Shown in pieces: positions 1 through 64,000 of a stretch of DNA of 64,000 nt. The notes beneath the pieces were generated by a model. The model ran no database searches and was not told the origin of the DNA. It was given only the letters and a program-made list of their open reading frames with translations. The DNA lies in contig NZ_VCQU01000001.1 of assembly GCF_012932915.1 (NCBI RefSeq), positions 1-64,000 of the forward strand, given 5' to 3'. The translations under genes were made by a program, and so were the position numbers. How positions within the stretch are numbered: position 1 is the first letter of the stretch; each line of letters opens with the position of its first letter. This DNA comes from Antrihabitans stalactiti (GTDB lineage: Bacteria > Actinomycetota > Actinomycetes > Mycobacteriales > Mycobacteriaceae).

Positions 1-130
1 GGAGCGTCCAGCACGGCGGGGCAGCCACTCCTTTCGAGCCACAAAAGCGGCATCCGATCATCAGCTACACCCCACCGCCCTGGGCATCCAGGGCACCAAC
101 CCCAGACACCAACAACCTTAGGGTCCGATC

Positions 131-931
131 ATGAACAATCTGCACAAGGAACTCGCGCCCATCACCTCGGCCGCATGGCAGGCGATCGAGGAGGAAGCGA
201 CGCGAACCTTCAAGCGCCACATCGCCGGTCGACGGGTCGTTGACGTCGCCGGACCACACGGCGTCGACTTCTCCGCTGTCGGCCTCGGCCGCACCACCGT
301 CATCGACTCCCCCGGCGACGGCGTCTCCGCGAGCCAGCGCATCGTTGCACCGTTGGTCGAACTGCGCGTGCCGTTCACGTTGTCGCGTGCCGAACTCGAC
401 AACGTCGAGCGCGGCGCTCAGGACGCCGACTTGGACCCAGTCAAGGATGCGGCGAAGAAGATCGCGTTCGCCGAGGATCGCGCCATTTTCGAGAGCTACG
501 CAGCCGCCGGAATCACCGGCATCCGTGCCGCGTCATCCAATGGCGCCGTGGCGATTCCGGCAGATGTGAAGCTCGTGCCCGAGGCCATCGCGCAGGCACT
601 GAGCCAATTGCGCCTTGCCGGCGTCGACGGTCCGTACTCGGTGTTGCTGAGCGCCGACCTGTACACGCTGGTCAGTGAGACTTCCGACCATGGCTACCCG
701 GTCCGCGAGCAGATCAAGCGGCTCATCGAGGGCGACATCATCTGGGCCCCCGCGATCGACGGCGCATTCGTGCTGACCACACGCGGCGGCGACTTCGATC
801 TCCAGCTTGGACAAGACCTTTCGATCGGGTACCTCTCCCACGACGCGACCAGTGTCGAGCTGTATTTCCAGCAGACCTTTACGTTCCTCGTCCACACCGC
901 AGAGGCCGCCGTCGCTCTGAGCAACTCCTAA
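131..931 (+). CDS. enc: Family 1 encapsulin shell protein
   Basis: A 266-residue protein of the linocin M18 / CFP29 family, which self-assembles into a hollow icosahedral protein compartment with an HK97-like fold. The N-terminus (MNNLHKELAPITSAAW) and the following segment with HIAGRRVVDV and GPHG are typical of family 1 encapsulins, and the length fits the family. ATG at 131 has AGGG seven bases upstream. Encapsulins usually sit directly after their cargo gene, often a DyP peroxidase or a ferritin-like protein. The cargo gene would lie left of the window, and only its last codons could be present here. Function call is secure; the cargo is unknown. Confidence 0.95.
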   Translation: MNNLHKELAPITSAAWQAIEEEATRTFKRHIAGRRVVDVAGPHGVDFSAVGLGRTTVIDSPGDGVSASQRIVAPLVELRVPFTLSRAELDNVERGAQDADLDPVKDAAKKIAFAEDRAIFESYAAAGITGIRAASSNGAVAIPADVKLVPEAIAQALSQLRLAGVDGPYSVLLSADLYTLVSETSDHGYPVREQIKRLIEGDIIWAPAIDGAFVLTTRGGDFDLQLGQDLSIGYLSHDATSVELYFQQTFTFLVHTAEAAVALSNS

Positions 932-951
932 CAACGCGCGCCATAGGATAG

Positions 952-983
952 GCCACCTATCGAACGTATGATCGATAGGTGGC
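952..983. repeat. Perfect 11-bp inverted repeat downstream of encapsulin
   Basis: Arms GCCACCTATCG (952-962) and CGATAGGTGGC (973-983) are perfect complements around a 10-base loop. There is no U-run after it, so it is not a textbook intrinsic terminator. The right arm contains the GTG that starts the next gene (979-981), so the hairpin could hide that start or serve as an operator. The structure is seen directly; its role is inferred. Confidence 0.6.
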
Positions 984-1302
984 ACTCCAGTCGATCGGCT
1001 ACAACGGGCAACCGTCCCGGGATCCGTTTCGACGAGTCGATCCGCCGATCATCGTGCTGATCGACCTGACCACCCTGTTTCCGAACCAGCCGCACCGAAC
1101 CGGGCGCTACACCCCGAACGGGCTGCAGATGCACAAGGTCGTCGAAGGCCGATTGACCTGGTGGGCACTGTGCGAGCAAGGCGGCTGGTACGGACGCGTC
1201 ACCTACGACATCGTGCACGGGTCGAAGAAGGACACCGTCACCCATTGGGTACCTGGGTGGGTGCTCAAGCGGAAGAACTACCCGCCGGACCGGTCGCGAT
1301 AA
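979..1302 (+). CDS. Conserved-looking hypothetical protein, 107 aa
   Basis: Not recognised. The GTG at 979 is the first possible start because TAG directly precedes it in frame; an internal GTG at codon 26 is an alternative. The protein is rich in Trp and aromatic residues in its second half (WWALCEQGGWYG, THWVPGWVLKRK), which looks like a folded beta-type domain rather than a chance frame. There is no signal peptide or membrane segment. It lies 47 bases after the encapsulin stop on the same strand, and its start is inside the inverted repeat at 952-983. Its last 25 bases overlap the end of the small minus-strand ORF at 1278-1460. Confidence 0.55.
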   Translation: MALQSIGYNGQPSRDPFRRVDPPIIVLIDLTTLFPNQPHRTGRYTPNGLQMHKVVEGRLTWWALCEQGGWYGRVTYDIVHGSKKDTVTHWVPGWVLKRKNYPPDRSR

Positions 1303-1460
1303 CGGTGGACCGCTTCGCCCTCGGCGTCGAGTTCGGCCGAGGCGCGCTGCTCCATGTCGTCGATGAGCCGACCTAGATCGGAGCGCCATCCTGTGGTGTT
1401 CGGGTCGATTCGATTGCCGTGCGAATCCGTGTGCATAAGGCCGACTCCATTCTCGGTCAC
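1278..1460 (-). CDS. Small coupled ORF at the end of the cbb operon
   Basis: A 60-residue hydrophilic, acidic-to-basic peptide (VTENGVGLMHTDSHGNR at the start, HRYRDRSGG at the end). Its GTG start shares a GTGA overlap (1457-1460) with the phosphoribulokinase stop, the usual sign of translational coupling, so it is probably translated with the CO2-fixation genes. No recognisable domain, signal or membrane segment. The 3' end runs 25 bases into the convergent gene at 979-1302. Real gene status is inferred from the coupling only; it could also be a chance frame. Confidence 0.45.
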   Translation of the reverse strand: MTENGVGLMHTDSHGNRIDPNTTGWRSDLGRLIDDMEQRASAELDAEGEAVHRYRDRSGG

Positions 1461-2323
1461 CGCGTCCGCCGTGGCCGCTTGTCCATCAATCGCAGGATGA
1501 GCGGGGTGAAAATCAATTGCATTGCCAGCTCCATCTTCCCGCCGGGGACGACGATGCTGTTGGCCCGCGACATGAAGGAGTCGTGCAACATCGACAGCAG
1601 ATACGGAAAGTCGATGCCCTTCGGGTCGGAGAACTTAATGATAACGAAACTTTCGTCGGCAGTCGGAATAGTCCGTGCCGCAAAGGGATTCGAAGTGTCG
1701 ACGGTCGGAACCCGTTGGAAGTTGATGTAGGTGCGCGAGAACTGCGGACAGATGTAGGTGACGTAATCGGGCATTCGACGCAGGATCGTATCGATGATCG
1801 CCTCGTCCGAATAGCCGCGCGTCGTCTTGTCGCGATGGACCTTCTGAATCCACTCGAGGTTCACGATCGGCACCACGCCGACGACGAGGTCTGCGTACTT
1901 GGCAATGTTGACCGTGGGCGTCACCGCCGCGCCGTGTAGGCCCTCGTAGTAGAGCAGGTCCGTGCCGGGCGCGAGGTCCACCCACGGCGTGAACGTTCCC
2001 GGCTTCTGCCCGTATGGTTTCGCCTCGTCTTCGTCGTGCAAGTACTTGCGCACCGAACCGACGCCCGAGTTGCCGTAGTCGCGGAACAGCGTCTCGAGTT
2101 CCTTCAGCAGATTCGCCTCCTCACCGAAGTGCGAGACGCCGCCCTCGGCCTTCGCCGACGCCAGCTTCATTTCTTCGCGGTCGTACCGGTGAAACGAATC
2201 GCCTTCGACGATCGCCGGAGTAATTCCTTCGCGTCGAAAGATGTGCTGGAAAGTCTTCGTGACAGAGGTCGTGCCGGCACCGGAAGAACCGGTAATGGCG
2301 ACGACAGGGTGCTTGACCGACAT
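1457..2323 (-). CDS. cbbP: Phosphoribulokinase (class I, bacterial type)
   Basis: Phosphorylates ribulose 5-phosphate with ATP to ribulose 1,5-bisphosphate, the RuBisCO substrate; with RuBisCO it defines the Calvin cycle. 288 residues, the length of the octameric bacterial class. The P-loop GSSGAGTTS is at residues 12-20, followed by VEGDSFHRYDREEMK, typical of the family. ATG at 2323 has GAGGAGCC just upstream (read on the minus strand). The gene follows cbbF with 14 bases between them and overlaps the small ORF after it by four bases, so it is part of the cbb operon. Confidence 0.95.
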   Translation of the reverse strand: MSVKHPVVAITGSSGAGTTSVTKTFQHIFRREGITPAIVEGDSFHRYDREEMKLASAKAEGGVSHFGEEANLLKELETLFRDYGNSGVGSVRKYLHDEDEAKPYGQKPGTFTPWVDLAPGTDLLYYEGLHGAAVTPTVNIAKYADLVVGVVPIVNLEWIQKVHRDKTTRGYSDEAIIDTILRRMPDYVTYICPQFSRTYINFQRVPTVDTSNPFAARTIPTADESFVIIKFSDPKGIDFPYLLSMLHDSFMSRANSIVVPGGKMELAMQLIFTPLILRLMDKRPRRTR

Positions 2324-2337
2324 GGCTCCTCTTCGTA

Positions 2338-3393
2338 CTACCGAAATAGCGAACGCGTGGAAAACAAGGACGTGTTGAAGCCGATCGTCTCCGCGGCCGG
2401 ATCCAGGTGGTAGTTCTCGAGCCGCATCACCTCGTTGCGTGAGCCGCAGATCAACGGCACGCGCTGATGGAGGCTGTCCGGAACGATGTCCATGATCCGT
2501 TCGCGACCAGTGCTCGCCAGTCCACCGGCCTGCTCCACGATGAATGCAATCGGGTTCGCCCCGTACAGCAATGCGACCCGGCCTTGCCGTGCCGGGTCTT
2601 TGGTGTCACGTGGATACAGGTAGAGACCGCCGCGGGTCAGGATGTGGAACGTTTCCGCCACCAGCGACGCGACCCAGCGCATGTTGTAGTCCTTGCCGCG
2701 CGGGCCGGCGGCACCGTCGAGACAGTCCTGCACATAACGCCGGACCGGCTGCTCCCAGAACCGTTCGTTTGCAGCATTGATGGCGAATCCCGACGTATTC
2801 TCCGGGATCCGCATCTGGGGGTGGGTCAACACGAAAGCGCCGATGTCACGGTCGAGGGTGAACCCATCGACACCATTGCCTGTCGTGAGGACGAGCATCG
2901 TCGCCGGACCGTACATGGCGAAGCCTGCACATACCTGCCGCACTCCGGGTTGCAGAAAGTCCTCGGCGGACGGCTCCGGATTCCCCTCGGGGGCACGCAA
3001 CACACTGAACACGCTGCCGAGCGGCAGGTTGACGTCGATGTTGCTCGACCCGTCGAGCGCATCGAAAGCCAGCAAATACTTGCCACGCCGATACTCACGC
3101 GGAATCGGGTAGAAGCTGTCCATCTGCTGCGACAGCATCGCCGTCAGATGACCGGCGTGCATCTCCTCCAGCATGACGTCGTTGCTGATCGAATCCAGTT
3201 TGTGCTGGACCTCGCGCGACGCGTCCACCCCGTCGACCAACCCGATGATCGCGCCACGGGTTACGTGGTTCGCGATGTACTTCGCCGCCGTCGCGAGGAC
3301 GTTCACCAATGCCGAGAAGTCGCCCGTCGAACCGGGATGCCGATGCTCCTCCTCGATGGTGTAGCGGGTCAGGGTTTTCAGGCGGGTGGGCAT
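2338..3393 (-). CDS. cbbF: Fructose-1,6-bisphosphatase, class I
   Basis: Hydrolyses fructose 1,6-bisphosphate to fructose 6-phosphate; the bacterial CbbF type often also acts on sedoheptulose 1,7-bisphosphate, serving the regenerative half of the Calvin cycle. 351 residues. The metal and phosphate site signature DALDGSSNID is at residues 111-120, and LPLGSVFSVLRAPEG follows. I chose ATG at 3393 because GGAG lies about ten bases before it and the family N-terminus (LKTLTRYTIEEE) begins there; the frame stays open upstream but that would run into cbbX. The gap to cbbX is 16 bases, within the same operon. Confidence 0.93.
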   Translation of the reverse strand: MPTRLKTLTRYTIEEEHRHPGSTGDFSALVNVLATAAKYIANHVTRGAIIGLVDGVDASREVQHKLDSISNDVMLEEMHAGHLTAMLSQQMDSFYPIPREYRRGKYLLAFDALDGSSNIDVNLPLGSVFSVLRAPEGNPEPSAEDFLQPGVRQVCAGFAMYGPATMLVLTTGNGVDGFTLDRDIGAFVLTHPQMRIPENTSGFAINAANERFWEQPVRRYVQDCLDGAAGPRGKDYNMRWVASLVAETFHILTRGGLYLYPRDTKDPARQGRVALLYGANPIAFIVEQAGGLASTGRERIMDIVPDSLHQRVPLICGSRNEVMRLENYHLDPAAETIGFNTSLFSTRSLFR

Positions 3394-3409
3394 GGCGTCT
3401 CGTTCTCCG

Positions 3410-4393
3410 TCACGCAGGGTCAGTTTCCTCTTGCTGGTCTGCGAACATACTGCTCCCGTACACGTCCGCATCGGTGAGCGTCATCAAGTCCTGCTTGGTC
3501 AGCGGACGGTCGAGTTCGACGAGCCGATTAGCTTGTCGCAGCCGGCATCGCTCCACAGCGTTACGCACGCTACGCGCATTCGAGAACCGCGGACGCTGCA
3601 TTCGAATTTCGAGATACTCCCCGAACGCTTTCTTTGCCGCGGCGTCGAAGGCGAAGTTCTCCTTCGCGACCATCAGCTCGGAGATCTCGAGCAGCTCGTC
3701 GCGGGTGTAGTCCTCGAATTCGACGTGATGCGCGACGCGTGACGACAGACCAGGATTGGCCGAGAAGAACGTGTCCATCCGGTCGGCATACCCAGCGAAG
3801 ATCACCACCAAGCTGGACCGCTCACTTTCCATCTCGGTCAGCAGAATCTCGATGACCTCCTGCCCGTAGTCCCGCTCGTTCTCGGGACGGAACAGGTAGT
3901 ACGCCTCGTCGATGAACAGCACGCCGCCCGCGGCCTTGGCGAGCGCCTCCTTGGTCTTCGGCGCGGTGTGCCCGATGAACTGACCGACCAGGTCGTCGCG
4001 CGTGACCGTATGCACCTTCGGCTTCCGGATGTAGCCGAGCGCATGCAGCATCTCGGCCATCCGCAACGCGACAGTTGTCTTGCCTGTGCCTGGACCGCCG
4101 GTAAAGCTCATGTGCATCGTCGGACGCGACGACGCCAGACCGAACTGGCTGCGCGCCCGATCGATAAGGAGCAACGCGGCGATTTCGCGGACCCGACGCT
4201 TCACATTGGCGAGGCCGACAAGCTCGGAATCGAGCTTGGCGAGTGTGTCCTCGACATCGATCCGCGCAGAATCGTGCGACAGATCTAGTTCGGCGTTGTC
4301 GTCGAGAATCTCGAGCTCGACGACTTCGGGTTCCGTCGCGGTTTTCGCAGCTGCAGTGCCCGGCCTGTGCAACTTGAAACCGGACGACGTCAT
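3410..4393 (-). CDS. cbbX: RuBisCO activase CbbX (AAA+ ATPase)
   Basis: Red-type RuBisCO activase: an AAA+ hexamer that pulls the C-terminus of the large subunit to release inhibitory sugar phosphates. 327 residues. Walker [10 protein letters not shown] is at about residues 99-107, Walker [11 protein letters not shown] at 158-167, and the pore-loop region VGQFIGHT near 136. The N-terminal extension of about 50 residues is longer than in proteobacterial CbbX and rich in Glu/Asp. ATG at 4393 overlaps the cbbS stop (ATGA, 4390-4393), which fixes the start and shows coupling to RuBisCO. Confidence 0.95.
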
Positions 4394-4821
4394 CGGTGCT
4401 CGGCGCCGTATCGGTTGCCGGACGGCGCGTTGGTCGCATAGGACTTGATGCCGTAGGTCTGCCTGCGGTCCGATCCTTCGGTGCGAGTGAGCAGGAAGCC
4501 CGGCTCTTCGGCAGGCCGCTGAACGAGGAAGCTCAGTGCTGTGGTCTGCCGTCCGAGGCGCGCGTCGTATGCGAGAACGCGCACGTAGTGATTCGGGAAC
4601 GTCGCGCGGCACTCGTTGATCTCGACGAGTACGCCGTCCGGCTCATCGAGGTCGAAGAGCGGCAGGCCCCACATCTCCCAGTAGACGTTGCGCGGGTGCG
4701 GGTCGTCGGTGTACTCGATCGACACCGGCCAGTTGTTGAGCAGGGCATACCTGACTTGCGCGGCGATTTCTTCGTCGGTCAGGTCCGGCAGGTAGGAGAA
4801 GGCTCCGTGACGCAAAACCAT
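4390..4821 (-). CDS. cbbS: RuBisCO small subunit, form I red type
   Basis: 143-residue small subunit of form I ribulose-bisphosphate carboxylase. [14 protein letters not shown] at the N-terminus, [20 protein letters not shown] and [11 protein letters not shown] are hallmarks of the red-type (form IC/ID) small subunit. The C-terminal extension after residue 110 is the part that in red-type enzymes forms the extra beta hairpin in the central solvent channel. ATG at 4821 has GGAGA just upstream. It follows cbbL by 12 bases and is coupled to cbbX. Confidence 0.95.
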
Positions 4822-4833
4822 GGTGATCTCTCC

Positions 4834-6367
<1,534 letters not shown>

Positions 6368-7243
6368 ATGGGCAGCATCAGCTCGACGCGGATGGAGACA
6401 TTTCTCGTCGTCGCAGGTCAGAGCAGTGTGCGGCGCGCCGCTGCCCAGCTTCATATCACCGAAGCGGCTGTGTCGGCCGCCATCACTTACATCGAGAAGC
6501 AACTCGGCGCGGACCTCATCGCAAAGTCGGGCAGAGGCATCGAATTGACCGACGCCGGCCACGTCTATGCCGAGTACTGCCGGACCATCCTCGGCCTCAT
6601 GGACGAGGCCAAAACTGCGGTACAGAAGGCGGAAAAAGGGCGGTTACGAGTCGGAGTCGTGGCAACCGCGGGCGAAAGCGTCGTCCTTGCCTTGCTCGCA
6701 TCGTTTCGGGAGCGCTACCCCGACGTCGACCTCAGTCTCTCCATACATCCGCGCGACGAACTGTTTCTCGAATTGCGCCACCACGAAACCGACCTCGTCA
6801 TCGCCGGACGGCCACCCCGCGGCGCGGGTCTGGTCGTCCGAGCGCGTCGACCGAGCAGCCTGGTCGTGATCGGCTCTCCCGCGCACCCGATGAATCCGAT
6901 GACCGCAACCTGGCTGCTGCGCGGTCCAGGCTCGGGCACGCGTGACACCACCTTGAGCCTGCTGGATCAGCTACAGATCAGCCCGCCGACGCTCACGCTC
7001 GGCGCGCACGGTGCCGTTGTCGCAGGCGCCCGCGAAGGACTCGGGGTGACGCTGACCCATAACGACGCCGTCGAGCGCGACCTCGCGGGCGGACTGCTGG
7101 AGGTATTGAAGGTCCGAGGCACTCCCCTGGACCGTCCGTGGCACGCGATCACGACGAAGACGCCGACCCCGACCGCGCAATTGTTCGTCGAACACATCGT
7201 CGACGAGGCCAACGTCGGCCGTGCAGCGTTTGTAGAGGGTTAG
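6368..7243 (+). CDS. cbbR: LysR-type regulator CbbR
   Basis: A 291-residue LysR-family transcription regulator. The winged helix-turn-helix is at residues 8-65 (SVRRAAAQLHITEAAVSAAI), followed by a coiled linker and an effector-binding domain that begins near residue 92 (GRLRVGVVATAGE). It is transcribed away from cbbL, the standard CbbR arrangement; the sugar phosphates or NADPH sensed by known CbbRs are not testable from sequence. ATG at 6368 has GGTAGGG seven bases upstream. The LysR call is certain; CbbR is from context and overall resemblance. Confidence 0.88.
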   Translation: MGSISSTRMETFLVVAGQSSVRRAAAQLHITEAAVSAAITYIEKQLGADLIAKSGRGIELTDAGHVYAEYCRTILGLMDEAKTAVQKAEKGRLRVGVVATAGESVVLALLASFRERYPDVDLSLSIHPRDELFLELRHHETDLVIAGRPPRGAGLVVRARRPSSLVVIGSPAHPMNPMTATWLLRGPGSGTRDTTLSLLDQLQISPPTLTLGAHGAVVAGAREGLGVTLTHNDAVERDLAGGLLEVLKVRGTPLDRPWHAITTKTPTPTAQLFVEHIVDEANVGRAAFVEG

Positions 7244-7252
7244 TATTCGCCG

Positions 7253-7552
7253 GTGATCAAAAAGAGCATTGCCGCAGCTGCGATTGCCTGCGCCCTCGCT
7301 GTGTCGCTCACCGGCTGTGGCTCCAAGATCAAAGCGGACGGAGCCGAGAAGACGATCGCCGATTTCGTCTCCTCGAAGACTGGATTCAAGCCGACCGACG
7401 TGAAGTGCCCATCGGACGTCGACGCGAAGGAAGGCGTCGAATTCGATTGCCATTTCACCGGACCCGAAGGCAAGCCGTACACGGTGAACATGAAGATCAC
7501 GAAGGTCGATGGCGACAACGTCAATTTCGACATCGACTCACATCTGAGCTAG
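7253..7552 (+). CDS. DUF4333 lipoprotein
   Basis: A 99-residue predicted lipoprotein. A Lys-rich start and hydrophobic signal segment end in the lipobox LTGC, with Cys22 as the lipidation site. The mature part contains the DUF4333 pattern with two cysteines in DVKCPSDVDAKEGVEFDCHF, probably a disulfide. GTG at 7253 is used. Function unknown; these proteins are common small cell-envelope lipoproteins of mycolic-acid bacteria. Its TAG stop and that of the opposing gene share the four bases CTAG (7549-7552). Confidence 0.85.
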   Translation: MIKKSIAAAAIACALAVSLTGCGSKIKADGAEKTIADFVSSKTGFKPTDVKCPSDVDAKEGVEFDCHFTGPEGKPYTVNMKITKVDGDNVNFDIDSHLS

Positions 7553-8154
7553 CGGTATCGCCACCGCGCCGCGAGTCGGCCTACCGCCCCGACGGCGAGC
7601 GCGAGTAGCACCATCGCGACCGTCAATACGACGGCGCTGAAGGCAAGCTCGAGGTAGCCCTGCTGTCGTGGATCGATGAACGGGTATGGGTACCAATCGA
7701 CGATCGGACCGCGGATCAGCGAATAGACCGCGTACACGGCCGGAAACGCCAGCCACGTCAGGCATTGCTTGTCGTCGATGCGTGTGCGAGGCGGCGATAT
7801 GAGCCAATCCGCCAGCACCACAATAGGAATCAGCCGGTGCATCGTGTCGTTGATCCACTTGTCGTTCAAGGTCACGTCGACATCGGCGAGCAGGACCGCG
7901 TAGACGACGCAGGTGATCACCATGTAGACGGTCACTGCGCCGCGGAGGTTCTGCCATCGCGGGTCCTGCGGATCCAGCAGGCCGCCGACGAGCAGCACGA
8001 TCACGCTGAGCACGTTGCTGAGAATGGTGAAGTAGCTGAAGTAGTTCGCGATCGAGAACGAATCGACATCGAGATTCCTGGCCGGAATCCACACGAGCGC
8101 AACTGCGCCGAGCAGGGCAAAGCCGATGCGGGCGAGGCGAACAGCGATGGTCAC
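7549..8154 (-). CDS. Pr6Pr-family integral membrane protein
   Basis: 201 residues with about six hydrophobic segments, starting with one at residues 9-25 and then ANYFSYFTILSNVLSVIVLL. The FSYFTILSN element, a central RLIPIVVLADW with a preceding histidine and the segment YPYPFIDP are characteristic of the Pr6Pr (FAR-17a/AIG1-like) membrane family in actinobacteria. No enzymatic activity is established for bacterial members. It converges with the DUF4333 gene, the two stops overlapping by four bases, and is followed upstream by the methyltransferase with three bases between. Confidence 0.8.
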   Translation of the reverse strand: MTIAVRLARIGFALLGAVALVWIPARNLDVDSFSIANYFSYFTILSNVLSVIVLLVGGLLDPQDPRWQNLRGAVTVYMVITCVVYAVLLADVDVTLNDKWINDTMHRLIPIVVLADWLISPPRTRIDDKQCLTWLAFPAVYAVYSLIRGPIVDWYPYPFIDPRQQGYLELAFSAVVLTVAMVLLALAVGAVGRLAARWRYR

Positions 8155-8157
8155 AGT

Positions 8158-8943
8158 TCAGATGTTCGCACGCCGCTGCCCTCGCACGGTCCACGCACGG
8201 GCGGTGAGTCCAATCGTGCCGTCGGGCTGGCAGGGTAGGCGCGCATGCAGCAGGTCGCGTAGGGCACTGCGTTGGCCGTCGGCCAGCGTCGCGACGTACG
8301 CCGGTCCCGGTCCCTGCCCACCCAGAAACGGCGTCCAGTAGTCGTCGAAACTGCGAAAGACGGTCAGGATCTCGATCGGTTCGACAGTCACGTCGGCGAG
8401 CCCACCGACCGTCCACAGCTTGGCTAGCTGATCGGCGGCACACAGCGGGTATTTCGACATTTCGTTCAGACCCGCGGCGTCGGTGTCGAGGCTGGTCGCG
8501 GCTTCCCAGAAATATCGGAGCATTGCCATGTTCGGGTAGTCCCACACGTAGCCGGCGACAGTGCCGCCGGGAACGGTTACGCGGACCAGTTCCCGGATCG
8601 CTTTCTCGGGTTCAGGGACGAAGTTGAGTACGAGTCCACTGACGGCAGCATCGAAGCGCCCATCGGTGTACGGCAACGACGACGCCTCGGCACGCTCGAA
8701 ACGGGCACGCGGATCGGTGACAGTTGTCGCAGCGCGGACCACGAAAGTCCCGGACGGGTCGACACCGGTGACCTCGGTGGGATCCGCGGCCGCGAGGACC
8801 GCATCGGTGAGCGCCCCTGTGCCGCAACCGACGTCGAGCCACCGGCGCCGAACAGGTACCGCCAATCCGCCGACGAACACCTCTGCGACAGGGCGGCTCC
8901 ACCGACCCATGAACGCCTCGTATGCATCACCGACAACCCACAT
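8158..8943 (-). CDS. Class I SAM-dependent methyltransferase
   Basis: 261 residues. The SAM-binding motif I is WLDVGCGTGALTDAV (about residues 35-49), followed by VTGVDPS (motif II) and LPYTDGRFDAAVSGLVLNFV (motif III/IV). The overall pattern is that of the UbiE/ArsM-like small-molecule methyltransferases; substrate not predictable. ATG at 8943 is five bases after the TetR stop, so both genes form one unit controlled from the palindrome at 9540-9562. Confidence 0.85.
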   Translation of the reverse strand: MWVVGDAYEAFMGRWSRPVAEVFVGGLAVPVRRRWLDVGCGTGALTDAVLAAADPTEVTGVDPSGTFVVRAATTVTDPRARFERAEASSLPYTDGRFDAAVSGLVLNFVPEPEKAIRELVRVTVPGGTVAGYVWDYPNMAMLRYFWEAATSLDTDAAGLNEMSKYPLCAADQLAKLWTVGGLADVTVEPIEILTVFRSFDDYWTPFLGGQGPGPAYVATLADGQRSALRDLLHARLPCQPDGTIGLTARAWTVRGQRRANI

Positions 8944-8948
8944 GACGC

Positions 8949-9509
8949 CTACCTTTCCCCGCTGGCAAATGCGGGTGCCACGAACTGCTCGATGAGCTGA
9001 CGCTCGGTCGCTGGACTGTCTGCCGGCCAAATCAGCAGCGAGAGCACGACCCGAACCGTCCACTGCGCCGCAAGCGGCTGCGCCGTGTCCAACCCGGTCA
9101 ACACTGTTGCGGTCTGCGCTAGTTGGGGTGAGCCAGCCAGGAATCGCCGAATCTCGTCGGGCGCCGCCTCGGCGAGAAACTTGCTCGCCACGGCATCCGC
9201 CCGGACCGCACGAAGGGACTCGGTGATCGCGGCGACTACGCGTTCGGAACCTTGGAGTTCGCCGATCTCGCGTTGGACCGCTTCCGCGATGCGCGCCGAC
9301 GACCGTGTGAGCACGCCGGTGCGGAGTCCTGATTTGCCGCCGACGTAGCGGTACACGGTGGCGCGTGAGCACCCGGCCCGTTCGGCGACATCGTCGATGC
9401 TGACTGCGTCGAAACCAGCGCGCGAAACGAGGTCCGCGGTCACCGAGTAGATCCGCTCCACGGCGAGCGCCCGGCGGTTCCCTCCTGTGAGCCAATCGGC
9501 CTGTGCCAT
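8949..9509 (-). CDS. TetR-family transcription regulator
   Basis: 186 residues: an N-terminal TetR helix-turn-helix (residues about 15-60, with SIDDVAERAGCSRATVYRYVGGK) and an alpha-helical ligand-binding part. It heads a two-gene unit with the methyltransferase and is divergent from the P450 gene at 9700. The GTCTCACTGTGAGAC palindrome 39 bases before its start is a probable operator, so it likely represses itself and perhaps the P450. Ligand unknown. Confidence 0.9.
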   Translation of the reverse strand: MAQADWLTGGNRRALAVERIYSVTADLVSRAGFDAVSIDDVAERAGCSRATVYRYVGGKSGLRTGVLTRSSARIAEAVQREIGELQGSERVVAAITESLRAVRADAVASKFLAEAAPDEIRRFLAGSPQLAQTATVLTGLDTAQPLAAQWTVRVVLSLLIWPADSPATERQLIEQFVAPAFASGER

Positions 9510-9539
9510 CGCGTGTCCGTTTCGCGTAGATACGACCTA

Positions 9540-9562
9540 ACAAATTTGTCTCACTGTGAGAC
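9540..9562. promoter_or_regulatory. Probable TetR operator (two overlapping palindromes)
   Basis: GTCTCACTGTGAGAC (9548-9562) is a perfect 15-base palindrome with a central T, and ACAAATTTGT (9540-9549) is a perfect 10-base palindrome overlapping it by two bases. It lies between the divergent tetR and P450 genes. Symmetry, size and place fit a TetR-dimer operator. Binding by the adjacent regulator is inferred. The other 140 bases or so before the P450 gene show no clear feature. Confidence 0.65.
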
Positions 9563-9699
9563 GTCTGAAATGGGATTCTACGGCGTACTGCCAGGTCGCG
9601 CGCGTCGAGCGAGACATCCGCTGCGCACAGCGCGCTGCGCGGATTCTCAATTTCCGGATTCGCTTGACCGGCCCCGGCGAACAGACGAAAACTTAAGCG

Positions 9700-10923
9700 A
9701 TGGAGCAGGTTTCAGTGCGCGAGTTCGACGTCTTCGATCCGGCCACCCTCGACGATCCTTACCCCGGCTACGACCGGCTTCGGCGGATCGAACCGGTCCA
9801 TCGCATCGCTGGCACCGATTTCTACATCGTCTCGAGTTGGGAACTCGTCCTGGAGGCGACGCGCAGAGTCGAGGATTTCTCGTCGCACCTCACTTCGGCC
9901 CTGATCCAAGACGCCGCTGGTCGGCCGACGATTTTCGACATGGATGGCGGCGGGCACGCTGTGCATGTACTGGCGACCGCAGACGATCCGGTCCATCTGC
10001 GGCACCGGAAGCTGGTCCTGCCAACCCTGGTGGCGCGGCGGATCCGGGCGCTGGAACCGCAGGTCCAGGTCGCAACGCGAGCGATGTGGCAGACGCACGC
10101 GCGTGACGATCGAATCGAGTGGATGGCGGCGATGGCCGATCGATTGCCGATGACGATGGTGGCTCGCCTGATCGGGCTGCCTGCCGAGGACGCCGAGCAG
10201 TTGGTCGCCTGGGGCTACGGCAGCACCGAAATGCTGGGCGGCGTCGTGACTGTCGACAATGTCGGCGACACGGTCGCGGCTGCGGTCGCGCTTGCCGGGT
10301 ATTTGTACGACCGGTTCGAGCGTGCCAGCGCCTCGCCCGGCGACGACCTTCTCGGCGACCTCGTACGTGCCTGCGTCGCGGGCGAACTCGACCGCGATGT
10401 GGCGGTCCTGATGTTGGTGCAACTCGTCGGCGCCGGCGGCGAGTCCACCGCTGGGTTGATCGGCAACGCGGCGCGACTGCTGGCCGAAAATGCAGTCTTA
10501 CAGGAGCAGGTCCGCGCCGACCGCAACCTTCTCGTTCCATTGCTCGAGGAGTCGCTCCGGTTGGAGTCGCCATTTCGGGCACACCACCGCCACGTCGTCG
10601 CCGATACGACACTTGGCGGTGTCGAGCTGCCCGCTGGTAGCCATCTGCTGCTGTCGTGGGGTGCTGCGAACCGTGATCCAGCGGTCTTCGACGACCCCGA
10701 CCAGGTCCGGCTGGACCGTCCGAACCTCAAAACCCATCTTGCCTTCGGAAAGGGGACGCACTTCTGCGTCGGCGCAGCGCTTGCGCGCATGGAAGCGCGG
10801 GCCGCGATCCAGACTCTGCTGGACAACACGACCCGCTTCGAGTTCCATTCGGCGCAATGGCTACCGAGCATTCTCGTTCGGCGCCATCGCCGGCTCGAAC
10901 TCAGTGTGACGCACGGCGATTGA
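9700..10923 (+). CDS. Cytochrome P450
   Basis: 407-residue soluble bacterial-type P450 monooxygenase. Key elements: I-helix AGGEST (245-250) in place of the usual AGxxT, the K-helix ExxR (Glu284 to Arg287), and the haem loop FGKGTHFCVG with the haem-ligand Cys356. It needs a ferredoxin and reductase, neither encoded nearby. Substrate unknown. Divergent from tetR/methyltransferase and probably co-regulated with them. The 3' end overlaps the end of the opposing ABC permease by 23 bases. Confidence 0.93.
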   Translation: MEQVSVREFDVFDPATLDDPYPGYDRLRRIEPVHRIAGTDFYIVSSWELVLEATRRVEDFSSHLTSALIQDAAGRPTIFDMDGGGHAVHVLATADDPVHLRHRKLVLPTLVARRIRALEPQVQVATRAMWQTHARDDRIEWMAAMADRLPMTMVARLIGLPAEDAEQLVAWGYGSTEMLGGVVTVDNVGDTVAAAVALAGYLYDRFERASASPGDDLLGDLVRACVAGELDRDVAVLMLVQLVGAGGESTAGLIGNAARLLAENAVLQEQVRADRNLLVPLLEESLRLESPFRAHHRHVVADTTLGGVELPAGSHLLLSWGAANRDPAVFDDPDQVRLDRPNLKTHLAFGKGTHFCVGAALARMEARAAIQTLLDNTTRFEFHSAQWLPSILVRRHRRLELSVTHGD

Positions 10924-11716
10924 ACAAACTCATCGCCCAGAAGTAGCCCACCAGGGTGAGTGCCACACACCATGCCACCGCGATGACGGCATTGTTGCCG
11001 ATCGGACCACCGAGGAGCAGTCCGCGCAGGGTCTCGGTGACCGGGGTGAACGGTTGATACTCGGCGAACCAGCGCAGTGCCGTCGGCAACGAGTCGGTCG
11101 GGACGAAGGCACTGCCGACGAACGGCAGGAGCATCAAGATCATCGGCGTGTTGCTCGCCGTTTCGACACTTTTGCTGACCAGTCCCATCGCAACAGACAG
11201 CCACGTCAACGCCAAGGTGATGAAGGCCAGGATGCCGAAGGCGGCCAACCATTCGAGCGGTCCGGCGTTCGGCCGAAAGCCGACAGCAACCGCGACGCCG
11301 ATGACGAGGACGATGGAGAACATCGTCTGTAGCAGACTGCCGATGACATGGCCGGTCAGGACCGCTGACCGGGCAATCGCCATCGTGCGGAAGCGGGCGA
11401 TGATTCCCGCCGTCATGTCCATGGCAACCGAGATCGCGGTCCCCTGGGCAGAGCTGGCAACGGTCATCAAGATGATGCCTGGCGCGACATAGTTGACGTA
11501 CTCCGCGCGGCCGCCGGATGCTCCCCCGATTCCCGCACCGAGCGTCCCGCCGAAGACGTAGACGAAGAGCAACAGGAAGACGACGGGCATCCCGACGAGC
11601 AACAGTGTCATCGACGGATATCGAATGATGCGCCGAATACTGCGCCGCAGCATCGTGACCGAATCGGCCAGGACATACGACTTCGAAGGGGTGGGCAGAG
11701 TAAGGGTGGCGGTCAT
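10901..11716 (-). CDS. ABC-2 transporter permease, DrrB-like
   Basis: 271-residue ABC-2 type permease with a cytoplasmic N-terminus (SVTMLRRSIRRIIRYPSM) and about six membrane segments, the first at FLLLFVYVFGGTLGAGI. It pairs with the ATPase upstream: its ATG at 11716 overlaps the ATPase stop (ATGA, 11713-11716). The family contains daunorubicin-resistance DrrB and the mycobacterial lipid exporters; exported substrate unknown. Last gene of the probable RHH-DUF4097-ATPase-permease operon. Confidence 0.9.
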   Translation of the reverse strand: MTATLTLPTPSKSYVLADSVTMLRRSIRRIIRYPSMTLLLVGMPVVFLLLFVYVFGGTLGAGIGGASGGRAEYVNYVAPGIILMTVASSAQGTAISVAMDMTAGIIARFRTMAIARSAVLTGHVIGSLLQTMFSIVLVIGVAVAVGFRPNAGPLEWLAAFGILAFITLALTWLSVAMGLVSKSVETASNTPMILMLLPFVGSAFVPTDSLPTALRWFAEYQPFTPVTETLRGLLLGGPIGNNAVIAVAWCVALTLVGYFWAMSLFNRRASH

Positions 11717-12675
11717 CGCACTGCGCTCCTTGTGTTGTCGACCTGGCCGGTGAGCGCCAGGAATACGTCGTCGAGATCGGGTGTGTGAACGGACAGTTCT
11801 TCGACCGTGATCGATTCGCTGTCCAAGCGGTCGAGCAGCGTGCGCAAGGACTGCACACCGCCGTCGCTCGGGACCTGCAAAGTCAGCTCCGCATCGTCGC
11901 GCGACGACCCCGCCAGCGCGTGAGCTGCGGCGTCGAGTTCGGTGGCGTCGGTGAACTGCAGCTTGATGTGCCCGCCGGGAATGCGCCGTTTCAGTTCTGC
12001 GGCGGTCCCCTGTGCGACCAGTCGGCCGTGGTCGAGCACCGCGATTCGGTCGGCGAGTTGGTCGGCCTCCTCCAGGTACTGCGTGGTGAGGAAGATCGTG
12101 ACGCCGTCGCCGACGAGTTTGCGGATGATCTGCCACATGGTCCGACGGCTGCGCGGATCGAGGCCGGTCGTGGGTTCGTCGAGGAAGATGACGCGAGGAC
12201 TGCCGACGAGAGTCATCGCCAGGTCCAGCCGGCGGCGCATGCCTCCCGAGTAGGTCGATGCGGGCTTCTTTGCGGCGCCGACCAGGTCGAACTGCTCGAT
12301 CAGCTCCGCGACGCGACGCTTACCCTCGGCGCGCCCAAGGTGGTTGAGGTCGGCCATGAGGTTGAGGTTCTCGAGACCGGTCAGCAGATCGTCGACAGCC
12401 GAGAACTGTCCCGTCACGCCGATGGTCCGTCGAACAGCGTCGCCGTCACGAGCGACGTCGTGGCCGCCGACGACACCGTCGCCGGAGTCGGCTGCGATGA
12501 GCGTCGACAGGATCTGCACGATCGTCGTCTTGCCCGCGCCGTTCGGACCGAGCAGCGCGAAGATCGTTCCTTCGGCCACTTCGAGGTCGATGCCGTCGAG
12601 CACGACTTTGTCGCCGTAGGACTTTCGCAATCCGGACGTCGAAATGGCGATGCGTTGGGTTGTCGTTGCGTGCAT
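11713..12675 (-). CDS. ABC transporter ATPase, DrrA-like
   Basis: 320-residue nucleotide-binding protein of the daunorubicin-resistance (DrrA) group. Walker A GPNGAGKT is at 43-50, signature YSGGM at 142-146, Walker B VIFLDEPTTGLDP starting near 162, and a C-terminal domain of about 90 residues typical of DrrA. ATG at 12675 has a near-perfect AAGGAGGAG five bases before it, so this start is chosen over the open frame that continues upstream. It energises export through the coupled permease. Confidence 0.93.
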   Translation of the reverse strand: MHATTTQRIAISTSGLRKSYGDKVVLDGIDLEVAEGTIFALLGPNGAGKTTIVQILSTLIAADSGDGVVGGHDVARDGDAVRRTIGVTGQFSAVDDLLTGLENLNLMADLNHLGRAEGKRRVAELIEQFDLVGAAKKPASTYSGGMRRRLDLAMTLVGSPRVIFLDEPTTGLDPRSRRTMWQIIRKLVGDGVTIFLTTQYLEEADQLADRIAVLDHGRLVAQGTAAELKRRIPGGHIKLQFTDATELDAAAHALAGSSRDDAELTLQVPSDGGVQSLRTLLDRLDSESITVEELSVHTPDLDDVFLALTGQVDNTRSAVR

Positions 12676-12713
12676 TGCTCCTCCTTGGTTCTGTGCGCGC
12701 GTCTCACCCTCAG

Positions 12714-12736
12714 AGGGGTGAAATTCACGCACGGTT
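12714..12736 (-). repeat. 23-nt short repeat, copy A
   Basis: AGGGGTGAAATTCACGCACG followed by GTT matches 46751-46773 at 20 of 23 positions, all differences being transitions. It contains GTGAAATTCAC, a perfect 11-base palindrome that is not conserved in the other copy. Located between the DUF4097 stop and the ATPase start. The likeness is visible; meaning unknown and chance is not excluded. Confidence 0.35.
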
Positions 12737-12747
12737 GCTGACTGGAT

Positions 12748-13593
12748 TCACGAACGGCGGATCAGGATGTCGCCGTAGCTGGTGTTTGCGTGGACCTCGA
12801 CCGTCTCCTCCGTGGCGGCCGGGGCCTGGGATGCGTCCATGTAGTTGTGCACCCGACCGAACCCGGTGTGGACGTCGAGCCGAGCGGCTGTGCCGGAACG
12901 AATACCGACCTCGATCTGGCCGAAACCGGTCTTGACCGTTGCCGATCCGCGGACCGCCGCGCCGATTCGAATGTCACCGTTCGCGGTGTTGCCGGTGATA
13001 TCGCCGGCCGCGTGATCGACGGTGATATCGCCATTGGCCGTGTTGACCCGCAGACTTCCGGTCACACCGCCAACCCAGATGTCGCCATTGGAGTTCTTGA
13101 TCACCGCATTGCCGTCGATCTCGCGGACCCGCAGCTTCCCTGAGCCGGTCGTGATTTCGGCGTTGCCTTGAACGAGGTCGACGACGATTCGGCCGGCGCC
13201 GGTCGTGAGGTCCGCGGACTTCGCCTGATCGAATTCGATGTCACCGGCGCCGGTCTTGACTCGGCAATCGCCCAGCCGACCCGCGGACCGGAACGCCCCC
13301 GCACCAAGATCACCCTGCACGTGCGACCCTTCCGGGAGTTCGATCGCCACGTCGATCGATCCTGGCTTGGAGAAGATGCCGAAGCCGCGCGGCTTGGGCC
13401 CCTTCACCAACAGCCGTCCTGATGCGTACTCAGCGCGCGTCTGCTCGGCGGCGCGGACGTCGACATCGTTTGTGGCATCGCTGGGCGTGACGGTCACAAC
13501 GGTGTCGTCGCGGTCGCTGGCTCGTACGGTGACCTCGCCCCACGCGATCTCGATGGTGGCCGAAATCGGTTCTGGTGTCTTGAAATTGGGCAT
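12748..13593 (-). CDS. DUF4097-family beta-repeat protein
   Basis: 281 residues forming a right-handed beta-solenoid type repeat: recurring units such as LGDCRVKTGAGDIEF, ADLTTGAGRIVVD, AEITTGSGKLRV, AVIKNSNGDIWV and LRVNTANGDITV, about 18-20 residues each, from residue 100 to 215. This is the DUF4097 pattern, found in putative adhesins and in proteins beside envelope-stress regulators. No signal peptide or membrane anchor, so it probably stays in the cytoplasm here. AAGGGA precedes the ATG. It lies between the RHH regulator (54-base gap) and the ABC genes (72-base gap). Confidence 0.85.
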   Translation of the reverse strand: MPNFKTPEPISATIEIAWGEVTVRASDRDDTVVTVTPSDATNDVDVRAAEQTRAEYASGRLLVKGPKPRGFGIFSKPGSIDVAIELPEGSHVQGDLGAGAFRSAGRLGDCRVKTGAGDIEFDQAKSADLTTGAGRIVVDLVQGNAEITTGSGKLRVREIDGNAVIKNSNGDIWVGGVTGSLRVNTANGDITVDHAAGDITGNTANGDIRIGAAVRGSATVKTGFGQIEVGIRSGTAARLDVHTGFGRVHNYMDASQAPAATEETVEVHANTSYGDILIRRS

Positions 13594-13647
13594 GGCAAAT
13601 CCCTTCGTGTCGTTACTCGTGTTTTGTGTGTGCTGCGGGGCGCTGCG

Positions 13648-14157
13648 CTAGCGGACCCACCCGGTGAAATGCTCGCCGCCGCGCGCGACTCCCCTACCCG
13701 CCGATTGACCGTGACCGTCCGGCTCCAGCGCTGCCGCAGCCGACCGCACCAGCCAGGCGTTGACCGACAGTCCCGCCTGGCGTGCCGCCTCCTCGACTCG
13801 ACCTTTGAGGTCCTCGCTGAGGCGCAGATTGATTCGGGCCATCGCACCCTCGTCGGCTTCCGGTGCCGGGCGAACGGCAATTTCCGTCACGGGCGGCGCT
13901 GCCGGGGGCGAGAGCTGGGGCAACGTGACCACAAAGCTCGGCTCGCGGCCACGCAGCCGTACGTCGACCGACCCTGGAGCGAGATCACGGGTGATCTCTG
14001 CTGCAGCGGCGGACAACGCTTCGAGCAGGACGAGCCGGACGGCCGACTCGAGGGGTGTCGCCAATCGCTCGGCCAGTTCACGGGCTTCGTCGCCGCCCGC
14101 TTGGGCAGCTACTGCAAGTTCGTGCTGGAGCGTGTCGACGTAATCTCTCAATTCCAT
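13648..14157 (-). CDS. Ribbon-helix-helix (HicB-like) DNA-binding protein
   Basis: 169 residues. The N-terminal half is helical and acidic with a short beta-rich part; a ribbon-helix-helix module sits near residues 105-143 (ARINLRLSEDLKGRVEEAAR, then AGLSVNAWLVRS). The C-terminus is a flexible Gly/Arg tail. No HicA or other toxin gene is adjacent, so a regulator role is more likely than an antitoxin. The phased repeats at 14156-14187 overlap its start codon and are probably its own operator. Confidence 0.82.
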   Translation of the reverse strand: MELRDYVDTLQHELAVAAQAGGDEARELAERLATPLESAVRLVLLEALSAAAAEITRDLAPGSVDVRLRGREPSFVVTLPQLSPPAAPPVTEIAVRPAPEADEGAMARINLRLSEDLKGRVEEAARQAGLSVNAWLVRSAAAALEPDGHGQSAGRGVARGGEHFTGWVR

Positions 14158-14187
14158 GGCACCATCATGGCACCATTATGGTGCCAT
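14156..14187. promoter_or_regulatory. Three 10-bp operator units phased at 11 bp
   Basis: ATGGCACCAT occurs at 14156-14165 and 14167-14176, and its inverse ATGGTGCCAT at 14178-14187. Unit starts are exactly 11 bases apart, one helical turn; the last two units form a perfect 21-base palindrome. The first unit covers the start codon of the RHH gene. Ribbon-helix-helix dimers typically bind such tandem sites on one face of DNA, so this is a strong candidate for the autoregulatory operator. The remaining 160 bases up to 14350 show nothing further. Confidence 0.75.
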
Positions 14188-14350
14188 GGCAAGCCACTCT
14201 GGCTCACTAATGTGCCGCGCCTCGAGGCCGTGATGAAACACATAGCGTCACTGACTAATTGAACGCTTTGGTGCGCAATGAGAGCAGCGACACGCGGCGC
14301 AACCCGCAGTAGCGGGGGTAGCCTCGAACGGGTTGGGAAGGTGGTCTGCC

Positions 14351-14695
14351 GTGAGCAGCAGTCAAGGAAGCGTTTTCATCGTCGGGGACGATGGTCTGGA
14401 TCAAGCCGCGTTCATCGCGGGCATCAGACGGATGATCGTGGGTAATGCACGATTGGATTCCGTCGTGTCGGCGGCGGTGATTCGGCATATCGACTTCCTG
14501 CTCGCCTCCAGTGGCGTGCGTAACGACGACAAGCGAATCGACGAGCGCGCCGCCCAGATCGAAGGCGGCATGCGCAATGTCCTCGACCTCGGCAACAGCT
14601 TCGCCACCCCCAACACCGGGCAGTTCAAAAAGCTCATTGCCAGCGCGCGCCCTGAACCCGCACCGGAACCCGAGCGCAAGCGTCGGAAGAAGTAG
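14351..14695 (+). CDS. Hypothetical protein, 114 aa
   Basis: Not recognised. Starts at GTG 14351 with GGGAAGGTGG just before it, which decides the start over a TTG six codons upstream. Predicted all-helical cytoplasmic protein (DQAAFIAGIRRMIVGNAR, AAVIRHIDFLLASSG) with a Pro/Glu stretch and a strongly basic end (ERKRRKK) that could contact nucleic acid or membrane. It ends one base before the stop of the opposing GtrA gene. Confidence 0.6.
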   Translation: MSSSQGSVFIVGDDGLDQAAFIAGIRRMIVGNARLDSVVSAAVIRHIDFLLASSGVRNDDKRIDERAAQIEGGMRNVLDLGNSFATPNTGQFKKLIASARPEPAPEPERKRRKK

Positions 14696-15259
14696 TCACC
14701 CTCGCTCGGCGGTGCTGCGCACCCGAAACACCACCCACCGCATCGCCGAGTACATGAACACCGCCTCGCATGCGCCTGCGATCAGTCGGGCGACGTGGTA
14801 CTCGACACCCACTGCCGCGAGTCCGCTGCCGATCCCAAGAATGAATGCCGCGTAGTTGATCGCGACCACCACCGCGTAGAGCTCTGCCTGCCGACCGACC
14901 GGCGCGTGGGAGCGGAAATTGAAGGTGCGGTTCAGCACGAAGCTGAGGCCGAAGGCCAGCACGTAGGCCGTCGTAACAGCCACTGGCACCGGCCAATTCA
15001 GCCACCCGTGGAAGACGGTCAGCAGCGCGAGATCGACAGCGAACGTGAACCCGTTGATGATCGCGAACCCCAACAGTGTCGGCGCGACGATGCGATTCAG
15101 CCCGAACGGCAGCACACGAACGACCGCCGAACAGAAGGCTGCGAACCGGTCGACGAAGCTCGCCCGCGTCACGTCCTCGTCCACCGCCACGACGCGAGCC
15201 TGCCAATCCCGGATGTCCGCGAGGCAACATTCAACCGAACGGATGGGTGCCACTACCAC
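14696..15259 (-). CDS. GtrA-family membrane protein
   Basis: 187 residues with a 50-residue soluble N-terminal part and four hydrophobic segments. VLAFGLSFVLNRTFNFRS with a preceding Tyr is the GtrA/PF04138 hallmark (the FxxNRxxxF element). GtrA proteins are thought to move polyprenyl-linked sugars or take part in cell-wall polysaccharide synthesis. Starts with GTG at 15259; a later start is possible because the N-terminal part is not membrane-like. Single gene, no sugar-transferase neighbour. Confidence 0.85.
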   Translation of the reverse strand: MVVAPIRSVECCLADIRDWQARVVAVDEDVTRASFVDRFAAFCSAVVRVLPFGLNRIVAPTLLGFAIINGFTFAVDLALLTVFHGWLNWPVPVAVTTAYVLAFGLSFVLNRTFNFRSHAPVGRQAELYAVVVAINYAAFILGIGSGLAAVGVEYHVARLIAGACEAVFMYSAMRWVVFRVRSTAERG

Positions 15260-15319
15260 CCGAAGATGGGTGTGCCGCCGGATAGTCGTGGCGCCGTTCG
15301 TTGAACAGACTTGTGCACC

Positions 15320-15553
15320 ATGGAGATCGAGCGCACGACAGTTCCCGGCACGGGGGTGCTACACCTCTGTTGCCCTCGTTCCGGTATCGAACTCGGTGTG
15401 CTTGCCGACAACTCCGGGCGTCGTCAGCTCTTTGTTTACGACGGCGACGATCATGACGTGCCGCTTCGGGTGATCGTGCTTGACCCGGACGAAGCGGACC
15501 AACTTGCCGAGATGCTGCACTGCCGCTGCCGAGGTGGCCATGCGAGCGCGTGA
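15320..15553 (+). CDS. Truncated cation-antiporter regulatory domain protein
   Basis: 77 residues that resemble only the N-terminal domain of the KhtT/AmhM-type regulatory subunits of actinobacterial cation:proton antiporters: [33 protein letters not shown] and [16 protein letters not shown] match that pattern. The usual C-terminal TrkA-C (RCK-C) domain, which binds a nucleotide, is missing; the frame stops and a CBS protein starts instead, overlapping by 14 bases. ATG at 15320 is chosen over a TTG three codons before. Likely a partner of the transporter two genes downstream. Confidence 0.65.
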
Positions 15554-15998
15554 TATCGCGGCGACTCTGCCGACCGTCACCATGCGCGACCCGGTCGCGC
15601 AGGCAGTCCAGCTGATGGTTGTACGCCGCCTACCAGGGTTGATCGTCGTGGACGATCGATCGAAGCCGGTCGCCGTACTGCCCGGGACCCAGGTGCTCCG
15701 GCTGGCGATTCCGCAGTCCTACCAGTCGGATCCGGCTCTCGCGCGGACGATCGACGAGGTCCATGCCGATCAGTTCTGGCAGGAACTCCGCAGCTTGACC
15801 GTCGGCGATTGCCTGCCTACGCCGGTTGCCAAACCGCTGACCGTGCTGCCGCAAGCGACGTTACTCGACATAGCCACCCTCATGGCCCGCCATCACAGTC
15901 CGCTGGTTGCCGTCGTCGATCGCGCGGGCGAACTGATCGGCGGCATCACGCTCGAACGTCTGCTGACCAGCCTCGCCGTCTCCGGACTGGGCGGCTGA
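15540..15998 (+). CDS. CBS-pair protein
   Basis: 152 residues forming two CBS motifs: one from about residue 15 ([26 protein letters not shown]) and one from about 95 ([38 protein letters not shown]). CBS pairs bind adenine nucleotides and regulate transporters or enzymes. The start ATG at 15540 lies inside the preceding gene (14-base overlap) and the transporter follows within a few bases, so the three are co-expressed and the CBS protein probably gates or senses for the transporter. Confidence 0.85.
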
Positions 15999-16002
15999 GC
16001 CG

Positions 16003-17328
16003 ATGGGGTCGGCGATGGATACCGCACTCGGGTTCGCAATTTCGATGAAACCGTTTGCTGCGCTTGTCATCTTTGCCGTGGCGTTCTTCTTCATCGCCAC
16101 CGAGCGCGCAGACAAGGTCAAGACCGTCTTGATCGCTGCCGGTGCCATGGTGGTACTCGGCCTGGCGCCGGGCGACGAGGTCTTTTACTCCGAGCATGAC
16201 GGCATCGACTGGAACGTCATCTTCCTGTTGCTCGGGATGATGATCATCGTTGGGATCGTCAAGCAGACCGGGCTGTTCGACTTCCTTGCCATTTGGGCAG
16301 CCAAGAAGTCGGCGGGCCGACCGTATCGGTTGATGGTGATGCTGATGCTGATCACCGCGGTCGCGTCGCCTGTGCTCGACAATGTCACGACCATCATGTT
16401 GGTCGCGCCGGTCACTGTCGTCGTCTGCAATCGGCTCCGTATTGGGGCTCAGCCGTACTTGATCGCCGAGATCCTCGCGTCCAACATCGGTGGCGCGGCG
16501 ACGCTGATCGGCGATCCGCCGAACATCATCATCGGCTTGCGAGCCGGCCTGTCGTTCAACGACTTCCTCGTGCACATGGCGCCCGCCGTCATCGTGATCT
16601 TCATCCTCTTCGTGCTGTTCGCCCGGTTCCTGTTTCGCAAGGCGTTGCACTACAACCCGGACCATGTCGAAGCGGTGATGGCGCTCAACGAACGGCGCGC
16701 GATTACCGATCCGAAGCTGCTGGTCCGATCGCTGAGTGTGCTGGCGTGCGTGATCACCGGGTTCGCCATCCATTCCATCGTGCACGTCGCACCATCGATC
16801 GTCGCGCTGGTCGGTGCGGGCGTCATGGTTCTCGTGTCCGGCCTCGACGTCGGTGAAGTCCTGCAAGAAGTCGAGTGGGCCACGTTGGCGTTCTTCATGG
16901 GCTTGTTCGTCATGGTCGCCGGGCTGGGCCACACCGGCGTCATCGAGGCGATCGGAAACTGGTCGATCGGGGTCTTCGGGTCCGACTACTTCATGGCGGC
17001 AACAGCGCTGTTGTTCGGGTCGGCAGTGATCGGCGCGTTCGTCGACAACATCCCCTACGTCGCGACGATGACTCCTGTCGTCGAAGGGATGGTCGCCGAA
17101 ATCCCCGATCCGCAGACCGGGCAATCGCTGTGGTGGGCCTTCGCATTCGGCGCAGACTTCGGCGGCAACGGCACCGCAGTGGCCGCGAGCGCCAACGTCG
17201 TCGCAATCGACATCGCCCGGCGAAACGGGCACCCGATATCGTTCTGGCAGTTCACGAAGTACGGAATCGTCGTCACGTTCGCCAGTTCGGTCCTCGCATG
17301 GTGCTACGTGTGGCTGCGCTACTTCTAG
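16003..17328 (+). CDS. ArsB/NhaD-type ion transporter
   Basis: About 441 residues, 11-12 membrane segments, of the ion-transporter superfamily that contains ArsB, NhaD sodium/proton antiporters and CitM. Family signatures are in both halves: PVLDNVTTIMLVAPV and NIGGAATLIGDPPNI in the first, AFVDNIPYVATMTPV and DFGGNGTAVAASANVV in the second. GTG at 16003 begins four bases after the CBS stop; ATG at 16015 is an alternative. The SLC13-type fold is clear, but the ion (Na+, arsenite or an organic anion) is not; no other arsenic gene is near. Confidence 0.85.
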   Translation: MGSAMDTALGFAISMKPFAALVIFAVAFFFIATERADKVKTVLIAAGAMVVLGLAPGDEVFYSEHDGIDWNVIFLLLGMMIIVGIVKQTGLFDFLAIWAAKKSAGRPYRLMVMLMLITAVASPVLDNVTTIMLVAPVTVVVCNRLRIGAQPYLIAEILASNIGGAATLIGDPPNIIIGLRAGLSFNDFLVHMAPAVIVIFILFVLFARFLFRKALHYNPDHVEAVMALNERRAITDPKLLVRSLSVLACVITGFAIHSIVHVAPSIVALVGAGVMVLVSGLDVGEVLQEVEWATLAFFMGLFVMVAGLGHTGVIEAIGNWSIGVFGSDYFMAATALLFGSAVIGAFVDNIPYVATMTPVVEGMVAEIPDPQTGQSLWWAFAFGADFGGNGTAVAASANVVAIDIARRNGHPISFWQFTKYGIVVTFASSVLAWCYVWLRYF

Positions 17329-17342
17329 GAGGCGATAGCCAG

Positions 17343-18299
17343 GTGTCCCTGTTCTGGCGGATTTTCGTGTTGAACGCGGCCGTACTCATTGCCGCGACGG
17401 TCTTGCTGCTGGTCGGTCCGGTGACGGTGTCGACGCCGGTGGTCCTCACCGAGGCGATGATTCTGTCGGCTGGGTTGGTCGCAATGCTGGTCGCGAACGC
17501 GATCCTGCTGCGTGTGGGCCTCGCGCCGCTGCACCGACTGACTCGCGCGATGACGACCATCGACCTTCTTCGACCGGAGCCCCGACCTGAAGTCGCAGGT
17601 CATGCCGGAATCGCGGACCTGTTCACCGCGTTCAACACCATGCTCGATCGGCTGGAGACCGAGCGTGCGACGAGCAATGCGCGAGCGTTGTCGGCCCAAG
17701 AGTCCGAGCGCCACCGGATTGCGCAGGAGCTGCACGACGAGGTCGGTCAGACGCTCACGGCTGTGCTGCTGGAACTGAAACGGGTCGGCGACCAGGTACC
17801 TGAGCCGTTGCGCGCCGACGTACGCCAAGTGCAGGAGATCACGCGCGGCAGCCTCGACGAGATTCGGCGGATTGCGCGCCGGCTGCGCCCAGGCGTGCTC
17901 GAGGAATTGGGACTGGTCAGCGCGCTGAAGGCGTTGGCGTCGGAGGTGTCGGCGCATGCCGGCTTCGCGGTTCGGCGCACGTTCGATCCCGCACTCCCCG
18001 ACATCGGGCACGACGGCGAACTCGTGCTGTATCGGGTTGCGCAAGAAGGGCTTACCAACGTCGCCCGGCACGCGTCGGCGCACAACGTCGACGTCACGGT
18101 CCGGGCGGCACACGATGGAGGGATCGACCTGTTGATTCGCGACGACGGCGTTGGCGTGAACGGCGCAGCAGAAGGTGCCGGAATCCGTGGGATGCGTGAA
18201 CGTGCTCTGCTCGTCGGCGCCAAACTGACCCTGCGGACTGTGCAGGAAGGCGGAACCGAGCTGTCGCTCTCGGTGCCGCCGCTGGGGAGCCGGCCGTGA
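17343..18299 (+). CDS. NarL-type sensor histidine kinase
   Basis: 318 residues. Two membrane segments (about 8-26 and 36-56) enclose only a very short outer loop, then a HAMP-like linker, a HisKA_3 dimerisation helix with the phospho-acceptor His131 in RIAQELHDEVGQ, and a HATPase_c domain with DDGVGV and GIRGMRERA. GTG at 17343 is selected because AGGAGG (17327-17332) lies ten bases upstream and overlaps the transporter stop. The lack of a large sensor domain suggests it senses the membrane or the neighbouring transporter. Confidence 0.88.
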   Translation: MSLFWRIFVLNAAVLIAATVLLLVGPVTVSTPVVLTEAMILSAGLVAMLVANAILLRVGLAPLHRLTRAMTTIDLLRPEPRPEVAGHAGIADLFTAFNTMLDRLETERATSNARALSAQESERHRIAQELHDEVGQTLTAVLLELKRVGDQVPEPLRADVRQVQEITRGSLDEIRRIARRLRPGVLEELGLVSALKALASEVSAHAGFAVRRTFDPALPDIGHDGELVLYRVAQEGLTNVARHASAHNVDVTVRAAHDGGIDLLIRDDGVGVNGAAEGAGIRGMRERALLVGAKLTLRTVQEGGTELSLSVPPLGSRP

Positions 18300-18940
18300 C
18301 GCGAATTCTGCTCGCGGACGATCACCAACTCGTCCGGCGCGGCGTGCGATACATCCTCGACAACGAACCGGACCTCACGGTCGTCGCCGAGGCGGGCGAC
18401 GGCGCCGAAGCCTTGGAACTCGCGAAGGCACACCTTCCCGACCTCGCGATTCTCGACATCGCAATGCCGCGACTGACCGGGCTGCAGGCTGCGCGGGAAC
18501 TGTCGCGCCAGCACCCGGACATGCGGATCCTGATCTTGACGATGTACGACAACGAGCAGTTCTTCTTCGAAGCCCTTCGGGCGGGTGCGTGCGGCTATGT
18601 CCTGAAGTCCGTCGCCGATCGCGACCTCGTCGAAGCATGTCACGCAGCGATGCGCGACGAGCCGTTTCTCTACCCGGGCGCCGTGACCGCGTTGATCCGC
18701 AACTACCTCGATCGCGCCAAACAAGGCGAGGACCTACCCGCGAAAGCCATCACCGATCGCGAAGAAGAAATCCTCAAACTCGTCGCCGAGGGCAATTCGA
18801 CGAAGGAGATCGCGGACCTACTCGTCATCAGCCCGAAAACCGTTGAGCGCCATCGTGCAAACCTGCTGCAGAAGCTCGGTTTGCGTGATCGTCTCGACCT
18901 CACCCGATACGCCATCCGCGCAGGGCTGATCGAGCCGTAA
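18296..18940 (+). CDS. NarL/FixJ-family response regulator
   Basis: 214 residues: a receiver domain with acidic pocket ADDH (residues 7-10) and phospho-acceptor Asp54 in LAILDIAMPR, and a LuxR-type helix-turn-helix at about 150-205 (LTDREEEILKLVAEGNS-like, EIADLLVISPKTVERHRANL). GTGA overlap (18296-18299) with the kinase gene shows that the two form a pair. Targets unknown; the transporter genes just before it are plausible ones. Confidence 0.93.
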   Translation: MTRILLADDHQLVRRGVRYILDNEPDLTVVAEAGDGAEALELAKAHLPDLAILDIAMPRLTGLQAARELSRQHPDMRILILTMYDNEQFFFEALRAGACGYVLKSVADRDLVEACHAAMRDEPFLYPGAVTALIRNYLDRAKQGEDLPAKAITDREEEILKLVAEGNSTKEIADLLVISPKTVERHRANLLQKLGLRDRLDLTRYAIRAGLIEP

Positions 18941-18962
18941 TTTTTCCCATTTCCACTGGCCC

Positions 18963-18998
18963 AAGTGATCTTGTAGTGCTTCACTTGAGATAGCTATC
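18963..18998. promoter_or_regulatory. Inverted repeats before the L,D-transpeptidase
   Basis: AAGTGA (18963-18968) and TCACTT (18981-18986) are complementary with 12 bases between, followed by the perfect palindrome GATAGCTATC (18989-18998). They lie in the 83-base gap between the response-regulator stop and the transpeptidase gene. Could be a weak terminator or an operator. AAAGGGGG at 19010-19017 is the ribosome site of the next gene. Confidence 0.35.
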
Positions 18999-19023
18999 CG
19001 CGTCTTCCCAAAGGGGGCACGTC

Positions 19024-19785
19024 ATGCGGAACGCCCAGCTATCAGCACGTTTCGTGCTCGTTTCCATTATGGCGGTGTTGCCCGGCCTCGGTCTGTGCAG
19101 CGTTGCCGCCGCGGGCGCCGCGAGTCCATCGGTGAGCTCGGCGGCCGTTCGCTCGGTCGGTCCGGCAGGCGGCGACGTCGTTGGCGTCGCGGCGCCGATC
19201 ACAATCGGTTTCGCCACGCCGGTGGTCGACCGCGCACTGGCCGAACGGACGATCGCGATAGTTCCGTCACGCCCGGTGAGCGGACACTTCACGTGGACGA
19301 ACGACACCGAAGTCCGCTGGAGTCCGGACGGCTACTGGCCGGCCTATACGGACGTGATGGTCGTGGCTGGCGGACTGAAGACGGACTTCAAGGTCGGCGC
19401 AGCGTTGTACGCGGTCGCAGATTTGTCGGCGCATGTGTTCAACGTCAGCATCAACGGCGACCTGGTCCGCGAAATGCCTGCCTCGATGGGCAAACCCGGC
19501 CACGAGACACCGACCGGGCAGTTCTCGATCATCGACAAATACCGCACCATCGTGATGGATTCGTCCACCTATGGTGTGCCGGTCAATTCGCCGGAGGGCT
19601 ACAAGCTCAATGTCGATTGGGCGCAGCGGATTATCGGTGGCATCTTCGTGCACTCCGCACCGTGGTCCGTCGACTCGCAGGGCTACGAGAACGTCAGCCA
19701 CGGCTGCATCAATCTCAGCCCGAGCAACGCGCAGTGGTACTTCAACAACTCCCACTACGGCGACCCCGTCGTCGTGACGTGGTAG
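19024..19785 (+). CDS. L,D-transpeptidase, Ig-like plus YkuD
   Basis: 253 residues. An export signal (FVLVSIMAVLPGLGLCSVAAAGA) is followed by an Ig-like (Big) domain (about 40-130) and a YkuD catalytic domain with HSAPW and the active-site motif SHGCINLS (His226, Cys228). It makes 3-3 cross-links in peptidoglycan by cutting and joining at meso-diaminopimelate; domain order matches mycobacterial Ldt enzymes. A cysteine at the end of the signal could be lipidated but the lipobox is poor. ATG 19024 has AAAGGGGG upstream. Confidence 0.92.
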   Translation: MRNAQLSARFVLVSIMAVLPGLGLCSVAAAGAASPSVSSAAVRSVGPAGGDVVGVAAPITIGFATPVVDRALAERTIAIVPSRPVSGHFTWTNDTEVRWSPDGYWPAYTDVMVVAGGLKTDFKVGAALYAVADLSAHVFNVSINGDLVREMPASMGKPGHETPTGQFSIIDKYRTIVMDSSTYGVPVNSPEGYKLNVDWAQRIIGGIFVHSAPWSVDSQGYENVSHGCINLSPSNAQWYFNNSHYGDPVVVTW

Positions 19786-19791
19786 TCGCGG

Positions 19792-20199
19792 TCAGTTCCA
19801 GGCCGCTGCGACGACGACGTTGAGGATGGCGAGCAAGCCCGCGACATGAGTCAGCGCGGGGACGAATTCGCCACGCTTCGCTTTTCCGCGCCCTATCTCG
19901 GCCGCCGCCGCAACCGCAAGGGCGACAACGAGTTTGACGCCAAGCTTGGCGTGGTCGGGATCCTTGCCGAGCGAATCGATCGACTCGGCCATCCCGACGA
20001 GAATGATGCCGGTGATGATCTGGGCGCGGGCGCCCCACACCATCACCTCTGACACTCGCGCCTCACCGCTCCCGAAGTAGACGGCACCATAGCCGCCGAC
20101 AATCGCAGCCATGCCGAGCAGATGCGCAATCACGAAAAGGTCGTACACGAGGTTCACGGACCAAGGGTGCCATACGGTGAATCCGCCGCTCAGTCCCAC
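19792..20199 (-). CDS. Four-helix integral membrane protein, unknown function
   Basis: About 135 residues with four membrane helices: LFVIAHLLGMAAIVGGYGAV, QIITGIILVGM, LGVKLVVALAVAAAAEI and LLAILNVVVAAAW. A short histidine-containing helix 1 (IAHLLG) and another His in helix 4 (ALTHVAG) are the only polar features. GTG at 20199 is the first start; GTGs at 20157 or 20148 fit the membrane topology equally well and none has a good ribosome site. Not recognised beyond that. Confidence 0.65.
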   Translation of the reverse strand: MGLSGGFTVWHPWSVNLVYDLFVIAHLLGMAAIVGGYGAVYFGSGEARVSEVMVWGARAQIITGIILVGMAESIDSLGKDPDHAKLGVKLVVALAVAAAAEIGRGKAKRGEFVPALTHVAGLLAILNVVVAAAWN

Positions 20200-20205
20200 A
20201 TCAAT

Positions 20206-20248
20206 GCGACATTCAACCGATCTAAGCGGCTGAATGTGACATTCATGC
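20206..20248. repeat. 43-nt dispersed repeat, copy 1
   Basis: This stretch aligns without gaps to 58292-58334 at 34 of 43 positions; the shared ends are ACATTCAACCG on the left and GTGACATTCATGC on the right. In this copy the left part pairs with CGGCTGAATGT to form a hairpin (11 pairs with one mismatch). It lies between the glycosidase stop (20275) and the membrane-protein start (20199). Confidence 0.6.
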
Positions 20249-20274
20249 GGCCGCCCGCGAGCGGAGCGAGCCGT

Positions 20275-22980
20275 TCACACCCGCGGCGGGTGGCGGGAAG
20301 GGTCACCCGACCTGCGACGGCAGAGGAGGTGGGCGACCAGGGCGGTCCAGCCGGTTTGGTGAGTTGCGCCGAGCCCCTCGCCGGTGTCGCCGTCGAAGTA
20401 TTCGGAAAAGGTGATGTGGTCCCAATGCGGAGCGCCGGTGGATTCGATGCGATCGCCGTCGCTGGGTCGCTTGCCGTCGGGACCTTTGCGGAAGAGGTCG
20501 ATCAGTCGGCGGTCGATGTCGTCGGCGGCCTCGGCGGCGGTCATGGAATTGCCCGAGCCGGTCGGCACCTCGAACGTCGTTGTGGCGCCGAGGTAGTCGG
20601 CATAGATGCGAAGCGAGTCGGCGAGCAGGACGTTGACGGGGAACCAGATCGGCCCACGCCAGTTGGAGTTTCCGCCGAACAGTCCGCTGTGTGATTCGCC
20701 CGGCTCATAGTCGATTTCCATCCATTGCCCGTCGATTTCGGTCGCGTACGGCTCGCGGTAGGAGGCCGACAGCGAGCGAATTCCGTTCGGGGACAGAAAC
20801 TCGTCCTCATCGAACATCCGCGACAGCACCCGCGTCACACGCGCGGGATCCATGAGCGAGAGCAAGGCATGGTTGCCATCCTCGGTATCCCGGTCCAGCA
20901 GTCCTTCGACGAGGTCGGGCCGACGCGACTGCAGCCAGCGCAGCCTCGCGGTGAAGTCGGGAAGATGGTCGGCCGTCCACGCCGGGGCATGGGCGACCGC
21001 CAGCAGCGGCAGTAGCCCGACCATCGACCGCACCCGCAGCCGTTGGTATGAACCGTCGGGCCGCAACAGAACGTCGTAGAAGAAGCCGTCCTCCTCGTCC
21101 CACAGCACGACGTCGTTGCTGCCGAACCGGCGCATCGCCTGCGCGATGGACAGGAAATGTTCCAGGAATTTGGTCGCGCACTCGTCCCACGCCTTGACTT
21201 CGATCGCCAATGCAACCGAAATCTTCAGCATCTGCAGGCAATAGAACGCCATCCAACTCGTCGCGTCCGATTGTTCGAGCCGGAAGCCGACGGGCAGCGG
21301 TGCGGACCGGTCGAATAGTCCGACGTTGTCCATCCCGAGGAAACCGCCCTCGAATACCGAGGACCCGTCGAGGTCTTTCCGGTTGACCCACCAGCCGAAA
21401 TTGAGGAGCAGCTTGGTGAAAATTCGGATGAGGAAGTCGCGGTCGCGTAGCCCGTCGATGACGTAGACCTGCCACGCCGCCCACGCATGGACCGGCGGGT
21501 TCGCATCGCCGAACGACCATTCGTATGCGGGCAGTTGACCATTGGGGTGCATCGCCCATTCCCGACACAGCAGCAACAGCTGTTCTTTCGCGAAGTCCGG
21601 GTCGACGTGCGCGAGCGCAACGCAGTGAAAGGCCAAGTCCCAGGCGGCGAACCAGGGGTACTCCCAGTCGTCGGGCATCGAGATGACGTCGGCGAGCGAG
21701 AGGTGCCGCCACGTCGCGTTTCGCGCGTGCCGGTCGGCGCGCTCGGCAGGCGGCAGCGGCTCGTCGGGGTCGCCACCGATCCAGCTTTCGATGCTGTAGC
21801 GGTAGATCTGCTTGCCCCACAACAGACCTGCGAACGCACGACGGGCGATGAGACGGTCCTCGTCGTCGAGCCGTGGCGGAATGACCTGCGCATAGAACTC
21901 GTCCGCCTCCGCGCGACGGTCGGCGAGGACCGCGTCGTAACCGGTGTCGAAGGTCGTCTCGTCCGGTACATGGGTCGACATACGGAGCCGCACCCGGACC
22001 GTCTCCCCCGGCGCAACGGAGTCGAACGAATACCAAAACGCTGCCTTGGTTCCCGCACCATCGCTGGCCACCGCCGATTCGTCACCGTGCACGACGCGCG
22101 CATTGATGCCGTCTTTCGTTGTGGCCGTCTTGTTCTCGGCGTTCCAGAGGACTGCGGCGTTGGATTCGTTCTCGCACACCAATACTTCGGGCGGGCGGTA
22201 GGCGACACCTTCGGCTGAAACGTAGAGCCTGCCGAGGTAGTCGTGCACGCACTCGACGGCGCGCAGATTCGTGGACTGCAGTTCGGTCGGATCCAAGCAG
22301 CGCAAGGTCGGCTTGCGCGGGTCCCGGCCCCAGGTCCAGGTGTTGCGAAACCAGACCTGCGGCAACAGATGCAGCGGCGCAGCCTCCGGACCGTGGTTGG
22401 TCGCCTCGATGATCATGCAGAGGTCGTCTGGCCCGGCCTTGGCGTAACTCACCGTGACGTCGAAGAACCGGTCCTCGTCGAAGATTCCGGTGTCGGCGAG
22501 CTCGTATTCCCGCTCGTCTTTGCCGCGGCGCGCGTTCTCCTCGCGCAACTTGGCGTAGGGAAACTCGCCCTGCGGATAGCGGTAGAGCAATTGCATCCAA
22601 GCGTGCGTCGGCGTGGAATCCAATGCCCACCAATACTCTTTGGCATCCTCACCATGGTTGCCTTGTTCGTTGGCCAGGCCGAAGAGGCGTTCCTTGATGA
22701 TCGGGTCCTTGCCGTTCCACACCGCGACGGCCAGGTTGAGAAACCCGTACCGGTCGCACACGCCGCCGATTCCGTCTTCACCCCAGCGGTATGCGCGCAG
22801 GTGCGATTGCTCGAACGGCAGGTACGACCACGCATCGCCGGTCGCGGAGTAGTCCTCGCGGACGGTTCCCCATTGCCGCGAGGACACGTACGGACCCCAC
22901 CGCCGCCACGGACTGCCTGGCTTCGGCGATTCCGCCAGACGCGAATGCTCTGCGGATAGGTGATCTTTCGACGACGTCAC
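20275..22980 (-). CDS. Large glycosidase, GH63/MGH1-like
   Basis: 901-residue protein of the mannosyl-oligosaccharide glucosidase-like (MGH1/GH63-type) family with an (alpha/alpha)6 barrel. Features seen: SYLPFEQSHLRAYRWGEDGIGG-like N-terminal region (short Asp/Glu-rich segments), ATNHGPEAAPLHLLPQVWFRN, WDLAFHCVALAHVDPDFAK and NSNWRGPIWFPVN, all typical of this family. No signal peptide, so it is cytoplasmic and probably acts on glucosides or a storage/osmolyte glucan. GTG at 22980 is used: upstream of it the frame would overlap the LLM gene. The gap to that gene is 14 bases. Confidence 0.85.
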   Translation of the reverse strand: MTSSKDHLSAEHSRLAESPKPGSPWRRWGPYVSSRQWGTVREDYSATGDAWSYLPFEQSHLRAYRWGEDGIGGVCDRYGFLNLAVAVWNGKDPIIKERLFGLANEQGNHGEDAKEYWWALDSTPTHAWMQLLYRYPQGEFPYAKLREENARRGKDEREYELADTGIFDEDRFFDVTVSYAKAGPDDLCMIIEATNHGPEAAPLHLLPQVWFRNTWTWGRDPRKPTLRCLDPTELQSTNLRAVECVHDYLGRLYVSAEGVAYRPPEVLVCENESNAAVLWNAENKTATTKDGINARVVHGDESAVASDGAGTKAAFWYSFDSVAPGETVRVRLRMSTHVPDETTFDTGYDAVLADRRAEADEFYAQVIPPRLDDEDRLIARRAFAGLLWGKQIYRYSIESWIGGDPDEPLPPAERADRHARNATWRHLSLADVISMPDDWEYPWFAAWDLAFHCVALAHVDPDFAKEQLLLLCREWAMHPNGQLPAYEWSFGDANPPVHAWAAWQVYVIDGLRDRDFLIRIFTKLLLNFGWWVNRKDLDGSSVFEGGFLGMDNVGLFDRSAPLPVGFRLEQSDATSWMAFYCLQMLKISVALAIEVKAWDECATKFLEHFLSIAQAMRRFGSNDVVLWDEEDGFFYDVLLRPDGSYQRLRVRSMVGLLPLLAVAHAPAWTADHLPDFTARLRWLQSRRPDLVEGLLDRDTEDGNHALLSLMDPARVTRVLSRMFDEDEFLSPNGIRSLSASYREPYATEIDGQWMEIDYEPGESHSGLFGGNSNWRGPIWFPVNVLLADSLRIYADYLGATTTFEVPTGSGNSMTAAEAADDIDRRLIDLFRKGPDGKRPSDGDRIESTGAPHWDHITFSEYFDGDTGEGLGATHQTGWTALVAHLLCRRRSGDPSRHPPRV

Positions 22981-22994
22981 CGCGATATCGTCGC

Positions 22995-23996
22995 CTATCG
23001 AGCCGTCGGTCGCATGCCTTCCAAGATGTAGTCGAGTTCTTCGACCGGCCGATTCGGCGGCAGCACGAGGGTCGGCTCGTCCGCGCCAGCGGCGTACCAG
23101 CTGTCGAGGCCGGCCCGGGCGGTCTCGGCGTCGCCGCACAGCGTGAGCTCGTCGATCAACACCTGCGCCGATGCGGGGACCTCGGCGGTCCCGCGGCCTG
23201 GATTCGCGGCGAGTACGTCGTCGACCGCGGCACCGAACCCGCGCTTGCGCAACTCGCCGGCGTACAGCGGCCCCATGCTCGTCAAATAGAACGACACCCA
23301 CCACGCCGCGACCGTCCGGGCCACGGCCGGGTCCGGGCTGATCCCGACCGGAATTCCTGGGCTGATGGTCGGCAGCGACCGACCACCCGGCACCCGCCCG
23401 GCACCCTCTTTCAGCAGAAGGACGCCGTCGGTAAGGCCTGACCGCGGCATGAGGAATGGGTACCAGGCGTCGGCGAGCTCACCGGTCAACCGGATCGATC
23501 GCGGACCGAGCCCGGCGATATTGATCGGCACCGGCGCGGCCGGCCGAACGGCCAACTTGAGCGGGCGAGTCTCGAACGGCTCCGACGGCGTCATGCGCTC
23601 ACCTGCGAGCAGGCCGCGGACCTGACGGGTGATAGCGCCGAGCTGGGCGATCGGATCACGGAATGCCTTGTCGTGCAAGCCTTCCGCAAGGGAGGGGCTA
23701 CCTGCACCGAGTCCGAGGGAGAATCGACCGTTCGACAACTCGGCAAGGCTCGTCGCCGCCATCGCGATGGTGCCTGCGCTTCTCCCCCACACATTCAGCA
23801 CGCCGGTGCCGATCCGGATTCGACTGGTCTTCAATGCCACTTCGGCGAGCAGAACCGTCACATCGTGGCCCCAACCCTCCGCCGCGGAGAACGACGAATA
23901 GCCCAGTTCCTCGGCCCTGGTCGCGACGTGAACTATCACGTCGCGCCGTGTCTCGAGTGGCGTTACTCCGACAGCAAGCGGCATGAAATCAGTCAT
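22995..23996 (-). CDS. LLM-class F420-dependent oxidoreductase
   Basis: 333 residues of the luciferase-like TIM-barrel family that usually uses coenzyme F420. Signs: LKTSRIRIGTGVLNVWGRSA, TSLAELSNGRFSLGLGAGSP and PVPINIAGLGPRSIRLTGELADAWYP. ATG 23996 is taken; an ATG four codons on (23984) is equally possible, as neither has a clear ribosome site. Substrate unknown. Directly upstream of the glycosidase and just downstream of the WXG/SLT gene (36 bases), so possibly one transcript. Confidence 0.88.
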   Translation of the reverse strand: MTDFMPLAVGVTPLETRRDVIVHVATRAEELGYSSFSAAEGWGHDVTVLLAEVALKTSRIRIGTGVLNVWGRSAGTIAMAATSLAELSNGRFSLGLGAGSPSLAEGLHDKAFRDPIAQLGAITRQVRGLLAGERMTPSEPFETRPLKLAVRPAAPVPINIAGLGPRSIRLTGELADAWYPFLMPRSGLTDGVLLLKEGAGRVPGGRSLPTISPGIPVGISPDPAVARTVAAWWVSFYLTSMGPLYAGELRKRGFGAAVDDVLAANPGRGTAEVPASAQVLIDELTLCGDAETARAGLDSWYAAGADEPTLVLPPNRPVEELDYILEGMRPTAR

Positions 23997-24032
23997 ACAT
24001 GGGGATACGTCGCCGAGGAAGGTCGAGTTCAC

Positions 24033-25124
24033 TCAGTATCCGACGTATCCCGTTCCGCTTTGCACTCCCTGAATGCCCGGCACATTGGCGACCGAACCGT
24101 AGGTATCGATCGCATACCGGGTAGCGGCGACGATGTTGTCGACCGGGTTCCAGATATCGCCGTGACCAGCGACCGAGTACGCGTTGAACGTGCTGTCGAT
24201 GGTCTGCATGATGCCCTTCGACGGGTGGCCGGCCTCGCAGTTCGAATCCCACAGGTTGATCGCGTGCGGATCACCGGCAGATTCGTGCGCGATGATGGCT
24301 GCGAGGTGACTCGGGTCGATCTGACTCGTGTCGACACCGTTCTCGCGCAACACCGCGAGTGCTTGCTGAATCCAGTCGGCAACCTCACCCGTCGGCGCCG
24401 GACCGCTCGGCGCCGAGTTGGTGGTGCCGTGACTCGCGCTGACGGCGTTTTGAATGTGCGGACGGCTGCTCGTCGTGGGACGGCTGGTGGTGATGGGAAC
24501 CGCGCTACTCACCGGATTTTCGGTCGAAATCTTCGCCGGCTGGGTGGTGGTCGTGTCGGCAATGTTCGACATGGCCGGCGCGGTGACCGCCGACGCGAGG
24601 GCGGTCGGCACGCTGACCTGCGGGGTGAGTTCGGCCATCTGCGTCGCATGGGTCGTGAGCTGGGCCCGCACCTTGGCCACCACCGCGAGCGCGCGCCCCA
24701 GGTGCTCGGTCGCGACCTCGACGATCATCGCCACCCCTGTCGGAGTGGTCAGCGTCGGTGCCGAGGCAACGGCTATCGAGACGAACGACTGCAAGATCCC
24801 CTCGATTTCCGCCATTCCGGCGGTGACGTCAGCAGCGGCGGTGGTGACGACGTCGGCAATGGAGTTGCCCCGATCGGAGATGTTGGCAGTCGAGTTCTGT
24901 GCCTCGACCGCAACATTCGTCGCGTTGTCGGCAGTTCGACCGCTCCATGCGCTTTCCAGCACACCGAGGCCGGTTTTCCCGAGTGCATGCACCGACTCGA
25001 GCGTCGCAGAGGTTGCCTTCAGCACGGCTGCCGGACCGTCCGTCGGAAACGTGCCGTCCCCGAAACTGTTCAGTAGTTGCACGATCGGCTGTGCAAGCGC
25101 CGTCACATCGATTGCACCGGTCAT
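24033..25124 (-). CDS. WXG100-like domain fused to a lytic transglycosylase (SLT)
   Basis: 363 residues in three parts. Residues 1-165 are helical, with a W-x-G turn (Trp60-Ser61-Gly62 in LESAWSGRTADNA) like the ESX/WXG100 proteins. Residues 185-245 are a Thr/Ser/Pro-rich linker. Residues 246-363 are an SLT domain with the catalytic Glu281 in IIAHESAGDPHAIN and GIMQTIDSTFNAY. There is no signal peptide, so export by a type VII (ESX) system is a reasonable inference. It would cut peptidoglycan glycan strands. Confidence 0.82.
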   Translation of the reverse strand: MTGAIDVTALAQPIVQLLNSFGDGTFPTDGPAAVLKATSATLESVHALGKTGLGVLESAWSGRTADNATNVAVEAQNSTANISDRGNSIADVVTTAAADVTAGMAEIEGILQSFVSIAVASAPTLTTPTGVAMIVEVATEHLGRALAVVAKVRAQLTTHATQMAELTPQVSVPTALASAVTAPAMSNIADTTTTQPAKISTENPVSSAVPITTSRPTTSSRPHIQNAVSASHGTTNSAPSGPAPTGEVADWIQQALAVLRENGVDTSQIDPSHLAAIIAHESAGDPHAINLWDSNCEAGHPSKGIMQTIDSTFNAYSVAGHGDIWNPVDNIVAATRYAIDTYGSVANVPGIQGVQSGTGYVGY

Positions 25125-25267
25125 CGAATTCCCCCTGCTGTGCTCGCTCTTCGAAACTGCGCTCGCCCTCGAATGCTTGGACGCCCCAGCGCACGTATCG
25201 GTTCCATCCCGCGTTCGTCCCCAGTGGGAAAATCTACCACCGCGCGATATGTCTCGGTTTGATCACA

Positions 25268-25296
25268 TTGCAATCACGGGCGTGTCACACTACTCT
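25268..25296 (+). promoter_or_regulatory. Candidate sigma-70-type promoter
   Basis: TTGCAA (25268-25273), a 17-base spacer and TACTCT (25291-25296) lie 45 bases before the PNPOx-like gene. Spacing is ideal, the hexamers are moderate. It sits in the 216-base divergent gap to the WXG/SLT gene; nothing else stands out in that gap. Confidence 0.4.
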
Positions 25297-25340
25297 GCAG
25301 GCGCAGCCATTCGCGATGGACCGAAATTCGAGGATTTGTC

Positions 25341-26093
25341 ATGGCGTGGTGGAAGAGGTTGAGCACAGACGTCGTCGGCGCAGATGATCGGCGCTACCGC
25401 GGCGAACGAAACCGGATCGCACACCGCAAGCGCGAAATGACCGAGCGATCGTCCCCCACGGCAGACCTACGCCCCGGCAGCGCCGGCGAGCATCACCTCC
25501 AAAACAGCTTCGGGACCACCGAGCGCGCAGACCGCTTCTACGCCGACCAGTTGCTCGACCACCTCAACGACCGAATGATCGAGTTCGTCGGCCGCCAGGA
25601 CATGGCGTTCATTGCCACCGCCGATGCCGCAGGCGAGTGCGATTCCACCTTTCGCGCGGGAACGCCAGGGTTCATTCAGGTCATCGACGAGCGCACGGTG
25701 GCCTATCCCGAGTACCGCGGCAACGGCGTCCTCGCCAGCCTCGGCAACATCAGTGAGAATCCTCACGTCGCGATTCTGTTGATCGACTTCGTGTCCGATC
25801 TCATCGGTCTGCACATCAACGGAACCGCCGAGATCGTCGGGAACACTGCGGGTGACAGCCCAGTCGGTCGCACGCCGGAACGCTGGGTGCTCGTGCATGT
25901 CGAAGAGGCATACATTCACTGCCGCAAGCACATTCCGCGGATGGTCCCTGCGCCGCGCCAACGGGCGTGGGGCACCGACAATCCGCTGACGAAAGGTGGC
26001 GATTTCTTCGCCGCCAAAGCCGAACGGCAAGAGCCTGCGACCGTGGCTGAACCTGCCCGCGAACACCCCGTCACAGCTGAATCGATCGCCTAG
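25341..26093 (+). CDS. Pyridoxamine-phosphate-oxidase-like flavoprotein
   Basis: 250 residues with a split-barrel flavin-binding domain at about 85-200 (FVGRQDMAFIATADAAGECD, RTVAYPEYRGNGVLASLGNI, HVAILLIDF) and conserved AYIHCRKHIPRM. This is the PNPOx-like group in which FMN or F420 is bound; physiological substrate unknown. The first 45 residues are basic and look flexible, so the true start could be the ATG at codon 33 (25437). Confidence 0.8.
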   Translation: MAWWKRLSTDVVGADDRRYRGERNRIAHRKREMTERSSPTADLRPGSAGEHHLQNSFGTTERADRFYADQLLDHLNDRMIEFVGRQDMAFIATADAAGECDSTFRAGTPGFIQVIDERTVAYPEYRGNGVLASLGNISENPHVAILLIDFVSDLIGLHINGTAEIVGNTAGDSPVGRTPERWVLVHVEEAYIHCRKHIPRMVPAPRQRAWGTDNPLTKGGDFFAAKAERQEPATVAEPAREHPVTAESIA

Positions 26094-26120
26094 GCCATCG
26101 ACGCACCGTACGGTAATCGG

Positions 26121-29100
26121 GTGGCGAGTGATGCCGATGTGGCAGTCCAACGTTCACGCCAGGTCAAGAGTGCGGTCGACACGTGGCGCGGACAACTCAT
26201 CGACCTCAGCTGGCGAAACCAGCTGCTCTTCTACCGTGACCTGCGCTTCGGCACCCTCGATTTCGCCGACGCCGACTACCTTGCGGTCGAGGCGCTGTTC
26301 GCCAAACGGGCGGTCCGGCTGTCGCGGTTGTATCGAAAGACCCTGCTTCCTGATCGGATGAAACGCGTCCGCGCCATCCGGAACAAGGCGCGCGAGGCAT
26401 CCGAAGAGCGTGGTATCGCCATTTGCTTTGTCGCGCTCGGCATCTGCACGTGGCGCAACGCCCAGGGTGCTGCGACACCCGCCGCGCCGGTCCTGCTGCA
26501 CGAAGCTGTCATCGATGCGACCGGCGCCGCCGAAGACGATTTCGAGCTGTCCCTCACCGGCGATTCAGTGGTGAACCCAGCGTTGTTGCACCTGCTGGCG
26601 GAGCAGTTCAGAGTCGATGTCGACGGTGACGAGTTGGTGTCGTCGATGGAGGGCACCGTCGTCGACCCGCAAACCGTCTACGACCGTCTGACTGCCAAAT
26701 GTGCTGCCATTCCAGGGTTCTCGATCGCCAACCGTCGGGTTCTCGGCACGTTCTCGTACACGAAGCTGCCCATGGTCGAAGACCTTGCAGCGAACGTCGA
26801 GGCTCTGACGCGTCACGACGTCGTCGCTGCTATCGCGGGGCATCAGCCTGCCGCTCTCGCACTCGCCACAGCGGGTGCCGACGTGGCGATGACCGATCCG
26901 GACCTGCACCCCCCGAGTGACGAATTTCTTGTGCTGGATGCGGATTCGTCGCAGAGTTATGCGATCAACGCAGCTGCGGCAGGCCAGTCGATGGTCATTT
27001 CGGGACCGCCCGGTACGGGCAAGAGCCAAACGATCGCGAACATGATCACGACACTCGTGGCGCGGGGCGAAAGCGTCTTGTTCGTCGCGGAGAAGCGCGC
27101 GGCCATCTCGGCTGTGCTCGACCGGCTCACCAAGCTCGGACTTGGCGACCTCGTCTTCGACGTTCACGACGGCGGCGGTTCTCGAGCAGCGCTGATCCAG
27201 ACGCTGACCAGCGGACTTCGGGCCGACCCCGACGCGCGCGGTCCGGACGACACGGTCCTGCTCGAACGCCTGGCAGTCCGTCGGGATCAGCTCAACGCCC
27301 ACGACGCCGCGATGAACCGATCCCGCGAACCCTGGTCGTTGAGTGTGTTTCAGGTGCAGAGCGCGCTGCTGGGTCTGACGGCGCGATTCGGCACGGCGGC
27401 AGAGAGTTCGGTGCGTCTCGGCGGCGCGGAAGTTGCCGCACTCGACGCGGCGACGATGCGACGAGTGCGCGAAGAGCTCACCGAATACGCAGGGCTCGGC
27501 GGTCTCACGTCGAGCTTCTCCGACAGCCCGTGGGTCGGCGCGGTCATCACGACCGCACCCCAGGCGGAAGAAGCACTGATCATCGCGGCGCGGCTGCACA
27601 CCAAGGCAGCACCGGAGACGTGGCGCGCGCTCGACGAAATCGGTGCGCAGACCGGCCTGGTCGGCCCGAAAACCCTTGCGGGGTGGGCGGTCCGGCTGTC
27701 GCTGCTCGAGGCGGTCGGCGATGTTGCGAGCAAGCTCGACCCGTCGGTGTTCGACGCTCCGTTGGAGAATCTGATCGCAGCGACCGCTCCCCGGACGTTA
27801 CGCAGCGAAACCCGCACCGCCGCGCGGAAACTGTGGATCGGCACCGAGAAACCGAAGCTCAAGCAGCTGAATGCCGTGTTACGCAAGGCACTCGAAGTCC
27901 GCGAAGCCTGGACCGAGTCCGCCGTCGACGGCGGTGCACCGCGGGTACCGGCGAGCCTGCCAGGTATCAGCGCGCGCCTGCAACGGTTGACCGCTGACCT
28001 CACTGCGCTCGGCGCCCAACTGCCCTGGATCGACTTCGCCGCCATGCCGCGACCGCAGTTGCTGCAAACACTGGAAGCGCTCGCGCGCGACGAGCGCGGC
28101 CTGCGCAAACTCCCCCGCATCAACGAACTTGCGGCGACCTTCGCCCGCTTGGGCCTCGATCCGCTGCTGACCGAAATGCGATCCCGTAGAGTCGATCCCG
28201 AGCTCGCCGCCGCGATGTTCGAAACCTGTTGGTACCGCTCGGTGCTGGACCGGATCGCGTTCGACGACCCGGTGATCGCCAACTTCGACGGCGTACTCCA
28301 CGACGGTCACACCGAAGAATTCCGTTCGGTCGACGCCGAACACATTCGACGCACCCGCGATCGTGTGCTGAGCGCCGTCGCGGACCGGCTCACCGCGGTC
28401 GGCGCAGCGAATCCCGAGCAGAGCCGCATCGTCGCCGCACAAGCTGCGCGCAAACGCGGCCACCTGCCCTTGCGCCAATTGTTTTCCGTCGCACCGGATC
28501 TGATGACGGCGCTCAAACCGTGCTGGGCGATGAGCCCGCTGGTGGTGAGCCACATTCTGCCCGGCGACCGGCCCTATTTCGACGTCGTCGTGTTCGACGA
28601 GGCCAGCCAGATCGTGCCCGCCGACGCGATTGCGGCCATCTCCCGGGCACGCCGCGTCATCGTCGCGGGCGACCGTAAACAGTTGCCGCCCACGCAATTC
28701 TTTGCCGTCGATGCCGACGACAAGGGCGAGCACGTCGTCAACGACGACGGCAGCATAAACCTCGCGCTCACCACCGGTTTCGAATCGATCCTCGACGTCC
28801 TGACAGCGGCGTTGCGCAGCGACCGAACGCGGTCGCTGACGTGGCATTACCGCAGCCGCGACGAACGGTTGATCGCCTTCTCCAATGCGTGGGTGTACGA
28901 CAACTCACTCACGACATTTCCTGGTGTCGCAGGCGGAAATTGCCTGTCCCTGGACCTGGTTCGGCAACCACGGAACCAGTCGGCGGAGGAAGAAAGCACG
29001 AATGCCGAGGTGGACCGCGTCGTCGCGAAGGTGCTCGACCACGCAGCGAATCGGCCTGGCGAGTCGTTGGGCGTCATCACCATGGGCATCAATCACATGG

Positions 29101-30035
29101 AGCGGATCGACCGCCGGCTGCGTGAACGGCTGCGCGCCAAGCCTCGACTGCGCGAATTCTTCGACGAATCGACTACGGGCGAACCCTTTTTCGTCAAGAA
29201 CCTCGAACGCGTGCAGGGGGACGAGCGCGACTCGATCATCCTGTCGATCGGCTACGCCAAACGTCCCGACGGAACGTTGAGTCACAACTTCGGACCGCTC
29301 AACCAAGAGGGCGGCCATCGTCGCCTCAATGTCGCAATCACACGAGCGCGCAGCCGAATGACGATCGTCAGCTCCTTCAGCCATCGTGACATGGATCCCG
29401 AGCGGTCGACTGCGCCCGGCGTCGCGATGTTGCGCGCCTATCTGCACTACGCGGCAAGCCGTGGCGAGGTCCTCGGCGAAGCCGTCGGCAGGCCGGCGCT
29501 CACCCCGTTCGACATTTCGGTCCGTGATCGTCTGGTCGCCGCGGGTATTCCGGTCGTCGCGAAATACGGCGTCGCCGGGCACTGGATCGATTTCGCGGCG
29601 TCCCATCCCGACGATCTCACGCGCATGGTGCTGGCGATCGAAGTCGACGGTCCGAGCTATCACTCCGCCCCCACCGCCCGCGACCGCGACCGGCTGCGGC
29701 AAGAGCAACTCGGGCGACTCGGGTGGTCGTTTCACCGAATTTGGGCGACCGACTGGTTCAACGATTCCGCAGGCTGCATTGCCAGAGCCCAGGCTGCGTA
29801 CTACCGCGCAATCGCAGTCGATCCGAGTGCGATCCCGGTCGAGCCGGGCCGCCCGATCACCGAGTACCGCGACGGCGAGTTGGTGGCGTTGTTGCAATGG
29901 ATGACGGCCGATCGCAGGCTGCCCGACGACGACGATCTCTACCGCGAGTTCATGGCGGTCCTCGGCTTCGCGAAATCGGGCACCCGCATCCGCGCCAGGT
30001 TCGACCGCGCGCTCGGATTCGCGCGGCTGAGGTAA
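26121..30035 (+). CDS. DUF4011-type SF1 helicase with PD-(D/E)XK nuclease end
   Basis: 1304 residues. DUF4011-like N-terminus (RGQLIDLSWRNQLLFYRDLR). Helicase motifs of the Upf1/DNA2-like superfamily 1: Walker A GPPGTGKSQT near residue 294, Walker B VVVFDEASQIVP near 825, GDRKQLPPTQFF, LTWHYRSRDERLI, and RRLNVAITRARSRM. The C-terminus (about 1130-1230) has IEVDGPSYHSAPTARDRDR followed by LGWSFHRIWATDWF, the REase_MTES_1575/Vsr-like nuclease pattern. It would unwind and cut nucleic acid; related helicase-nucleases occur in repair and in phage defence. GTG at 26121 starts it, 27 bases after the previous gene. Confidence 0.88.
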   Translation: MASDADVAVQRSRQVKSAVDTWRGQLIDLSWRNQLLFYRDLRFGTLDFADADYLAVEALFAKRAVRLSRLYRKTLLPDRMKRVRAIRNKAREASEERGIAICFVALGICTWRNAQGAATPAAPVLLHEAVIDATGAAEDDFELSLTGDSVVNPALLHLLAEQFRVDVDGDELVSSMEGTVVDPQTVYDRLTAKCAAIPGFSIANRRVLGTFSYTKLPMVEDLAANVEALTRHDVVAAIAGHQPAALALATAGADVAMTDPDLHPPSDEFLVLDADSSQSYAINAAAAGQSMVISGPPGTGKSQTIANMITTLVARGESVLFVAEKRAAISAVLDRLTKLGLGDLVFDVHDGGGSRAALIQTLTSGLRADPDARGPDDTVLLERLAVRRDQLNAHDAAMNRSREPWSLSVFQVQSALLGLTARFGTAAESSVRLGGAEVAALDAATMRRVREELTEYAGLGGLTSSFSDSPWVGAVITTAPQAEEALIIAARLHTKAAPETWRALDEIGAQTGLVGPKTLAGWAVRLSLLEAVGDVASKLDPSVFDAPLENLIAATAPRTLRSETRTAARKLWIGTEKPKLKQLNAVLRKALEVREAWTESAVDGGAPRVPASLPGISARLQRLTADLTALGAQLPWIDFAAMPRPQLLQTLEALARDERGLRKLPRINELAATFARLGLDPLLTEMRSRRVDPELAAAMFETCWYRSVLDRIAFDDPVIANFDGVLHDGHTEEFRSVDAEHIRRTRDRVLSAVADRLTAVGAANPEQSRIVAAQAARKRGHLPLRQLFSVAPDLMTALKPCWAMSPLVVSHILPGDRPYFDVVVFDEASQIVPADAIAAISRARRVIVAGDRKQLPPTQFFAVDADDKGEHVVNDDGSINLALTTGFESILDVLTAALRSDRTRSLTWHYRSRDERLIAFSNAWVYDNSLTTFPGVAGGNCLSLDLVRQPRNQSAEEESTNAEVDRVVAKVLDHAANRPGESLGVITMGINHMERIDRRLRERLRAKPRLREFFDESTTGEPFFVKNLERVQGDERDSIILSIGYAKRPDGTLSHNFGPLNQEGGHRRLNVAITRARSRMTIVSSFSHRDMDPERSTAPGVAMLRAYLHYAASRGEVLGEAVGRPALTPFDISVRDRLVAAGIPVVAKYGVAGHWIDFAASHPDDLTRMVLAIEVDGPSYHSAPTARDRDRLRQEQLGRLGWSFHRIWATDWFNDSAGCIARAQAAYYRAIAVDPSAIPVEPGRPITEYRDGELVALLQWMTADRRLPDDDDLYREFMAVLGFAKSGTRIRARFDRALGFARLR

Positions 30036-30114
30036 ATCTGTCGCTTCTTCGAGCAACTGTCACCACGGCGATGCACAATCTGTACATCGGATGAATGCCG
30101 GATGAACGGTTGGT

Positions 30115-31443
30115 GTGTTGTCAGTCGACTCGGCTCAAAAGCGGGCCGCGCAGTGGGAGAAACGGCGCGAGCATCTTGGTGGCGCCCTCTGGGTTTTCCC
30201 GGTGAGTTTCATGGTCATCGCGCTGGTCAGCGGCACGGTGTTCTCGCTCGTGAAAATACCGCCCGATTCGTGGCTTTCGCCGGTGTTGTTCAAAGGCTCG
30301 CCGGACGAGGCTCGGCGCCTCCTGCTCACGGTCGCGACCTCCATCGTCGGGATCTTCGCGCTGGTCGTGGGCCTGACGATGGTGGCCCTGCAAATGGCGA
30401 CGAACCGCTACTCCCCTCGGTTGCTGCGCAACTTCTTGCGTGACCGGCCAACGCAATTCGTGCTCGGCGTCTTCGTCGGCGGCTTCACCTACAACGCCGC
30501 GGGGCTGTACACCGTCGGGATCGAACCGGGCGAGTATCAGCGGCTCGCGGTGACTGCCGGCCTCGCGTCGCTGTTCGCATGCATCGGGGCGTTGATCTAC
30601 TACGTCGACCACATGGTCCACTCGATCCAGATCGACACCGTCCTCAGGAAGATCGGCTCCATCACGACCCGCACGATCGCCATGGAGCCGCCCGGAATCG
30701 GCGGGAATTCCGGCGAACCGATCGAGCCGTCGCTGGAAACTCCCCCGGAGAGCGCAGTGCAAATCGATGCACTGGCCTGCGGGTACGTGCAGTTCGTGCA
30801 CCCCGAACTGATCCTGCCGGTGGCAACGGCCCAGAACCTCACCATTCGCGTCGCGGTGGCAGCAGGCGACCACCTCGTGTCCGGGCTGCCACTGGCGTGG
30901 GCGTGGTCGAACGAGGCGGGTCGGGCGGTCGACGCCGAGTTGCTGTCGTCGACTATTCATCGAGCCGTGAGCGTCGGATTCGAGCGGACAATGCGGCAGG
31001 ACGTCGCAGTCGGCATGGAGCAGATCGTCGACATCGCATTGCTCTCGATGCACAACTTCGACTTCCATACGGCGGTCCAGTCGACGAATGAATTGGCGGT
31101 CATTCTGGCGAAACTGGGCACGAAGCCGCTCGGAACCGAGACCTACGCCGACGCCGAGGGGACGGTCCGGGTGGTCGTTCCTGCCAAACGGTTCGAGGAT
31201 TACGTCGATCTGGCGGTCGGGCAGATTCGCCGCCGCGGCGCCAACGAACCCGTCGTCCTGAGCGCCTTGGCTGGAATGCTGCGAAACCTCGGCACACTCG
31301 TCACCACCGACGACCGGCGCGCGTGTGTCGCCGAGCAGATCCAAGGAGTTCTCGCAGCGGCACATCGATCCGTTCCGGACTCGGCGGATGTGCTGCGGGT
31401 CCAAACTGAAGCTGATACTGCGATGCGACCGATCGCGGTGTGA
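30115..31443 (+). CDS. DUF2254 membrane protein
   Basis: 442 residues. Four membrane segments in the first 180 residues (WVFPVSFMVIALVSGTVFSL; SIVGIFALVVGLTMVALQM; QFVLGVFVGGFTYNAAGLY; GLASLFACIGALIYYVDHM) and a long cytoplasmic part. TNRYSPRLLRNFLRDRPTQ is the DUF2254 hallmark. Function unknown; the family is common and chromosomal. GTG at 30115 is used, 79 bases after the helicase gene. Confidence 0.85.
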   Translation: MLSVDSAQKRAAQWEKRREHLGGALWVFPVSFMVIALVSGTVFSLVKIPPDSWLSPVLFKGSPDEARRLLLTVATSIVGIFALVVGLTMVALQMATNRYSPRLLRNFLRDRPTQFVLGVFVGGFTYNAAGLYTVGIEPGEYQRLAVTAGLASLFACIGALIYYVDHMVHSIQIDTVLRKIGSITTRTIAMEPPGIGGNSGEPIEPSLETPPESAVQIDALACGYVQFVHPELILPVATAQNLTIRVAVAAGDHLVSGLPLAWAWSNEAGRAVDAELLSSTIHRAVSVGFERTMRQDVAVGMEQIVDIALLSMHNFDFHTAVQSTNELAVILAKLGTKPLGTETYADAEGTVRVVVPAKRFEDYVDLAVGQIRRRGANEPVVLSALAGMLRNLGTLVTTDDRRACVAEQIQGVLAAAHRSVPDSADVLRVQTEADTAMRPIAV

Positions 31444-31477
31444 CGTAGCTCGTTCCTGGAACCGAAGGCGGTTATGC

Positions 31478-32275
31478 ATGACCGAGACGAAGCCGAACAC
31501 CCGACTCGACAACCTCGACCTGACGTTGAAACTGTCGAAATCGGAAGAGAAGAAGCGCCTCAAAGCCGGGCAGGCCCGCCTCCTCCATCTTCGACTCGCA
31601 CTGGGTGGTCAACTGGATCCGGACGGCACGCTCGGACCGCCGCTGTGCGTTGTGCTGGAGGGCAGCGACGCCGCAGGCAAGGGCGGCGCGATCAAACGCC
31701 TGGTCGCCCCACTCGATGCTCGCCACGTGCGCGTCGTGCAGTTTGCGGCGCCGACCCACGACGAGAAGCGGCACCACTTCCTGTGGCGATTCTGGCGGTG
31801 GCTCCCCGGGTGGGGCGGGATGGCGGTGTTCGACAGGTCTTGGTACGGCCGTGTTCTCGTCGAACGGGTCGAAGGTTTCGCTACCGACGAGCAGTGGCAA
31901 CGCGCATACAACGAGATCGTCGAATTCGAACAGACCTTGGCGGCCGAAGGCATGATCATCGTCAAGTTCTGGCTCAATGTCTCACCGGACGAGCAGTTGA
32001 AGCGATTCAAGGCGCGTGAGGCCGATCCGTTGAAGAACTGGAAACTGACCGCCGAGGATTGGCGAAACCGCGAGAAGCGCGACCTGTACGACGCCGCTGT
32101 CGAAGAGATGCTGGAACGCACCGACCACCCCGCAGGTCCGTGGGTCCTGGTCGAGGCCGACGACAAACGTTGGGCGAGAGTGAAAGTCATCGACTCGGTC
32201 GTCGAGGCGATGGAGCGCGGGATGGCCGAACGCGGATTGACAGTGCCCGACCAGCCGACGAAAGCGAAAAGCTAG
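31478..32275 (+). CDS. ppk2: Polyphosphate kinase 2
   Basis: 265 residues of the PPK2 family, which transfers phosphate between polyphosphate and nucleotides (NDP to NTP or NMP to NDP). Walker A GSDAAGKGG at residues 62-70, lid-type arginines and Walker B FDRSWYGR (Asp119) are all present. The one-domain length fits class I or III; which nucleotide is used cannot be told. ATG at 31478 follows AAGG; the frame is open further upstream within the previous gene. Confidence 0.92.
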   Translation: MTETKPNTRLDNLDLTLKLSKSEEKKRLKAGQARLLHLRLALGGQLDPDGTLGPPLCVVLEGSDAAGKGGAIKRLVAPLDARHVRVVQFAAPTHDEKRHHFLWRFWRWLPGWGGMAVFDRSWYGRVLVERVEGFATDEQWQRAYNEIVEFEQTLAAEGMIIVKFWLNVSPDEQLKRFKAREADPLKNWKLTAEDWRNREKRDLYDAAVEEMLERTDHPAGPWVLVEADDKRWARVKVIDSVVEAMERGMAERGLTVPDQPTKAKS

Positions 32276-32315
32276 GTTCCCCCGAGTGTCGGACCACTGA
32301 CCTACGATCGATCTT

Positions 32316-33395
32316 GTGGACCTCCCCGTGATGCCCCCTGTCAAGCCGATGCTCGCCAAAGCCAGCCCTGAAGTGCCGCGCGGTCCGGGCTTCAGTTACG
32401 AGCCGAAGTGGGACGGCTTCCGTTGCATCGTGTTCCGCGACGGGGACGAGATCGAGCTCGGCTCGCGCAACGATCGCCCATTGACGCGGTACTTTCCGGA
32501 GCTCGTCGAGCTGCTGCGGGAGGCGCTGCCGGAGCGTTGTGTCGTCGACGGCGAGATCGTGATCGTCACCGACAACGGCCTCGATTTCGACACCTTGCAG
32601 CAGCGCCTTCACCCGGCGGATTCGCGAGTTCGCAAGCTGGCCAAAGAGACTCCCGCCAGCTTCGTTGCGTTCGACCTGCTTGCGCTTGGCGATCGCGATC
32701 TCACCCCTGAGCCGTTCAGCGAACGCAGACGCGTGCTGGAGACGATCGTCGACACCAAGCTCGCTCGCGTTCATCTCACGCCCGTCACCGACGACCCCGA
32801 CGTCGCCGTGGATTGGTTCACGCGCTTCGAGGGTGCCGGTTTCGACGGCGTGATGGTGAAGCCGTCCGATTTGGCCTACATGCAGGACAAACGGGTGATG
32901 CTCAAGGTGAAGCACGAGCGCACCGCAGACTGCGTCGTCGCCGGCTTTCGCTGGCACAAGGACGGCGAGGGCGTCGGGTCCCTGCTGCTCGGGCTGTTCG
33001 ACGACGAAGGCAACCTGCACCACGTCGGTGTCGCGAGCAGTTTCACGGCGGCGAAACGCAAGTCACTGGTCACCGAACTGGCGCCGCTGCGCGAGAACGC
33101 CTTGGCGAATCACCCATGGCGAGAATGGGCCGACGCGGCTGCCCAAGCGAAGTCCGAGGGCAAGATGCCCGGTGGCGTCAGCCGCTGGACTGGCACCAAA
33201 GACCTTTCGTGGGAAGCACTTCGAGCGGAGTTGGTCGCCGAAGTTCGGTACGAGCATGTGCAGTCCGGGCGGTTCCGCCACGGCGGCCGGCTCGTACGTT
33301 TCCGCCCCGATCGGCAGCCGGATTCGTGTACCTACGGCCAGCTGGAAGAGGTCGCGCCCGCCGAGTTGGCGACCATCTTCGAGGAAGCGAAATGA
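32316..33395 (+). CDS. ligC: ATP-dependent DNA ligase, LigC type
   Basis: 359 residues. Motif I YEPKWDGFR carries the adenylated Lys31; GSRNDR (motif Ia-like), VVDGEIV (motif III), FDGVMVKP (motif IV) and MLKVKHERTADCVV (motif V) are all present, followed by an OB-fold domain. Lacks LigD's nuclease and polymerase modules. Mycobacterial LigC works in excision repair with a Prim-PolC polymerase, which is the coupled next gene here. Starts at GTG 32316. Confidence 0.92.
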   Translation: MDLPVMPPVKPMLAKASPEVPRGPGFSYEPKWDGFRCIVFRDGDEIELGSRNDRPLTRYFPELVELLREALPERCVVDGEIVIVTDNGLDFDTLQQRLHPADSRVRKLAKETPASFVAFDLLALGDRDLTPEPFSERRRVLETIVDTKLARVHLTPVTDDPDVAVDWFTRFEGAGFDGVMVKPSDLAYMQDKRVMLKVKHERTADCVVAGFRWHKDGEGVGSLLLGLFDDEGNLHHVGVASSFTAAKRKSLVTELAPLRENALANHPWREWADAAAQAKSEGKMPGGVSRWTGTKDLSWEALRAELVAEVRYEHVQSGRFRHGGRLVRFRPDRQPDSCTYGQLEEVAPAELATIFEEAK

Positions 33396-34396
33396 CCGAG
33401 CCGGTCGTCATCGAAGATGGCGGCAATTCCGTCACGGTCACCAGTCCGGACAAGATCTTCTTCCCCAAGACCGGTCACACGAAGCTCGACGTGGTCCGGT
33501 ACTACGAGTCCGTGGCCGAACCGCTGCTTGCGGCGCTGGGTGGCAGGCCGTTACTGCTCGAGCGCTACCCCGAAGGGGCAGGCGGTAAGTCGTTCTTTCA
33601 GAAACGGGTGCCGAAGACGGCTCCGTCGTGGCTCGAAACGACTGTGGTCGAGACGCCCAATGGCACCACCAGCGACGCGTTGGTCGCTGCCGATCTCGCC
33701 CACATCGTGTGGGGAGTCAACCAGGGCTGCATCGGTTTTCACGTGTGGCCCTACCACGCAAAAACGCCGGAGTTCGTCGACGAACTCCGCATCGACCTCG
33801 ACCCCTCCCCCGGCATCGACTTCGAACAACTCCGCGAGGGTGCGGTCCTGACGCGGGAACTGTTGGACGAGCTGGGCATTCAGAGTCACATCAAGACGTC
33901 GGGTTCGCGCGGTCTGCACATTTACGCGACGCTGCAACCGAATTGGGATGGCTTCGAGGTCCGGGCTGCGGCGGTCGCACTGGCGCGCGAACTCGAACGT
34001 CGGCATCCGACGAAAATGACCGCCGCCTGGTGGAAGGAAGAGCGCGGCTCACGGGTGTTCGTCGACTTCAACCAGAACGCTCCGCACAAAACGGTTTTCG
34101 GCGCGTGGTGCGTCCGGCCGAAGGTCAACCCCCAAGTCTCGATGCCGATCAGTTGGGACGAACTAGCAGACGTCGTGCCCGAGGAACTTACTATCACCAC
34201 AGTCCCCGACCGCGTCGCCAAGCTGGGCGACCCCTGGGCCGGTATCGCCGACAACCCCCAGTCGATCGCAAAGCTTCTGGAGATGTCGGAACGCGACATG
34301 GCCAACGGCATGATGGACGCCCCCTGGCCGCCCGTGTACCCCAAAATGCCTAACGAACCTCCCCGCGTCGCCCCCAGTCGGGCGAAGAAAACCTGA
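33392..34396 (+). CDS. primC: LigD-type primase-polymerase (Prim-PolC)
   Basis: 334 residues of the archaeo-eukaryotic primase superfamily as found in the LigD polymerase domain. SPDKIFFPKTGHTKLDVVRYY at the N-terminus, the catalytic DLDPSPG motif (two aspartates), KTSGSRGLHIY and EERGSRVFVDFNQN are characteristic. Stand-alone homologue beside LigC as in mycobacteria, where it fills short gaps with ribonucleotides during base-excision repair. ATGA overlap (33392-33395) with ligC shows coupling. Its stop codon lies within the outer arm of the hairpin at 34393-34456. Confidence 0.92.
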   Translation: MTEPVVIEDGGNSVTVTSPDKIFFPKTGHTKLDVVRYYESVAEPLLAALGGRPLLLERYPEGAGGKSFFQKRVPKTAPSWLETTVVETPNGTTSDALVAADLAHIVWGVNQGCIGFHVWPYHAKTPEFVDELRIDLDPSPGIDFEQLREGAVLTRELLDELGIQSHIKTSGSRGLHIYATLQPNWDGFEVRAAAVALARELERRHPTKMTAAWWKEERGSRVFVDFNQNAPHKTVFGAWCVRPKVNPQVSMPISWDELADVVPEELTITTVPDRVAKLGDPWAGIADNPQSIAKLLEMSERDMANGMMDAPWPPVYPKMPNEPPRVAPSRAKKT

Positions 34397-34456
34397 TGCT
34401 CGTGAGTCTTTTTGGAGTCCCTGGACTCCAAAAAGACTCACGAGGGCGAGCATCAG
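34393..34456. terminator. Long perfect hairpin between convergent genes
   Basis: A 22-base perfect inverted repeat (34399-34420 and 34423-34444, only two bases between the arms), containing T5 and A5 tracts and the inner stem GGAGTCC/GGACTCC. Outer arms CTGATGCT (34393-34400) and AGCATCAG (34449-34456) continue it after a small bulge. Both gene stop codons fall within these outer arms. Position between convergent genes suggests a bidirectional terminator, though no U-run follows the stem. Confidence 0.6.
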
Positions 34457-35787
34457 TTGGCCAGGAGGGCGAAGATTCCCTTGCCGATCGACGCTGCGTC
34501 AAGCTCGTCCAGTGGGTGGTCGCCGTCTTCAGCCATCACGACGACAACGAATACGCGCCCGTCCTTGCGATGCGCGAGCCAGCTCAACGTCAACACACCC
34601 GGCTCGCTGCCACCCTTGAAGCTGACCGACGGCCAGGTCTCTTTGTCGAGCGGGATGCCGGGGTTGATGCCGAGAATGTTCGTGAGCTGCAACGGATCCA
34701 GCGATTCATGCGCTTTCGCCAACTCCTCGGGCGATGCGAACCACTCCACGGTCTCGGGCGCGACAGGAACCTTCGGGTCGACCGCCGATATGTCCGGCAA
34801 CGGATCATTGCGGTGTTCGGCCAGCAGTTCGCGGCGCCGATCGACCGAACCGGTGGCGTACTCGTCACGAACCGACGCAGGGACTCCCCATTTCAGAATG
34901 AAGAGCTCACGAGTCGTCAGCAGCGGCAAGGTGCGTTGTTGCGAACTCGGCGACATCCCCATTTCCGTGAACATGGCTTCGACAGCAGGCTTGCCGACGC
35001 GATCGATGAGTATGTCGGTGGCGGTGTTGTCGGAGATGGAGATCATCTTCTCCGCCGCCTCAGTCACGGTCACGGTCGAATTGTCGGCCCGTTCCTGCAG
35101 CTCCCCCGACGGCAGACTCTTCAGATCGGGCCGAATGGTGAGCGTGTCGGTCCACGAGAGCGTGCCATCCCGGACCGCCTTCGCCACAGCGCCGAGCACA
35201 TACAGCTTGAAAGCCGACCCCAAGGGTCCTGCATCGCCGGCATTGCTCGACCGCACCGGCTTGTCCGCCCCGACCTCTGCCGCGAGGAACGCAGTCGTCG
35301 GTGCAAGCTCCGCCAAACGTTGGTCGACCTCGTCCCACGTCGTCGGCGAGGCAGGCAGCTCGGCTGGACGGAACAGAAGCCCGGTGATCAGATGCGACGT
35401 CGGGTCGACCGTGATGCTCACCCGGAACTGGGTCTCGTCCTTGGTTTTCACGATGGCGTCGAGGCTGGTGTCTTCGGACTTGGTGACCTTCACGATCGTG
35501 GTGTCCGGCCCACCCTGCAACACTTCGCGAAGTTTGTCCGGTGCAATTGCCGCGAGGGCGTCGGCAGAAAAGTGTTGCCGCAGTTCGTCATCGGTGGCGG
35601 TGCCCCCGTGCTGCAGTGCCCAGGTCAACTGCGTCCCGGCCGGGGTATCCGGCAATGCTTCGGCGGTGGTCGTGGCCGCCGTGGTCGTAGTTGTCGGCGT
35701 TGTCGTTGTGTCTGCGCAACCGCTGGTCAGAGCCGAAACCACCGCGAAAACGACGACGAACTTCCCCAAGGGCCCCAGCGTCGGCAT
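34453..35787 (-). CDS. LpqF-like lipoprotein with beta-lactamase fold
   Basis: 444 residues. Signal segment ending in LTSGC (Cys24, slightly atypical lipobox), a Thr-rich linker, an N-terminal domain (about 45-150) and a serine beta-lactamase-type domain with SxxK (Ser191-Lys194, GSAFKLY), SDN (252-254) and KGG in SFKGGSEPG near the end. This combination matches the Cpe/LpqF family related to clavulanate ORF12; whether it hydrolyses an ester or a beta-lactam is unknown. ATG 35787 chosen as it gives the signal peptide. Confidence 0.85.
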   Translation of the reverse strand: MPTLGPLGKFVVVFAVVSALTSGCADTTTTPTTTTTAATTTAEALPDTPAGTQLTWALQHGGTATDDELRQHFSADALAAIAPDKLREVLQGGPDTTIVKVTKSEDTSLDAIVKTKDETQFRVSITVDPTSHLITGLLFRPAELPASPTTWDEVDQRLAELAPTTAFLAAEVGADKPVRSSNAGDAGPLGSAFKLYVLGAVAKAVRDGTLSWTDTLTIRPDLKSLPSGELQERADNSTVTVTEAAEKMISISDNTATDILIDRVGKPAVEAMFTEMGMSPSSQQRTLPLLTTRELFILKWGVPASVRDEYATGSVDRRRELLAEHRNDPLPDISAVDPKVPVAPETVEWFASPEELAKAHESLDPLQLTNILGINPGIPLDKETWPSVSFKGGSEPGVLTLSWLAHRKDGRVFVVVVMAEDGDHPLDELDAASIGKGIFALLAN

Positions 35788-35810
35788 GCGTCCATCGTAT
35801 GCGTAATCAC

Positions 35811-35858
35811 AGTTTCCAAGTCGGCGTCGAGGCCGACTCGCCTGTAGAATCGGAAACT
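35811..35858. repeat. Nested inverted repeats upstream of SRPBCC gene
   Basis: AGTTTCC (35811-35817) pairs with GGAAACT (35852-35858), and inside it AGTCGGC (35819-35825) pairs with GCCGACT (35832-35838). It occupies the 111-base gap between the divergent lipoprotein and SRPBCC genes. TAGAAT at 35845-35850 resembles a -10 box. Either an operator or a 5'-leader hairpin. Confidence 0.4.
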
Positions 35859-35898
35859 TCATACTCAAATCGGTCGAAAAAGTTGGAGGTGCGCTCGA

Positions 35899-36435
35899 AT
35901 GACTGACGGTCGGATCGCACATGTCACGAAATGCGAAGCATCCGTTGGTAATTCGTTCGCCTATGTTGCCGATCATCGCAACGTTCCCAGCTGGATGTGG
36001 GGAGTCACCCAGTTCGACCCGATCGGCGAATTGGACCAGGGTGTCGGTGCGACCTTCGATGTCGCCGTCAACCTCGGACCCAAGACCATCTACCTGCGCT
36101 CCTTGATCACCGACTGGGTCGAGGACGAGCAGATTTCGATGAAGTCGATCCAAGGGGTCGAAGGCACGATGACCTGGCGTTTCGACGCAATCGACGACGA
36201 GACGACGGCGATTTCCGTCGACGTCGATTACGTTTTGCCGCCAGGGATCGCGGGCAAGATGCTCAAGGCGATCATCGACCCGGCGGTCGCGGTCGCCATT
36301 CGCCACGTCGAGAAGCACTTGGTCGCCGAGATCACGGGTGTGGAGCCGGAATTAGTGCCAAGATCCGGTGATGGAGGCCATAAACCTGCCAGATCCGTGC
36401 GTCATCGTCCTCGTCGGGCCCGGAGCCGCAGGTAA
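35899..36435 (+). CDS. SRPBCC-family (START-like) protein
   Basis: 178 residues. Helix-grip fold pattern of the polyketide-cyclase/SRPBCC family: N-terminal strand and helix NSFAYVADHRNVPSWMWGV, central strands GATFDVAVNLGPKTIYLRS, and a long C-terminal helix (PAVAVAIRHVEKHLVAEI). Such proteins bind hydrophobic ligands. TTGGAGGTGCG precedes the ATG. The last 22 codons are Arg-rich and overlap the next gene by 65 bases. Confidence 0.82.
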   Translation: MTDGRIAHVTKCEASVGNSFAYVADHRNVPSWMWGVTQFDPIGELDQGVGATFDVAVNLGPKTIYLRSLITDWVEDEQISMKSIQGVEGTMTWRFDAIDDETTAISVDVDYVLPPGIAGKMLKAIIDPAVAVAIRHVEKHLVAEITGVEPELVPRSGDGGHKPARSVRHRPRRARSRR

Positions 36436-37825
36436 GTCGACCTGGGCGGCCACGCATTTCCCGGCTGCCACGATCGTTTCCAGCGATCAACTACGCGCCC
36501 TCGTCGGCGCGGGCCAAGACGACATCACGGCCAGCGCGGATGCGTTCGCGCTGTTGGATACCGTTGTCGCACAAAGAATCAAGCGTCGACTCACGACCGT
36601 GATCGACACCCTCGGGCTCGACGCGGACCGTCGCAGAATCTGGCGTGAAGCCGCGCGCAAAGCCGGATTACCATGCGTCGCAGTCGCGTTCGACATCAAC
36701 GCCGACGAGGCGCGCCACCGCAATCGCGAACGTGACAAACGGATCCCCGCGGAAGCCTTGACCGCGCAGCTGCGCAGTTGGCGGTCGGTCCGCGATGCAC
36801 TCGCCGGTGAAGGGTTCGACGCAGTCCTCGAGCCCGAACCGGTCAGGGTTGTCGCCAAGCAGTTCGTCAACGCCGTCTCATCAGCCCAGCGGCAGCGCGC
36901 CGACCCCACCGGCCTGCGATTCGGACTGCACCTGACCGAGTTCACATTCCCAACGTCGAACGCCGCCGCAAGCATTCGCGACATCGCGCGCGCGGCGGAG
37001 ACCGCGGGTTTCGACGCGATCTACGTCATGGACCATTTCCGCCAGATTCCGCTCATCGGGAGGCCGTGGGAAGACTTCCTCGAGAGCTACACGACGCTGG
37101 CGTACCTCGCTGCGCACACCGAACGAGTACGGCTCGGCGCACTGGTCACCGGAATTACCTATCGCAACGTCGGCCATCTGGGCAAGATCGTCGCGACCTT
37201 GGACGTGCTCAGCGGCGGACGGGCGGTCTGCGGGCTCGGGCTCGGGTGGTGGAAGGAAGAGCACGACGCGTACGGGTGGGACTTTCCGCCGGTCAGCGAC
37301 CGATATGCACTGCTAGAGGACGCGCTGCAGACCTTGCCGCGGCTCTGGGGACCTGGAGCGAAACCATTCGTCGGCCAGCGGCTGAACCTGCCCGACACCT
37401 CGTGCTACCCACGTCCGCTCCAGGACCACGTGCCGATCATCGTCGGCGGGTCGGGCGAACGAACTCTCCGCCTTGCCGCCAAGTACGCAGACGCTGCGAA
37501 CGTCTTCGGCGATGCCGCGAACGTCCGCGCGAAAGCGGAATTCCTGCGCAGACACTCCGACACCGTCGAACTGACCCATCTTTCGACAGCGCTGATCGCC
37601 GACAACCACGCCGATTTGACCGACATCGTCGAGCGAATGCGCCCTCGCAGGTGGTCGACCGGTCGCTATGCCGCCTCGGTGAACGCCGGCACGGTGGACG
37701 ACCACATCGGCCGGTTTCGCGAACTCGCCGACGCCGGCGCCGCCGAGGCGATCGTCCGTCTCCCGAACCTGACCGATCCAGCGCCTATCGAGCGAATTGG
37801 CCGTGTAATTCAGTCGTTCCGATAG
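36371..37825 (+). CDS. P-loop kinase fused to LLM (F420) oxidoreductase
   Basis: 484 residues. Residues 1-170 are an AAA_33-type polynucleotide-kinase-like domain: Walker A GPGAAGKS (16-23), SSDQLRALVGAGQDD, and an Arg-rich lid (HRNRERDKRI). From about 183 on it is a luciferase-like oxidoreductase of the Rv1855c/TIGR03560 type (FGLHLTEFTFPTSN, GFDAIYVMDHF, RAVCGLGLGWWKEEH, PIIVGGSGERTLRLAAKYAD). The two parts are in one uninterrupted frame. ATG 36371 is preceded by an in-frame GTG; overlaps the SRPBCC gene. Confidence 0.85.
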   Translation: MEAINLPDPCVIVLVGPGAAGKSTWAATHFPAATIVSSDQLRALVGAGQDDITASADAFALLDTVVAQRIKRRLTTVIDTLGLDADRRRIWREAARKAGLPCVAVAFDINADEARHRNRERDKRIPAEALTAQLRSWRSVRDALAGEGFDAVLEPEPVRVVAKQFVNAVSSAQRQRADPTGLRFGLHLTEFTFPTSNAAASIRDIARAAETAGFDAIYVMDHFRQIPLIGRPWEDFLESYTTLAYLAAHTERVRLGALVTGITYRNVGHLGKIVATLDVLSGGRAVCGLGLGWWKEEHDAYGWDFPPVSDRYALLEDALQTLPRLWGPGAKPFVGQRLNLPDTSCYPRPLQDHVPIIVGGSGERTLRLAAKYADAANVFGDAANVRAKAEFLRRHSDTVELTHLSTALIADNHADLTDIVERMRPRRWSTGRYAASVNAGTVDDHIGRFRELADAGAAEAIVRLPNLTDPAPIERIGRVIQSFR

Positions 37826-38552
37826 AACCATCGGCGTCGAATCGACGCTCGGTCATGTCGAAGGAGCCGTCGCGCCTGATCCGCAGCACCGTCGATGCGG
37901 TAGTGCCGTACTCCGGCGAAACACAGAACGCCGCCGACGCGATCCGTTCCATTTCGATGGGCAGCCCGGTGGCCGGGAGAAGCTCATCCGGCGCTTGGGT
38001 GGTGTCGGCCAGCAACTCGAGATAGCTCTCGACGTCGGCATCGGCCTCCAACAGCTTGCCGAGGCCGTCGACTCCGTTGCTGACCTTCGGCCACTGCGTA
38101 TCGACCGACGCGTTCGACAGCCCGTGCAGCCCGGGGTCGAGCGCACTGGGTTCACCGGCTCTGTTGCTGTACCACCATAATTCGTTCAGGTCGGACACCA
38201 GCACGTTGAAGCCGTTGTAGCGGTCGGCGAGTGCGCTGACACCCCGAAGGTACTCGCTCGGAGATTCGGCACCCGCGACGAAGTTCACGGGCAACTCACC
38301 ACGTGACCGCGCACCTTCGATTACCTTGCCAGGCTCGCGAACGTTGGTGACCGCGGCGAAACGGCCCTGCATCGACACGCCCAGCCAGGTGCCGCCACCC
38401 TGCGGCGACACGTCGCGCCCCGCCAGGATTTCCGGTTTGTCGGCCCACCAACCGATCGGCGACGACTCGCGCTTGTAGAACTCGTCCCGATTCGCAGCCA
38501 CCACAAGGACGTACTCGGGGTGGGCCTTCCAGGCCGTCAGCACTAAACACAT
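37785..38552 (-). CDS. NRDE-family (TANGO2-like) protein
   Basis: 255 residues starting MCLVLTAWKAHPEYVLVVAANRDEFYKR, the TANGO2/NRDE signature with Cys2 in the place of an Ntn-type nucleophile and the NRDE tetrapeptide at residues 21-24. GGTWLGVSMQGRFAAVTNVR and GLSNASVDTQWPKV are also typical. TANGO2 proteins are linked to lipid or haem handling; bacterial role unproven. Its 3' end overlaps the LLM fusion gene by 41 bases, tail to tail. Confidence 0.9.
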   Translation of the reverse strand: MCLVLTAWKAHPEYVLVVAANRDEFYKRESSPIGWWADKPEILAGRDVSPQGGGTWLGVSMQGRFAAVTNVREPGKVIEGARSRGELPVNFVAGAESPSEYLRGVSALADRYNGFNVLVSDLNELWWYSNRAGEPSALDPGLHGLSNASVDTQWPKVSNGVDGLGKLLEADADVESYLELLADTTQAPDELLPATGLPIEMERIASAAFCVSPEYGTTASTVLRIRRDGSFDMTERRFDADGSIGTTELHGQFAR

Positions 38553-38566
38553 GAATCAATCTTGCG

Positions 38567-39220
38567 CTACACGATTGCCAGCACCCGGCACGGACCGCCA
38601 GAACCGCCGCGATGCTTGGGTGCGCCCACGAAGACCGTCGCGCCGGCGGGCGGCACTGCACCCAGATTGGCCAGCGCCTCGACGCCGTAACGCCCTGCCT
38701 CGAGCAACGCCGTGTGCGCCGCGTAGTCGGTGCTGGCGGCCGGATCCACGCTGAGCGTGTCGACGCCGATTCCGACGATGTTGCGTTCGCCGACGAGGAA
38801 TTGCACCGCGCCCCTGTCGAATCCCGGAGCATCCGGCTCGCCGAGCCGCTGCTCGGACCCCGACAGCATGGCCACGAAAGCACGCTCGGGAATCCGGCCG
38901 TTCACCTGCTCCCAAGCAGCGATGTCATCGACCGTCAGGGCGGCTCGCGTTCTTATGTCGATCACGACCAACGGTGCGACGAGATCGTCGACATCCAACA
39001 ACTCGACGGTCACGCCGCCGTCCACCTTGTGCGCCGGCGCGTCGATGTGTGTGCCGACGTGCTCCCAGTACCGGAGCTCGTTGATGGCGAATCCATCGGC
39101 GGCGACCCTCTCGACCGCGACCATCCTGAACGGCTCGTCACCCGGCCAGCGAGGAAACCCGGGGTGCAGGGTGTGGGTGAGATCGATGATCGGCATATTC
39201 GAACGGTACTTTCGAGCCAT
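38567..39220 (-). CDS. Cyclase / kynurenine-formamidase-like metal hydrolase
   Basis: 217 residues of the PF04199 cyclase family. The metal-binding motif HVGTHIDAPAH is present (about residues 53-63), preceded by the typical IDLTHTLHPGFPRWPGD. These enzymes are metal-dependent hydrolases such as arylformamidase; substrate here unknown. ATG at 39220 has AGGAG seven bases before it; the ATG at 39196 (MPIIDLTHTL) is an alternative that would avoid overlapping the divergent thioesterase start. Fourteen bases before the NRDE gene on the same strand. Confidence 0.85.
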   Translation of the reverse strand: MARKYRSNMPIIDLTHTLHPGFPRWPGDEPFRMVAVERVAADGFAINELRYWEHVGTHIDAPAHKVDGGVTVELLDVDDLVAPLVVIDIRTRAALTVDDIAAWEQVNGRIPERAFVAMLSGSEQRLGEPDAPGFDRGAVQFLVGERNIVGIGVDTLSVDPAASTDYAAHTALLEAGRYGVEALANLGAVPPAGATVFVGAPKHRGGSGGPCRVLAIV

Positions 39221-39980
39221 GACCGCTCCTACCCGTGTCTCGCCGTGGCTTCGACGTTTCCACTCCGCGCCGTCTGCAAAGGCCACCCTGGTGTGCTTGC
39301 CGCACGCAGGCGGCACCGCGACCGCCTACAAGGCGTTGTCCGAGGTGCTTGCACCGCGCGTCGAGGTGCTGGCCGTCCAGTACCCAGGCAGGCAGGACCG
39401 CTTCGGCGATCCGATGATCGACGTCATGACCGCGATCGCGGATGCAGTGGCGGCCAGTCTCCCGCCTACTGGCGCTCGCCGAATCGGCGTCTTCGGCCAC
39501 AGCATGGGCGCAACGGTGGCGTATGAGACGGCTCGGCGATTGGAACAACGCGGCACCGAGGTGGCGGCATTGTTCGTGTCGGGCAGACCGTCTCCGTCGT
39601 TCATCGAACCCAAGACGCTGCATCTGGAGGACGATCAGGCATTGCTGGCAGACATGCGCCTGCTCGGCGGGCCCGATTCGAAGACGATCGACATGCTGGT
39701 CGAGAATCCCGATCTCGCCGAGATGGTGCTGCCGTTCGTCCGTAGCGACTACAAGGCGGTGGAAACTTATCGCCATCAGCCTGGCCACGAGTTGAAGTCG
39801 CCGATCGTCGCGATGTACTCCGACGCGGACCCGACAGTCAGCGCCGAACAAGCCGCCGAGTGGAGCGAGTTCACGTCGGGCGGTTTCGACACGGCCACGT
39901 TCACCGGCGGTCATTTTTATCTCGACGACCACCTCCCCGAGGTCGCCGCACTGATCGACAAGCAGCTCGTGAGAAACTAG
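39219..39980 (+). CDS. Type II thioesterase (GrsT-like alpha/beta hydrolase)
   Basis: 253 residues. Typical type II thioesterase order: VCLPHAGGTATAYKAL near the N-terminus, nucleophile elbow GHSMG (Ser95), and C-terminal GGHFYLDDH with the catalytic His. Such enzymes clear mis-primed carrier proteins of polyketide or peptide synthases, or release acyl chains, but no synthase is in this window. The ATG shares two bases with the divergent cyclase ATG; an in-frame ATG at 39186 exists. Confidence 0.88.
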   Translation: MTAPTRVSPWLRRFHSAPSAKATLVCLPHAGGTATAYKALSEVLAPRVEVLAVQYPGRQDRFGDPMIDVMTAIADAVAASLPPTGARRIGVFGHSMGATVAYETARRLEQRGTEVAALFVSGRPSPSFIEPKTLHLEDDQALLADMRLLGGPDSKTIDMLVENPDLAEMVLPFVRSDYKAVETYRHQPGHELKSPIVAMYSDADPTVSAEQAAEWSEFTSGGFDTATFTGGHFYLDDHLPEVAALIDKQLVRN

Positions 39981-39983
39981 TGG

Positions 39984-41396
39984 GTGCCTATCGACCCCGA
40001 CGACCTCGCCATATGCATCAAAGTGCTGGAGGAAGCAGGTCAACTCGACGCTGACGATCCCGATTCCAAGGTCGTCCAGCGCGCCGTCGGGCACATGTTC
40101 AAAAAGTTGAAAAGGAGTCGCCGAATCGCGGCTCGCGATGCGATCTCCGCTGCGGACCGCGCGGTCGTCGCGGCGACGGCGACGGGCTCGCCGGACCGCA
40201 TAGACGACGAAACCGTCGGCATTCCGTTGTCGTCGAACGCGGCGGGCGCGATCGCGGGGAAACTGCTCCGCCCCCGGCCTTGCTACATCTGCAAGAACAA
40301 GTACACCCACGTCGACGCCTTCTATCACCAGCTCTGCCCGGACTGTGCAGCCAAGAGCCACGACAAGCGCGACGCCCGCACCGACCTGACGGGCCGTCGA
40401 GCGTTGCTCACCGGTGGTCGCGCGAAAATCGGCATGTACATCGCATTGCGCCTGTTGCGCGACGGTGCGCACACGACGATCACGACCCGGTTCCCGAACG
40501 ACGCGGTCCGCCGGTTCAAGGCGATGGACGATAGCGACGAGTGGATTCACCGGCTCCACATCGTCGGCATCGATCTCCGTGATCCAGCACAGGTCGTCGC
40601 ACTCGCCGATTCTGTTGCCGCACACGGACCGCTGGATATCTTGATCAACAATGCCGCGCAGACGGTGAAGCGGTCGGCGGGTTCCTACAGCGCGCTCGTC
40701 GACGCCGAGAGCGGTCCGCTGCCGATCGGCGCGCTGCCGGACGTGCTGACCTTCGGCAAGACGATGGCGGCCCACCCCACCTCGTTGACCGGCTCGCTGT
40801 CTTCTGTTCTCGATGTCACCGACCTGGCACTCGTCGCGGGATCGGCGACGCCACAACGTATCTCGCAAGGAATCGCCATCGACGCCGGTGGCCTGGTCCC
40901 CGACCTCGCCGAGACGAACAGCTGGGTCCAGACGGTCGGCGAGGTCGACCCGATCGAATTGCTCGAGGTGCAGCTCTGCAACTCGGTCGCGCCGTTCATC
41001 CTCGTCTCCCGATTGCGGCCGACGATGGCTGCCGCTCAGGCGCATCGTAAGTACATCGTCAACGTATCGGCGATGGAAGGCCAGTTCAGCCGCGCCTACA
41101 AGGGGCCGGGCCATCCGCACACCAACATGGCGAAGGCAGCGTTGAACATGCTGACCCGAACCAGCGCGAAGGAGATGCTCGAGTCCGATGGCATCCTCAT
41201 GACCGCCGTCGATACCGGGTGGATCACCGACGAGCGCCCCCATCCGACGAAACTTCGCTTGGCCGACGAAGGATTCCATGCTCCGCTCGACCTCGTCGAC
41301 GGCGCTGCCCGGGTCTACGACCCGATCGTCCAGGGCGAACGCGGCACCGACCTGTACGGCTGCTTCCTCAAGGATTTCGCGCCGTCACCTTGGTGA
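39984..41396 (+). CDS. SDR protein with N-terminal zinc-knuckle and no catalytic Tyr
   Basis: 470 residues. Residues 1-95 are helical and charged; Cys100, Cys103, Cys118 and Cys121 (CYIC and CPDC) form a probable zinc ribbon; from about 137 a Rossmann short-chain-dehydrogenase domain begins (LLTGGRAKIGMYIA, INNAAQTVKR). The helix that normally bears YxxxK reads TNMAK: Lys384 is kept but Thr380 replaces the tyrosine. Tyr372 could stand in. GTG start at 39984, four bases after the thioesterase stop. Role unknown. Confidence 0.8.
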   Translation: MPIDPDDLAICIKVLEEAGQLDADDPDSKVVQRAVGHMFKKLKRSRRIAARDAISAADRAVVAATATGSPDRIDDETVGIPLSSNAAGAIAGKLLRPRPCYICKNKYTHVDAFYHQLCPDCAAKSHDKRDARTDLTGRRALLTGGRAKIGMYIALRLLRDGAHTTITTRFPNDAVRRFKAMDDSDEWIHRLHIVGIDLRDPAQVVALADSVAAHGPLDILINNAAQTVKRSAGSYSALVDAESGPLPIGALPDVLTFGKTMAAHPTSLTGSLSSVLDVTDLALVAGSATPQRISQGIAIDAGGLVPDLAETNSWVQTVGEVDPIELLEVQLCNSVAPFILVSRLRPTMAAAQAHRKYIVNVSAMEGQFSRAYKGPGHPHTNMAKAALNMLTRTSAKEMLESDGILMTAVDTGWITDERPHPTKLRLADEGFHAPLDLVDGAARVYDPIVQGERGTDLYGCFLKDFAPSPW

Positions 41397-41466
41397 TACC
41401 CATCCGGTGTACCTGTGACATCAAGTAACGTTCCGGTATCCCGTTTCTCGACCGAAGGGTTCGCTG

Positions 41467-41733
41467 ATGGTCGCTCTCGCCGCACTCGCAGCCGCCGCGA
41501 TCCTCGCCGGCATCTTCGAGTTCTTTCGCGTCACCGGATTCATCCTGAAGTTCTGGTGGATCGTGATCCCAGTCGGGTTCGCGATCTGGGTGTATCTGCT
41601 GGCCTACGAGTTCGGACCCCGCAAACCCGAGAAGAAGCTGCCGTTCTCGATCAAGAAGCGGGTTCGGCCCAGCTGGATCCGGTGGATCGGACGCGGCCGA
41701 CGCGCTACGGACGAGACGCCGCCGTTGCAGTAA
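41467..41733 (+). CDS. Small membrane protein
   Basis: 88 residues. A hydrophobic helix at the N-terminus (LAALAAAAILAGIFEFF) and a second one (FWWIVIPVGFAIWVYLLAYEF) followed by a strongly basic cytoplasmic tail (KKLPFSIKKRVRPSWIRWIGRGRR). Not recognised. Nine bases before the glutamate-cysteine-ligase-like gene; GAAGGG about ten bases before the ATG. Confidence 0.65.
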   Translation: MVALAALAAAAILAGIFEFFRVTGFILKFWWIVIPVGFAIWVYLLAYEFGPRKPEKKLPFSIKKRVRPSWIRWIGRGRRATDETPPLQ

Positions 41734-41742
41734 CGTCGACAT

Positions 41743-43239
41743 ATGGGACAGGACGTCGAGGAACGTAAGTTCACTCGCCAGGACCGCCAGCGGTTCCGCG
41801 CGAAAGTCCACGCTTGTCTCGACGCCCTCGCCGAGATGTTGGCGGGCGGTCAGTTCGAGGTTTCCGAGCCCAAGATCGGCATGGAAGTCGAGCTCAATCT
41901 CGTCGACGGGGCGATGCAGCCGGCGATGGCCAATGCGGAAGTGCTGGAAGCGATTGCAGATCCGGACTTCCAGACCGAGCTGGGCCAGTTCAACATCGAG
42001 ATCAACGTTGCGCCACGACCGTTGCGCGGCAGGCACATTCGCGAACTCGAAACAGATCTACGAGCGTCTCTCGATTCGGCAGACGAACGGGCACGCTCGG
42101 TCGGTAGCCGCCTCGCGATGATCGGGATGCTGCCGACACTGACCGAGCAGCAATTCGAACAGAAATGGATCTCTGCCAACCCTCGTTACGACCTGCTCAG
42201 CCAGCAGATTTTCGCCGCGCGCGGCGAGGACATCGAGTTACAGATTTCCGGTGTGCCGTTGCCCGGGTACGACACTCGCGACGACTTGAATACCATCTGC
42301 GACACGATTCTGCCCGAGGCCGCGTGCACGTCGGTTCAGCTCCATCTCCAAATTGCGCCGGAAGCGTTTGCGGCGCATTGGAATGCGGCGCAAGCGTTGG
42401 CAGGCGTGCAGGTCGCGCTCGCGGCGAACTCGCCGTTCTTCGCCGGCCGCGCGTTGTGGCACGAGACTCGCATTCCGATGTTCGAGCAGGCAACCGATAC
42501 TCGACCGCTGGAGCTGAAGAACCAGGGCGTGCGTCCGCGAGTCTGGTTCGGCGAACGGTGGATCACGTCGATCTTCGATCTGTTCGAAGAGAACTCGCGG
42601 TATTTCCCGTCGCTGCTTCCGGTGTGCTCGGACGAAGATCCGCACGCGATGCTCGCCCGCGGCGAGGCGCCGTCGTTGTCGGAGCTGAAGCTGCACAACG
42701 GGACCGTGTATCGCTGGAACCGACCGATCTATGACATCGCGGACGGTCGCTACCACCTACGGCTGGAAAATCGCGTGCTCCCCGCGGGTCCGACGATCAT
42801 CGACATACTCGCGGATTCAGCGTTCTACTACGGCGTCGTCCGGGCGTTCGTCGATGCTGATCGTCCAGTCTGGACGCAGATGTCGTTCGACGCCGCCGAA
42901 GAGAACCTGCACGCTGCCGCGCGCAACGGTTTCGAATCCCATCTGTATTGGCCAGAGGTCGGCTGGGTCAGCCCACAGGAGTTGGTGCTGCGCCGGCTTC
43001 TCCCGCTTGCCGACGCAGGCCTGGCCGCGTACGGCGTCGAATCCGACGTCCGCGATCGCTACCTCGGTGTCATCGAAGGTCGTTGCCTGAGCCGACGGTC
43101 CGGCGCGGGCTGGCAACGCGAAGCCGTCGTCGCGCGGGAGAAGGCGGGCGAGGACCGTGAACAAGCTCTGGCCGGCATGTTGGCCGACTACCTGACGCGC
43201 ATGCACGAGGGCGAACCCGCACACACCTGGACCTGGTGA
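41743..43239 (+). CDS. Glutamate-cysteine ligase-like protein
   Basis: 498 residues of the glutamate-cysteine ligase superfamily: PKIGMEVELNLVDG (the Glu pair that binds metal/ATP), QFNIEINVAPRPL, and TSVQLHLQIAPE match the core catalytic strands. It is longer than YbdK-type carboxylate-amine ligases and differs from EgtA. It probably forms a gamma-glutamyl or other amide bond with ATP, but the amine partner is unknown. Part of the plus-strand gene run. Confidence 0.8.
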   Translation: MGQDVEERKFTRQDRQRFRAKVHACLDALAEMLAGGQFEVSEPKIGMEVELNLVDGAMQPAMANAEVLEAIADPDFQTELGQFNIEINVAPRPLRGRHIRELETDLRASLDSADERARSVGSRLAMIGMLPTLTEQQFEQKWISANPRYDLLSQQIFAARGEDIELQISGVPLPGYDTRDDLNTICDTILPEAACTSVQLHLQIAPEAFAAHWNAAQALAGVQVALAANSPFFAGRALWHETRIPMFEQATDTRPLELKNQGVRPRVWFGERWITSIFDLFEENSRYFPSLLPVCSDEDPHAMLARGEAPSLSELKLHNGTVYRWNRPIYDIADGRYHLRLENRVLPAGPTIIDILADSAFYYGVVRAFVDADRPVWTQMSFDAAEENLHAAARNGFESHLYWPEVGWVSPQELVLRRLLPLADAGLAAYGVESDVRDRYLGVIEGRCLSRRSGAGWQREAVVAREKAGEDREQALAGMLADYLTRMHEGEPAHTWTW

Positions 43240-43251
43240 ATCGCGCCTACG

Positions 43252-43638
43252 ATGGAAGGCGTGCAATACCGGATCTTGGCCGACGTCACCGTCGTGGTGC
43301 ATCTGCTGTTCGTCGCGTATGTCGTCGTTGGCGGCTACATCGCGTGGCGATGGCGCAAAACGATCGTGCTGCACCTAGCCGCCGTCGCCTGGGGTTTCAG
43401 CGCAGTCCTCGTCGGAATCGAATGCCCGCTCACGCATTTGGAAAACTGGGCGCGGCTGCGCGCGGGTGAGCAAGGGCTGCCGTCGAGCGGTTTCATCGAC
43501 CACTACCTGACCGGTGTCATCTACCCCGAAAACGCAGTCGGGCTGGTCCGGCTGCTGGTCGCGGTGGCTGTCGTCGTCTCGTGGGTTGGTTATGGCGTAA
43601 TCGTCACGCGTAGGTCGGCCAACCGCGTCGCCGCATGA
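43252..43638 (+). CDS. DUF2784 membrane protein
   Basis: 128 residues, about four membrane segments. LADVTVVVHLLFVAYVVVGG at the start, then IECPLTHLENWARLRAG and FIDHYLTGVIYPE are the DUF2784 hallmarks. Function unknown. An ATGA overlap (43635-43638) couples it to the CoA-transferase gene; 12 bases separate it from the previous gene. Confidence 0.9.
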   Translation: MEGVQYRILADVTVVVHLLFVAYVVVGGYIAWRWRKTIVLHLAAVAWGFSAVLVGIECPLTHLENWARLRAGEQGLPSSGFIDHYLTGVIYPENAVGLVRLLVAVAVVVSWVGYGVIVTRRSANRVAA

Positions 43639-44900
43639 CCTACCTCGCCGCGACGTTGCCGGTCATGTCGCTCGCCGAGGATTCGGTCGGCCGGTTTGCG
43701 TCGGCAGCCAACCGGTATCGGTACGAGGTCGGGTTGGCCGAAAAGGCTGTGGCACTGCGCCCCGGCAGGATCGCCGCCTCGTTCACCGGTGACCGGATCC
43801 TGCGGATCGATGGGCAGCCGATCTCCGGATTCGCCGAGCTGTCAGGGTTTTTCGAGGCTGCCGATGGCTGGGTCCGTACGCATGGCAACTATCCCCATCA
43901 TCGGGAGCGGTTGCTGGGGGCGTTGGAACTACCCGAGTCAGCCGACCGCGACGCCGTCGTGGCACGAATGCGTTCGCTCGCCGCCGCGGATGTGGAAGAG
44001 CGGGCGAACGACGTCGGCGCCATCGCGGTCCGCGTACGGACCGAATCCGAGTGGTCGACGAGCGCGCAAGGAATCGCGGCGGCCGATGGTCCGATCGTGG
44101 GTTTCGATGTTCGCAGCGACTGGGTCCGGGCGGCGCCGGATGCCGATGCCACGAGCACGCGGCCGTTGACCGGCGTTCGGGTACTCGACCTCACCCGCGT
44201 CATCGCAGGTCCGACGGCAACGCGCGCGTTGGGCTTGCTCGGCGCCGACGTGCTGCGAATCGACCCGCCGCACCTACCCGAGATCGAGGCGCAGCACGTC
44301 GAGAACGGTCAGGGCAAACGGTCCGCGCTGCTGGATCTGCGGACCGACAGCGAGGCTTTTCGCGGGCTGCTGAGCAAGGCCGATGTATTGGTCAGCGGCT
44401 ACCGGCCGGGCGCCGTGGAGCGGTTCATCGACGTCGACGCACTGCCTGCGGGCATCGTCTGGGCGCGCGTCTGTGCGTGGAGCGAACGCGGTCCGTGGGC
44501 GAAGCGGCGCGGTTTCGACAGCATCGTCCAAGCCGCGTCGGGGATCTCGCTCATCGAGGGCGGGGCAACACCGGGAGCGTTGCCTGCGCAAGCCCTCGAC
44601 CACGCGACGGGCTACTACCTCGCGGCAGGCATTGTCGAGGCACTCGCCGCACGCGTCGCGGACCGGTTCGGCACCACGGTCACCGCGTCGCTTGCCCGGA
44701 CGGCTGCATGGTTGTTGTCGGCGCCCGGACGCACCCCGGACCACGCCGCACTCACCCAACCCGGACCCGACTGCGCCGTCACGCGCGGCACCCTCGTCAC
44801 CGCCCGACCGGCATTGGCCGACTACGACGACTACTCGTTCCCTGCCCGACCATGGGGCCGCGACGAGCCTGGTTGGATGGTGGCATGCGGCAACGGTTGA
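43635..44900 (+). CDS. CaiB/BaiF-type (family III) CoA-transferase
   Basis: 421 residues. GVRVLDLTRVIAGPTATRALGLLGADVLRIDPP (shown in parts) begins the family III domain near residue 178, followed by SGYRPGAVERF and GFDSIVQAASG. About 175 residues precede it, more than usual, and look like a degenerate second copy or lid domain. It would move CoA between organic acids; substrates unknown. Overlaps DUF2784 by four bases and the nucleoside hydrolase by 16. Confidence 0.85.
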   Translation: MTYLAATLPVMSLAEDSVGRFASAANRYRYEVGLAEKAVALRPGRIAASFTGDRILRIDGQPISGFAELSGFFEAADGWVRTHGNYPHHRERLLGALELPESADRDAVVARMRSLAAADVEERANDVGAIAVRVRTESEWSTSAQGIAAADGPIVGFDVRSDWVRAAPDADATSTRPLTGVRVLDLTRVIAGPTATRALGLLGADVLRIDPPHLPEIEAQHVENGQGKRSALLDLRTDSEAFRGLLSKADVLVSGYRPGAVERFIDVDALPAGIVWARVCAWSERGPWAKRRGFDSIVQAASGISLIEGGATPGALPAQALDHATGYYLAAGIVEALAARVADRFGTTVTASLARTAAWLLSAPGRTPDHAALTQPGPDCAVTRGTLVTARPALADYDDYSFPARPWGRDEPGWMVACGNG

Positions 44901-45877
44901 TCATGGACGTCGATACCGGTATCGACGACTCGCTCGCCCTCCTCTACCTACTGGCGAGCCCCGAGGCAGAGATTGTGGGCATCGCGAGCACGGCGGGCAA
45001 CGTGCCTGCGCCGCAGGTCGCGGCCAACAACCTTGCCTGGCTCGACGTGTGCAAGGCAGGTCCGATCGAGGTCTCGCTGGGATCGGAAGCGCCCCTTGTC
45101 ATTCCGTTGCGCACGACCGAGGACACGCACGGACCGCAAGGCATCGGGTATGCCGTGCTACCCGAGTCGGCGCGCGAACTGTCCGTCCGGCCCGCGAGTG
45201 ACATGTGGGTCGACCTCGTGCGTGAGTTCCCCGGCGAGGTGATCGGCCTCTGTACCGCGCCCCTGACCAACCTCGCTCTCGCGTTGCGTCGCGAACCTGC
45301 ACTTCCCCAACTACTTCAGCGTCTGGTCATCATGGGCGGTGCGTTCAACTACGCCGGAAACACCACCCCGACCGCGGAGTGGAACGTCTCGGTCGACCCC
45401 GAAGCAGCCAAGGTCGTGTTCGACGCCTTCTCCGCGGCGCCACCCGATCGCCGACCGATCGTGTGCGCACTCGACATCACCGAAACGATCGAAATGCACC
45501 CCGCGCACGTCGACCGGCTTGCCGAAATTGCTGGTGGTGCGTCGAATCCGTTGGTGGGCTATCTATCCGACGCGATCCGCTTCTACATGGAATTTCACCG
45601 CGACCACAACCAGGGCTACATCGCGCACATGCACGATCCGTTCGCGGCCGCGGTGGCGCTCGACCCGTCGCTGGTGACGACGCGACCCGCGACCGTCGAC
45701 GTCGAATTGGCAGGGACGCTCACGCGCGGCATGACAGTCGCCGATCTCACCGGAATGTGGGGCAGGCCACCGAATGTCGAGATCGCGACGACGACCGAGC
45801 CAGCCGTTTTCTTCGACCGGCTCATCGAGCGCGTCGGAACGTTTGCCCGCAATACCTACCCGGCCGACGCGCAGTGA
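44885..45877 (+). CDS. Inosine-uridine-type nucleoside hydrolase
   Basis: 330 residues. The calcium-binding DVDTGIDDSLAL at residues 8-19 is diagnostic; MGGAFNYAGNTTPTAEWNVSVDPEA (in parts) and the C-terminal HDPFAAAVALDP complete the family. It cleaves the N-glycosidic bond of nucleosides to base and ribose. ATG at 44885 overlaps the CoA-transferase end; ATG at 44903 is an alternative. Coupled by GTGA to the next gene. Confidence 0.92.
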   Translation: MRQRLIMDVDTGIDDSLALLYLLASPEAEIVGIASTAGNVPAPQVAANNLAWLDVCKAGPIEVSLGSEAPLVIPLRTTEDTHGPQGIGYAVLPESARELSVRPASDMWVDLVREFPGEVIGLCTAPLTNLALALRREPALPQLLQRLVIMGGAFNYAGNTTPTAEWNVSVDPEAAKVVFDAFSAAPPDRRPIVCALDITETIEMHPAHVDRLAEIAGGASNPLVGYLSDAIRFYMEFHRDHNQGYIAHMHDPFAAAVALDPSLVTTRPATVDVELAGTLTRGMTVADLTGMWGRPPNVEIATTTEPAVFFDRLIERVGTFARNTYPADAQ

Positions 45878-46758
45878 GCGCTGAAGCCGACGAGGTCACA
45901 GGGTTCTGGCGCGAACTCGGGCTGCCTGGAATCATCGACGTCCATACGCATTTCATGCCGAAGCGCGTCATGGACAAAGTGTGGGACTACTTCGATTCCG
46001 CCGGTCCGCTGCTCGGCCGGGCGTGGCCGATCGAGTATCGAGCCGACGAGCAGACCCGGCTGGACCAATTGCGCGCCTTCGGTGTTCGCGCGTTCACGTC
46101 GCTCGTGTATCCACACAAGCCGGACATGGCGGCGTGGCTGAACGAGTGGGCGGCCGATTTCGCCTCGCGCACACCGGATTGCCTGCACACAGCCACGTTC
46201 TACCCTGAAGAGTTCGTGGACAGCTACGTCGATCAAGCGATCCAATCGGGTGCGCAGATCTTCAAGGCACATATTCAGGTCGGTGACTACCACCCGAACG
46301 ATCCACTGCTGCATCCGGTCTGGGGCATGTTGGAGGATTCCGGCATCCCCACCGTCATCCACTGTGGATCCGGACCGGCGCCGGGAACCTATACCGGTCC
46401 GGGGCCGGTCCGTGAGGTTTTGCTGCGGTACCCGCGACTGCCGCTGATCGTCGCGCACATGGGCATGCCCGAGTACTCCGAATTCCTCGACCTCGCCGAA
46501 GAATTCGACGGCATCAGCCTCGACACCACCATGGCGTTCACCGACTTCACCGAGGAAAAGACGCCGTTCCCTCGGTCCGAGTTGCCGCGGCTGCGCGCAT
46601 TGGGTGACCGCATCGTCTTCGGTAGCGACTTCCCGAACATCCCCCATCGCTATCTCCATGCGCTGGAATCGCTTACGCGCCTCGACCTGGGTGACGACTG
46701 GCTGCGCGGTGTGCTGTACAACAACGCCCGTGCGCGCGTCTTACCCCGCCAGGGGTGA
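45874..46758 (+). CDS. Amidohydrolase (ACMSD/TIM-like metal hydrolase)
   Basis: 294 residues of the amidohydrolase-2 family, related to aminocarboxymuconate-semialdehyde decarboxylase. Metal site IDVHTHFMP (His-x-His) near residue 22, later IVAHMGMPEY and VFGSDFPNIPHR with the conserved Asp. Could hydrolyse or decarboxylate an aromatic or cyclic acid. GTG start overlaps the nucleoside hydrolase stop (45874-45877). Last gene of the plus-strand run. Confidence 0.88.
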   Translation: MSAEADEVTGFWRELGLPGIIDVHTHFMPKRVMDKVWDYFDSAGPLLGRAWPIEYRADEQTRLDQLRAFGVRAFTSLVYPHKPDMAAWLNEWAADFASRTPDCLHTATFYPEEFVDSYVDQAIQSGAQIFKAHIQVGDYHPNDPLLHPVWGMLEDSGIPTVIHCGSGPAPGTYTGPGPVREVLLRYPRLPLIVAHMGMPEYSEFLDLAEEFDGISLDTTMAFTDFTEEKTPFPRSELPRLRALGDRIVFGSDFPNIPHRYLHALESLTRLDLGDDWLRGVLYNNARARVLPRQG

Positions 46759-46773
46759 AACTCGCGCACAGTT
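46751..46773. repeat. 23-nt short repeat, copy B
   Basis: Matches 12714-12736 at 20 of 23 positions. It includes the last codons and stop of the amidohydrolase and fills the 15-base gap to the convergent meaB stop. Possible 3'-end element; chance likeness not excluded. Confidence 0.35.
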
Positions 46774-47754
46774 CTAGGAGTCGAAGGCCTTCAAAATCTG
46801 TTCCGCCGCAAGGGCGGCAGTCAGCGAACCCTCCCGGACCTGCTGTTCGACGGACTTTCGGATCGATTTGACCTCTGGGTTGGCGGCGAGTCGGCGCAGC
46901 AGTTGGTCGTTGACCATCGTCCACATCCAGTCGATCTGCTGACGACGCCGCTTCTCCTCGAACTCACCCGCCTCGGTGAGCACCTTCTGGTGCCGCAGGA
47001 CCGTGTCCCAGAACTCGTCGAGACCCGACTCCTCCAGGCCGCTCATCGTCAGCACTGTCGGCTTCCACAGCGCGTCGTGCGGATAGATCAGCCGCAACGC
47101 ACCCTGGAGTTCCCTTGCCGCACTGCGGGCCTCGGTCAGGTGCTTGCCGTCGGCCTTGTTCACGGCGACGACGTCGGCGAGCTCGAGCACACCTTTCTTG
47201 ATGCCCTGCAACTGATCTCCGGTCCGTGCCAGAGTCAGGAAGCAGAAGCAGTCGACCATGTTCGCCACGGTCACTTCGGACTGCCCGACACCGACGGTCT
47301 CGACGAGGATCACGTCGTAGCCCGCAGCTTCCAGGAGCACGATCGTCTCCCGTGTCGCTTTCGCCACTCCCCCAAGGGTTCCCGACGTCGGAGACGGCCG
47401 AATGTAGGCGTTGGGTTCGACGGCGAGACGAGACATTCGCGTCTTGTCACCGAGAATCGAGCCGCCGGTCCGCGTGGACGACGGATCGACCGCCAGAACC
47501 GCGACCCGATGCCCCTGATCGATCAGCCGCATCCCGAGCGAATCGATGAACGTCGACTTCCCCACGCCCGGAACGCCGGTGATACCGACACGGTGCGAGC
47601 CGCCCGCATCGGGCAACAGGTCGAGCAGCAACTGCTGCGCCGCATCGCGGTGATCGGCTCGCGTCGACTCGACCAATGTGATGGCGCGCGCGAGTGCCGC
47701 GCGCTCGTTACGACGAATCGACTCCGCGAGGGCTCCGACGTCAGGTGCGGTCAT
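46774..47754 (-). CDS. meaB: MeaB/ArgK GTPase, mutase chaperone
   Basis: 326 residues. G-domain with Walker A GVPGVGKS (60-67), switch region [15 protein letters not shown] and VNKADGKH. MeaB protects methylmalonyl-CoA mutase from inactivation and helps load adenosylcobalamin. ATG at 47754 lies 14 bases inside the end of mutB, showing co-expression. The M. tuberculosis orthologue (Rv1496) stands in the same neighbourhood. Confidence 0.94.
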
Positions 47755-49993
47755 GGCCCAGCTGTGCACTGAGCTTGCCGAGCAAGTCGATCGCAGCATC
47801 GGCAATCACGGTGCCCGGCGGGAAGATTGCCGCAGCACCGGCCGCGTACAACTCGTCGAAGTCACCGGGCGGGATCACGCCACCGACGATCACCATGATG
47901 TCGGGCCTGCCGGCATCGGCCAGCGCCTGCCGCAAGGCCGGCACCAACGTGAGGTGACCCGCCGCCAGCGAGGACACACCGACGACGTGCACGTCGTTGT
48001 CCGCCGCCTGCTGGGCGACCTCCTCGGGCGTCTGGAAGAGCGGGCCGACGTCGACGTCGAAGCCGATGTCGGCGAACGCCGTTGCGATCACCTTCTGGCC
48101 GCGGTCGTGACCGTCCTGGCCCATCTTCGCGACCAAGACGCGGGGGCGACGACCCTCGTCCTCGGCGAACTTCTCGACCAACTCCGACGCAGATTTGATA
48201 TTCCTCACGTCACCTGCCTCGTCCCGGTACACGCCTGCAAGAGTACGGATCTCGGCCTTGTGCCGGCCGTACACCTTCTCCAGGGCATCGGAAATTTCCC
48301 CGACCGTAGCCTTCGCGCGGGCGGCGTCGATCGCGAGGGCGAGCAGGTTGTTTTCCATCCCGCCGTCGGATGACGCTGCGGCCCTGGTCAACTCGGCGAG
48401 CGCACCCTCCACCGCGGCAGGATCACGGTCCGCGCGCAGCTGCACGAGCTTGTCGATCTGCTCTTTGCGCACCCGCGAATTCTCGACCTTGAGGACCTCG
48501 ATCTCGTGATCCTCGGCGACCTGATACTTGTTGACGCCGATGACCGGCTGCCTGCCCGAGTCGATTCGGGCCTGCGTCCGCGCCGCGGCCTCCTCGATGC
48601 GCAGCTTCGGAATACCCTCACCGATGGCTTGAGCCATACCACCGGCTTCTTCGACCTCGGCAATGTGCGCGCGCGCCCGATTCGCCAGCTGATGGGTCAG
48701 CCATTCGACGTAGTACGAACCGCCCCATGGATCGATCGGCCTCGTGGTGTTCGACTCCTGCTGCAGCAGCAGCTGGGTGTTGCGCGCGATGCGGGCGGAG
48801 AAGTCCGTCGGCAGGGCGAGCGCCTCGTCGAGTGCGTTGGTGTGCAACGACTGGGTGTGACCCTGTGTTGCTGCCATCGCCTCGATGCAGGTGCGCGCGA
48901 CGTTGTTGAACGCGTCCTGCGCGGTGAGTGACCATCCCGAGGTCTGCGAATGGGTACGCAGCGACAGCGACTTGGCGCTCTTCGGCTCGAACTTGGCCAC
49001 CAGCTCGGCCCACAACAACCGACCCGCACGCAGCTTGGCGACCTCCATGAAGAAGTTCATCCCGATCGCCCAGAAGAAGGACAGTCGCGGGGCGAATTTG
49101 TCGACCTCCATGCCGGCCTCGATGCCCGCGCGAAGATATTCGACGCCGTCGGCGAGGGTGTACGCCAGCTCGAGGTCGGCTGTCGCTCCGGCTTCCTGGA
49201 TGTGGTAGCCCGAGATCGAAATCGAGTTGAACTTGGGCATTTTCGCGCTGGTGAAGGCGAAGATGTCGGAGATGATGCGCATCGACGGCTTCGGCGGATA
49301 GATGTAGGTGTTGCGGACCATGAACTCTTTGAGAATGTCGTTCTGAATGGTCCCCGCCAGCTTTTCCGGCGGTACGCCCTGCTCCTCGGCCGCGACGACG
49401 TACAGCGCGAGAATCGGCAGTACGGCGCCGTTCATCGTCATCGACACACTGACCTGGTCGAGCGGAATGTGGTCGAACAGCTGGCGCATGTCGAGGATGG
49501 AATCGATTGCTACACCGGCCATTCCGACGTCACCCTGCACGCGGGGGTGGTCGGAGTCGTAACCGCGGTGGGTGGCGAGGTCGAATGCGACCGACAGACC
49601 CTTCTGCCCACCGGCCAGGTTTCGGCGGTAGAAGGCGTTCGAATCCGCTGCGGTCGAGAACCCGGCGTACTGACGAATCGTCCACGGCTGGTTGACGTAC
49701 ATTGTCGGGTACGGTCCGCGAACGAACGGCGCCGCGCCGGGGAACGAATCGAGGGGGTAGCCCTCTTTCACGACCTCCGCGCGATCGGCACCGGTGTAGA
49801 CGGGGCGAACATCGATGCCCTCCGGCGTATGCCACACAACCTGGTCCGGTGCGTAATTGTTCGCTGCCGCACCAGCTTCGACGTGTTTGCGCACCTGCTC
49901 TTCGCTCGGCGGCGGCGGCGTCGCATAACTGGAATCGACCAGCGGTACGTCGGCGAAACTGCCGATCACGTGTTTGATGCCGTCAGTGGTCAC
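47741..49993 (-). CDS. mutB: Methylmalonyl-CoA mutase, large (alpha) subunit
   Basis: 750 residues, the same length as mycobacterial MutB. Catalytic TIM barrel ([34 protein letters not shown]) and C-terminal B12 domain with the cobalt-ligand motif DGHDRG near residue 625. Isomerises methylmalonyl-CoA and succinyl-CoA, joining propionate/odd-chain/branched-chain breakdown to the citrate cycle, or supplying methylmalonyl units. GTG at 49993 starts one base after the mutA stop. Confidence 0.96.
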
Positions 49994-49994
49994 G

Positions 49995-51779
49995 TCACGC
50001 TCCCAATGTCTCGAGCAACTGCGACAACGCCGCAACGGCGTCGATTCGTGCAGTGAAGTAGTGGTCCGGCCGTGTTTCGCCGGTGAATGCCTTCTCGGGT
50101 CCGGCAGCGAGGACAGTCGTGATGCCGGCCGCTCGCAATTCGGTGACCTTTGCTTCGCCTTCGCTTGTGTAGCGAGCGTCGGTACCGCACAAGATGGCGA
50201 CAGTGGCGTCCGAATCGTCGACGACCGTCTCGATTCCGCCCGACGCCAACAGGTTCGACGCGAACGTCGTGCGAACGTTGTGCTCGGCAACCGGACCGAG
50301 CGCGGCGATCAGCACCCGCGGCCGCACACCCTTCGCTGCGAGGTAGGCATCGGAACGATCGCGCAGCGCCTCGAACGCGGCGCCGTACCGTGCAACGTCG
50401 TTGCTGCCCACCGTGTTCAACGGCTTCTCCGCCAGGTTCGGGAATTCGTTCACGCCGGTGATCGACTTACGTCGATGCGCCACATCGGAATCGCGCTGCG
50501 CCTTCGTTGCAGCGATAGCGTCTGCGATCGAACCTGCCTCCAGCGCGGCGACGTAGCCGCCGTCCGCCTCGATCTTCTGGAAGAACTCCCATGCCTTCTC
50601 CGCGATTGCGGCAGTGAGGTTTTCGATGTACCAGGAGCCCGCGCCAGGATCGAGGACTCGACCGAGGTGCGATTCCTCCAGCAGCAGCAACTGCGTGTTC
50701 CGCGCCATGCGTGCCTTGAAGGCCGGGGAAGCCTCGACGGCGTCGGCAGGCAGTGATGCGTCGAACGGCAGGACCGTCACGTAATCGGCTCCACCGACAC
50801 CTGCGCCGAAGGCTGCCAACGTGGTGCGGAGCATGTTCACCCATGGATCACGTTGCGCGAGCATGGCTTCCGACGTGACCGCGTGTTGTGGTGCGCCACC
50901 GAATTCCGATGCGCCGCATACCTGCGCGACGCGCGCCCAGACGGTGCGTGCTGCACGGAACTTCGCGATCGTCTGGAACTGGTCGTCGGTGGCAGCGAAC
51001 CTGAACTCGATCTGCCGCAGCGCCGCGGTAATCGCCACACCCGCACCGGTCAAGGCGCGGAGGTACTCCAGTCCGGCTGCGACCGCCGCACCGAGTTCCT
51101 CGGAATCGCTCGCACCAGCGTTGTGAAACGCGGTCCCGTCGACGGTGATGGCCCGCACGGTCTCCGCGCGCTGGACCGCGCGTCCGGCGAGTTCGACCGT
51201 TCCGGCCAAGTCGAGATCGGCCTTGCCCGAAAAGCGGCTCGTGAGCGCAGCGGCGCCCAGGTTGATCGTGACGTCAGGACTGTCTGCGGGACGTGCGTCG
51301 AGGATCGAGAACAGTTCGTCGGCGGCAGCGACGACGTCCGTGCCAGCATCGAGGGTCAATGGCGCGAGATCGAGTAGGACGCCATCGAGCGCGGCCGGGA
51401 TCGCGGCCGCTGCGACGCCACTCGTACCGACCGTCAGCCAAATCGCGCCGACGCCGTTCTCGAGCCCGTCGAGGATCGACGCATTCGTCTGCGCCGCATC
51501 GGTGCCACCGAACCGCCCGCTGACGAGCCAGCCTCTGTTGACGTCTCGACCCGCATCGCGACCACGGACGAACGGAAATTCGCCGGGCAACGTCGACTCA
51601 GGCAGATCGTCACGACTGCTGTACAACGGCGAGATGGTGATCCCGTCGTAGGTCGCGGCACCGAGCAAGGTCTCAGGGTTGGCAGGGAGCTCGCTCGGAT
51701 CAACTCGCCGGGCCTTGGCCAACACACCCGCGACCCCGCGCTGCCACTCGGTGTAGCCGGTTTCTGCTGTATTCGACAC
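49995..51779 (-). CDS. mutA: Methylmalonyl-CoA mutase, small (beta) subunit
   Basis: 594 residues. Homologous to MutB but its B12 domain lacks the DxHxxG motif (the matching segment reads [12 protein letters not shown]), as expected for the non-catalytic subunit that forms the heterodimer. Start GTG at 51779 is chosen because AGAGGA is eight bases upstream; an upstream ATG at 51836 would overlap the divergent TVP38 region. No cobalamin riboswitch is visible before it. Confidence 0.93.
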
Positions 51780-51903
51780 GTCTGACGTCCTCTTTCGCTC
51801 GAGCAAATCGATGATCGAGCCGGTCACTGTTGACATGATGCTAACTGCCGTCGCGGACGGCCTTGACCGCGGAACGGGCTACTGGCGGGTAGCCTTTGAC
51901 CTT

Positions 51904-52560
51904 GTGAGCAGGCGCCTTCGAGATCCACGATTGCTCGCCGTCGGTCTCGCATGTGTCGCCATTTTCGTCGCCGCAACGTTGCTGCCGCTGCCGAGCATCG
52001 ATCAGGTCCGCGCCTGGGCCGACTCGGTGGGACCGACGTTCCCATTCTTGTTCTTTCTGGCGTATGCGCTGATTACCGTCTTTCCCATCCCGAGGACCTT
52101 CTTCACGTTGAGTTGCGGCGTGCTTTTCGGGTCTCTGACCGGCATCGTTATTGCGATTTCCGCTACGACGGTCAGTGCGGTGCTCGCGTTTCTGGCGGTC
52201 CGCGCGATCGGCCGTGAATGGTTCGCAGAGCGAATGACCCACCCGGCGGTTCGATCGATCGATGCCAGGCTCGAACGGCGCGGGTGGCTGGCGGTCGGCT
52301 CGCTGCGCCTGATCGCGCCGTTGCCCTTCTCCGTCATCAACTACTGCAGTGGGATTTCGGCCGTTCGGACGCTCCCGTACACCCTGGCCACAGTCGTCGG
52401 TGTGATTCCGGGCACAGTCTCCGTCGTGATCCTCGGCGATGCGCTGACGGGGCAAACGAACCCCGCATTGCTCATCGTGTCCGGAGTTGGTGTCACCCTC
52501 GGCATCATCGGTTTGGTACTCGATGCACGCATGCCAGTCGCGTCAAGCGATAGAACTTGA
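51904..52560 (+). CDS. TVP38/TMEM64 (DedA-like) membrane protein
   Basis: 218 residues, about five to six membrane segments. FPIPRTFFTLSCGVLFGSLTG and the later GWLAVGSLRLIAPLPFSVINYCSG are the SNARE-associated/TVP38 signatures. Possibly a lipid or ion transporter/scramblase. GTG at 51904 is taken; ATGs at 51835/51838 would extend it by about 22 residues. Divergent from mutA, as Rv1491c is from mutA in M. tuberculosis. Confidence 0.85.
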   Translation: MSRRLRDPRLLAVGLACVAIFVAATLLPLPSIDQVRAWADSVGPTFPFLFFLAYALITVFPIPRTFFTLSCGVLFGSLTGIVIAISATTVSAVLAFLAVRAIGREWFAERMTHPAVRSIDARLERRGWLAVGSLRLIAPLPFSVINYCSGISAVRTLPYTLATVVGVIPGTVSVVILGDALTGQTNPALLIVSGVGVTLGIIGLVLDARMPVASSDRT

Positions 52561-52584
52561 TAACGGCTAGACAAGCTTGAGCAC

Positions 52585-52602
52585 TTGATTCTTAAGAGTC
52601 AA
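52585..52602. promoter_or_regulatory. Near-perfect palindrome before the SatD-like gene
   Basis: TTGATTCTTAAGAGTCAA is symmetric except for one pair. It lies 18 bases before the ATG of the helix-turn-helix protein gene in an AT-richer stretch, so it could be that protein's operator. Confidence 0.4.
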
Positions 52603-52619
52603 TTCTTTAACCTTGACTG

Positions 52620-53204
52620 ATGTACGTCATGACGGTCGATCAGCGACACAGTCGACGCGATGTCGATCGTGTCGACGGACTGATTGCCGACCTCGCGCAG
52701 CACCCCCTCGTCCGCCGGTTCGAGCGGACCGCAGGCGACGAGATCCAGGGCGTCGCCGACGACCCCAGCGTGGTCGTCGACATCGCATTGGAACTCGTCC
52801 GCGACGGTCATTGGAGCGTCGGCATCGGCATCGGGCCGGTCGACGAGCCGCTACCGGAAACCACCCGCGCAGGCCGGGGCCCGGCATTCGAGGCGGCCCG
52901 CACTGCGGTGACGCGAGCCAAGAACACGCCTGCGGGCATCGCGGTCGACGGCGTCGACGAGCAGGCGGCTGCTGATGCCGAGGCGATAATGACGCTGCTC
53001 GCCATGCTCGTCGCGCGCCGCTCCCGCGAAGGACACGCCGCGGTCGCGCAAGTCCGGCAAGGACTGAGTCAGTCGGAGGCTGCCGATAAGCTCGGAATCA
53101 GCAAACAGGCCGTGTCACAACGGCTCTCCGCAGCCGGCTGGCAGGCAGAGGGTCCCGCAAGGGCGCTCGCTGCACGACTCTTGGGTGAGGCAGACGAAGA
53201 ATGA
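52620..53204 (+). CDS. SatD-like protein with C-terminal helix-turn-helix
   Basis: 194 residues. Residues 10-105 resemble the SatD domain: an opening DVDRVDGLIADL, the central FERTAGDEIQGVADDP (a GGDEF-like GDE turn) and GIGIGPVDEP. Residues 125-190 contain a helix-turn-helix (GLSQSEAADKLGISKQAVSQ). ATG 52620 or 52629. Coupled to the following membrane gene (4-base overlap). SatD assignment is by pattern and is moderate; nucleotide sensing combined with DNA binding is an inference. Confidence 0.6.
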   Translation: MYVMTVDQRHSRRDVDRVDGLIADLAQHPLVRRFERTAGDEIQGVADDPSVVVDIALELVRDGHWSVGIGIGPVDEPLPETTRAGRGPAFEAARTAVTRAKNTPAGIAVDGVDEQAAADAEAIMTLLAMLVARRSREGHAAVAQVRQGLSQSEAADKLGISKQAVSQRLSAAGWQAEGPARALAARLLGEADEE

Positions 53205-53722
53205 GCGTTGCCGCATTGGTGTTTCTCGGAATAGCCGCGATCGTGCCGCCCGCGTTGAGTTGGAAAAAGCTTCCGCAATGGCTGGCGCCCGCCGTTGCCA
53301 TCACCGCTCTCGCCGCCGCAGCCGTCTTCGCAGCAGCCGGCCAACCGGTGAAGGGGTTCGGCGTGGCCGCCACAGCGGTCCTTGCTGTCGGCGCTGCGGC
53401 AACCGGTGGAATATCCATTCCCCCATTGGCTTTCCGGATCGCGCGGCGCCAAGGAACGGCGGGATCCACCTCTGGCCCGGTCGGTAGCGGCCCGCTGCGC
53501 GGTGGCCTCATCATCGGCATCCTCGAACGCGCCGCAGTCGCCGCAGCCATCCTGACCGCCAAAGGTCCCGAAGGCATCGCCATCGTCATGGCGGTCAAAG
53601 GCCTCGCCCGCTACCCCGAACTCCGCGAACCCACGGCCTCCGAGCAATTCATCATCGGCACCTTCGCCAGCGTCCTCTGGGCCTGCGCCGCCGCCGGTAT
53701 CGGTCGGGGGATGTTCAGCTGA
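53201..53722 (+). CDS. Membrane protein coupled to the SatD-like gene
   Basis: 173 residues with about five membrane segments (VAALVFLGIAAIVPPAL; PAVAITALAAAAVFAAA; FGVAATAVLAVGAAAT; LERAAVAAAILTA; FASVLWACAAAGIG). The ER, KGLARYPEL and SEQFIIGTFAS positions recall the C-terminal region of membrane proteins found beside SatD genes elsewhere. ATGA overlap with the SatD-like gene suggests one functional pair. Exact family uncertain. Confidence 0.6.
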   Translation: MSVAALVFLGIAAIVPPALSWKKLPQWLAPAVAITALAAAAVFAAAGQPVKGFGVAATAVLAVGAAATGGISIPPLAFRIARRQGTAGSTSGPVGSGPLRGGLIIGILERAAVAAAILTAKGPEGIAIVMAVKGLARYPELREPTASEQFIIGTFASVLWACAAAGIGRGMFS

Positions 53723-53745
53723 CCCCCGCTGACCCCCCACCTTGT

Positions 53746-53803
53746 TGATCACGGGGAAAAGTACCCAAAATCGGCCGGTTTTCGGTACTTATGTCCGTGA
53801 TCA
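53746..53803. terminator. 58-nt near-perfect inverted repeat between convergent genes
   Basis: Outer arms TGATCACGG (53746-53754) and CCGTGATCA (53795-53803), middle arms AAGTACC and GGTACTT, inner AAAATCGGCCGGTTTT; 26 of 29 positions pair, counting two G-T pairs. It lies between the convergent membrane-protein (53722) and SPFH (53818) genes, so a bidirectional terminator is likely. Confidence 0.6.
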
Positions 53804-53817
53804 CCGCGATGGGACGA

Positions 53818-54969
53818 CTATTCGGTCAACTCCCCGTGCGGCGCCCAGCCGACCTCGTGCGTGTTCGTGACAGGGCTCGGTTCCACCGGCTTCCTCGCCG
53901 CCGCTTCCGCCTCCCGGACCGCTTGGGCGATGTCGGGGTCGGTCCGCGTGTTGAACCAGTCCGCAACCTCGTCGTCGTCGACCTTCGGCACGTCCTCGTC
54001 GGTGCGGCTGGACTCGTAACGGAAAATCCCGTCGTCGCCCTGTTTGCCCAGGGTCTTGGCGAACCCCTTGAGTGCATCACCGAAATCGCTGGGCACCAGC
54101 CACACCTTGTTCGCGTCACCCTGGGCCATCGTCGGCAAGGTCTGCAGGTATTGATAGGCGAGCAGTTCCGGCGTCGGCTTGCCGGCTTTGATTGCGGCGA
54201 AAACCTTTTCGATAGCTTTCGCCTCACCCTGCGCCTCGAGGTACCGCGCGGCACGTTCGCCTTGCGCACGCAGAATCGCGGACTGACGCTCACCTTCGGC
54301 GGACAGGATCGCGGCCTGTTTGGCACCCTCCGCGGCTAGGATCTGGCTCTGCTTATTTCCTTCCGCGGTCTTGATCGACGCCTCGCGAACGCCCTCGGAG
54401 TTGAGGATCACGGCACGCTTCTCCCGGTCCGCCTTCATCTGCTTCTCCATCGATTCCTGGATGGAATGAGGCGGATCGATACTCTTCAACTCGACACGAG
54501 CCACCCGCAGACCCCACCGTCCCGTGGCCTCGTCCAAGACCCCGCGCAGCTGGCCGTTGATCGAATCACGCGACGTCAACGTCTCCTCCAACGTCATGCC
54601 GCCGACGACGTTGCGCAAGGTCGTCACGGTCAGCTGCTCGACGGCGGCGATGTAGTCGCTGATCTCGTACACCGCAGCCTTCGGGTTCGTGACCTGGAAG
54701 TACACGACGGTATCGATGTGCAGGGTCAGGTTGTCCTGAGTGATCACGGGTTGCGGCGGAAAGGACACGACACGCTCGCGCAGATCGACCTTCGCGCGGA
54801 TCCGATCGGCGAACGGAATAAGAAAGGTCAGTTGCCCCGACGCGGTCCGCGCGTACCTGCCGAGCCGCTCGATCACGGCCGCTTCCGCCTGTGGCACAAG
54901 CGCGATCGACTTGAAGACCACGACACAGACGAACAAGACGATCACACCCAACGCGATAAGCGCCTCCAT
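53818..54969 (-). CDS. SPFH/band-7 (stomatin-like) protein
   Basis: 383 residues. One N-terminal membrane segment (MEALIALGVIVLFVCVVVF), an SPFH domain (about 20-200, with AAVIERLGRYAR and VDLRERVVSFPPQPV), and an Ala/Glu-rich coiled coil with repeated AEG units (GVREASIKTAEGNKQSQIL, ILAAEGAKQ). It scaffolds membrane microdomains and works with NfeD, whose gene it overlaps by one base. Corresponds in place to Rv1488. Confidence 0.92.
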   Translation of the reverse strand: MEALIALGVIVLFVCVVVFKSIALVPQAEAAVIERLGRYARTASGQLTFLIPFADRIRAKVDLRERVVSFPPQPVITQDNLTLHIDTVVYFQVTNPKAAVYEISDYIAAVEQLTVTTLRNVVGGMTLEETLTSRDSINGQLRGVLDEATGRWGLRVARVELKSIDPPHSIQESMEKQMKADREKRAVILNSEGVREASIKTAEGNKQSQILAAEGAKQAAILSAEGERQSAILRAQGERAARYLEAQGEAKAIEKVFAAIKAGKPTPELLAYQYLQTLPTMAQGDANKVWLVPSDFGDALKGFAKTLGKQGDDGIFRYESSRTDEDVPKVDDDEVADWFNTRTDPDIAQAVREAEAAARKPVEPSPVTNTHEVGWAPHGELTE

Positions 54970-55400
54970 CACAGCCCCTTCCACACAACGGCGGTTGCGC
55001 CGTCGATCTCCAACACGGTCACCGTCGTGCCGGGCTCGTAGACATCCGCGGCGTCGAGCGGACGCGCCGTCCAGATCTCGCCGTCGAGCTTCACCCGCCC
55101 GCCGTGTTCACCGACCAGCTCCAGCACCAGGGCATGCTTGCCGCTCAACGCCGCAGCGTTGGTCGCAACAGGGGCTGCGGAGGCGAAGCGGCGCAACAGA
55201 ACTGGCCGGACCACGGCTAGTAACGCCACGGACAACACGCCGAAGACGACGGCGTCGAGCCAGAGTGGAAAGTCGGTCAACGCACTGACCCCTGCAGTCG
55301 CGAGCGCTCCGCCCGCCAGCATGAGCAGGAAGAAATCGCCGGTCAGCGCCTCTGCCGAAGCAAGCAATACACCGGCCACCAGCCAAATCAGCGCGGCCAC
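54969..55400 (-). CDS. NfeD-family membrane protein
   Basis: 143 residues, the short NfeD type without the protease domain: three to four membrane helices (LIWLVAGVLLASAEAL, FFLLMLAGGALATAGVSAL, AVVFGVLSVALLAVVRPVLL) and a C-terminal OB-fold (KLDGEIWTARPLDA, GTTVTVLEIDGATAVV). Partner of the SPFH protein in membrane quality control. Corresponds in place to Rv1487. Confidence 0.92.
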   Translation of the reverse strand: MAALIWLVAGVLLASAEALTGDFFLLMLAGGALATAGVSALTDFPLWLDAVVFGVLSVALLAVVRPVLLRRFASAAPVATNAAALSGKHALVLELVGEHGGRVKLDGEIWTARPLDAADVYEPGTTVTVLEIDGATAVVWKGL

Positions 55401-55421
55401 AGTTCCACTGTAGCCACGACC

Positions 55422-56039
55422 TCAGATCGCGGCGATCCTCGGAAAAGTCTCCTGCGCCAACGTCACCAGGCAGTCGGTGAGCAGCGCCGCGACCTGCGGG
55501 CGGGTAAGCGTGCCACGCTGAATCCACTCTCGCCCGGCGGCTTTCACCATGCCTCCGTACGCGCGGACCATCGCTCGGGTGTGCTCGGTCCGCTCCCCCG
55601 AATTCATGCCGAGAATCATCAGCACACGTTCAGCAGCGTCGGTGTCTGCGGCGTCGAGGATGTGCTGTACCTCGGGGTCGTCGCCGATGCCTTCGGAGCC
55701 CGTCACTGCAACCCAGGTCGCGCCGTGCGCCTCGATGGAATCCAACAACCAGTCGACACCCTGCTCGACCCGCTCACGGAGTGACCCCCGGTACGGCTCC
55801 ACCGAATCGACGGCGGGGATGCCGACCATTCGCTTCACAACTTCGAGGTAGAGGTCGCGCTTGGTCCCGAAATAGTGGTTGATCAGCCCACGAGCGACAC
55901 CCGCTTCTTGTGCGAGTTCGGAGGTGGAGACCGCGGCGTACGGTCGTTGACCGAACATGGTGATCGCGCATTCGAGGATTTCCTCACGTCGCGCGTCGGG
56001 CTCCAACCTGCGTCGGCGCGACACGTCGGCGTCAGTCAT
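55422..56039 (-). CDS. TetR-family transcription regulator
   Basis: 205 residues. HTH at about 18-62 (REEILECAITMFGQRPYAAV, SELAQEAGVARGLINHYFGTK). Divergent from the SnoaL-like gene; the palindrome at 56054-56064 lies 15 bases before its ATG and is a likely shared operator. Ligand unknown. Inserted between NfeD and the downstream core genes relative to M. tuberculosis. Confidence 0.9.
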   Translation of the reverse strand: MTDADVSRRRRLEPDARREEILECAITMFGQRPYAAVSTSELAQEAGVARGLINHYFGTKRDLYLEVVKRMVGIPAVDSVEPYRGSLRERVEQGVDWLLDSIEAHGATWVAVTGSEGIGDDPEVQHILDAADTDAAERVLMILGMNSGERTEHTRAMVRAYGGMVKAAGREWIQRGTLTRPQVAALLTDCLVTLAQETFPRIAAI

Positions 56040-56053
56040 GAAGTCCTCTCGTT

Positions 56054-56064
56054 GGCAAGTTGCC
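56054..56064. promoter_or_regulatory. Probable TetR operator
   Basis: GGCAAGTTGCC, a perfect palindrome with a central G, sits in the 66-base gap between the divergent tetR and SnoaL-like genes, next to TATAAGGAT (56065-56073) that resembles a -10 box. It would let the regulator cover both promoters. Confidence 0.5.
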
Positions 56065-56105
56065 TATAAGGATACCGAGCTGGCAGAAAATGCGATGCTT
56101 GGACC

Positions 56106-56573
56106 GTGGACCTCGTTGCATTAGAAGAAATCCGTCAGCTCAAGTACCGCTATTTTCGGGCACTCGACCTCAAACAATGGGACGAGTTCGCCGACACACT
56201 CGCCGACGACATTGTCGGGCGCTACGGCACCCACGCAATGGGTGAACCCCTGTCGTTCGATGGGCGAGAGGCCGTCACAACGTTCATGCGCGACGCACTC
56301 GGCCCAGCCATCACGACCGTTCACGTCGCGAACCATCCTCAGATCGACGTCGACGGCGACGCGGCTACAGGGTCGTGGCTGTTCGAAGACACTGTGATCG
56401 CGACGGAGCACCGCATCGTCATCAAAGGCGCCGGCTACTACAACGACAGCTATCGCCGCGACGCGGACGGACGCTGGCGCATCGCCGCCACGTCGTACAA
56501 CCGGATCTACGAGTCGATGCAGTCGCTGGACGACACGCCGAGCTTCCAGTTCCTGACCAACATGTGGGCTTAG
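56106..56573 (+). CDS. SnoaL-like (NTF2-fold) protein
   Basis: 155 residues of the SnoaL/NTF2 superfamily: EEIRQLKYRYFRALDLKQWD at the start, ALGPAITTVHVANHPQIDVD in the middle and GAGYYNDSYRRDADGRWRIA near the end, all typical of SnoaL_4-type domains. Such proteins act as isomerases, dehydratases or hydroxylases or merely bind small molecules. GTG start at 56106. Likely controlled by the divergent TetR. Overlaps the end of the DUF3097 gene by four bases. Confidence 0.85.
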   Translation: MDLVALEEIRQLKYRYFRALDLKQWDEFADTLADDIVGRYGTHAMGEPLSFDGREAVTTFMRDALGPAITTVHVANHPQIDVDGDAATGSWLFEDTVIATEHRIVIKGAGYYNDSYRRDADGRWRIAATSYNRIYESMQSLDDTPSFQFLTNMWA

Positions 56574-57397
56574 TCGCCCACGGTCACGAAGTCGACGAGT
56601 CGCTCCACCGCGCCGATGAGCGGCGGTTCCAAGTCGCGGAACGTGTTCACCGCGTTGTAGACGCGGCGCCAGCCCTCCTGCGGCGTTCCCCAGCCGAGCC
56701 GACGGCAGATGCCGGTCTTCCAGTCCTCGCCGCGCGGCACGTTCGGCCACTCCTTGATGCCGACCGCTGCAGGCCGGACCGCCTGCCACACATCGATGTA
56801 CGGGTGCCCGGTGACCAACACGAACTCCCCCAGACCCGTCGTCAGGTTGGTCTCCTTCGAGCCTGCAACGAGGTGGTCCACGAGGACGCCGACCTTGTGC
56901 CCCTTGCCCGGGCCGAACTCGGCAAGGCGCGGACCGAGGTTGTCGAGCCCTTCCAACTGCTCGACGACGACGCCTTCGACCCGCAGGTCGTGACCCCACA
57001 CGCGCTCGACGAGCGCCGCATCGTGCACACCCTCGACCCAGATCCGGCTGCCGAGCGCCACCCGCGCACGCAAACCCTCGACCTTGGTCGACCCCGAGGC
57101 CGAGCGAGCCGGTCCGGCGGTGGCTGGTTTCGGCTTCGGCTTGACCAACGTGACCGGCTTGCCGTCCAGCAGGAACGCCGCTTCGCGCATCGCGAACAGC
57201 CGCGTGCGGCGCCGACCGTCCTCCAGGCGCACGAAATCGCCGTCGTAGGTCTTCTCGAATCCGACGACCGCACCACAGAATCCGGTGGCGGCATCTTCCA
57301 CCACCAAGTCGCGATCGGCGGGCACCGTCGGGATCACCGGTTTGCGGGCCCTGGTATGGCCGGAGTAGATGTCGCCGTAGCTATTGCGCGTCGTCAC
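56570..57397 (-). CDS. DUF3097-family protein
   Basis: 275 residues, actinobacterial DUF3097: DLVVEDAATGFCGAVVGFEK, FVRLEDGRRRTRLFAMREAA, SRIWVEGVHDAALVERVWGH with a topoisomerase-primase (Toprim)-like EGVHD turn, and VGVLVDHLVAGSKE. The EG-D and D-H pattern suggests a Toprim metal site, so an action on nucleic acid is possible but unproven. GTG start at 57397. Basic Pro/Lys linker near residue 80. Confidence 0.85.
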   Translation of the reverse strand: MTTRNSYGDIYSGHTRARKPVIPTVPADRDLVVEDAATGFCGAVVGFEKTYDGDFVRLEDGRRRTRLFAMREAAFLLDGKPVTLVKPKPKPATAGPARSASGSTKVEGLRARVALGSRIWVEGVHDAALVERVWGHDLRVEGVVVEQLEGLDNLGPRLAEFGPGKGHKVGVLVDHLVAGSKETNLTTGLGEFVLVTGHPYIDVWQAVRPAAVGIKEWPNVPRGEDWKTGICRRLGWGTPQEGWRRVYNAVNTFRDLEPPLIGAVERLVDFVTVGD

Positions 57398-57464
57398 GCC
57401 CGACCACGCTAGGCGAAGTGGGTCGGCGGGCGCGGGTTGCCACGCCGTCCTATGCTCGATTCTT

Positions 57465-58268
57465 ATGTGTTCCCCGAGCGCCACTCTCGCCGTGTGGGCC
57501 AGCGCCTGGCTCGCAGGCCGCGCCGCGCCCGACGACGTCCTCGATGCGCTAGGCGAGTGGGCCCCGATGCACCTCGTCGGGGCGAGCGACGCCGAGACAG
57601 CCATCCGCACCGGTTTGCCATGGCCCGATCCGGAAGACACCGGAGTCACACTCCTGCTCAAGGTGATTCGCGAAGGCACAGGCAATACCGGTGGCGAGTT
57701 GCGGCTCGTCCTGCCGGTCCCCGGCGACGTCCGCGGGTTGCCACCGGGCACCGAATTCGAACGGTCGGCAATCACCGCAGGCGAGGGCATCTTGATCGGT
57801 GTGCCCGGTCGGCCCGGCAACGGATTGGTGCCGATTCGGGTCGGGCAGGACGTCCTGCAATGGACCGCATTCAGCGCCCCGATTCCCGCCGTGCCTGCCG
57901 TCGAGGTGGGTCTCGGCGAGGCCGAATACATGATGCGCCAGACGGTCCGAGATGCCGCCGACGCGTTGACCGCGGTCCAACGAGTCGAGGTCGACCGCCA
58001 CGAATTCGATGCCCGTAAACACATCGAGGAGCAGATGGCCGACTACGCACGGCACACCTACCCTGACTCGATGTCCGTGCAGGCCCGCCGAATTCTCCAG
58101 ACCGCCGACCACGTCGCCGCCATACTTGCTGTCGCGCAACGGGAATCGGTGTCCTTGCCCACGACCGCCGCAGCCGCCTACACGCGAGACGAAACCCTGC
58201 GGCCCCTGTGGTCGGCAGTCCGGACCGCTCGCCTCGCCGCGGTCGCTGGGGCCGTCAACGGTCGCTAG
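57465..58268 (+). CDS. Conserved actinobacterial hypothetical protein
   Basis: 267 residues; position beside hemH fits M. tuberculosis Rv1486c, though I cannot verify homology. Opens with CSPSATLAVWASAWLAGRAAPDDVLDAL, a helical segment, then beta-rich middle (LRLVLPVPGDVRGLPPG) and long helices at the end (IEEQMADYARHTYPDSMSVQ). No signal peptide or membrane helix. ATG at 57465 with TATGCT nine bases before it, possibly a leaderless start. Function unknown. Confidence 0.75.
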   Translation: MCSPSATLAVWASAWLAGRAAPDDVLDALGEWAPMHLVGASDAETAIRTGLPWPDPEDTGVTLLLKVIREGTGNTGGELRLVLPVPGDVRGLPPGTEFERSAITAGEGILIGVPGRPGNGLVPIRVGQDVLQWTAFSAPIPAVPAVEVGLGEAEYMMRQTVRDAADALTAVQRVEVDRHEFDARKHIEEQMADYARHTYPDSMSVQARRILQTADHVAAILAVAQRESVSLPTTAAAAYTRDETLRPLWSAVRTARLAAVAGAVNGR

Positions 58269-58291
58269 CCCAGTTCCCACACTGCATCGAT

Positions 58292-58334
58292 GTCACATTC
58301 AACCGCTCAGACCGACTGTGTGTGACATTCATGC
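58292..58334. repeat. 43-nt dispersed repeat, copy 2
   Basis: Same element as 20206-20248 (34 of 43 identical). In this copy the hairpin is less perfect, but the end segments CACATTCAACCG and GTGACATTCATGC are kept. It fills most of the 71-base gap between two convergent genes. No other copy was noticed in the window. Confidence 0.6.
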
Positions 58335-58339
58335 CATGC

Positions 58340-59371
58340 TTACTTGCTCCCGCAACATCCGATCGCACACGGTGAGCCATCGACCGTTGCGCCGTAGCTG
58401 GGCTCATTTCCCAAGCGGCGCGGGGGAATTCCCTCCGTCACCTCTCGGACCAGTTCGACGACCAGCTGCGCGAAACGTGGGTCGGTGCCCGGCGTCGCGG
58501 CGCGGGCGAAAGCCACGCCCAACTCCGCAGCGCGTTCGCGAGCCTCGTTGTCCAAGTCCCAGATGACTTCGAGGTGGTCGGACACGAAGCCCACCGGGCA
58601 CACGACCATCGCGTCGATGCCCTTGTCCGCCAACGCATCCACGTGGTCGACGATGTCGGGAGCCAACCACGGGACCTGCGGCGGTCCGGAGCGGGACTGC
58701 CAGACGAGGTCGTGATCGTCGAAACCCGCTGCGGCAGCGGCCAATCGCGCCGCCTCTGCTACCTGACGGCTGTACAGCGCACCCCCACGGGCCGGTGGTC
58801 CAGCGGCGCGGTCGGCAGCGATCGGAATCGAATGTGCCGTGAACACCAACCGCGCACCGGCGCGCCGCTCGGTTGGTAACTCCGCGACGGCTGCTCGGAT
58901 CGCGTCGGCGAAGGCGGCCACCAACAAGGGGTGGTCGTAGTACTGCCGAAGTTTGGTCAACTCTGGCGCGTCGGTCACTGCCGAACGCGCACGAGCGATG
59001 TCCTCGTGATACTGCAAGCACCCCGAGTAGCCACCCCAAGCGGAGGTGGGGAACACCAACGCCGACCGCACACCGTCGTCGCGCATGCGGCCGACGGTGT
59101 CCTCGACCATCGGATCCCAGTTGCGGTTACCGAAGTAGACCGGCAAATCGATACCCGCAGAAGCAAGTTCAGCCTCGACCGCGTCGATGATCCGACGATT
59201 GCATTCGTTGATCGGCGATACGCCACCGAAGTGGTCGTAGTGCTTGGCGACCTCCAGCAGTCGCTCACGAGGCACTCCCCTGCCACGCGTCACGTTCTCG
59301 AGGAACGGCAACACGTGGTCGGGGTGCTCGGGACCACCGAACGAGAGGAACAGAAGCCCATCGGCGCTCAT
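58340..59371 (-). CDS. hemH: Ferrochelatase (coproporphyrin type)
   Basis: 343 residues. [22 protein letters not shown] at the start, [16 protein letters not shown], the catalytic region [12 protein letters not shown] with the metal-site histidine, and [21 protein letters not shown]. Cysteines in YSGCLQY and the C-terminal CAIGCCG are those that ligate a [2Fe-2S] cluster in actinobacterial ferrochelatases. In these bacteria it inserts iron into coproporphyrin III. ATG directly abuts the inhA stop, so it shares the fabG1-inhA transcript. Confidence 0.94.
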
Positions 59372-60202
59372 CTAGCTGCCGAAGCCCTCCGGGAACCAGG
59401 TGTTGTGGCTCGCGCCGCCGTCGACGTAGACGATCGAGCCCGTCGTACCCGGCAGCCAATCCGAGAGCAACGCACAGACCGACTTGGCGACCGGAGTCGG
59501 ATCGTCGACGTTCCAGCCGATCGGCGACGCGCCATCCCAGTAGGTGTTGAGCTGGTTGATCCCCATCGCGTCGCCCGTGGCGGTGCCGGCGATGGCCTTC
59601 GCGGCGAGGGTCTTGATCGGGCCTGCGGCAACGAGATTCGAGCGGATCTTCTTCGCCTCGCCGACCTCGCGCGCCACGTAGCGGTTCACCGATTCCAGCG
59701 CCGCTTTCGCGACACCCATCCAGTTGTAGAACGGGTAGGCCGTACGCGGATCGAAGTCGAGGCCGACGATCGAACCGCCTTCGTTCATGACTGGGAGAAC
59801 AGCGCGCGCGAGACTCGCGTAGGTCCACGCAGACACTGTGAATGCCCGCGCAGCATCCGGACCGGGACCCTCCAGGAACGGCAACGCATCGGGACCCATC
59901 AAGGTCTTCGGCGCCTGCGCGATCGAGTGCACGACACCATCGACGCCCTCGGGTGCGATTTCACGGATGCGGTCGGCCAGCGTGGCGAGATGCTCCTCGT
60001 TCGTCGCGTCCAGCTCGAGCGCCGGCGGCACCGGCTGTGGCAAACGCTGAGCGATACGGTCGATGAGTCGCAGCCGGTCGAACCCGGTGATGATGACCTT
60101 TGCGCCGGCTTCCTGCGCCACCTTCGCGATGTGGAACGCGATCGACGCGTCGGTGATGATCCCGGTGACCAGGATGGTCTTGCCTTCGAGCAGTCCGCTC
60201 AT
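59372..60202 (-). CDS. inhA: NADH-dependent enoyl-ACP reductase InhA
   Basis: 276 residues. Reduces trans-2-enoyl-ACP in the FAS-II mycolic acid pathway; the isoniazid target in M. tuberculosis. [20 protein letters not shown], the NADH-site Ser93 in [10 protein letters not shown], Phe150 in GLDFDP and catalytic Tyr159/Lys166 (YNWMGVAK) match mycobacterial Ser94, Phe149, Tyr158 and Lys165. The C-terminus is about seven residues longer than in M. tuberculosis. Downstream of fabG1 by 29 bases. Confidence 0.96.
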
Positions 60203-60231
60203 TGGTATGTGTCTCCTGCAGTTCGAGGGAT

Positions 60232-62004
<1,773 letters not shown>

Positions 62005-62008
<4 letters not shown>

Positions 62009-62955
62009 TGGCGGGGCGCCTTGTTCGCGGGTGCGCCGAAACTGTGGCGGCGGGTGGCGACGAACTGAACGACGTCGCTGATCCAGTCGCGGTCGGTCCG
62101 CAGCGTCATGACGGGTGCGCCGCAACTTCGCAGCGCTTGTTCTACGTCGTCTCGATGTGCTTGCGCTGCCTCGGCGAAATCGGCACGCAAGTTCGCGTTG
62201 ACACGGAACTCGCGGGTCCGGCCACTCTCCGGATCGTGCAGGACGATGTCGCCGACATCGGGCAATTCGATGTCGCGCGGGTCGAGGACCTCGACGGCCA
62301 GCAGGTCGTGGCGTGCCGAAATCGAGCGCAGCGCCCGCTGCCAGTCGATGGGTCCGAGGAAGTCGCTGATCACTACGGCTAGTCCACGTTTGCGCTGCGG
62401 GCGACGCAGCGACTCGATGCCTGCACGGAGGTCGCCGCGGACGCCGTCCTCCGAATGCGGGGTGGTCGCGATCTTGCTCAGCATCGACCTCGCGTGGGCA
62501 CGCCCACTGCGGGCCGGAATGCGCGTCAGCCGGTCTCCCGTCGTCACGACCGCGCCGATCCGGTTACCGCCGCCGCTGGTCAGGTGAGCGATCGCAGCCG
62601 ACGCAGCGACAACGAGGTCACGCTTCTCGCACAGCGCGGTGCCGAAATCGAGACTTGCCGACAGGTCGGCGACGATCCACGTCTCGAGTTCGCGGTCTGC
62701 CACTGTCATCCGGACGTGCGGATGCGTCGTGCGGGCCGTGACGGACCAGTCCATCTGGCGGACGTCGTCGCCAGGCTGGTACAGCCGCGCGTCGCCCGGC
62801 TCCGATCCCGGACCGGGGATGAGGCCGAGATGGTCGCCGTGCAGAACTCCGTCGAGCCGACGACGGACCGTCAGCTCGAGAGTCTTCAGCGCTGCGGACA
62901 GCTTCGGGTCGTCGAGTAGACCCGATCGAAACGACGGCGGGGCGTGCGCCGTCAC
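62005..62955 (-). CDS. DUF58 protein (Rv1480-like)
   Basis: 316 residues. DUF58 core YQPGDDVRQMDWSVTART with the conserved Asp/Trp, then a VWA-like domain (LETWIVADLSASLDFG, LAVVISDFLGP). Acts with MoxR ATPases as substrate adaptor; cytoplasmic. Overlaps moxR by four bases (GTGA, 62952-62955) and the VWA gene by four. Confidence 0.9.
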
Positions 62956-64000
62956 TGCGACTTGGTCAGGGACGTCGGCGCGGCGTTACCGCCCTGGCCC
63001 GACGGCGCGGGGGGCGCGTACTGGGGCGCCGGTTGCTGCGGCGGACCGGCCGGACCTTGTGGGGGTTGCGGGATCTGCGGCGCGCCGGGGCTCGGAATCG
63101 AACTGTGCACCTGGTGCCCCTGCGGCGCTACGGACTGTGCGGCGACCTGTGGCAACCCGACCGTCTGCAGGATCTTCGTGATGATGTCTTCCGGCGAAAC
63201 CTCGTCGGCCAGCGCGTCGTAGGACAACACCAAGCGGTGGCGAAGCACGTCCGGGACGATCTCCAGCACGTCCTGCGGAACGACGTAGTCGCGGCCGCGG
63301 ATGAGCGCCAGCGCACGCGATGCCGCGATGATGCCGAGGCTTGCACGCGGTGAGGCACCGTAGGCGATCCAGCCCGCGACGTCGGTGAGACCGAGAGCCC
63401 CGGGATTGCGGGTCGCGGCGATCACGCGGACGACATAGTCGACCAGCGCGTGGTGCACGAAGACAGTGCTGGCGACCTTCTGGAGCCGGACCAGTTCAGC
63501 AGGGTCGAGAATCGGCTTCGCCTCGGGCGGAATGACACCCATGCGGTAGACGATTTCGCGCTCTTCTTCGATCGACGGGTAGTCGACGAGCACTTTGAAC
63601 AGGAAGCGGTCGCGCTGTGCTTCCGGCAGCGGGTACACGCCCTCGTTCTCGATGGGGTTCTGCGTCGCCATGACGAGGAACGGATCAGGCATCGGGTAGG
63701 TCTTGCCACCGATGGTGACGTGGCGCTCGGCCATGACCTCGAGCAATGCCGACTGCACCTTGGCAGGCGCGCGGTTGATCTCGTCGGCGAGAACGAAGTT
63801 CGCGACAACGGGACCGAGCTCGGTGTCGAATTCCTCGCGACCCTGCCGGTAGATCCGGGTTCCGACGAGGTCGGTCGGGACGAGGTCGGGCGTGAACTGC
63901 ACACGAGAGAACGAGCCACCGACGACCTTCGCGAACGTCTCGACCGCAAGGGTCTTGGCAACGCCGGGCACACCTTCGAGCAGAACGTGACCGCGAGCCA
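62952..64000 (-). CDS. moxR1: MoxR-family AAA+ ATPase (5' end beyond window)
   Basis: Partial: the frame is open to the window edge at 64000 and lacks its first 50 or more residues. Walker A region GHVLLEGVPGVAKT lies at the edge, Walker B FVLADEINRAPAK, sensor 1 VMATQNPIENEG, and sensor 2 region ASPRASLGIIAASRAL follow. Head of the moxR-DUF58-VWA operon, chaperone-like. The C-terminal 60 residues after PQVAAQ are Pro/Gln/Gly-rich (PPQGPAGPPQQPAPQYAPPA), a disordered tail longer than that of M. tuberculosis MoxR1. Confidence 0.93.
   Translation of the reverse strand, partial: ARGHVLLEGVPGVAKTLAVETFAKVVGGSFSRVQFTPDLVPTDLVGTRIYRQGREEFDTELGPVVANFVLADEINRAPAKVQSALLEVMAERHVTIGGKTYPMPDPFLVMATQNPIENEGVYPLPEAQRDRFLFKVLVDYPSIEEEREIVYRMGVIPPEAKPILDPAELVRLQKVASTVFVHHALVDYVVRVIAATRNPGALGLTDVAGWIAYGASPRASLGIIAASRALALIRGRDYVVPQDVLEIVPDVLRHRLVLSYDALADEVSPEDIITKILQTVGLPQVAAQSVAPQGHQVHSSIPSPGAPQIPQPPQGPAGPPQQPAPQYAPPAPSGQGGNAAPTSLTKSQ

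Follow-up and report, generated by a model that had tools for sequence, protein, structure and literature searches.

A half-size KhtT-like gene, a CBS-pair gene and a carrier gene next to a two-component pair in Antrihabitans stalactiti

Organisation of the locus

The window, a stretch of 64,000 nucleotides from the actinobacterium Antrihabitans stalactiti, carries five genes, P1 to P5, downstream of a conserved 22-bp element (Table 1). P1 and P2 overlap by 14 nt, P2 and P3 are separated by 4 nt, and P4 and P5 overlap by 4 nt. P4 most likely starts at the GTG at 17343, which lies 14 nt beyond P3 and is preceded by AGGAGG at 17327-17332. The gene content proposed in the preliminary description, consisting of a half-size regulator, a CBS protein, a transporter and a two-component pair, was borne out by five open reading frames in that order on the forward strand, and so was their overlapping or near-overlapping arrangement. 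Riboswitch control of the operon was rejected, as the 64-kb window holds no Rfam match at gathering thresholds.

Table 1. Positions of the genes and of the proposed control elements in the window
Feature	Position	Strand	Basis or remark
22-bp element ATGGGTGTGCCGCCGGATAGTC	15266..15287	+	Proposed P5 binding site; conservation-based matrix score 18.4
AGACT, proposed -10-like element	15307..15311	+	Same spacing in relatives
P1, KhtT N-domain alone, 77 aa	15320..15553	+	Homology; profile and structure-model comparison
P2, CBS-pair protein, 152 aa	15540..15998	+	Pfam CBS, E 4.3e-12; solved homologue 4noc
P3, CitMHS/ArsB-fold carrier (predicted), 441 aa	16003..17328	+	Pfam/NCBIfam, profile, fold model
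P4, HisKA_3 histidine kinase, short outside loop	17343..18299	+	Pfam, alignment
P5, NarL/LuxR-type response regulator	18296..18940	+	Pfam, PDB comparison

The encoded proteins

Neither Pfam nor NCBIfam assigns P1 to a family beyond chance level, and the protein is therefore identified through homology. A profile built from 34 half-size proteins retrieves KhtT from the PDB (7agw, E 8.9e-11; 7agv, E 4.3e-10), with KhtT residues 5-70 as the homologous region, and hhalign relates the P1 family to six full-length KhtT proteins with a probability of 95.5 (E 1.5e-8). The top 11 Foldseek matches of the P1 model are all KhtT chains, yet with E-values of 7.5e-3 or worse. The TrkA_C (RCK_C) half gives no Pfam match over the 77 residues of P1; in the other, full-length KhtT of the same genome, which is adjoined by a KefB-like KhtU, it is detected with E 9.5e-17. 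Relatives of P1 carry a tail of 20-29 residues (46 in one), which is missing in the window copy.

P2 contains two CBS stretches, and its residues 3-143 match the solved stand-alone CBS-pair protein 4noc with E 6.6e-29. Adenosine-binding CBS domains have a ribose motif, G-h-h-T/S-x-x-D/N, which ends in Asp or Asn. In P2 the Asp/Asn position is occupied by Leu53 and by Arg140, neither of which varies among 24 sequences, and the earlier suggestion that the CBS pair senses a nucleotide in place of TrkA_C is left unsupported. P2 may bind other ligands.

P3 is a member of the ion transporter superfamily with a predicted ArsB/SLC13 fold. Pfam places it in CitMHS (E 1.5e-89) and in ArsB (E 2.5e-13; 50.6 bits, above the cut-off of 22.2), its best solved sequence relative is ArsB (E 2.1e-12), and its model, with a pLDDT of 85.3, matches the fold of ArsB (TM 0.80) and then those of SLC13/DASS anion carriers. 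With such relatives, P3 might be a carrier of arsenite, antimonite or an anion in an operon for efflux, in which P1 and P2 would be minor accessories. This is unlikely, as P3 scores far under the cut-offs of the NCBIfam ArsB models (103.7/457, 86.5/760 and 85.3/415 bits) and below all named NCBIfam cut-offs, its best score being the one for MamN (200.6 vs 500 bits). Moreover, Asp126 and Asp348, which are invariant in 34 sequences and placed at helix breaks, are replaced in ArsB by Ala and Asn, even if an Asp of ArsB lies two residues past the first position, and a partial search, covering the Pfam-scanned neighbours, found neither ArsR nor ArsC.

The N-terminal part of P4 contains a pair of hydrophobic segments joined by a short loop, in which Pro26, Val29, Ser30 and Glu37 are invariant in 24 sequences. 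Its Pfam domains are HisKA_3, HATPase_c and, just below the cut-off, HAMP, with no further sensor domain, and by these sequence features it is a histidine kinase of the predicted intramembrane-sensing type. P5 combines a receiver (E 1.2e-28) with a GerE helix-turn-helix (E 1.1e-18), and its closest regulators in the PDB are VraR and DevR. A loop that is short yet conserved, and the intramembrane-sensing kinases that partner transporters in excerpts of published work, would also suit a unit mainly for signalling, in which the kinase is acted on by P1, P2 or both, or else has P3 as its co-sensor, as in Bce-type modules. Such a unit is quite unlikely, given that most kinase-bearing loci have no P1 and that relatives of the P4 family are also found without P2 or P3.

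Three further assignments made beforehand agree with these comparisons, namely P1 as the N-terminal KhtT domain only, P3 as an ArsB/NhaD-type transporter in the place of a KefB-type antiporter, and P4 as a histidine kinase almost devoid of an extracellular sensor.

Recurrence of the gene set

Recurrence was assessed in the best 80 of at least 579 P3 relatives, kept by similarity to P3; because they are top-ranked, these loci lean towards close kin, and part of them are clipped at contig ends. P2 lies directly upstream of P3 in 78 of these 80 loci and a P4-family kinase is present in 68, while a half-size P1 stands ahead of P2 in 30 and is missing there in 50. The exact co-directional five-gene order of the window occurs in none of the best 80, so the expectation that this order would be met in other actinobacteria holds for the gene set and fails for the order. 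The components of the module are mixed and matched between relatives, and since P1 is an optional part, the CBS protein and the carrier form its core. An SPFH gene is another optional component.

P1 does not seem to be concealed as a diverged gene in the loci without it. When the open reading frames between the kinase (or 1200 bp) and P2 were searched in 48 loci with a profile and no filter, the best E was only 0.21, and this explanation was rejected. Its optional occurrence, the tail-less window copy and a dN/dS of 1.07 for L073/L089, in which P1 looks to be decaying, might suggest that P1 is a leftover of a full-length KhtT and no longer has a role. This is very unlikely, since its tail and position are conserved across many genera and dN/dS is 0.10-0.55 in 31 of the 32 usable pairs (of 190), which indicates purifying selection among the relatives, the window's own copy being outside the test.

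KhtT genes and their neighbourhoods were also compared in a phylum sample of 396 genomes. All four half-size KhtT-N genes of this sample lie ahead of P2-P3, whereas neither P2 nor P3 was found beside any of the 77 fetched full-length KhtT genes, 73 of which have KhtU alongside; the comparison leaves out nine weaker places with open frames of 159-217 aa. A P4-family kinase adjoins KhtT-KhtU in four genomes, all of one genus, with at most five kinase candidates scored per genome and the regions of 20 places retrieved. The notion of a modular swap is upheld by the split between half-size and full-length genes and by the kinase beside KhtT-KhtU, with the optional P1 outside the core of the module. 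Literature searches, judged mainly from the openings of abstracts, gave no recognisable description of this gene set.

A conserved element and its proposed promoter context

In most of the loci with a kinase, the 22-bp element ATGGGTGtCaGaCCCGATGGTc precedes the operon, the kinase or both; in the window it precedes P1. Its matrix was trained on 41 loci other than the window, which also stood outside the leave-one-out test; divergent intergenic regions of at least 700 nt were excluded, four divergent ones were dropped as redundant, and the score thresholds and distance limits were the analyst's choice. The window element scores 18.4 and the runner-up anywhere in the window 4.3. When left out in turn, all 41 loci score at least 12, as against 0 of 820 shuffles and 0 of 820 permuted matrices, a test which is mildly circular because the seed was drawn from all 41 sequences. 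Outside the training set, the element precedes the kinase or the operon in 21 of 23 loci. The four KhtT loci with a P4-family kinase score 27.8, 18.3, 12.0 and 12.0, and a score of 12 is reached by one of the 73 KhtT loci without such a kinase.

A scan of the genome allowing up to three mismatches gave 125 matches vs 66 for the reversed control, and the zero-mismatch match in the window is not independent, because the pattern was written after this site had been seen. Two one-mismatch sites elsewhere score above the window element (26.5 and 19.6); since they lie within open reading frames, they were taken as chance, and a wider regulon in this genome was rejected. By eye, the reading frames that hold them resemble inositol-monophosphatase and dnaX genes.

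AGACT, which begins 19 nt past the element and ends 8 nt before the P1 ATG, has the same spacing in 16 of 40 relatives (27 with at most one mismatch), compared with 5 (9) at the best other offset. A start codon 29-35 nt past the element is found in 7 of 40 cases on the operon side and 20 of 24 on the kinase side, and the ATG of P1 in the window is at 33. Leaderless transcription was for this reason rejected for the operon side in general and is proposed for P1 of the window and for the kinase side only.

Where the preliminary description raised possible transport-coupled signalling, the data speak for control of the genes by way of a conserved DNA element. This element is proposed as the activator site of P5, and a DNA site common to these loci appears to tie the kinase-regulator switch to the transporter genes. 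Several findings count against control of the operon by this pair. Among 12 loci without a nearby kinase, five have a strong site and one a weak site; L077 and L084 have a kinase and no site scoring 12 or more; the kinase relatives L230, L236, L237 and L241-L243 score below 12 upstream; the window element is outscored by the two intragenic sites of its own genome; and the window kinase belongs to a different lineage from most module kinases in the tree, which gives no support to the idea that it is the usual kinase of the module.

Proposed mechanism

The reading favoured here, with modest confidence and as somewhat better than an even chance, is a kinase/regulator-controlled ion-transport operon in which P1 and P2 set the activity of P3. 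It is backed by the linkage of P2 with P3, the recurrence of half-size P1 and of the kinase, the conservation of the element and of its spacing to AGACT, purifying selection on P1 among the relatives, and the invariant Asp126 and Asp348 of P3; the absence of P1 ahead of P2 in 50 of the 80 loci and its apparent decay in L073/L089 weaken it. Because it has almost no outside domain, P4 would sense the state of either the membrane or the carrier inside the bilayer. Phosphorylated P5 would bind the element before P1, a site shown by conservation and placed where a -35 box would be, and binding would switch on the operon, including the genes of P4 and P5 themselves. P3, with its predicted fold, would move an ion, with proton-coupled cation exchange as the most likely mode, while P1, devoid of the c-di-AMP-binding half, and P2 would act on its cytosolic side, the CBS pair of P2 being the putative ligand sensor.

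A more far-reaching proposal, which is tentative and rather doubtful, is that the KhtT N-domain serves as a portable adaptor for docking onto transporters. Once separated from its c-di-AMP half, it would link a carrier from an unrelated superfamily with a CBS ligand sensor on a separate protein, and the state of the carrier would act back on an intramembrane kinase governing the operon by way of an operator of its own. If true, this would be a split, three-part version of RCK control. RCK-type control of potassium transport usually relies on a two-lobe unit, one lobe of which travels alone here, next to a new partner and a carrier of another kind. The conserved element, for its part, offers a cheap and direct handle on the targets of the kinase in many actinobacteria, and could point to the ion moved by these uncharacterised carriers.

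Relation to known systems

The stand-alone CBS-pair protein 4noc is homologous to P2 over residues 3-143, but P2 is a fixed partner of P3 in 78 of the best 80 loci. LiaSR/VraSR, DesKR and DevSR-type pairs likewise consist of a short-loop HisKA_3 kinase and a NarL-type regulator; unlike them, P4-P5 belong with a carrier operon that has a 22-bp element of its own, and their best NCBIfam scores are below the cut-offs. ArsB, NhaD, MamN and SLC13 carriers share fold and sequence kinship with P3, which differs from them in falling under the named NCBIfam cut-offs and in being accompanied by a CBS protein, a KhtT N-domain and a two-component pair.

According to excerpts of PMC10117811, KhtT-KhtU is a K+/H+ antiporter of Bacillus subtilis, with CpeA-CpeB as its Streptomyces counterpart. 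The present locus is akin to this system through the homology of P1 to the KhtT N-domain and through the four KhtT-KhtU loci with both a P4-family kinase and the 22-bp element. It departs from it in that P1 has no TrkA_C half, a CBS-pair gene standing in that place, and in that the partner is a carrier of predicted ArsB/SLC13 fold instead of a KhtU/KefB-type antiporter.

Operon layout and identity of P1

The five genes of the operon (P1 to P5) run in the same direction and are joined by overlaps of 14 nt (P1/P2) and 4 nt (P4/P5) or by gaps of 4 nt (P2-P3) and 14 nt (P3-P4, given a P4 start at GTG 17343), which confirms the gene content of the preliminary description. Among the neighboring genes, the small protein shows weak HicB and ribbon-helix-helix matches, the former barely above the cut-off, and is adjoined by the DUF4097 "toastrack" protein and by a gene pair that is ABC-type by sequence.

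Features of the operon and its surroundings in the window
Feature	Position	Length	Remark
DUF4097 "toastrack" protein	12748-13593		adjoins the small protein
Small protein	13648-14157		- strand; HicB, ribbon-helix-helix
GtrA-like gene	14696-15259		divergent, upstream of operon
22-bp element	15266-15287	22 bp	score 18.4
Operon P1-P5	15320-18940		co-directional
P1	15320-15553	77 aa	KhtT N-domain alone
P2		152 aa	CBS pair
P3		441 aa	CitMHS/ArsB-type carrier
P4	starts 17343		histidine kinase; probable GTG start, 14 nt after P3
P5			NarL-type regulator
L,D-transpeptidase gene	19024-19785		downstream of operon

No family in Pfam or NCBIfam covers P1. A profile of 34 half-size proteins (A1, with P1 of the window as first row), that is, KhtT N-domains without the TrkA_C half, matches residues 5-69 or 5-70 of Bacillus KhtT (E 8.9e-11 and 4.3e-10), and comparison of this family with six full-length KhtT proteins gives a probability of 95.5 (E 1.5e-8). 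The 11 top PDB matches of the P1 model (mean pLDDT 70.7) are KhtT chains, none of which reaches E 0.001. Profile, profile-profile and model matches bear out the earlier claim that the first gene encodes only the N-terminal domain of a KhtT-type regulator, and P1 is best described as a KhtT N-domain alone.

The half-size relatives of P1 are 84-115 aa long and carry, after the domain, a charged, heptad-like tail of 20-29 residues (46 in one). P1 of the window has 8 residues there; it misses this tail and its end runs into P2, as if the stretch between the two had been deleted. Among 190 P1 pairs examined, a set that excludes the window's P1, 32 passed the filters, and 31 of these have a dN/dS of 0.10-0.55, the remaining pair (L073/L089) having 1.07.

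The carrier and the CBS pair

The P3 model (pLDDT 85.3) matches ArsB (10tp, TM 0.80) and then SLC13/DASS carriers, and the nearest NCBIfam family is MamN (200.6 bits, cut-off 500), followed by ArsB (103.7 of 457) and NhaD (57 of 577). All 34 sequences compared have Asp126 and Asp348, which sit at breaks between predicted helices. ArsB has Ala and Asn at these positions, and an Asp two residues past the first. With low certainty, we infer from sequence and model that P3 may carry out proton-coupled cation exchange. P2 has a solved homologue, 4noc; because Leu53 and Arg140 occupy what we take to be the positions of the ribose-motif Asp of nucleotide-binding CBS proteins, ordinary AMP-type binding by P2 is not assured.

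Recurrence of the module

Of 579 P3 relatives in public genomes, the best 80 were kept. All of these loci except L057 and L086, 78 in total, have P2 no more than 1 kb upstream of P3 and on its strand, and a half-size P1 lies within 400 nt upstream of P2 in 30, while L075 has one beyond P3. A P4-family kinase of at least 300 bits is found in 68 (56 divergent upstream, 12 placed otherwise) and was not seen in 12. The gene set thus recurs in these 80 loci, but the exact order of the window is found in none of them; the Kribbella loci L069 and L103 come with P2-P3-P4-P5 co-directional and without P1. More distant relatives (L011-L014, P3 identity 52-55%) retain P2 and P3, and neither P1 nor the kinase was seen in these short loci. 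Since P2 and P3 are kept where the others vary, we infer that they form the core, with P1 and the kinase pair as additions. Within the genus of the window, G002 has a tailed P1 and a divergent kinase, G003 has a divergent kinase and lacks P1, and in G001 no close P3 was found; P1 of Antrihabitans cavernicola (L056) is identical to that of G002 (L005).

In several loci, an SPFH/Band_7 (stomatin-type) gene separates the kinase from P1/P2 or is divergent to the kinase gene. Five such genes were scanned (Pfam E 7.9e-14 to 2.1e-19), and a profile built from them matches in 23 of these 80 loci, 18 with at least 90 bits. The gene stands upstream of P1/P2 in L034, L035, L036, L048, L052, L058, L070, L075 and L077, and beside the kinase in L063, L064, L071, L084, L108 and L109; the profile found none in 80 KhtT-N regions. 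By sequence, it is a recurrent further optional part of the module.

A conserved 22-bp element

From 45 divergent intergenic regions under 700 nt, 41 non-redundant ones served as training set. Words such as ATGGGTG and CGATGGTC recur among them far more than among shuffled sequences, and the 22-bp consensus, a proposed P5 site, is ATGGGTGtCaGaCCCGATGGTc. An operon-facing site scoring at least 10 is found in 40 of the 41 regions and a kinase-facing one in 24. In leave-one-out tests, all 41 loci score at least 12, a value reached by 0/820 shuffled sequences and 0/820 permuted matrices. The window, which is outside the training set, has a single site, its runner-up scoring 4.3. Two intra-ORF sites of the same genome score higher (26.5 and 19.6), so the window site is not unique by score; its place singles it out, and score alone is insufficient.

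Nineteen nt downstream of the element, AGACT occurs on the operon side in 16/40 exactly and in 27/40 if one mismatch is allowed (any other offset gives at most 5 and 9), and on the kinase side in 3/24 and 8/24; in the window it has the same spacing, 8 nt upstream of the P1 ATG. A start codon lies 29-35 nt past the element at 20/24 kinase-side sites, but at only 7/40 operon-side sites. From these distances, we read the element as marking putative promoters that the regulator activates, with leaderless transcripts on the kinase side and at the window's P1.

The element largely accompanies the kinase. At 23 kinase-bearing loci outside training, a site of at least 12 within 450 nt upstream precedes the kinase in 16, P1/P2 (P3 where P2 is absent) in 13, and either in 21 (exceptions L077 and L084), one and the same site being counted for both in L057 and L086. 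Among KhtT loci, the four with a kinase score 27.8, 18.3, 12.0 and 12.0, and 1/73 without one reaches 12. However, among the 12 P3 loci that have no kinase nearby, five have a strong site, one a weak site and six none, and seven kinase relatives (L230, L236, L237, L238, L241, L242, L243) score below 12 upstream; both observations count against the link.

Lineage of the kinase

As had been described, P4 has almost no extracellular sensor; its outside loop is short, yet all 24 sequences compared share Pro26, Val29, Ser30 and Glu37. When 46 kinases are placed in a tree, that of the window groups with eight others (support 99/94 for the nine): three Amycolatopsis kinases that belong to the module, four KhtT-KhtU kinases and one more from the genus of the latter. 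The main module clade (100/99) is separate, and the nearest row to the window's kinase is Amycolatopsis thailandensis (71% identity). This separation indicates a lineage different from that of most relatives' kinases. A phylum search, from which 20 kinase places were fetched, revealed full-length KhtT-KhtU divergently beside the kinase in four, all in one genus, and a distant P3 homologue preceding it in one. In that same genus, relatives of the P4-P5 pair (L226, L229, L230) lie directly before a gene that by eye looks like secDF.

Comparison with KhtT-KhtU systems

A search with A1 over 396 genomes of the phylum gave matches in 81, and 80 KhtT-N regions were compared (77 full-length and three half-size genes). 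A KhtU-type antiporter lies within 1 kb on the same strand in 73 of the 77 full-length cases (exceptions L147, L153, L212 and L217), and the P2 or P3 family is present in none of the 77 regions, whereas P2 and P3 follow all three half-size genes (L219, L222, L223) and that of the window. The proposed modular swap therefore holds for gene company; the CBS pair as ligand sensor and transport-coupled signaling by the operon are hypotheses. The literature searched held no recognized description of the half-size KhtT-N, the CBS and carrier pair or the 22-bp element, and the present analysis adds this element, the half-size/full-length split and the other-lineage kinase of the window. The window's genome has both half-size and full-length KhtT-N as well as a diadenylate-cyclase gene, and therefore c-di-AMP is probably made in this organism. 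In Streptomyces, the KhtT-KhtU-like pair CpeA-CpeB is described as binding c-di-AMP through its RCK_C domain (PMC10117811).
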